Assembly: GCA_012519775.1 (NCBI GenBank)
Contig: JAAYPN010000107.1
Span: 1 to 36,816 of the forward strand
Length of the DNA: 36,816 nucleotides
Reading direction: 5' to 3'
Source: Aeromonadales bacterium
GTDB lineage: Bacteria > Pseudomonadota > Gammaproteobacteria > Enterobacterales > Succinivibrionaceae
Below are positions 1 through 36,816 of this stretch, in pieces. A model generated the notes under the pieces. It was not told the origin of the DNA, did not search any database, and saw nothing but the letters and a program-made list of their open reading frames with translations. The first letter of the stretch is position 1; every line of letters begins with the position of its first letter. Made by a program: the position numbers and the translations under genes.

Positions 1-965
1 TACATATAAGCTTCATAGTTACCACTTGAGGTGCCAGGTACCTTAGCTCCCTTTACATAGTACTTGCTGTTAAATTCATCGGAATCACTTCTGTAATAGT
101 TATCCTTAAACTTCTGCTCCTTCAACTCACGTTGCTCCTGTGGTGTCAAAGTTTTAGCGTAGTTAGAGGTAGATGTGGTACCATTTACAATCAGAGGCAT
201 ATTAGAGGTTGTCTTTTTTTCTGTTACTGTACGTTTTACACCGGTGTCAGTAATTTTGCCGTTTCCTTTAACAGTGCTAGGCTCATACAAATATGAGGTT
301 ACACCATTGATGGCACAATCCTTTTTACCTGTTCTATAGCAGTAAGGAAGTCTCTCATAAGGAATAAAGCCTGTAGTTGAACCAACAACAGTTGATGTCT
401 GCATATTGATAACACGGCCTACAACCACGATACCCTTATCGTTTCTGGTTAAAGTGCCTGCAACAATATGTCTTACCATAGCCTGACGGGCAACTTTCTT
501 CCAATTACGGGAGAACACCATCTCACCGTCTTTGGTAACAGAAATTGCACCTGTTAACTTATATTCAAATACGCTGATGCCACGTCTGTCCAGTTCGTGC
601 ACGAACATTTCTGCCATTGAACGTCCAAGATAACCTGCATATTCATAAGTATCAGTATCGACAAAAGAGGTAACGGCAACTTTTGGGAAAGTCGAATATT
701 TGACTGCATTGCCATCTTCATCTATATAAGTTTTCACCTGACTATCATCTTTAGCGATATCTGCCTGCATAGTCTTATACAAGGTATCAGACATTGCTGA
801 TACAATCTTGCTGATTTCCATACCTGGTTTGCTATAAACATCATCATTAGCTGCAACTACAGTACTTGTTGGAGCAACCTTGCCATCTGGGGCAGGATTT
901 GCCGAACAACCTGCAAGAGCAAATGTTATTGCAAGGGTTAGCACTTTTATAATATTTCTCTCCAT
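1..965 (-). CDS. flgO: FlgO-like flagellar outer-membrane lipoprotein (partial, runs off left edge)
   Basis: Hand translation from ATG at 963-965 on the minus strand: MERNIIKVLTLAITFALAGCSANPAPDG..., a lipobox signal (ALAGC), then KVAVTSFVDTDTYEYAGYLGRSMAEMFVHELDRRGISVFEYK typical of the FlgO domain. Divergent from flgT as in Vibrio. Not in the ORF track because it is open at the edge. Confidence 0.8.
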   Translation of the reverse strand, partial: MERNIIKVLTLAITFALAGCSANPAPDGKVAPTSTVVAANDDVYSKPGMEISKIVSAMSDTLYKTMQADIAKDDSQVKTYIDEDGNAVKYSTFPKVAVTSFVDTDTYEYAGYLGRSMAEMFVHELDRRGISVFEYKLTGAISVTKDGEMVFSRNWKKVARQAMVRHIVAGTLTRNDKGIVVVGRVINMQTSTVVGSTTGFIPYERLPYCYRTGKKDCAINGVTSYLYEPSTVKGNGKITDTGVKRTVTEKKTTSNMPLIVNGTTSTSNYAKTLTPQEQRELKEQKFKDNYYRSDSDEFNSKYYVKGAKVPGTSSGNYEAYM

Positions 966-1015
966 CCTGACCTTCTTTTGTTTGTATAATTAAAACATTG
1001 TCTACATGAATTATG

Positions 1016-1031
1016 CGTTAAATATTTAACG
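1016..1031. promoter_or_regulatory. Perfect 16-bp palindrome CGTTAAATATTTAACG in flgO leader
   Basis: Read directly; self reverse-complementary. Confidence 0.55.
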
Positions 1032-1044
1032 TTTTTTCTTAACT

Positions 1045-1060
1045 TGGTGTAATTTATGCA
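1045..1060 (+). promoter_or_regulatory. Candidate sigma-54 promoter for flgT (TGGTGTAATTTATGCA)
   Basis: GG-N10-GC geometry, 7/12 matches to TGGCACGNNNNTTGCA; predicted start about 1071. Confidence 0.4.
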
Positions 1061-1072
1061 AATTCAATGCCA
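1057..1072 (-). promoter_or_regulatory. Candidate sigma-54 promoter for flgO (TGGCATTGAATTTGCA)
   Basis: GG-N10-GC geometry, 10/12 matches to TGGCACGNNNNTTGCA; predicted start about 1046, upstream of the flgO ATG at 965. Confidence 0.6.
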
Positions 1073-1096
1073 AGAGACAATTTTCATCATGGTTAC

Positions 1097-1127
1097 TTTT
1101 GATTAAGACATCTGCAATTAATCAAAA
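1097..1127. promoter_or_regulatory. Perfect 10-bp inverted repeat TTTTGATTAA-N11-TTAATCAAAA in flgT leader
   Basis: Read directly; both arms are exact reverse complements. Confidence 0.6.
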
Positions 1128-1157
1128 TTAACCTCCACCATTTATATAAGGTGAATT

Positions 1158-2315
1158 ATGATAAAACGTATTATTGTAAAGTATATTACACCACTTGCCA
1201 TTGTTCTATGCTCGCTAAACGCACAGGCAAGATGGGTTACTGCAACTGGTGTTGGCAATGATCAGAATGAAGCTGTAAACGATGCATTAGAGAATGTAAT
1301 GATGCAGGTAGGTGCCGACGTTAAACTTGTTCAGGAATATAAAAACGGAGTTCTGCAAAATGACAGCTTCCAGATGAAGGCAAAAGATCCTATTAAAAAG
1401 GTCCAGATTTTAGAAGCTCAGGCTACCGCCCAGAAAGTGACAGTAACTATCAAAGCTTTTATCATGGACAATCAGGTAACTAAAAGATGCTCAACTAGCT
1501 CTATCCGGAAAACACTGGTTCCTGTCGGTTTCAAATTTGTAGACTCTCAGGCATATCAAAGCTCCATGGGTATTGAGAATATTCCAAAAGAACTTGATAA
1601 ACTTATTTTTGACAAGATTAACTCCAGTCCAAAATTTGTCACCAAATCTATTGTTAACGCTAATATCATTAACAATAACGGTAAATATGTAGATGACAAT
1701 TTTAAAATGAATAATCTTCAGGCAATTGCAAGCAGATCAAATGCCCAGTATGTAATTGTAGGTACAATAAACTCTCTTGCTTTATCTGAGGTTGGTAATA
1801 ACTTTTTAACTAAAATGATTTACTACCCTACCAGAAGCATTAACTTTGATGTTGATGTTTATGACACTCTAAATCAGACTCAAATCTTCCATCAGAATTA
1901 CCAGGCAGAAACAGACTGGCTGTTCAAACAGGATGAGTATATCGATATCAGATCTGACAGATTTACAGGTTCAGACTATGGCCAAAGACTTCATTCTTTA
2001 GCTGCAAGAGCTGCTAAGGATGTAATTTATGAGCTTGAATGCAAAAAGGTTTATGCCCGTGTTATCGATATCGATGGAGATGATTTAATCATTAACATCG
2101 GCTCAGACAGCAGATTGAATATAGGACAGGTTTTCAGCCTGATTCAGCGCTCTGCAGAACTTGGCAATCAGGGCGATCAGTACGACGTTTATGAGAATAC
2201 TCAAGGCAAGTATAAGGTAACTGCTGTATACCCTCATTCTGCAAAAATTCACCCAGTAGATCTTAACAATAACACCTTAAATGTAAACTCAGGTGATCTT
2301 GTAAGCATCGAATAA
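1158..2315 (+). CDS. flgT: Flagellar assembly protein FlgT (H-ring)
   Basis: 385 aa with signal peptide and FlgT N-domain pattern (WVTATGVGNDQNEAVNDALENVMMQVGADVK...); next to flgO. Confidence 0.8.
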   Translation: MIKRIIVKYITPLAIVLCSLNAQARWVTATGVGNDQNEAVNDALENVMMQVGADVKLVQEYKNGVLQNDSFQMKAKDPIKKVQILEAQATAQKVTVTIKAFIMDNQVTKRCSTSSIRKTLVPVGFKFVDSQAYQSSMGIENIPKELDKLIFDKINSSPKFVTKSIVNANIINNNGKYVDDNFKMNNLQAIASRSNAQYVIVGTINSLALSEVGNNFLTKMIYYPTRSINFDVDVYDTLNQTQIFHQNYQAETDWLFKQDEYIDIRSDRFTGSDYGQRLHSLAARAAKDVIYELECKKVYARVIDIDGDDLIINIGSDSRLNIGQVFSLIQRSAELGNQGDQYDVYENTQGKYKVTAVYPHSAKIHPVDLNNNTLNVNSGDLVSIE

Positions 2316-2372
2316 TCAAATGCCGGTATTGTTTATACATTAGATGTTGATATAATGCCGGTTAATCCTTTT

Positions 2373-2449
2373 GTTTCTGTAGCTCAGTTGGATAGAGCGT
2401 TCGCCTCCTAAGCGAAAGGTCGGCAGTTCGATTCTGCCCAGGAACGCCA
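2373..2449 (+). tRNA. tRNA-Arg (anticodon CCT)
   Basis: Cloverleaf: acceptor GTTTCTG/CAGGAAC, D-arm AGCTCAGTTGGATAGAGC, anticodon stem TTCGC-CTCCTAA-GCGAA, T-arm GGCAGTTCGATTCTGCC, encoded CCA. Confidence 0.96.
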
Positions 2450-2550
2450 CTAAAGGCATTCTTACTCAATTCTCAACCACATCTATAATACGTCACCTGC
2501 CTTTGCCTTGCTTACAGCTACAGATGTGTCTTGATTTAATATTGCACTTT

Positions 2551-2657
2551 CATTCCTAAATTTTGTGATTTTCCATACTTTTTAGTAATGATATTGCTAA
2601 CTCAGCGATAAAATATTCATTCCTAAATTATGTGAATTTCCACATTTTCTGGTAATC
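2551..2657. repeat. Two imperfect direct repeats, about 40 bp each, period 67
   Basis: CATTCCTAAATTTTGTGATTTTCCATACTTTTTAGTAAT (from 2551) and CATTCCTAAATTATGTGAATTTCCACATTTTCTGGTAAT (from 2618). Confidence 0.75.
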
Positions 2658-2764
2658 GAATATTAAACGCTGCAGATAATCGAATTTTTAGAGATAAACA
2701 AATTGGATATGAAAAATCAAATGTTTTGATTCTAAATGAAATGATCTTCTAATTGTGCCTTTTA

Positions 2765-2812
2765 TCAGAATTAAACCGAAAGCTTCTTTTAAAATCATCG
2801 GCTTAATTCTGA
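2765..2812 (-). terminator. Hairpin downstream of the IclR gene
   Basis: TCAGAATTAA/TTAATTCTGA with inner CCGA/TCGG, just past the stop codon at 2825. Confidence 0.45.
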
Positions 2813-2824
2813 CTTTAAATGAAT

Positions 2825-3586
2825 TTAAATCATCAGACTAGATGAGATCTGAATGGCGCTCTTTTTTACCTTATCTACAATTCCTGAAAGTTTATCAGAT
2901 GAGAATTTGGTAATTGTGCCAGACACCGAGATTGCGCCCATTAAATGGCTATCTAAATCAAATACCGGCACTGCTACACACCTGATCTCTAATGAGCCCT
3001 CGCCGTTATCATAGGCAAATCCTCGATTATGAATTGAGGCAAGCTCCTTACGTAAGGCCTGAGGAGTTGCAATAGAATTTGCTGTAGCCAGTGTATAATC
3101 AAGTGTAGTAATAAGCTTTTCTCTTAGTGTACTTTCCTGATAAGCAAGCAGACACTTGCCTAAAGCAGAATGTACTAAGGAAACCTCTGAACCTTCACGT
3201 GATAAGACTCTCATTCCGGTAAGATGACTGGTTCTTTTAACCACATAAAAAGCTTTTTCATCATCCATAATACCAAAGTGAGCTACAAGACAATCTACGT
3301 TCTCTATTAACTTTTCTAAAAATGGAGTAATAATTTCCTTTAAATCCAGCCCCTCTGAAGCGGAATTACCTAAAGATACCAGCTTCATCCACAACTGCAC
3401 GGTTTTATCTGAATTCTGTCTTATCAACCTTAGCTTAATCATGTCATCAACAAGGACATAAACAGAACTTCTTGGTAAAGAAGTTAAATTGATAAGTTCT
3501 GAAATGGTACATCTGCGATTCTTCTGAAGAACTTCTAAAATACGCAAAGCGCGCTCTAAAGCAGGAACTCTAATATTACCAGTCAT
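2825..3586 (-). CDS. IclR family transcriptional regulator
   Basis: 253 aa; N-terminal winged HTH (PALERALRILEVLQKNRRCTISELINLTSLPRSSVYVLVDDM) plus IclR effector domain. Confidence 0.9.
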   Translation of the reverse strand: MTGNIRVPALERALRILEVLQKNRRCTISELINLTSLPRSSVYVLVDDMIKLRLIRQNSDKTVQLWMKLVSLGNSASEGLDLKEIITPFLEKLIENVDCLVAHFGIMDDEKAFYVVKRTSHLTGMRVLSREGSEVSLVHSALGKCLLAYQESTLREKLITTLDYTLATANSIATPQALRKELASIHNRGFAYDNGEGSLEIRCVAVPVFDLDSHLMGAISVSGTITKFSSDKLSGIVDKVKKSAIQISSSLMI

Positions 3587-3657
3587 ACAATATCACTCTT
3601 TTGAAGATTATGCTTTTTCTAGTATTGTAGACGATTTAAGAATTTTATAAAGACATT

Positions 3658-3688
3658 ATTTGAGCAGAATTTAAAACTCTGCTCAAAT
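3658..3688 (-). terminator. Intrinsic terminator-like hairpin downstream of flrC
   Basis: ATTTGAGCAGA / TCTGCTCAAAT 11-bp stem, AT-rich flank. Confidence 0.6.
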
Positions 3689-3698
3689 AAAAAGAGAA

Positions 3699-5129
3699 TT
3701 AACCAGGGATAATCATGCCAAGTTCGCGCATCTTGGCAATCTTGTAACGAAGGGTTCTTGGACTAATGCCAAGTTTTGTGGCTACTTCCTGACGGGCCCC
3801 GCGATACTCAATTAAAGCATCTAAAATAATCTGATATTCCTGCTGCTTTAATTCACCTCCAAGAGCCTGAGGGATCTTCTGCTTTCTGACTGCACTTTCA
3901 CCACTTAATGGAGAATCATTGTCAACTTCTTCCTGTAAAGGTTCTATCTGAGGTTCAACTCCGTCAAAGTCAAAGCCCTGTGACTGAATAGCTTCCTCAA
4001 GGCCTGACTCATCTAAAATTATGCACTTGTCATCTACTAAACCTGTATTTGCAAGAATAAGAGCTCGCTGCATTACATTATCAAGTTCACGTACGTTACC
4101 TGGCCATGAGTAATTGTTAAGTTTTGCAATTGCGCTTTTTGTAAGCTCAGGTATTGCAAGCTGAGAGTCGGATGCATGCTTTGATAAAAGGAACTTTGCA
4201 ATCGGAATAATATCTTTTGGTCTCTTGCACAAAGGTAACCAGCGTAATGGGAAAACGTTTAAACGGTAATACAAGTCCTCACGGAACTTCTTTTGAGCTA
4301 CAGCTTCTTTTAAATCACGATTTGATGTTGCAATTACGCGTACATCAAGAGAAATTGTCTTTCTTGAACCTAGTCTTTCAACTTCTTTTTCCTGAAGAAC
4401 ACGTAAAAGTTTTGCCTGCAACCCTAAATCCATCTCGGTGATTTCATCTAATAAAATGGTACCACCCTGAGCCTGCTCAAACTTGCCAGGACAAGCCTGC
4501 ACTGCGCCTGTAAATGCGCCTTTTTCATAACCGAATAATGTTGATTCAAGCATTGAGTCAGGAATTGCAGCGCAGTTTATTGCTACAAAAGGACCTGATG
4601 CTCGATTTGATTTGTCGTGCACATAACGTGATAAAACTTCCTTACCTGATCCAGATGGACCTGTAATCATCACTGTAGCATCAGTTGCAGCCACTTTTGC
4701 TGCAAGAGACAGTAATTCAGCTGTAGATTGATCAGCGTAAATAGGCTCACCACGTACTGATTTGCTTACTGGAACGTATCTTGAAACCTGATTTAATAAA
4801 ACCTCAGGAGCAAATGGCTTTGCAAGATAATCAATAGCGCCATCGCGCATTGCTCTTACTGCACCATTGATGTTAGCGTAAGCTGTCATTAACAGTACAG
4901 GAAGCTGTGGGAACTTGTCGTGAATAGAGTTTAAAAGTGTATGGCCATCCATTCCGCCCATCTGAATGTCAGAGATAACCATATCAACCTTCTGCTTCGA
5001 TAGGATTTCTAGAGCCTGTTCTCCACCGTCAGCCTCAAGACAGACATAACCGGTTAACATCAATGTATCTACAATTGCCTCTCGCAATTGACTATCATCA
5101 TCTACAATCAGAATTTGACTATTGCTCAT
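3699..5129 (-). CDS. flrC: Flagellar sigma-54-dependent response regulator FlrC
   Basis: 476 aa; receiver (ISDIQMGGMDG), AAA+ with GAFTGA, C-terminal Fis-type HTH LGISPRTLRYKIAKMRELG; paired with an FlrB-like kinase. Confidence 0.88.
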   Translation of the reverse strand: MSNSQILIVDDDSQLREAIVDTLMLTGYVCLEADGGEQALEILSKQKVDMVISDIQMGGMDGHTLLNSIHDKFPQLPVLLMTAYANINGAVRAMRDGAIDYLAKPFAPEVLLNQVSRYVPVSKSVRGEPIYADQSTAELLSLAAKVAATDATVMITGPSGSGKEVLSRYVHDKSNRASGPFVAINCAAIPDSMLESTLFGYEKGAFTGAVQACPGKFEQAQGGTILLDEITEMDLGLQAKLLRVLQEKEVERLGSRKTISLDVRVIATSNRDLKEAVAQKKFREDLYYRLNVFPLRWLPLCKRPKDIIPIAKFLLSKHASDSQLAIPELTKSAIAKLNNYSWPGNVRELDNVMQRALILANTGLVDDKCIILDESGLEEAIQSQGFDFDGVEPQIEPLQEEVDNDSPLSGESAVRKQKIPQALGGELKQQEYQIILDALIEYRGARQEVATKLGISPRTLRYKIAKMRELGMIIPG

Positions 5130-5147
5130 ACCTATCCTTTTTATTAT

Positions 5148-6179
5148 TTAAGCAACTGATTCTCGTTCCATTTGAGGAATACTTGTTGAAGGTTCTAAAA
5201 CACCTTCATACTTAGGCAGGATCATGGTAAATACTGTTTCTTTTTCATCTGAGGTCAATTTAATGTCACCCTGATGTACCTTAGCAACAGCAGCTACTAC
5301 AGCTAATCCTAAACCTGTACCATTACTCTTGGTAGTAAAGAAAGGCTCAAAAATATTTCTGCATGTTTCTTTACTAATCATAGGACCATCGTTCTTAACG
5401 CTGATCATAACATTCTTAGCATCTGATACCAGTTCAATCATAACGTTTTTTGCACCAGCTTCAATGGCATTTGTCACTAAATTGGTAATTGCTCCGTTTA
5501 ATGCTGTTACATTGCCTAATAATGCCATAGGGCGAGGACCAATGTTAGACTTTAAATTAGCGCCTGATCTCTGTACAACTGAAGCTACTGAGTTTGTAAC
5601 ACCTTCAACGATATCCACAGCATCAAGCAATTTAACACTCTGCTCTCCAGAACGAGCATACATTAGAATATCGCTTACCTGTGACTCTAAAGCTTCTAAT
5701 CTGCCCATTAACTTCTTCTGGAAGATGGTTCTGCTAGCAAGTGGTAACTTTACATTGCCTAAATTTGCTGCGTATAAAATTGCAGCTGACAAAGGAGTTC
5801 TAATCTGGTGAGCTAAAGATGCTGCCATACGACCTAATGAGCTTAAACGTTCCATATGGTTCAGCTTGTCTGTAAGTTCACGTGTCTGAGTCTGATCAGT
5901 CATCTGAACTAGCTGACCATGTGATAAAGGTTTTGTAGATACCTGAAGTCTCTTACCGTCAACAGTAGAGATCTCTTGGCCATCATCCTTGCGAGGAGCG
6001 AAAACTTCACCGATTACCTTATACCAGATACGACCTTCTAAAGTATCCACATTAAGCATTTTTAAAGCTGAGTCGTTAGCTTTTCTGATAATGCCTCTTT
6101 CATCTAATACGATGATTGCAGATGGTTCTTTCTCGAAAATCTCTTTGTATAATTCTAGCTCATTATTAGAAGTTGTCAT
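5148..6179 (-). CDS. flrB: Flagellar sensor histidine kinase FlrB
   Basis: 343 aa; PAS, HisKA (SLAHQIRTPLSAA), HATPase (TGLGLAVVAAVAKVHQG); operon with flrC. Confidence 0.87.
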   Translation of the reverse strand: MTTSNNELELYKEIFEKEPSAIIVLDERGIIRKANDSALKMLNVDTLEGRIWYKVIGEVFAPRKDDGQEISTVDGKRLQVSTKPLSHGQLVQMTDQTQTRELTDKLNHMERLSSLGRMAASLAHQIRTPLSAAILYAANLGNVKLPLASRTIFQKKLMGRLEALESQVSDILMYARSGEQSVKLLDAVDIVEGVTNSVASVVQRSGANLKSNIGPRPMALLGNVTALNGAITNLVTNAIEAGAKNVMIELVSDAKNVMISVKNDGPMISKETCRNIFEPFFTTKSNGTGLGLAVVAAVAKVHQGDIKLTSDEKETVFTMILPKYEGVLEPSTSIPQMERESVA

Positions 6180-6209
6180 AAGTCACCTCACTTTGTATAA
6201 GATAACTTA

Positions 6210-6225
6210 ATCAATATTCGTGCCA
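6210..6225 (-). promoter_or_regulatory. Candidate sigma-54 promoter for flrBC (TGGCACGAATATTGAT)
   Basis: TGGCACG fully matches the -24 half; 10/12 overall, though the -12 dinucleotide is GA not GC. Predicted start about 6199, about 20 nt before the flrB ATG, with GAGGTGA SD between. Confidence 0.65.
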
Positions 6226-6238
6226 CATTTATTTTTTA

Positions 6239-6272
6239 TTATTTATCAATAAGTTATTTTAATGATAAATAA
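6239..6272. promoter_or_regulatory. Perfect 10-bp inverted repeat TTATTTATCA-N14-TGATAAATAA upstream of the flrBC promoter
   Basis: Read directly; lies about -40 to -73 relative to the predicted flrB start. Confidence 0.55.
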
Positions 6273-6291
6273 CATCGCCAAAATAATGGCA

Positions 6292-7077
6292 TTAGAAAGT
6301 GTCTTTTACACTCAAAATGGAAGGATTTTTACCGCATACAGCACAATTGTCATTTTTTAATGGCAGTTTCATGACTTTAACCTGCATACCAAGAGCTTCT
6401 ACAGTTAGTAATCTGCCAATTAATAGCTCTCCAATTCCTAGAAGGTATTTTACGCACTCTAAAACCTGGAAATTACCGATAATTCCCGGCAACGGACCAA
6501 AGACTCCCACCTGCTTACTTGTAGGGACACTACCTGGTTTTGGGATCTTCTCAAAAACACAGCGGTAACATGGACCTTTACCTGGAACATAAGTCATAAC
6601 CTGACCTTTAAAATGAACCACTGCTCCATGTGAAAAAGGTTTCTTTGCAAGAACACAGGCATCGTTAATTAAAAACTTACTCTCAAAATTATCTGTGCAG
6701 TCGATAATAAAATCGTAATCTTTAATTAAATCCATAATATTGTCTTTAGTTACAAAGGAATTATAAGTAATCACTTGAACGTCAGGATTTAATGCGTTAA
6801 TAGTGTTTTTTGCAGACTCTGTCTTTAAAACACCTACATCCTTTGTCTGATGAATAACCTGTCTTTGCAGATTTGAATAATCCACAACATCATCATCAAC
6901 AACACCAATAGTGCCGATTCCTGCTGCTGCAAGATACATAAGTACAGGTGATCCTAAACCGCCTGTTCCAATTACCATAACCTTTGATTGCAGTAATTTT
7001 TTCTGGCCTTCAATACCCATCTCTTTTAAAGTTATATGTCTAGAGTACCTTTCTAGTTGCTCTTTATTTAATTCCAT
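6292..7077 (-). CDS. ThiF/MoeB/HesA family adenylyltransferase
   Basis: 261 aa; E1-like Rossmann GTGGLGSPVLMYLAAAGIGTIGVVDDD, CYRC and CAVC zinc cysteines. ThiF versus MoeB not resolved. Confidence 0.9.
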   Translation of the reverse strand: MELNKEQLERYSRHITLKEMGIEGQKKLLQSKVMVIGTGGLGSPVLMYLAAAGIGTIGVVDDDVVDYSNLQRQVIHQTKDVGVLKTESAKNTINALNPDVQVITYNSFVTKDNIMDLIKDYDFIIDCTDNFESKFLINDACVLAKKPFSHGAVVHFKGQVMTYVPGKGPCYRCVFEKIPKPGSVPTSKQVGVFGPLPGIIGNFQVLECVKYLLGIGELLIGRLLTVEALGMQVKVMKLPLKNDNCAVCGKNPSILSVKDTF

Positions 7078-7171
7078 ATCTCCACCTAAAGTTTCTCTTT
7101 AAGTTAATAACCTTGTACAATCCATAATGTTAACAGATATAACTTGAATTGTATCATCCAAAATAGACACA

Positions 7172-7194
7172 AAAGCCCGCACTAGGCGGGCTTT
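7172..7194 (-). terminator. Intrinsic terminator after purL
   Basis: AAAGCCCGC-ACTAG-GCGGGCTTT, 9-bp GC-rich stem, flanking A/T tracts. Confidence 0.8.
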
Positions 7195-7214
7195 ATTTTC
7201 ATGAGGACTTTAGA

Positions 7215-10200
7215 TTAGCCTACGAATACGCGTGCATTTCTAAATAGTCTTACCCATGGGCTATCCTCGCCCCAGTTATCAGGGTGGTATGAGTTGGATA
7301 CTGTTCTCATTACACGCTCTGGATGTGGCATCAGGATAGTGAAACGACCGTCGCTGTTGGTTACAGAAGTGATACCGTTTGGTGAACCATTAGGATTTAA
7401 TGGATACTGCTCGGTAACCTTACCATCGTGATCAATATAGCGAACTGCAATCTGACCAGACTTCTCTAATGCAGCTAAGTGCTCTGCATTCTTGAACTCT
7501 GCGCGACCTTCACCGTGAGATACAACGATTGGTAACTTAGAACCTTCCATACCTGCAAATAGAACTGATGGACTCTTCTGGATTTCTACTTCAACAAAAC
7601 GTGCTTCAAAACGCTCTGATAAATTGGTTACGAAACGTGGCCAGTTATCAGCACCAGGGATCAGAGATGATAATGTTGACATCATCTGACAGCCGTTACA
7701 TACGCCTAATGCGAAGGTGTCTTTACGGTTGAAGAACTTAGAGAACTCATCTGCTGCAACTGAGTTGAACAAAATTGACTTAGCCCAGCCCTCACCAGCA
7801 CCTAAAACGTCACCGTATGAGAAACCACCACATGCTGCAAAGCCCTTGAAGTCGTCTAACTTAACTTTACCGGTTAACACATCTGACATGTGAACATCGA
7901 TACAGTTAAAGCCTGCTCTGTTGAATGCTGCTGCCATTTCGCTCTGAGAGTTCACACCCTGCTCACGTAAAATTGCAATCTTTGGAGCAACACCCTTGCT
8001 GATGTAAGGAGCTGCAACATCCTCGTTGATATCAAATGTAAGATCAGCAAATAAGCCCTTATCATTTGATTCATCCTTAGCATCGAATTCCTGTTTTGCA
8101 CATTGTGGGTTATCACGTAGTGACTGCATCTGATATGTGGTTTCAGCCCAGATCTTTCTGAAGTACTGACGTGGCTCATCAACAATAACATTGCCATCAC
8201 GCTTGAAGACGATTCTGTCATCGCTGCGTAGTGAACCGATCTCAAAGATGCAGTTTGCTAGACCATGACCAGAAAGGATGTTCATGACAGTTTCAGCATC
8301 TTCACGCTTTACCTGTAATACAGCACCGATTTCCTCAGAGAATAGAACTGCTAAATCATCCTCACCTAGGTTGTCAATTGAAACCTGAACACCAGTGTGA
8401 CCTGCAAAGGCCATTTCACAAACAGTAGTGAATAGACCACCGTCTGAAATATCGTGGTATGCAAGCAGTAAATCCTTACGGTTTAAGAACTGTACAGAAT
8501 CGAACAGACCCTTTAGACGTACTGGATGATCAAGATCAGGACACTTGTCACCTAACTGACGATATACCTGAGCTAGTGCTGAACCGCCTAAACGGTTCTG
8601 TCTCTCACCTAAGGTTACATAGATTAAGGTTGAATCGCCCTTATCAGTACGTAACTGAGGAGTTAGAGTCTTTCTGATATCCTCTACGCGTGCAAATGAA
8701 GAAATGATTAGAGACATAGGAGCAGTTACAGTCTTCTGCTTGCCATTCTCTTCCCATGTGGTCTTCATTGACATTGAATCTTTACCAACTGGAACAGTAA
8801 TACCAAGTTCAGGGCAAATCTCCATACCAACAGTCTTAACTGCCTCGAATAGACCAGCATCCTCACCAGGATGACCGTTTGGAGCCATCCAGTTTGCTGA
8901 TAACTTAACGCGCTTTAACTCGCCGATATCAGCTGCTGCAATGTTGGTTACAGCCTCAGCTACAGCAAGACGTGCTGAAGCACCGTGATTTAATAATGCT
9001 ACAGGAGTTCTCTCGCCAACAGCACCTGCCTCACCATGATAGGTATCATATGAAGCTGCAGTCACTGCAACGTCAGCTACAGGAACCTGCCATGGACCTA
9101 CCATCTGATCTCGTGCAACCATACCGGTAACAGATCTGTCGCCGATGGTGATTAAGAAGGTCTTTTCAGCAACTGTAGGTAAACGTAGAACGCGCTCTGC
9201 TGCTTCCTTAACGCTTACACCCTCAAGATTTAGAGCAGGTGATTCCTGCTTTAAGGTCTTAACAACCTTGTGCATACGTGGAGGTTTGCCTAGTAATACA
9301 TCTAATGGAAGATCGATAGGCTTGTTACCAAAATATGTATCCTCAAGAACTACGCGACGCTCTTTAGTTGCCTCACCGATTACTGCATACTGAGCTCTCT
9401 CACGCTTACAGAATGACTCGAATAAATCAAACTTGTCTGCTGCAACAGCAAGAACATAACGCTCCTGTGATTCGTTACACCAGATCTGTAAAGGAGACAT
9501 GCCTGGCTCATCGTTAGGGATCTTACGAAGATCGAAACGACCGCCTACGCCACCGTCAGATACAAGCTCAGGCATAGCATTTGACAGACCACCAGCACCA
9601 ACGTCGTGGATGAACATGATTGGGTTGTTATCACCTAATTCCCAACATGCATCGATAACTTCCTGGCAGCGACGCTGCATCTCTGGGTTACCACGCTGTA
9701 CTGATGCAAAGTCTAGATCTTCTGATGAAGCACCTGAGTTCATTGATGATGCAGCACCACCACCTAAACCGATGTTCATTGCAGGACCGCCTAAAACAAT
9801 AAGCTTTGCACCTGGCTCGATGTGATCTTTAATGATGTGCTCACGACGGATGTTACCCCAGCCACCAGCTAACATAATTGGCTTGTGGTAACCGCGAACC
9901 TCACGACCGTTGAAAGAGGTAACCTCTTCTTCGTATGTTCTAAAGTAACCGCAAAGATTTGGACGACCGAACTCATTGTTGAAGCTTGCACCACCTAATG
10001 GGCCGTCAATCATAATCTGTAGAGCAGAAGCTAAACGACCAGGCTTGCCAAAGTCGTGCTCCCAAGGCTGAACTGCACCAGGAATACGTAGGTTTGATAC
10101 GCTAAAGCCACTGATACCAGCTTTTGGCTTTGAACCAACACCTGTTGCACCCTCATCACGGATTTCGCCGCCAGAACCAGTTGCAGCACCAGGAAATGGA

Positions 10201-11108
10201 GAAATTGCTGTTGGGTGGTTGTGAGTCTCAACCTTCATTAGGATAGGCATATCCTCTTCGTGGTATGCCCACTCGTGATTTGGATTAGGGAAGAATCTGC
10301 CAGCCTTTGAACCTTCCATTACAGCTGCATTATCTTTGTATGCTGATAATACATAATCGCCGTTTGTGGTGAAGGTGTTACGGATCATGCCAAACAGTGA
10401 CTTGTCCTTCATCTCTCCATCGATATTCCAATCTGCGTTGAATACCTTGTGACGGCAGTGCTCTGAGTTCATCTGAGCGAACATGTAAAGTTCGATATCG
10501 GTAGGATCACGACCAATACCCTTGAAGCTTTCTAGTAAGTACTCCATCTCAGGCTCTGAAAGAGCTAAACCTAATTCTACGTTAGCTACCTTTAATGCTT
10601 CTATACCACCTGTGGTTAAAGCTACAGTCTTGTATGGCTTTGGAGTCTGCTTTTCAAATAAGGCTGCACCATCTTCTAATGAGAATAAAACATTCTCCAT
10701 CATGCGATCGTGAATTAAAGCGCAAACCTTCTGCTTTTCATCTTCTGTAAATTTAGCGCCGTCTTTTACGATGTAGTAAGCTACGCCACGCTCAATTCTT
10801 AAAATCTTGGTTAAACCGCAGTTTTTAGCGATATCAGTTGCCTTTGAAGCCCAAGGAGAAATTGTTCCTACACGAGGAATTACAAAGAACAACTCGCCTT
10901 CATCCTTAGTCTCAGCTTTTGAAGGACCGTAGCTTAAGATCTTCTTTAAAACTGACTGTTCATCTGAAGTTAAAGCCTCTTTTGTATCTACTAAATGTAC
11001 AAAATGGGTGCTAATTGAACTTACCTTGATGCCTTCATTTCCTAAAGCTTTTGTGATTTTATCCAATCTAAAAGTGGAAACGGCTGGAGAACCTAGAATG
11101 ATATCCAT
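7215..11108 (-). CDS. purL: Phosphoribosylformylglycinamidine synthase (large type)
   Basis: 1297 aa; PurL signatures ([29 protein letters not shown]) and C-terminal glutaminase ([12 protein letters not shown]). Confidence 0.98.
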
Positions 11109-11184
11109 CAGAATTGTTCCTGTATAATCTAACTGATATGTAATGTAATCAATTTTTATCCATTAAAATACGATAAAAATTCGG

Positions 11185-11199
11185 GTGCTATTTTAGCAC
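11185..11199. promoter_or_regulatory. GTGCTATTTTAGCAC dyad covering a candidate purL extended -10
   Basis: On the minus strand: TGTGCTAAAATAGCAC (TGn-TAAAAT) with perfect 6-bp arms. Confidence 0.4.
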
Positions 11200-11396
11200 A
11201 GAGTTGACAATTATTTGCATTTGTATAGCTTTTGGGCATGAATATTATCCTTAAATTTTTCAGAAAAGTTTATTTTCAAAAATTGCATAATCTATTAACT
11301 TCTTATAAAAAATATGAGTTACTTTTTAACCTGTTTCTATAGTCTGTGAAAGATAAGCAGTTATTCTCATAAAGCTCAATCCTTTATGCAAAAAGT

Positions 11397-11405
11397 TGCT
11401 ATAAT
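11397..11405 (+). promoter_or_regulatory. Extended -10 promoter TGC-TATAAT
   Basis: Perfect TGnTATAAT placed to give a start at about 11412, just ahead of a strong SD. Confidence 0.65.
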
Positions 11406-11426
11406 ATCGATGTCGGAGGGTCCAAA

Positions 11427-11567
11427 TTGAAAAAATCAACTCGCTTAACTCATAATACTACTGCAAGCAGACGTTCTCGAATTCGTCTGCAGTACATCAA
11501 GAACGCCCGCGCTCGTCGCCAGGCACGCCATGAAGTTTTCTTTATCCAGGAAAAGTCAGACTCATAA
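11427..11567 (+). CDS. Putative 46-aa basic small protein, TTG start
   Basis: MKKSTRLTHNTTASRRSRIRLQYIKNARARRQARHEVFFIQEKSDS; SD GGAGGG at 11415-11420, 6-nt spacer, extended -10 promoter immediately upstream. Below the track's size cutoff. Confidence 0.65.
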   Translation: MKKSTRLTHNTTASRRSRIRLQYIKNARARRQARHEVFFIQEKSDS

Positions 11568-11571
11568 ATTT

Positions 11572-11587
11572 CGGCACTCTTCTTGCA
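11572..11587 (+). promoter_or_regulatory. Candidate sigma-54 promoter for fliS (CGGCACTCTTCTTGCA)
   Basis: GG-N10-GC geometry, 10/12 matches; predicted start about 11598; directly after the small ORF stop. Confidence 0.6.
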
Positions 11588-11660
11588 TATATTATAAAAA
11601 TACCTGTAAGTGGCAAATTAATGCCGTTTATAGAAAGGTTTTAATAGCAAGGAGAGATAT

Positions 11661-12128
11661 ATGTACGGCCGTAACCTAAAAGCCTACCAAAAGACTAATG
11701 TCACTGCTGAGATATCGGTAGCTGATCCTTATTACGTAACCAAGTTACTCTACCAGGGCCTGTTTGAGCGTTTAGCTCAAGCAAAAGGTGCCATTGAACG
11801 TGGAGATCTGGCTTTAAAATCTAAAAAACTATCCTCTGCAACTGCAATTTTAGAAATTCTTAGGAGCACACTCGACTTTTCGAAAAGTCAGACTATAGCT
11901 CAAAGTCTTTTTGACTTATACTCATACATGATTGATCAGGTGGCAGATGCTTCTATCAGTTTAATCACGCAGCCTCTTGATAACGCACTACGAGCTCTTA
12001 TGCCAATCAAAAAAGCCTGGGATTCAATTCCTGTAGAAGCTCAGAGAGAGGCAAGTGCAATGCGTACACAGGAACAACTAGATATTGATTTAAGTCATGA
12101 CGCCCATATGGCGCATGGAGCAATTTAA
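11661..12128 (+). CDS. fliS: Flagellar export chaperone FliS
   Basis: 155 aa; MYGRNLKAYQKTNV...DPYYVTKLLYQGLFERLAQAKGAIERGD...; SD AAGGAGAG upstream. Confidence 0.88.
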   Translation: MYGRNLKAYQKTNVTAEISVADPYYVTKLLYQGLFERLAQAKGAIERGDLALKSKKLSSATAILEILRSTLDFSKSQTIAQSLFDLYSYMIDQVADASISLITQPLDNALRALMPIKKAWDSIPVEAQREASAMRTQEQLDIDLSHDAHMAHGAI

Positions 12129-12138
12129 AGGTATTTCT

Positions 12139-12492
12139 ATGCAATTAGACGAAATCATAAGAAAAATCACCGAAGCAGAAAATGCTTTATCTCATGAATT
12201 ATCAAGAGACGATTTAGGTTTATCGCAGGATTACTCGGAAATTGCACAGAATTATTTAAAAGAACTCGTCGCTCTAAAGGATTCTCTTCAGGGCGATGAG
12301 CTAATCAAAGCTCAGGAATTTGCCAAAGCCTATGCCGAGCACATCAAATCTCAGGTAAAGTTCCTGGCTCAAAAACGCGAAGAAGTAGGCCTGCAATACA
12401 GAAACGTACGTGGCAAGCACGTGGTGAGTAACAAGTACGTGCAATTCAAATACGATTCACCTGTAAAAACTAACAATATCGATAAGGCTTAG
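12139..12492 (+). CDS. Small helical flagellar-locus protein (FliT-like position, function unknown)
   Basis: Track start 12097 overlaps fliS; ATG at 12139 with AAAGGT SD gives MQLDEIIRKITEAENALSHELSRDD... (117 aa). Role inferred from position only. Confidence 0.7.
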   Translation: MQLDEIIRKITEAENALSHELSRDDLGLSQDYSEIAQNYLKELVALKDSLQGDELIKAQEFAKAYAEHIKSQVKFLAQKREEVGLQYRNVRGKHVVSNKYVQFKYDSPVKTNNIDKA

Positions 12493-12494
12493 CT

Positions 12495-14762
12495 ATGACT
12501 TCTACAAACACAACAAAGAACCTAATTACCGATGAGAGTGCTCTTGACACACTTGCCTCAAAAATAGGTGGACTTGACGAAAAGGATTTTGCTCAAATCA
12601 ATGAACTTTCCGAACTGCAAAAGCAGATGAGCGATTTTCTGATTGAACGATTCCAGAACAATATCGAAGCCTTTAAAAAGTACATGCCGAATATTGCCAA
12701 GACCTTTGCGCACTATACGCCAAAGAAAACTATGGAATTCTTCTGCATGCCAAATGGCATTCCTAATCTTATCTTCATCGAAAACAACGATATTCTTTAT
12801 AAGACTTTTGATCCTTTTGCGCTTTGCAAAGCACAGGTTGACAGTATTTTAAATAAAGACTGTATTCTGCAGACTCACTACAACCATGAGTATGATCCAT
12901 ACGGTCAGATCCACTTTAAGTACTTAAATCAGGTCGTCTGTATCGATGAGTCTTTCAAAAGAGACAGCTCTCTTAGTGCAGCTCAGTTAGGATCAATTGC
13001 AAACTGCGTAATGGTAGGCATTGGTTTAGGTTATCAGCTTGCAAATCTTTATGAAAAGATTGAAATTGCCAATCTGATTATCGTAGAGCCAAATCTTGAT
13101 ATGTTCTTTGCCTCATTACATGCTTTTGACTGGGCAAATCTACTTGCATTCTTATTTGAAAATAACTATGGCATCCATCTGATGCTAGGTCAGAAGCCAG
13201 AACAGTTCTACCTTGATATGGAATCATTCTATACAACACATGGCAGATTCCTGAGCGGCACCTGGCTAGGTTATGTGCACTATTCTTCAAAAGAAATCAA
13301 AGATATCTGCGATATTCTTATGAAGGATTTCAATACTGTGCACTCCGCTTTAGGTTTCTTTGATGATCACCTGTTTGGTACTAGCCACGCATGTAACGCT
13401 ATCTTAAATAAGAAAGCATTTGTGCAGCGTGAGCCTCAGATGCTAAACAAGTTTAAAAATGTTCCTGTATTTGTTATAGGTTCAGGTCCATCTTTAGATC
13501 ACGATATTCCTTTTATCCGAAAGAATCAGGATAAGGCAATTATCATTGCCTGCGGTACAGCTGTAGATACTCTATACCACGCAGGTATAAAACCTGATAT
13601 CTATGCATGTACCGAAAGAACACCTCAAATCAGAGATGCTCTTGATGTAATCCCTGATAAGAATTTCTTTGATGACATCATCCTGATGTCAGGTGATGTG
13701 GTTCATCCAAGAACAACTGAGTTATTTAAACACACAGCAATTTTCGGTAAGCCAGACGAACCATTCTATTTATATGCAGCTGCTCACTTTAGTGAGATAA
13801 AGGCGGTGCAACCTGTACAGCTTATGAACCCATTTGTAGGTAACATGGGTGTGTCAGGTGCAATTTATTTAGGGTTTGAGAATTTATTCTTCTTCGGTCT
13901 TGATAACGGTAAGATGGTGGGTACAAACAACATCCACTCTGTTTACACCTCACTATATACCAACTGCAATAAGGAACTGGCAGGACACGGAAACTACAAG
14001 ACAGGTAAGCTTGTAGAAGGTAACTTTGGCGGTCAGTGCGAGACTAACTACTTCTTTAACCTATCCTGCAGAAACATGGACTTCGTAATCGAGCAGGCGA
14101 CTCTTAAGAATAAAAACTTAAAGTGCACAAACTGCTCTAACGGCTCTAAGATCCCTCATGCAAAACCAGTTCATTCAGAAGATCTAAATTTTGAAAAACT
14201 CAAAAATGTTGATAAAGACGCTTTTAAAGACTTCATGTATAACAAGAAGACCAAAGTGCTTGAGACTATTGATGAGGAAAAACTACAGACCATCTTCATG
14301 CCTGACGCCTTTAATAAGGTTGTAGATTACATCAGTTCAGAACTTGCAAAACCTGTAACAACCCGTGTTGAGGGAATTCAGGTATTAGAATCTGTATCTG
14401 AGAAACTCGCCTTCTTCAAGAAGAGTCCTGATACCTATTACTATGCTGATGCTGTTGAGGGTTCTTTACAGACCATCTTTATCATGGCCTCACGTATTTT
14501 ATACAATACTAGCGATGTGGAAGAATGTATTGCCCATTACAATAAGATCATAGCAGTATGCCTAGACTTCCTTGATGAGTCTAAGTCACTCTTCAAGCAT
14601 ATCCCAGATTATGTAATGTGGGATCATAAGAAGTACCATCCAAATGGTGTTGTAGGTATCGATTACCCTTCAACTAAGGCAACTCCATTCCCTAAGTATG
14701 CTACTGTTAAGAGTATAGATTTTGATGATCCACAAAAGGTCTTTGAAAAGAGATATGAGTAA
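12495..14762 (+). CDS. Motility accessory factor (Maf) glycosyltransferase family protein, DUF115-like
   Basis: 755 aa; core VFVIGSGPSLDHDIPFIRKNQDKAIIIACGTAVDTLYHAGIKPDIYACTERTPQ typical of Maf flagellin glycosyltransferases. Confidence 0.85.
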   Translation: MTSTNTTKNLITDESALDTLASKIGGLDEKDFAQINELSELQKQMSDFLIERFQNNIEAFKKYMPNIAKTFAHYTPKKTMEFFCMPNGIPNLIFIENNDILYKTFDPFALCKAQVDSILNKDCILQTHYNHEYDPYGQIHFKYLNQVVCIDESFKRDSSLSAAQLGSIANCVMVGIGLGYQLANLYEKIEIANLIIVEPNLDMFFASLHAFDWANLLAFLFENNYGIHLMLGQKPEQFYLDMESFYTTHGRFLSGTWLGYVHYSSKEIKDICDILMKDFNTVHSALGFFDDHLFGTSHACNAILNKKAFVQREPQMLNKFKNVPVFVIGSGPSLDHDIPFIRKNQDKAIIIACGTAVDTLYHAGIKPDIYACTERTPQIRDALDVIPDKNFFDDIILMSGDVVHPRTTELFKHTAIFGKPDEPFYLYAAAHFSEIKAVQPVQLMNPFVGNMGVSGAIYLGFENLFFFGLDNGKMVGTNNIHSVYTSLYTNCNKELAGHGNYKTGKLVEGNFGGQCETNYFFNLSCRNMDFVIEQATLKNKNLKCTNCSNGSKIPHAKPVHSEDLNFEKLKNVDKDAFKDFMYNKKTKVLETIDEEKLQTIFMPDAFNKVVDYISSELAKPVTTRVEGIQVLESVSEKLAFFKKSPDTYYYADAVEGSLQTIFIMASRILYNTSDVEECIAHYNKIIAVCLDFLDESKSLFKHIPDYVMWDHKKYHPNGVVGIDYPSTKATPFPKYATVKSIDFDDPQKVFEKRYE

Positions 14763-14795
14763 GAGAGCATAATGCTCTTTTGATGCTTTAGTGCA

Positions 14796-14823
14796 AAAAG
14801 CCTGATTTAAAATCAGGCTTTTA
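14796..14823. terminator. Bidirectional intrinsic terminator between maf and der
   Basis: AAAAAGCCTGATT-TAA-AATCAGGCTTTT. Confidence 0.8.
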
Positions 14824-14842
14824 TGTTTATATAGAAATTAGA

Positions 14843-16606
14843 TTACTTCTTTTTAGGAGCCTTTTTTGCACCTAATTTAGAATCATCCTTTTTCTTAGGA
14901 CGCTTTGACAGTACTAAACCAGTACCATCCTTTCTAGCCTGAGCAATTGCTTTACGCTCTTCTTTATTTTGGCTGCTTGCTGATTTTGCCCTCATTCTCT
15001 CATTAGCCTTCTGACGTCTTTCAGCTCTCATCTGAGACTGAGTCTGACGCTTCTGAGCTGGCTTCTCATCAGCAAATGGATTCTCACCTTCCTTAAAGTC
15101 GATAATTACAGGTGACCCCATGATGTTTAAAGATTTACGGTAGCAATTGATAATGTATCTCTTATAGGCATCTGGTACTTTTGATACCTTGTTGCCGTGA
15201 ATAATGATACGTGGAGGATTGTAACCACCTGCGTGAGCAAACTTAAGCTTAATACGTCTGCCACCTGAAATTGGTGGTTCGTGCTCTTCAACTGCTGCTC
15301 TTAGAATTCTGTTTAATAATGATGCGCTGTGACGAGTGGTAGCACTTGCATAAGCCTCATCAATTGAATCAAACAGGTTACCAACACCAGTGCCATGCAG
15401 AGCAGAGATAAAGTGTACTCTAGCAAAGTCCACGAAACCCAGACGGGCATTTAACTCAAGCTTAATCTCATCTTTTACTGAAACATCAAGTCCGTCCCAC
15501 TTGTTAACAGCAATAACAAGAGATCTGCCTGACTCAAGAATGAAGCCAAGAAGTGACAGATCCTGATCGGTTACATGTGATCTTGCATCGATAACAAGTA
15601 ATGCCACGTTACAGTCTTCAATTGCCTTTAAAGTCTTAACAATTGAGAATTTCTCGATTGCTTCACTAACCTTACGGCGCTTGCGAACACCTGCTGTATC
15701 AATAACGATATATTTCTTATCGCCACGCTCTAATGGAATATAGATTGAATCACGGGTAGTACCAGGATGATCTGCTACAATCACACGCTCTTCACCTAAT
15801 AATTTGTTGGTTAATGTAGATTTACCTACGTTTGGCTTACCAACAATTGCAAGCTTGATTGGTAAATCGGCAAATGGAACATTACGGCTGTCTTCGCCCT
15901 TATTGTCCACATCTTCGCCCTTTTGACGTGCACGAGCTTTTTCCTTGTGCTCATACCAGTCAAAGCCTCCGCCTACCATGTCAACAGGAACGTTCTCTAA
16001 GAACTGATAGCCCTCTTCCCATTGAGCAAGCTCTTCTTCATGAGCGATTCTTTCGCGCTCTTCAAGCTCTTCTACAGATAAATCGCAATCTAGAGGACCT
16101 TCCTCACGAAGTAATGGAGCAATAACGTCTTCTAAAACGTTGTTAACACCACGACCATGAACGATAGCTGTAGGATAAACCTCACCTAAACCTAGTGCAT
16201 AGAATTCAGCACCAGCAGTTTCTGGATCAAGGCCATCCACCTTATTTGCAATAACGGCGCACTTTTTACCAGCACGACGAATATAATCTGCTACATGATA
16301 GTCGCCAGGTAAAATACCTGCTCTTGCGTCTAACATGAATAAAACCAGGTCACACTCATCAATAGCCAGAAGTGCCTGATTGGTCATTCTTGAGGTAACT
16401 TCCTCAGGCTGGTTGGTTGCATCCTCTGCAATACCGCCAGTATCGATAATTACGAACTCGCGACCTTCATATAAGGCGCGGCCATACTTTCTATCTCGAG
16501 TCAGTCCAGGGAAATCTGCAACAAGTGCATCTCTAGTCTTAGTAAGTCTATTGAAGAAAGTAGATTTACCAACGTTAGGGCAACCTACTAATGCAACAAC
16601 TTTCAT
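14843..16606 (-). CDS. der: Ribosome biogenesis GTPase Der (EngA)
   Basis: 587 aa; two GTPase domains ([18 protein letters not shown]) and KH-like C-domain. Confidence 0.97.
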
Positions 16607-16641
16607 TTAATATCCTTGTAAGATTGGCTTACTATTAACAC

Positions 16642-16666
16642 GCAAAGGGGATCACTCCCCCTTTGC
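16642..16666. other. Stem-loop between bamB and der
   Basis: GCAAAGGGG-ATCACTC-CCCCTTTGC, no clear U-tract on the transcribed strand. Confidence 0.55.
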
Positions 16667-16707
16667 TTAATTAAAAATTAGAAAGATCATGCCGTTTCAC
16701 AACGGTA

Positions 16708-18258
16708 TTACTCTGAATCTTCCTCGACGAACTCTACATCGTTGTCTGATTTAACACCAGCTTCAGGCATTACACCGAAACCGGATAATTGTTCACGTTT
16801 TTGTTTCTCGTACTCAGCAACGCGCTTTTCGTACTCAGCTTTCTGACGCTGGTACTCACGATATTGAGCTTCCATCTGTCTTTGATGAGCTTCGATTTGA
16901 GCTACAATCTGACGAGCCTGTGCACGACGTTTCTCTAAATCTTCTTTGGTTACACCGCCTGCTGATAATGGAGACATAGCGTTTGCTGCAACTAAAGCTG
17001 CAGTATTGCCTATTACAAGCTCTAAATCAGTAAAGCGTTTCTTTGGCATTACGATGTTTGCCGGATCGTAGCAAAGAACCTCAACAGCACCTGATGAGCA
17101 GTAAACAACAATACAGTTACCTGCAACAATAGGTGCTACATAGATTGGATCGCTACCAGAGATCTCAACCTTTGATTCAATCTGACCATTGTTCAGGTTA
17201 ATGAAATAAATATATCCTTCAAGATCACCTACAACTGCATAATTACCGTAGATTGCAGGAGAAGTTACGTTTCTGTAACGTAACTGAGAATTGGCCCAAA
17301 GCTCAATGTTGTCACTACGTCTTACGCAATATACTGTGCCGTTATCACCTGTGATCACAAAGAAATTGTCATCATAGGCAATATCTTTTGAAGAATAGTA
17401 GGCTAGTCTACCTACAATTGCAGATTTTTCAAGTGAATATTTTACAAAACCTGCATTATATGCGGTTGAGTAAATGCTGTCACCTAATAATAAAGGTGTT
17501 GATGAAACATCTGAAATTCTGTCTAGATCAGAGCTTCCGTTATTCTGACCTATAACAACCTGATTTAAAATAAGACCGTCGTTCTGACTGATAAACATCA
17601 TACGGCCGCTTACAGTACCTAACACAACCATCTCGTCACCTACGGCAATTGGCTTTGCCTGTGAACGTAAGTGAAGTGTTGATACGTTATCGCCTGATGT
17701 CCACAATACTTTCTTGTTTACTAAATCAAGGGCGTTTAATTTACCGGTAGAATCAAGTACGAACAACTTGTCACCACTTGCATTAAAGCATGGAGGAGTT
17801 AAAACCTCCTGACCTAGATACTGCTTGTAGTAAATGCTGCCGTCTTTTTTGTTTAAAACGTACAGGTAACCATTTTCTGAACCTACAGCCACAAAATGAT
17901 CACTTGCACTCATACCGCCGTTTAAACGGGCTGAACGCTTGTTATCGTTTTCTTTTTCATCTGAAAGATCAATTTTCCAGATGCTATCACCGTTCGTGGC
18001 ATCAAATGCATAAACTTTTCCTTTACGGCCTGCAATGTATAAGTTATTGCCACTGATGCAAGGTACAAGCTGTGAGTAGAATCCTTTAGTACCCTGAGTA
18101 CTCTCTGACCACACTACATCTGGTACGAATACATCTTTTACCTCAGGTGACTCTACAGGCTCAAATAAATCCTTATTTGAGCTGCAGCCTTCAACTGAAA
18201 GCACAAGTGCGCTAACCATTACCAAGCCTAAAAGCTTCTTTTTAAACATAGATGCCAC
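16708..18258 (-). CDS. bamB: Outer-membrane assembly lipoprotein BamB (PQQ beta-propeller)
   Basis: 516 aa; lipoprotein signal, repeated propeller motifs (LYIAGRKGKVYAFDATNGDSIWKIDL), synteny with yfgM and der. Confidence 0.92.
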   Translation of the reverse strand: MASMFKKKLLGLVMVSALVLSVEGCSSNKDLFEPVESPEVKDVFVPDVVWSESTQGTKGFYSQLVPCISGNNLYIAGRKGKVYAFDATNGDSIWKIDLSDEKENDNKRSARLNGGMSASDHFVAVGSENGYLYVLNKKDGSIYYKQYLGQEVLTPPCFNASGDKLFVLDSTGKLNALDLVNKKVLWTSGDNVSTLHLRSQAKPIAVGDEMVVLGTVSGRMMFISQNDGLILNQVVIGQNNGSSDLDRISDVSSTPLLLGDSIYSTAYNAGFVKYSLEKSAIVGRLAYYSSKDIAYDDNFFVITGDNGTVYCVRRSDNIELWANSQLRYRNVTSPAIYGNYAVVGDLEGYIYFINLNNGQIESKVEISGSDPIYVAPIVAGNCIVVYCSSGAVEVLCYDPANIVMPKKRFTDLELVIGNTAALVAANAMSPLSAGGVTKEDLEKRRAQARQIVAQIEAHQRQMEAQYREYQRQKAEYEKRVAEYEKQKREQLSGFGVMPEAGVKSDNDVEFVEEDSE

Positions 18259-18282
18259 CTTATTATTTGCTATATAGCTTTA

Positions 18283-18984
18283 TTATTTTTTTATTGAAGT
18301 TGCAGATGCTGCAATCTGCTCTTCTAGCTTCTGAGCTCTTTCAAAAGCAGCTGTGTCACCTTCTTTGATTAGGCTATCAGCCTTCATCTGTAAAATAGGA
18401 TTGATAGAAATCTTCTGAGCTTCGCACTCGGCTAATGCTTTAGCATAAGCGTCGTGAGCTGCATCTTTATTTCCCTGCTGCAAATAAATATCGCCTAGCA
18501 ATTCATTCTTCTCAATTGCATATGCACTTTGAGATAAATCGTTTAATGCCTTTACTGCTTCATCATATTTCTTATCCTGAGTAAGGATATGAGCCTTAAC
18601 TAATACAGCATTAGGAGCTACAAGCTTACCGCCGTTTTCTGCTGCGAATGAAGCGGAGTCTAAAGCCTCTTCATACTTGCCTTCAGCGCATAATAACTGA
18701 GCTACATCTAATGATAATAATGAGCCATAGATGTCCTTGTGCTCTGCAATAAATGCCTTTGCCTCTTCTTTTCCTTCAGTAGGCTGTAGTACAAGCTTTG
18801 TCTGAATTGAAGACAACTTGTAGGCATATTCTTCAGCATTTGATAACTTGTAATCCTGGTAATAACGATAACCTACCATACCACCTACAGCAATTACGAT
18901 ACCAACTGCTAATGAAAGCCAATTGTCGTGCCACCATTTACGAACGACTTGCTCTCTCTCATGATCGTCTGTTAAAACATCCAT
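18283..18984 (-). CDS. yfgM: YfgM-like TPR protein (ancillary SecYEG subunit)
   Basis: 233 aa; single TM segment then TPR; position between hisS and bamB. Confidence 0.9.
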   Translation of the reverse strand: MDVLTDDHEREQVVRKWWHDNWLSLAVGIVIAVGGMVGYRYYQDYKLSNAEEYAYKLSSIQTKLVLQPTEGKEEAKAFIAEHKDIYGSLLSLDVAQLLCAEGKYEEALDSASFAAENGGKLVAPNAVLVKAHILTQDKKYDEAVKALNDLSQSAYAIEKNELLGDIYLQQGNKDAAHDAYAKALAECEAQKISINPILQMKADSLIKEGDTAAFERAQKLEEQIAASATSIKK

Positions 18985-19006
18985 CTTATAATTTCCTTTG
19001 AAAGTT

Positions 19007-20284
19007 TTAGCCTAAATTTTCTCTGATAACAGAAATTGCCTCATCAGTTGTATACTCTTTCTGCTCACTGTCCTTATCCATCATATTCTTGATGGTTACA
19101 GTGTTATTAGCAAGCTCTGACTCACCAATAATTACAGCAACACGAGCACCAAACTTATCAGCTTTCTTGAATTGTTTCTTAAAGTTACCACCACCGCAGT
19201 GAGTCATAACCTTAACTTCTGCTAGCTGTTCACGGATTATTTGTGATACTTCAAGCATACGAAGCTCACAGCCATCACCTGAACCTACTACATATACATC
19301 AACACTAGCCTTTGGCTTGATCTTGCCTAAAGTAGTTAATAAAAGTATCAGTCTTTCCATACCAAGTCCAAAGCCTACAGCTTTAGTTGGAGCGCCACCT
19401 AACTGCTCTACTAGAGAGTCATAACGGCCACCACCACATACAGTACCTTGAGCACCAAGTGCTGTAGTTACCCACTCGAATACGGTTAAATTGTAGTAAT
19501 CAAGACCACGTACTAGTCTATCATTTAGAACGTACTTTATTCCAAGTTTATCTAGGAAGTTGCGAAGTCCCTCAAAATGAGCCTTGGTTTCTTCACCAAA
19601 ATAGTCACTTAACTTAGGTGCTTGCTCTAATAATTTCTGAACAGTCTGATCTTTAGTATCTAAAACTCTCAAAGGGTTGGTGTGAGTTCTACGCTTTGAA
19701 TCCTCATCAAGCTCCTCAAAGTGAGCTTCAAGGAATTTTACAAGATCAAGTTTGTAAGCTGCACGTTCCTGTGCTGAACCTAAAGAGTTAAGCTCTAAAC
19801 GAAGCTCGTTTTCGATACCGAATTTTTTCCAGATGTTGTAGGTTAAAGCGATTAACTCTGCATCAATATCAGGACCATCTAAACCGAATACTTCAACACC
19901 AGTCTGATGGAACTGACGGTATCTGCCCTTTTGAGGACGCTCGTGACGGAACATAGGTCCCATGTACCATAGTCTCTGTTCCTGGTTATATACAAGATTA
20001 TGTTCAAGACAGGAACGAACGCAACCTGCTGTACCCTCAGGACGGAGTGATAAATGATCACCTGATCTATCCTCAAAGCTGTACATTTCTTTTTCTACAA
20101 CATCGGTTACCTCACCGATAGCTCTGCAGAAAAGATTTGTCTTTTCAACAATCGGCATACGTACTTCACTATAGCCGTAGCCTGATAAAGTACTACGCAA
20201 CACGTTTTCGACCTGCTGCCATACAGAGGTATCTTCTGGCAGAAGATCATTCATACCTCTAATTGCCTGAACCATAAGTGCCAT
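19007..20284 (-). CDS. hisS: Histidyl-tRNA synthetase
   Basis: [15 protein letters not shown]..., class II motifs, [14 protein letters not shown]. Confidence 0.98.
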
Positions 20285-20310
20285 AATTAAATAATTTCCT
20301 ACTTATTTTT

Positions 20311-21390
20311 TTACTTAACGCGACTACGTACGCGCTTTTCGATAATTTCTACTGCGTCTTTAGTGTCAAACTTGCCCATCAGCTGACCGCCTTCATAAAT
20401 CATGCATTTGCCTTTTGCCGCACCGCAAACTGCAACATCAGCACGTAGTGCCTCACCAGGACCGTTTACCACACATCCCATTACTGCAACCTTAATAGGG
20501 TCACGAATGTCGGTTAAACGCTTTTCTAAAGCTGCTACAGTATTTACTACATCAATACCTTTTCTACCGCAGGTAGGACAAGCAACAATATCGACACCAC
20601 GGGTTCTTAAATGCATGCTCTTTAAGATTGCCCAGCCAACTTTAATCTCTTCAACAGGATCAGCTGCAAGAGAAACTCTTAAAGTATCACCAATGCCCTG
20701 TTTTAAAAGCATAGAAATACCAATTGAGGATAAAACTGTACCGCCGGTCAGACCGCCTGCCTCAGTAATACCAAGGTGTAGTGGAGCATCAGTCTTTTTA
20801 GCAAGCTCTTCATACGCTGTCACACACAGATTCAACTCTGAGGCTTTTACAGAGAATGCATAATCAGAAAAGTTATGCTCATCTAAAGTAGCTGCTGCAC
20901 GTAATGCGGCCTCTACCATGGCATCAGGGCATGGAGCGCCATACTTTTCTGTAAGATCCTTATCTAATGATCCTGCGTTTACGCCTACTCTGATTGGAAG
21001 ACCATAGTCTTTAGCTGCCTGACATACAGCATCAATCTTTTCGCTAGAACCGATATTTCCTGGGTTAATTCTAAGTGCGCTTGCACCGTTCTTTGCACAG
21101 GCAATGGCGATTCTGTAATCAAAATGGATGTCACTAACAATCGGTACGTTTACACTTTTTACAATCTTTGCAAAAGCATCAACCGCATCAAGAGTTGGAA
21201 CAGTTACTCTAACAATATCAGCGCCGGCATTCTCAAGTGCTTTAATCTGAGCTACGGTTGCCTCAACATCCATAGTATCAGTTGAAGTCATTGACTGTAC
21301 TGAAATGGGAGCACCTCCACCAATCAGGACAGAACCTACTTTAATCTGACGGCTTTTGCGTCTTACTATCTCAGGAGCTTTCCATTCCAT
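20311..21390 (-). CDS. ispG: 4-hydroxy-3-methylbut-2-enyl diphosphate synthase
   Basis: RRKSRQIKVGSVLIGGGAPISVQSMTSTDT..., CPTCGRKG Fe-S cysteines. Confidence 0.98.
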   Translation of the reverse strand: MEWKAPEIVRRKSRQIKVGSVLIGGGAPISVQSMTSTDTMDVEATVAQIKALENAGADIVRVTVPTLDAVDAFAKIVKSVNVPIVSDIHFDYRIAIACAKNGASALRINPGNIGSSEKIDAVCQAAKDYGLPIRVGVNAGSLDKDLTEKYGAPCPDAMVEAALRAAATLDEHNFSDYAFSVKASELNLCVTAYEELAKKTDAPLHLGITEAGGLTGGTVLSSIGISMLLKQGIGDTLRVSLAADPVEEIKVGWAILKSMHLRTRGVDIVACPTCGRKGIDVVNTVAALEKRLTDIRDPIKVAVMGCVVNGPGEALRADVAVCGAAKGKCMIYEGGQLMGKFDTKDAVEIIEKRVRSRVK

Positions 21391-21400
21391 AATGTAAATC

Positions 21401-23107
21401 CTACTTTTGAGGTAAGGTAAAGGTTACCTGTTTTGCTGCAGGAGTTGCAACAGTTGTACCTAAATAGCTTACCCTGATCTTCTTTGTATCAGATGCGCTC
21501 ACTTTAATTGGAGGAATACCTAAAACCTTTAGAGTCTGACCTGCTTTAAACTCGCCTGACTTTAATACTCTGCCGTTACCTGTTACCTCTAAGGATACGT
21601 CTTGTAAAACCTTAATGGTTACAGAGTTTAATGACTCAAAAGGATCTCGATTGCCAACTAATCTTACTGATGAGGAAATATCTCTTAATGAGTTTGATAA
21701 TACTTCCTTTTTAACCTCTGCAGCAGGAGCTGCTGGCTTTGCAATCACCTGAGCCTGAACTGCATTCTGCGATGCAGTCTTAACAGGCTGTGCTGCAGCA
21801 GTTGCGCTGTTTTGCAAAGCACTCTTCTTTGAATTATCTTTAGACTGGGAATTTAAGATAACAGTCTTTAGAGGTGACTCCTCCTGAACAACAGGAGCCT
21901 CTTCTGGCAATGTCTTTGCCTGAACATTCTTTACCTGCTTTTGCTCAGCTTCTTTAGCCTTAACGTGTAAGGTCATATCAGAGTTTGTAGTAACTGGAGT
22001 TATATCAGGCTTGTTCTGAGAATAGATGATATCTGCTGTATTTAAAGCCTCTTCCTGCTCACGGGCAAGCTTGGTATTTAAATCTTCTTTTTCAACAGGA
22101 GAATCTTCAACAATTACTGTCTTCTTTTGAGAGTTTTGAGTATCAAGAGTCAGATTACCCTCATCATCAGAACTTGTCTGCACGGTATCCTGAATCTCAA
22201 GAGAGCCTGTGTTCTGCTTAGAGCCTGAGATGAACAGATTGATAATAATTGCAACAAGTGCAATTACAAGCAGATTTAAAACAATTAAAGAACCAATCTT
22301 TAATGCCTTTGAACCAGTATTAACAGAACTGCTACTCTGTGCACGGGCACGTTCGTTTTCCTGCACTGTTGCAAGCACTGTGTCTTTATAAAGATCAACT
22401 AAGATCTTTGGTTCAACATTTACAAGCTTTGCGTAATTTGCAATATGCACAGAGGTAAATGGCACAGCTGTTGGCTGATTTAATCTGTCGTGCTCAATAT
22501 CAGAGATAGTATTTACACGGGTATTTAATCTGTTTGCCACATCACGAATGGATAAACCAAGTTTCTCACGGCAGTGTTTTAAAATTGCACCGGCTTTCTT
22601 TGGTACCTTATCATCAGCTAGTGTTGTAGCCTGTGGAACAAGATCTGGATCATCAACACCTGCTGATGTGATGTGCTCATCTTTTGAAAAATCTGGTGCT
22701 GTTGCAATGCTCTGCTCAGTTTGTGACTGAGTATTTTCAGAAACACCGCTTACTATAGTGTTCTCAGTTTCCTGCGGATTGTTATCCTTAAGTGCAGCCT
22801 TAGCTAGCTCAAGGGCTGATAATGGAGATTCACTTTCTTCAGTTTCAATTATAACCTTGTGCTCAACAACCGGCTCTTCAGTTGCTACCATTCCCTGAAC
22901 TACGCTGTCTGATACCTGTTCCTGAGGCTGTTGAACATCTTCTTGTTCTAACTGAGAATTGATATCTAAAGTAGGTTCATTGTTTTCTACTACTGAATCA
23001 TCTTTGATAGAATCCATAAAAGGCTCTTTTACCTCTTGTCTAATCTGTTTTTGACCAATTGTTCTGTCTTGACGATTTCTTAATTTGCGTAAACGTCTTG
23101 AACTCAT
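21401..23107 (-). CDS. rodZ: Cytoskeleton protein RodZ (HTH + TM + DUF4115)
   Basis: 568 aa; AGAILKHCREKLGLSIRDVANRLNTRVNTISDIE HTH, TM segment, C-terminal beta domain; synteny. Confidence 0.9.
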   Translation of the reverse strand: MSSRRLRKLRNRQDRTIGQKQIRQEVKEPFMDSIKDDSVVENNEPTLDINSQLEQEDVQQPQEQVSDSVVQGMVATEEPVVEHKVIIETEESESPLSALELAKAALKDNNPQETENTIVSGVSENTQSQTEQSIATAPDFSKDEHITSAGVDDPDLVPQATTLADDKVPKKAGAILKHCREKLGLSIRDVANRLNTRVNTISDIEHDRLNQPTAVPFTSVHIANYAKLVNVEPKILVDLYKDTVLATVQENERARAQSSSSVNTGSKALKIGSLIVLNLLVIALVAIIINLFISGSKQNTGSLEIQDTVQTSSDDEGNLTLDTQNSQKKTVIVEDSPVEKEDLNTKLAREQEEALNTADIIYSQNKPDITPVTTNSDMTLHVKAKEAEQKQVKNVQAKTLPEEAPVVQEESPLKTVILNSQSKDNSKKSALQNSATAAAQPVKTASQNAVQAQVIAKPAAPAAEVKKEVLSNSLRDISSSVRLVGNRDPFESLNSVTIKVLQDVSLEVTGNGRVLKSGEFKAGQTLKVLGIPPIKVSASDTKKIRVSYLGTTVATPAAKQVTFTLPQK

Positions 23108-23121
23108 TTTTATTCTTTGCC

Positions 23122-24231
23122 TTAATTTACTTTTACATCGATCTTTTCTTTTAGAAGCTTATCTTTCACCTGACCTGCAAGCTGTCCGCAGGCTGCTGAA
23201 ATCTCATCACCTCTGGTTGTTCTCTTGATTACAGTAAAGCCTGCATCAAACAGTACTTTATAGAATCTGTCGATTCTGCTGTTTGAAGGTTTTCTGTACT
23301 CACTTCCTTCATGTTCATTGAAAGGAATTAAATTTACCTTGCATGGAATAGTGCGCAGTAATTTAACAAGCTCATGAGCCTGATCAGTACTGTCATTTAC
23401 ATGATCAAGTAATACGTATTCGATAGTTACACGGCCACAATTTGCATTTGAATTATCAAGATAATTCTTTACAGAGGCTAAAACCTCAGCAATATTGTAT
23501 TTCTTGTTTAATGGTACTAGCTCATCTCTTAGCTCGTCATTAGGAGCATGTAAAGATAATGCTAAAGCCACATCAAGTTTGCCGGCTATCTTATTTAAAA
23601 CAGGAGCTACACCTGATGTTGATACGGTTACACGTCTTTTTGATAGGGCAAAACCATAATCACTTAAAAGTAGTTCACATGTTTTAGTTACGTTTGCAAG
23701 ATTGAGTAATGGCTCTCCCATACCCATCATAACCACGTTTGAAATAGGTTTCTGTTCCTGGTTCTGACTAAAACCGACACGAGTTGAGGCACGGAACACC
23801 TGACCTACAATCTCGTTTACAGTAAGATTACGGTTAAAGCCCTGTGCACCTGTTCTGCAGAATGAACATTTTACAGGACATCCTACCTGGGTTGAAATAC
23901 ATAAGGTATTTCTATCCTCTTCAGGAATTAAAACTGTTTCTACAAGCTGGCCGTCACCAATATCGAGTGCCCATTTGGTCGTGCCATCAGATGCTTTCTG
24001 CTCGGTTACAATTTCAGGTGCAGTAATAACGCATAGTTCTTTTAATTTTGCTCTTAGATCTTTGCGCAAATTGGTCATGTCATCAAAATTGGTTACACCA
24101 AATTGATATATCCAACGCATGATCTGTTGTGATCTAAAGGACTTTTCACCAATTGATTCAAAGAATTCACCTAATTCTTTTGGGGAAAGGTTCATTAAAT
24201 TAATTAAATCCGATGCCATTTGCGTTTCCAA
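23122..24231 (-). CDS. rlmN: 23S rRNA/tRNA adenine-C2 methyltransferase RlmN
   Basis: Radical-SAM [11 protein letters not shown] motif; [14 protein letters not shown]; synteny. Confidence 0.97.
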
Positions 24232-24427
24232 TATTGATTCATAATAAATTTATAATTATAGCAATAACAAAAGGAAAATTAACGAAATACTAAATATATA
24301 TTCGCTAATATTTAGCATTAACACTTTTTCAAATTCTTGAGATAGATAATAATTTTTTAAAGTGAGCTTTGACAACTATTAAAACTCTTCTAATCTCAAT
24401 AGTAAGAGAGTAATAGTAGGAGCCTTT

Positions 24428-24643
24428 ATGAACAGAGAGATTAGTCGAGGAAAAAGAAGATTGTATCCGCTGAAAAACAAACTTCACGATCCAAGTGATG
24501 AATGGGTGGATGTTATTGAGAATTACTATGCCCTGCCTAAATCAAGGCAGGACGAGATAATGTTTAGGATCTATCAGCGGGTATATAAAGCAAATACCCC
24601 TAAACACTACAGTCTTTTGCTGTCGGCAAAATCCTACGCCTGA
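24428..24643 (+). CDS. Hypothetical small protein, 71 aa
   Basis: Intact ORF with TAGGAG SD 5 nt before ATG and TTGACA at 24369-24374 upstream; MNREISRGKRRLYPLKNKLHDPSDEWVDVIENYYALPKS... Confidence 0.7.
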   Translation: MNREISRGKRRLYPLKNKLHDPSDEWVDVIENYYALPKSRQDEIMFRIYQRVYKANTPKHYSLLLSAKSYA

Positions 24644-25362
24644 TGAGAGAGCGTACCTTTTTCTAACAGTTCATCAACAGCTTTTACTAATGTAACTGAG
24701 GCCTTTCCGTAAATACCGTAATTAAAGTCAGATGCAACTTGAGATTTTTCAAGATTAAACTCCACGCAAGTTGCACCACACTGTCTTGCAAGAGAACAAA
24801 AGCCAGCAGCAGGATATACAACGCCAGAAGTGCCGACAGCCATAAACAGATCGCACTTTACAAGCAGATCCTGAATTTCATCCATGTGATAAGGCATTTC
24901 ACCAAACCAGACAATATCAGGTCTTAGCGCCTTGTGGTGACACATAGCGCACTCACTTACAACGGATGAATCCTCCTGATATGAGTATCTTGCGCCGCAA
25001 TGCTCGCAAAGAATACTCATCAGCTCTCCATGCATATGGATAGGAGCTTCTGAGCCTGCCATCTCATGCAGATTGTCGATATTCTGAGTTATTAAAGATA
25101 CACTGCCACCAAACTTCTGTGGATATTCCTTTTCAAGTTTAGCTAAAGCCAGATGAGCTGGATTTGGCTTTTTATCTTTTAGAGAGGTACGCATTTTATT
25201 GTAGAAAGCGTGAACTTTTGTTTTGTCACGCATGAAGCCTTCATAGGTGGCTACTTCTTCAACCTTTTCCTGTTCCCAAAGGCCGGTCTCAGATCTGAAC
25301 ACAGGAATTCCTGACTCAGCGGAAATTCCAGCTCCTGTAAGAATTACGATGCTCTTATACAT
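24634..25362 (-). CDS. cobB: NAD-dependent protein deacylase (sirtuin)
   Basis: 242 aa; GAGISAESGIPVFR, TQNIDNLH, MHG, CEHC...CAMC zinc cysteines. Confidence 0.95.
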   Translation of the reverse strand: MYKSIVILTGAGISAESGIPVFRSETGLWEQEKVEEVATYEGFMRDKTKVHAFYNKMRTSLKDKKPNPAHLALAKLEKEYPQKFGGSVSLITQNIDNLHEMAGSEAPIHMHGELMSILCEHCGARYSYQEDSSVVSECAMCHHKALRPDIVWFGEMPYHMDEIQDLLVKCDLFMAVGTSGVVYPAAGFCSLARQCGATCVEFNLEKSQVASDFNYGIYGKASVTLVKAVDELLEKGTLSHQA

Positions 25363-25378
25363 ACCAATCTCCTAAAAC

Positions 25379-26701
25379 TTATTTATCAGATAAGAAATAG
25401 GATAAACCTAAAATAGTGCTACCTGTAGGACCTGCACCTAAAAATGGTGATCCGTCAGGCAAATACGCTGATGATAAATCAATATGCACCCATGGGGTAT
25501 TCTTATTCACAAACAGAGACAGGAATGACGCGGCAACACTAGCGCCAGGAGCACCTTCGCCGTGACCTGAGTTGGTGACCTTAGCTCTCCTTGATGAGAG
25601 GAATCTCTGATGATATGGAGAAAGTGGAAGCTGCCAGTACATCTCCTGAGCTTTATCAAATGCCTCTAAAAGTGCTGCTGTGTTTTCCTTTGCAGGAGAT
25701 AAAACACTAAACATATCTCGGCCTACAGCAATCTTTGCAGCTCCAGTTAGTGTCGCCATATCAAGAATAAAGGCTACCTTATCCTCACAGGCTTTGATTA
25801 AACCGTCAGCTAATACAAGTCTTCCTTCGGCATCGGTATTGTTAATCTCAACAGTTACGCCATTCTTGTAAGTAAGAATATCTCCAGGGAGCATACCCTG
25901 ACCTGAAACCATGTTCTCAGAGCAGCAAAGGTATAAACGTACTCTCTTGTTTAAGCCCTGCTCAATGGCTAAAGATAACGCACCGCACAGATATACAACT
26001 GCTGTTTTATCAGTGCGCATTGTCTCCATGTATTTATCAGGTTTTAGTGAGTAACCGCCTGTATCAAAGGTAATGCCTTTTCCAACCATACCAATATCAA
26101 TTGGAGCATCTTTATTTGAATTCTTTGGATAAAAATCAATAATACCCATGCAAGGAGCCTGATTTGAGGCAAAGCCCACGCCATTTAAACCTGCAAATGA
26201 CTCAAATTCCTTGTCACCGCGTTTAATGATTTGAAGAGAAACCTCATCTCCTGTTAGTGCAGCGCTTTCCTTTATCTTTGAAAACAGATTTTCAACCACA
26301 GCTACAGGTGTACTTACTTTTGAATCAGAATCTGCAATCACTCTGAACTCATTAACACGATTAACCCTACGCTCAATGCTCTTTAGAGTTTTATTATCAA
26401 GATCGTATTCAACAGTAAAATCACGTGATAAATCAGATAATGAAATTAAAAACCAGTAAAACTCCTGTGAGTTTAAACAAAATTCACCTAATAACTTAAA
26501 GTTAAATATCTTTAATGATGCAATGGTACGGGCAGCTTTCTGATACCACTTGTAATCAGTTGTATCAACATAAATACTGTACCCCTTATCATTTGGTACA
26601 AATTTTGAGTCTTTATCAAAAGGTGCTGGAACATCACCTTTTAATAGGCTGATATTTACAAGCTCTACTTTTGCCTGATTTAGTGCAAATAACTTAATCA
26701 T
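25379..26701 (-). CDS. pepB: M17 leucyl aminopeptidase family protein, PepB-like
   Basis: 440 aa; VGKGITFDTGGYSLKP, NTDAEGRLVLADGL, LNKRVRLYLCCSENMVSG resembling PepB. Confidence 0.82.
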   Translation of the reverse strand: MIKLFALNQAKVELVNISLLKGDVPAPFDKDSKFVPNDKGYSIYVDTTDYKWYQKAARTIASLKIFNFKLLGEFCLNSQEFYWFLISLSDLSRDFTVEYDLDNKTLKSIERRVNRVNEFRVIADSDSKVSTPVAVVENLFSKIKESAALTGDEVSLQIIKRGDKEFESFAGLNGVGFASNQAPCMGIIDFYPKNSNKDAPIDIGMVGKGITFDTGGYSLKPDKYMETMRTDKTAVVYLCGALSLAIEQGLNKRVRLYLCCSENMVSGQGMLPGDILTYKNGVTVEINNTDAEGRLVLADGLIKACEDKVAFILDMATLTGAAKIAVGRDMFSVLSPAKENTAALLEAFDKAQEMYWQLPLSPYHQRFLSSRRAKVTNSGHGEGAPGASVAASFLSLFVNKNTPWVHIDLSSAYLPDGSPFLGAGPTGSTILGLSYFLSDK

Positions 26702-27881
26702 TTTTCACATTCCACATTGAGCCTGCCTCTACTAGAGCAGGTACTTTTGATGTAATTTCTAAAATTGCTGTTTCAATCTCTTCTTCTGTTGTAAATCTGC
26801 CAAAAGATAAACGGATTGAAGCTCGGGCAGTGTTATCTGATAACCCTACTGCCTTTAGAATATATGATGGTTTTAAATTGGCAGATGAACAGGCTGAACC
26901 TGTTGATGCTGCGATTCCTGAAAGAGTTGGCAACAGCATATGACCGTCGACACCTTCAAAGCTTATAGACAGAATGTTTGGCAGATTATCGGTCTTTGAG
27001 CCGTTTACAATCAGACCAGGTACTTCTTTAATACCGTCTAAAAGACGTGCTCTTAACTTTTCAAAACGTGCCTTGTCGCTTTTTGCCTCTTTTTGCAGAA
27101 TGGCAAAAGCCTCGCCCATACCAGCAACCTCATGTGTAGCAACAGTTCCACCACGTAAACCTTTTTCCTGGCCGCCACCATAAATCTGAGCCTTTAAAGG
27201 AAGAGCTGAGCTTTTCTTTACATATAAAGCGCCTACACCTTTTGGACCACAGACTTTTTCGCAGGTTAAGGACACCATATCAATATCGCTGTTGTCATAA
27301 TCCATCTTTAAATAACCAACACTCTGTGCAACATCGCTATGGAAGATTACATTATGCTTATGACACATTGATGCAATCTCATGAATATCTGAGATGGCAC
27401 CTAAAACAGAGTTTGCCTGAGCGATGGATACTAAAAAGGTATCCTCTGTAATAGCCTTTTCCACGCTATCGCAGGTGATAACACCTTCTTTTGTAGGATC
27501 AAGATAAGTAACCTTAAAGCCTTCCTTTTCTAAAAGCTCACAGGCCTCTAATATGGCTTTATGCTCGATTTTTGAGGTAATAATATGTTTTCTTTTATCG
27601 CCTTTCTCTTTAAGGCCATAAGCAAGACCAAAGATTGCCAGGTTATTACTCTCGGTAGCACCTGAGGTAAAGGTGATTTCAAGTGGACTTGCGCCTACTA
27701 AAGAAGCCACCTGTTCGCGGGCTTTTTCAACAGCCTCGGCAGCTTCCCAGCCATAAACATGATCTTTTGCGTGAGGATTTGCAAAACAGCCACCTAACCT
27801 GAGGCATTTAATCATCACTTCGATGACGCGCTCATCTGTAGGTGTAGCCGCTGCAAAATCAAAATATACAGGTTTTGTCAT
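26694..27881 (-). CDS. Class V aminotransferase, IscS/NifS-like cysteine desulfurase (divergent)
   Basis: 395 aa; TSGATESNNLAI, SKIEHKAILE, STGSACSSANLKPSYILKA active-Cys loop, FGRFTTEEEIE; PLP-lysine motif unusual (CEKVCGPKG). Confidence 0.9.
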   Translation of the reverse strand: MTKPVYFDFAAATPTDERVIEVMIKCLRLGGCFANPHAKDHVYGWEAAEAVEKAREQVASLVGASPLEITFTSGATESNNLAIFGLAYGLKEKGDKRKHIITSKIEHKAILEACELLEKEGFKVTYLDPTKEGVITCDSVEKAITEDTFLVSIAQANSVLGAISDIHEIASMCHKHNVIFHSDVAQSVGYLKMDYDNSDIDMVSLTCEKVCGPKGVGALYVKKSSALPLKAQIYGGGQEKGLRGGTVATHEVAGMGEAFAILQKEAKSDKARFEKLRARLLDGIKEVPGLIVNGSKTDNLPNILSISFEGVDGHMLLPTLSGIAASTGSACSSANLKPSYILKAVGLSDNTARASIRLSFGRFTTEEEIETAILEITSKVPALVEAGSMWNVKND

Positions 27882-27883
27882 TT

Positions 27884-28240
27884 CTATTCTTTAATGTGTG
27901 ATAGTGCAAGAGCAAATACGGACTCAACATGAGCATCGTTTAGGGCATAAAATACTTTTCTGCCTTCACGCTTTACTCTTACTAGTTTGTTAATTCGCAT
28001 GTATGCAAGCTGATGTGACACAGCTGATTTACTTAATTTTACGAGTGCGGAAATATCTGTTACACATAACCACTTATGAAGTAACAGAGCATGCAGGATA
28101 TTAAGCCTTGTAGGATCGGAAAAAGCCTTGAAAAACTCACTCATCACTAAAGCATCATCAGATGCTAACATCTGAGACTTGAGCCCTTCAAGTTGTTGCT
28201 CATCAAGATCGTATGATAATGTGCTATCGAGATTTTCCAT
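27884..28240 (-). CDS. ArsR/SmtB family metalloregulator
   Basis: 118 aa; SDPTRLNILHALL, SKSAVSHQLAYMR wHTH; C-terminal DAHVESVFALALSHIKE fits the alpha5 zinc site DxHx10HxxE. Confidence 0.9.
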   Translation of the reverse strand: MENLDSTLSYDLDEQQLEGLKSQMLASDDALVMSEFFKAFSDPTRLNILHALLLHKWLCVTDISALVKLSKSAVSHQLAYMRINKLVRVKREGRKVFYALNDAHVESVFALALSHIKE

Positions 28241-28280
28241 AACCGCCTTTTACCGCTAATCAGCAAAATTTAGAGAACTA

Positions 28281-29249
28281 CTACTCTAAAGGTTCGATGT
28301 CAGAAGTAAGATTATATTTTTTCTCTATAGCTTTCATCTCAAGATAGGCATTTCTATATTCTAAAAAGCTGTATTTTCTGGTCTGACGGCATAAAGAGAA
28401 ATAATCATAAGCAAGCTTATCTTGCTTATTTTCAAGAGCTAACTTGCCTATGTAGAAATAAGCCTCGCATAGGTGCTCCTGAAACAGATCTGCATCGTTT
28501 TTGTATGAAGCAATATCTTCAAATAATGCATCCTGACTTACATAGCCTAGATACAATTTTACAAGATTGTCGCCCCACTGTTTTTTCTTTACAGAGTTCT
28601 GATAATCATCAAAACGCTCTTTTAAATTTTTTATAGCGACATTTCTGCCGTTTACTGCACTTTCCACAAAGTATAGACACAGCATACGATATGGATCGTA
28701 TTTATCATCATTGTAAAAATAGCTCATATCCTCAAGAGCTAGCTTTTCATGATTGGTGTAATACATGGTAAAAGCTCTGTTTAAGTATGGATATGCAGAA
28801 CTATTGTGAGTATCAAGTTCAATTGCTGCATCAAAGGCATCGCAGGCCTCAGCAATGCGGCCATCTTTTAAGAAATATAAACCAAGTAATTCATATGGTC
28901 TTGAATAACCTGGTTTATTGACAATTGAGTTCATTAGCATAAAACGAGACATGCTTTCTAAGCCTAAATCGTCATACACTGTAGCAATCTGATAGAAAAC
29001 TTCAGATTTTTCTTCAGGGGATTTAGCATCAGAATCTAATACCATCATAAGGTTGATAATCAGTGCCTGTTCTTTTGCTAAAGTTGAATCTGAAGCATGA
29101 GAATAGTAGATGTATTTTTCAGGAACACTTATTGGACCATTCAGTTTTGAGCCTGACGAGCCTTGTAATAATGAGCATCCTGATATTTGCGCTAAGGTAA
29201 AAAGACCCACCCCTAGAGGAAGGAAGTGGGTCTTAATAAAATTAAACAT
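28281..29249 (-). CDS. nlpI: NlpI-like TPR lipoprotein
   Basis: 322 aa; signal peptide ...LFTLAQISGC, TPR motifs (ELLGLYFLKDGRIAEACDAFDAAIELDTHNSSAYPYLNRA). Confidence 0.87.
   Translation of the reverse strand: MFNFIKTHFLPLGVGLFTLAQISGCSLLQGSSGSKLNGPISVPEKYIYYSHASDSTLAKEQALIINLMMVLDSDAKSPEEKSEVFYQIATVYDDLGLESMSRFMLMNSIVNKPGYSRPYELLGLYFLKDGRIAEACDAFDAAIELDTHNSSAYPYLNRAFTMYYTNHEKLALEDMSYFYNDDKYDPYRMLCLYFVESAVNGRNVAIKNLKERFDDYQNSVKKKQWGDNLVKLYLGYVSQDALFEDIASYKNDADLFQEHLCEAYFYIGKLALENKQDKLAYDYFSLCRQTRKYSFLEYRNAYLEMKAIEKKYNLTSDIEPLE
29199..29234 (-). terminator. Intrinsic-terminator-like hairpin inside nlpI 5' codons, just after secF
   Basis: Minus strand: AAGACCCAC-N15-GTGGGTCTT followed by TTTA (five-U run). 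Confidence 0.7.
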
Positions 29250-29260
29250 TATCTATTTTC

Positions 29261-30208
29261 TTAATCCATGGTTTCATAGCCATCAAACTCTTTCTTCTCT
29301 ACCTTCTTTGGAATTAAGCTCTCATAAGAAATACCAAGAATTATAGGCCATGTTGAAGCAACGTAGATTGATGAGAATGTACCAAACACGATACCAACAA
29401 ACAAGGCTAATGAGAAACCATAAATCATCTCACCACCAAAAATCATCAAGCTTACAACGGTAATTAAGGTTGAACCTGATGTAATGATAGTACGAGATAA
29501 GGTCTGAGTGATAGAGATATCAAACACATCAGTAATTGAAGTGCTGCGTGGTAACTTGATTGCGTTTTCACGGATTCTGTCAAATACCACGATCTTATCG
29601 TTCAGTGAGTAACCTACCACGGTTAATACCGCAGCTAGTACTGTCAAGTCATACTCAATCTGTGTAAAGGCAAATACACCCATTACAACAACAACGTCGT
29701 ATGCAAGTGAAATAACAGCACCGGTTGCCATACGCCACTCGAAACGGAATGCCACGTAAATTAGAATAGCAATTAAAGAAACCACGATTGCGATAACACC
29801 GCTTTCTACAAGTTCCTCACCAACTGCTGGACCTACATACTCGGTACGGCTTAACTTAACATCCTTATCAATAGTTCTTGATGCAGCTAATACCTTTTGA
29901 GTTACCTTATCCTGTGTGATACCATCTTTAGGAGCAACTCTCACCATAACTTCTTTTTGAGAACCAAAGTGCTGAATATTACCTACGATGCCCTCTTTAG
30001 CATAAGCCTCTTTAACTTTCTCTAAATCTACACCCTGGGTATATTCTGTTTCAACAACAATACCACCGGTAAAATCCAGACCCCAATTAAGGCCCTTAAA
30101 GCACATAGCGGCAATACAAGCTAAAACTAAGGCGATACATAGACCTTCTACGATCCCCTTAATTCTCATGAAAGGAATGACTGTTCCTTCTTTAATAAAC
30201 TGAATCAT
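29261..30208 (-). CDS. secF: Protein translocase subunit SecF
   Basis: 315 aa; GLDFTGGIVVE..., VGYSLNDKIVVFDRIREN. Confidence 0.97.
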   Translation of the reverse strand: MIQFIKEGTVIPFMRIKGIVEGLCIALVLACIAAMCFKGLNWGLDFTGGIVVETEYTQGVDLEKVKEAYAKEGIVGNIQHFGSQKEVMVRVAPKDGITQDKVTQKVLAASRTIDKDVKLSRTEYVGPAVGEELVESGVIAIVVSLIAILIYVAFRFEWRMATGAVISLAYDVVVVMGVFAFTQIEYDLTVLAAVLTVVGYSLNDKIVVFDRIRENAIKLPRSTSITDVFDISITQTLSRTIITSGSTLITVVSLMIFGGEMIYGFSLALFVGIVFGTFSSIYVASTWPIILGISYESLIPKKVEKKEFDGYETMD

Positions 30209-30217
30209 GTTTTGCTC

Positions 30218-32092
30218 CTAAATACTCAATTTCTTGAGATTACGTCCGCCATATAAAATATTTACCACTGCACGACATGCAGTAATTGAGGTAAACATTG
30301 AGCTTGCCAAACCAATCATCAATACAAGAGCGAAGCCCTTTACAGCACCTGTACCTACCATGAATAGGATTAAAGCTGTAATAAAGGAAGTAATATTTGA
30401 ATCGGCAATGGTTACGAATGATCTTGAGTAACCTTCACTGATAGCGTGCTGAATTGGAAGTCCTAATCTTATTTCTTCACGTATACGCTCGTAAATAAGC
30501 ACGTTAGCATCGACAGCCATACCTAAGGTTAACACGATACCTGCAATACCAGGCAATGTCATAGTTGCACCTGGGATTAAAGACATGATACCAACCAGTA
30601 GAACTAAGTTGAAGAACAGTGCTAGGTTTGCAATTAAACCAAATGACTTGTAGTAGAACACCATGAAAATAGCCAGAAAGCCTACACCGTATGCCATAGC
30701 GCTAAGACCGTTTTCAATATTCTGCTGACCTAATGAAGGACCGATTGTACGCTCTTCAACAATCTGAATAGGAGCAATCAGAGCACCAGCACGTAATAGC
30801 AGTGCAAGATTGTGTGCTTCTTTAGGTGAGCTTAAACCGGTGATTCTGAAGTTGTTACCTAATCTTGACTGAATGGTAGCAACGTTAATCATACGCTCAA
30901 CCTTCTTGAACTTTGGCTTGTAGCCAGGCTCACCTGGTTTTGGAGCGTTAGGATCATCTGATGGGATAACCACGAACTCAATAAAGTTTGTACCCATTGG
31001 CTTACCAATGTTGTCTTTAGTAAAGTTCGACATGATGCTACCACCACGTGAATCTAAGCTGATGTTAACCTGAGGTCTGCCGTTTTCGTCAGAGCTTGAG
31101 CTTGCATCAACGATATGATCACCTGTCAGGATAACCTGCTTTTGAACTACAACAGGGTACCCCTTCTGATCGTTGATAACTTCGGTACCAGCAGGTACGT
31201 GGCCTGCAGCTGCAGCCTGAAGATCTGCTGAAGTATCTACTAGTCTGAACTCTAAGGTTGCAGTAGCACCTAAGATTTCTTTAGCACGAGCTGTATCCTG
31301 AACACCTGGTAATTCAACAACCAGTCTGTCAGCGCCCTGTCTTTGAACCAGAGGTTCTGCAACACCTAATTCGTTAACACGGTTACGGATAATATTGATG
31401 TTCTGATCTACTGCACTTGTACGAACTGCTGATAACTTAGCAGGAGTCATGGTTGCTCTTACGTAGAACTTGTCACCGATATCCTGGGATACAACAGTAA
31501 AGTCTTTTTGCTTATCAGCTAAAACCTTTTGTGCAGCGTCACGGATTGCGCTGTCTTTGAACTCAACAACTACATAATCGTCTTCAGCTCTGATGCCGCT
31601 AAGACGAAGATTGCGATTTCTAAGCTCTGTTCTAAAATCATTTGTTAACTGAGATCTCATCTTCTTCATAGCTTCGTCCATGTCAACTTCCATCAGGAAG
31701 TGAACTCCACCACGAAGATCAAGACCTAGCTTTAATGGGTGCATGCCTAAGTTTCGCATCCACTCAGGAGTAGCAGGTGCTAAGTTTAGAGCAACAATGT
31801 AATTCTCACCTAATGACTTGCTTGCAATTTCTTTTGCAGTTAACTGTTCATCAGTGTTCTTGAATCTGATTAGAAGCTGGCCATTTTCAAAATCATAACT
31901 GCCAGCAATATCTTTTGCATCTAATGATTGTTTAATTGAATCTACAGTCTTCTGATCAAGCTCTGCACCGTGGGTGCCTGAAATCTGTAAAGCAGGATCT
32001 TCACCATAGAGATTTGGGAGTGCACAGAAAAAACCAATGGCGATGATTACAAACACCATGATGTTTTTCCATAAAGGAAATTTGTTTAACAC
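30218..32092 (-). CDS. secD: Protein translocase subunit SecD (start proposed at GTG 32092; track start 32122 is TTG)
   Basis: LKLGLDLRGGVHFLMEVD, GMAVDANVLIYERIREE; start chosen because VLNKFPLWK matches E. coli SecD MLNRYPLWK and has AGGA upstream. Confidence 0.95.
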   Translation of the reverse strand: MLNKFPLWKNIMVFVIIAIGFFCALPNLYGEDPALQISGTHGAELDQKTVDSIKQSLDAKDIAGSYDFENGQLLIRFKNTDEQLTAKEIASKSLGENYIVALNLAPATPEWMRNLGMHPLKLGLDLRGGVHFLMEVDMDEAMKKMRSQLTNDFRTELRNRNLRLSGIRAEDDYVVVEFKDSAIRDAAQKVLADKQKDFTVVSQDIGDKFYVRATMTPAKLSAVRTSAVDQNINIIRNRVNELGVAEPLVQRQGADRLVVELPGVQDTARAKEILGATATLEFRLVDTSADLQAAAAGHVPAGTEVINDQKGYPVVVQKQVILTGDHIVDASSSSDENGRPQVNISLDSRGGSIMSNFTKDNIGKPMGTNFIEFVVIPSDDPNAPKPGEPGYKPKFKKVERMINVATIQSRLGNNFRITGLSSPKEAHNLALLLRAGALIAPIQIVEERTIGPSLGQQNIENGLSAMAYGVGFLAIFMVFYYKSFGLIANLALFFNLVLLVGIMSLIPGATMTLPGIAGIVLTLGMAVDANVLIYERIREEIRLGLPIQHAISEGYSRSFVTIADSNITSFITALILFMVGTGAVKGFALVLMIGLASSMFTSITACRAVVNILYGGRNLKKLSI

Positions 32093-32112
32093 AGTAAGCT
32101 TCCTAAATTTAC

Positions 32113-32149
32113 TTATAAACAAAGCGACTTAAAGTCGCTTTGTTTATAA
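32113..32149. other. Perfect long dyad (hairpin) between yajC and secD
   Basis: TTATAAACAAAGCGACTT-A-AAGTCGCTTTGTTTATAA, perfect 18-bp arms. Confidence 0.85.
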
Positions 32150-32158
32150 AAAGTCTTT

Positions 32159-32521
32159 TTATTTATTCTTTTGTGAATCTACGGCAACTGCTTCTAAGGT
32201 TCCTTTAGGAAGAACTGCTACTACGTAGTTGCGCTTAATCTGCATTACAACGCCACTAGAAACAGAAATTAAAACGTATTCTTTGTTATCTGGTAGCTTT
32301 ACGATTCTGCCTGCAATACCACCGTTTGTTAAAACCTCATCACCAACTACAAGGTTATCTAACAACTTTTGCATTTCCTTACGCTTTTTAGCATTTGGAC
32401 GCATGAATAAGAAGTATACAGCAACCATACAGATTGATAATACGATGATCATGCTTAGATCGCCGCCCTGAGCAGCCTGAGTTGCGCCATCAGCAGCATA
32501 AGCAGTTGAAAAAATACTCAT
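32159..32521 (-). CDS. yajC: Preprotein translocase subunit YajC
   Basis: 120 aa; single TM, YFLFMRPNAKKRKEMQKLLDNLVVGDEVLTNGGIAGRI. Confidence 0.97.
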   Translation of the reverse strand: MSIFSTAYAADGATQAAQGGDLSMIIVLSICMVAVYFLFMRPNAKKRKEMQKLLDNLVVGDEVLTNGGIAGRIVKLPDNKEYVLISVSSGVVMQIKRNYVVAVLPKGTLEAVAVDSQKNK

Positions 32522-32675
32522 GTTTTTTTCCTATTATTAAAGTAAAAAACTATTTATAAAATTGCTACATTCGCACTGTAACAAATTAGTTTGCTTTTAT
32601 CTACAAAGACAAACTATAAACTTCTATGTAATACGCAAAGTATAACACAATTTATTTTATCGTATAGTCGTACGA

Positions 32676-34912
<2,237 letters not shown>

Positions 34913-34940
34913 ACTGCGCGTATTTTATCATTTAATCTGA

Positions 34941-36593
34941 TTATTTATTGATTTCTTTGTGAGATAGATTTTCGAAATTATATTTTCTTGGATCAAAGAG
35001 CTCATTTAACAGAGAATATGCTTTTTCCTGCAACATGGAGGCGCTATCTAATACTTGTGCTTTTTCAAAGAGTTGCAGGATATTTTCTGAGCGGATGGAC
35101 AGTCCGTAAATCTCAATTCCATTATTTTTTGCATACTCGAAACAATTTTTAACGTTTGCAATTGAATCTGGCATTCCATCTGTAATTACTAAAATGATAT
35201 TTCGGTTACACTCTAAAGCGTGAGCCTTTTTAAAGGCAAACCAGAGGCTTTGAGCAAGCGGTGTTGACCCCCTTGGTTTCTGATCAAAACGTGATGATAC
35301 CCTCGAGGCTCTTTCATTTTCTCTTAATGCAACTTCAAATTCAGAATCAAAGCCTGGGAAAAATGTAACCATCGATTTAATGCCGTCAATGCCTTCAATA
35401 GCTAAAGCAAGCATTAAAGCTGCCTTACATGCCTCATAGGCTCTTGATTTGTCAGAATTATCTGTTGAGAGCATAGAGCAGGAGACATCAACTAATACAT
35501 GAAATGAGGTTGAAAAATCAGTCTGCTCTATCTTTCCTTTAAAAATATCCTCAACACCAACACAGGCCTTCTGCGCTTTATATGGATCAATTTTCCTGCC
35601 GTAAACAGTAGATGATCCTAATGATTCCACATATGCTCTTACCTTTTGCGATAGCGCTCTTCTTAAGCCATAGGTATCAGCTAAATCATTGATAAAATCG
35701 CTTCGGCCAGGGGGACACTCGTTTTCATGAAATAAACCTAAATCCTCTCTTGAAGAGCTGATTGCACAGTTTGAATTCTCCTCAAGGATTGTGCTTGGAG
35801 CTTTTGATGGGGTTACTTTGGTTATATCGTCTTTTGTCCTTCTTTTGAATTTAATCATCTCAGTGACAAATGTTGATTTTTCTTCATGACCACCTTCTGA
35901 GATTTCTTCATAAATGTCATCGTTTTTACAATATTGATTCTCAAGTTTTGGCTCTTTTGAATAATCAACATTCACCAGCACATTAAGAATTTTAGTTACT
36001 AATTCATTAACCTCATGAGAATTCTTTGCCTCGGCGTTTTTTCTAACAATTTTTGCAATCTGATTAATTCTTTTAGGGGTGATGCGCTTTCTTAAATGAA
36101 AATACAAAAACGCAGCTCGCTTTCGTGAGGATGAAAACTTCTGACAGTAGGATTGAGCATAAGTTTGCACAAAAGAACATACTACATTCAAAAGAACACT
36201 CTGATTTATCCTGCTGCAGAAGTTCTGCCAGCTCTTCTCATAATAATCATTCAATAAGGACAGGTTCTCGTATACACCGATGTATTCACGGGAAATTAAA
36301 GTTTCAATGCGCGAGTCCTCTAGGATATTAAAGAGAGAAAAACCAAGAAAGAAACCTTTGATTTTGTTCTCTTTTAAAAGTGAAAAATCTGTATATCTGA
36401 TGTGTGCAGATTCATGAGCTAAAAAACCATAAGCGAGTCTTGATTTAACAGGGTTATTGATATCAAGTCTGGGAATAGTGATTACCTTACCGTTTGTATA
36501 GGCAAGTGATCCCTGCATTTTTACAGTTATACCAAACAGTTTTGCATAATTGTTTACCATGATAGGTAAAGCCTGGCTCATATCAAATGCCAT
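34941..36593 (-). CDS. CobT-like VWA-domain protein with N-terminal HExxH metallopeptidase-like region
   Basis: 550 aa; FLAHESAHIRYTDF (HExxH), FNILEDSRIE, C-terminal VWA with MIDAS DVSCS. Confidence 0.8.
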   Translation of the reverse strand: MAFDMSQALPIMVNNYAKLFGITVKMQGSLAYTNGKVITIPRLDINNPVKSRLAYGFLAHESAHIRYTDFSLLKENKIKGFFLGFSLFNILEDSRIETLISREYIGVYENLSLLNDYYEKSWQNFCSRINQSVLLNVVCSFVQTYAQSYCQKFSSSRKRAAFLYFHLRKRITPKRINQIAKIVRKNAEAKNSHEVNELVTKILNVLVNVDYSKEPKLENQYCKNDDIYEEISEGGHEEKSTFVTEMIKFKRRTKDDITKVTPSKAPSTILEENSNCAISSSREDLGLFHENECPPGRSDFINDLADTYGLRRALSQKVRAYVESLGSSTVYGRKIDPYKAQKACVGVEDIFKGKIEQTDFSTSFHVLVDVSCSMLSTDNSDKSRAYEACKAALMLALAIEGIDGIKSMVTFFPGFDSEFEVALRENERASRVSSRFDQKPRGSTPLAQSLWFAFKKAHALECNRNIILVITDGMPDSIANVKNCFEYAKNNGIEIYGLSIRSENILQLFEKAQVLDSASMLQEKAYSLLNELFDPRKYNFENLSHKEINK

Positions 36594-36816
36594 GATTATC
36601 CTCTTTTAGAAAAATTTACTTTCATTATCAGAGGCCAAAAATACGAACCGTTTTTTTTAGTGCTAAAAAATGCCACTTAATCAAAAAATAATTTATTAAC
36701 TCAACTTTTGCATTTCAAAAATTGAGTAAAAACGTTAAATATTAACGGTCTAGCACCGGTTTTGCTCTTTAAAATATGATTTTTGATTATGAAGCCTTAG
36801 GTGGTATGTAAATACA

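Follow-up and report, generated by a model that had tools for sequence, protein, structure and literature searches.

A hairpin in the signal-peptide codons of nlpI, the lipoprotein gene that follows secF, is probably the intrinsic terminator of the secDF unit, a leaky one that would impose a fixed step-down in expression from secDF to nlpI-arsR-iscS-pepA. The same DNA encodes a secretion signal and, judging from comparative sequence analysis, very probably limits the output of the downstream genes. The element was studied in a stretch of 36,816 nt, hereafter the window, and across the family to which the source genome belongs.

In the window, secF (29261..30208, minus strand; TIGR00966, 300.8 bits), with a stop codon ending at 29261, is followed by nlpI (28281..29249, minus strand), which starts 11 nt past the end of secF as the earlier note on this DNA had reported, and by arsR-iscS (26694..28240, minus strand; positions from the ORF list). 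The nlpI product is NlpI-like, matching NCBIfam PRK11189 at 201.9 bits (E 1.5e-59) without reaching the model cut-off of 250, and the presence of a MFNFIKTHFLPLGVGLFTLAQISGC lipobox bears out the claim that the codons in question are those of a true lipoprotein signal. Codons 6-17 read AAGACCCAC-N15-GTGGGTCTTTTTA, shortly 3' of the secF stop, and include AAG ACC CAC ... GTG GGT CTT TTT; the reverse-strand reading across the element is ATGTTTAATTTTATT AAGACCCAC TTCCTTCCTCTAGGG GTGGGTCTT TTTACC. The 5' arm (AAGACCCAC, codons 6-8, K T H; 29226..29234, minus strand) and the 3' arm (GTGGGTCTT, codons 14-16, V G L; 29202..29210, minus strand) form a perfect 9-bp stem with five G-C pairs, enclosing a 15-nt loop (TTCCTTCCTCTAGGG; 29211..29225, minus strand) with three further pairs inside, and the hairpin has a dG of -17.8. 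Directly 3' of the drawn stem lies the T-rich tail TTTTACCTT (tail score 3.34). Both the 9-bp stem and the five-T run originally described are present (TTTTT, 29199..29203, minus strand), but two of the Ts are paired within the stem and only three unpaired Ts follow it.

The hairpin spans +16 to +48 of nlpI, with the first base of its stem approximately 25 nt beyond the secF stop, the customary spacing for this terminator. Folding of the surrounding 71-nt region gave -20.1 kcal/mol (z -3.0), and 3 of 200 shuffles did equally well. A simple hairpin scan with an 8-nt loop limit did not detect this 15-nt-loop element, and an Rfam search of positions 28000-30500 gave no RNA family matches up to E=1. 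A terminator on the plus strand was rejected, the inverted repeat having no T-run on that strand. Also rejected was a miscalled nlpI start, with the real one 3' of the hairpin: the sole in-frame start codon inside or after the hairpin stands 11 codons ahead of the Cys, so that the lipobox would keep at most 11 codons. Because the lipobox requires it, the nlpI start codon must precede the hairpin.

To place the element within its operon, junctions between neighboring genes were compared among species. Terminator-like hairpins (score <= -14) were found at the yajC/secD junction in 23 of 25 species, and terminators at secF/nlpI in 23 of 26, while none occurred at secD/secF (0/26) or arsR/iscS (0/19); the remaining junctions had them in 1 of 23 (iscS/pepA), 3 of 24 (nlpI/arsR) and 5 of 12 species (pepA/cobB). 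Since they are regular only at yajC/secD and secF/nlpI, the secF/nlpI element delimits the secDF unit at its 3' end, and putative terminators bound that unit on both sides. Median gaps at these two junctions were 36 nt and 17 nt, respectively. In the window, the yajC-secD hairpin (17 bp; 32113..32149, minus strand) fills most of the 36-nt gap, and no terminator-like hairpin was found at the junctions among nlpI, arsR, iscS, and pepA.

We gathered nlpI loci from the whole family, where most genera retain nlpI next to secF; a contig scan for relatives gave OMZC01000092 (hRUG862). Of 40 SecDF loci, 38 had a terminator-like hairpin 18 to 66 nt past the secF stop, whatever gene followed, including two (L078 and L079) where the terminator is present though the neighbor is not nlpI. 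In 23 species from five genera the hairpin was embedded in the nlpI signal codons, with 10 to 16 pairs and a T-rich tail, 20 to 57 nt past the secF stop, and in all 23 the nlpI start codon lay upstream of it. The embedded arms differ widely, including AGACCCAC, AGTCCTAT, AGCCCCG, AAACCCGTTTC, AGGCTCA, AGGCCGA, AAGGCAGGAAC, and GGCCCGCGGCG. Genera in which nlpI begins 90 to 280 nt past secF carry an ordinary intergenic terminator 18 to 38 nt past secF, as does one species of the embedded clade (L051). Among ten equal-length cases, both sides had changed at six of nine pairs and 96.7% of cells were paired, a percentage inflated by the picking of rows as hairpin-formers. The covariation score, calculated over species that are not phylogenetically independent, was 0.509 versus 0.195 for shuffled rows (0/500) and 0.06 to 0.15 for slid controls. 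There was little freedom of choice in these rows, because 8 of the 10 cases start at the same nlpI codons (from +16). With its arms covarying, its position at the boundary, and neighboring junctions mostly free of such hairpins, the terminator-like element proposed for the end of secDF was upheld.

In a tree built from SecD+SecF, the embedded species were all contained in one well-supported clade of 28, made up of the 23 embedded species, three with intergenic terminators (L051 among them), and two without a recognizable terminator; the label required far fewer changes on this tree than shuffled labels did. Signal peptides were longer in embedded species, with a median of 24 codons to the Cys versus 19 (p=2e-5), which suggests that the start codon shifted upstream over the terminator as the gap shrank. 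The secF terminator is not essential, since L041 and L065 have lost a recognizable one. Just 3' of secF, L065 has a strong GGCGGG..CCCGCC hairpin without a T-rich tail, possibly a decaying embedded terminator, and in L041 the T-rich sequence is kept and the stem is gone.

Signal-peptide coding might by itself generate such structures, with the AAA/AAG of a Lys-rich n-region complementing the TTT/CTT of a Phe/Leu-rich h-region in the absence of any selection. Such complementarity leads one to expect some hairpin bias in signal ORFs, and in a complete relative, sampled at 35%, 5.2% of signal-like ORFs scored <= -14 versus 1.7% of others. In genus g4, moreover, means of the synonymous-codon null were high, with p values of 0.09 to 0.39 in four of five species. 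However, the bias, about threefold, is far too small to account for the comparative evidence. The same null gave p<=0.027 in 17 of the 22 embedded species whose start was correctly placed, and none of 300 random synonymous recodings of the window's own peptide reached the observed score (p=0.003, the lowest value the test can give). Within a sample of the source genome (G000), the hairpin had the top terminator score among 162 ORF 5' ends, and 1 of 2049 ORF-internal windows scored as high. Control genes at the same loci had the element in 0 to 4 of 16 to 26 species, compared with 20 of 25 for nlpI, and control nlpI genes away from secF had no such hairpin. Together with the compensatory changes across genera and the intergenic homologs, these results make a coding by-product exceedingly improbable; the pattern to be expected of one is instead displayed by lspA (below). 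Chance or a coding artifact was rejected on the codon nulls, covariation, and control genes, and we consider the structure and conservation of the secF/nlpI hairpin well established.

In the arrangement we favor, nlpI would have moved so near secF that its start codon came to precede the terminator and its signal codons to traverse it. Most polymerases completing secF would halt approximately 55 nt into nlpI, and the fraction reading through would yield the nlpI-arsR-iscS-pepA message, leaving nlpI dependent on read-through. A partial terminator is favored because the gaps at yajC/secD and secF/nlpI leave no room for a promoter between hairpin and gene, because the secF 3' end shows no outstanding promoter signal, and because embedded T-tails are weaker, as expected were read-through needed (median tail score 2.70 versus 3.53 for intergenic terminators, Mann-Whitney p=1e-4, the species being phylogenetically nonindependent). 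Coding constraint alone could also weaken an embedded tail; the tails at rseB (below) are strong although coding. An effect on the ratio of secDF to nlpI-arsR-iscS-pepA is plausible, since the element is terminator-like, conserved, and placed at the secDF boundary, and the junctions from nlpI to pepA are free of terminator-like hairpins in the window. A predicted cost is that terminated mRNAs would hold the nlpI start but no stop. In previous work, upstream-gene expression fell by about half when such truncated messages had a start codon, an effect attributed to non-stop mRNA decay; in the same study, terminators less than 100 bp from a start codon functioned and maximal termination needed more than ~27 nt between stop codon and terminator (PMC4824070).

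A promoter for nlpI within the secF 3' end, with the secDF terminator serving as its attenuator, would have precedents in ampC/frd and nlpD1-penA (PMC6045580), and a TTGACA-17-TACTTT motif lies 115 nt ahead of the secF stop in most of genus g4 and in L059. Nevertheless, our promoter search found none beating shuffled sequence in the window or in most g1 species, and the secF 3' end has no excess synonymous conservation, such that we regard this arrangement as quite improbable. The motif, shared within secF by L048, L049, L052, L059, and L069 (p 0.01 to 0.09 versus shuffles), is either coding sequence or an nlpI promoter in those species. A promoter in the secF 3' end was accordingly set aside as unsupported in g1, the g4 motif being weak and perhaps coding.

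With its first base at nt 16 of nlpI, the hairpin would be invaded by every elongating ribosome, and the frame traverses the terminator in all 23 embedded species. Ribosomes reinitiating on nlpI could then melt the hairpin and nlpI translation decide read-through, as in pyrBI, whose pyrL terminator is suppressed by ribosomes in E. coli (PMC5021804). We consider this unlikely. An E. coli construct with its terminator 30 bp past the AUG and ~48 bp past the upstream stop lost only ~10% efficiency to translation, blocking translation shifting termination by only that amount, because the ribosome seldom reaches RNA polymerase within the first 100 bp (PMC4824070). Furthermore, nlpI has no evident Shine-Dalgarno sequence in the window, and related genera hold the same hairpin at untranslated intergenic positions, which argues that its primary role is independent of nlpI translation. 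The evidence is better matched by a terminator that is leaky, or modestly modulated by translation, than by a translation switch; an nlpI ribosome close behind the polymerase might modestly raise read-through.

Action on the nlpI mRNA rather than on transcription is very unlikely. A stable hairpin at this position could slow initiation or block RNase, and processing can create 3' ends within ORFs (PMC7815308), so a barrier or a processed end might be envisaged. Against this, the stem is followed by a T-rich tail in nearly every species, and other lineages, whose hairpin precedes the nlpI start, have a still better T-tail.

Embedding was not confined to nlpI. Directly after rseA, rseB carries a comparable hairpin in its signal codons (e.g., AAAACCGC...GCGGTTTT plus a T-run), ~26 to 64 nt past the rseA stop. 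Of the 27 species inspected across the family (L172-L198), most have this element, with other arms in some species (AGCAAG/CTTGCT and TGCAGGTAG/CTATCTGCA). The names RseA and RseB are best profile matches below curated cut-offs, combined with gene order. The rseB of the source genome (L180; G000:C44:23574-24494, minus strand) gave a codon-null p of 0.003, and in one species (L183) the rseA/rseB terminator is intergenic, not embedded. Further embedded candidates were sought by a partial scan of the complete relative. An uncharacterized exported protein was dropped, its hairpin not being conserved, as was lspA (L202-L209), where a first-codon hairpin occurs in near relatives only, is absent further away, shows little compensatory change, and is probably a side effect of protein conservation. 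Embedding is therefore recurrent, rseB sharing the arrangement, and not general, these two candidates having failed the conservation test. Rather unlikely is an extension in which signal-codon terminators are a recurrent regulatory device of the family, read-through at secF/nlpI and rseA/rseB being set by early translation of the nascent signal peptide or by its targeting to the membrane, so that envelope-gene dosage is coupled to the capacity for translation or secretion.

The secF/nlpI element is natural, long-conserved DNA that appears to double as RNA terminator and signal-peptide codons, both roles being kept by compensatory change, and its evolutionary series from intergenic to embedded to lost offers material on terminators inside reading frames and on gene ratios in compact operons. 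Such unit boundaries will escape gene finders and terminator predictors that leave coding sequence out. Our literature search found no paper combining nlpI, secF, and a terminator, and the closest systems each share part of the arrangement. The ampC attenuator precedes the ampC reading frame. As at the E. coli frd terminator, which is that attenuator, and at B. pseudomallei nlpD1-penA, the terminator of an upstream unit would limit a downstream gene (PMC6045580); unlike ampC, whose promoter sits in the last frd gene, no promoter was found at secF/nlpI and the terminator lies within signal codons. Similar to pyrBI/pyrL, an ORF extends across an intrinsic terminator open to melting by a ribosome (PMC5021804, PMC4824070), but pyrL encodes a leader peptide with pause-controlled coupling, whereas nlpI would itself be the regulated gene. 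The geometry is near-identical to that of the synthetic plasmid W48 (Li et al. 2015), 30 bp past the AUG and ~48 bp past the upstream stop; in contrast to that engineered construct, the secF/nlpI element is natural, conserved, and signal-peptide coding. Finally, ORF-internal 3' ends and internal operon terminators likewise tune expression through within-operon termination (Adams et al. 2021, PMC7815308; PMC10450193); those 3' ends were mapped on RNA, whereas the secF/nlpI element was recognized by comparative sequence, with apparent dual coding at two operons.
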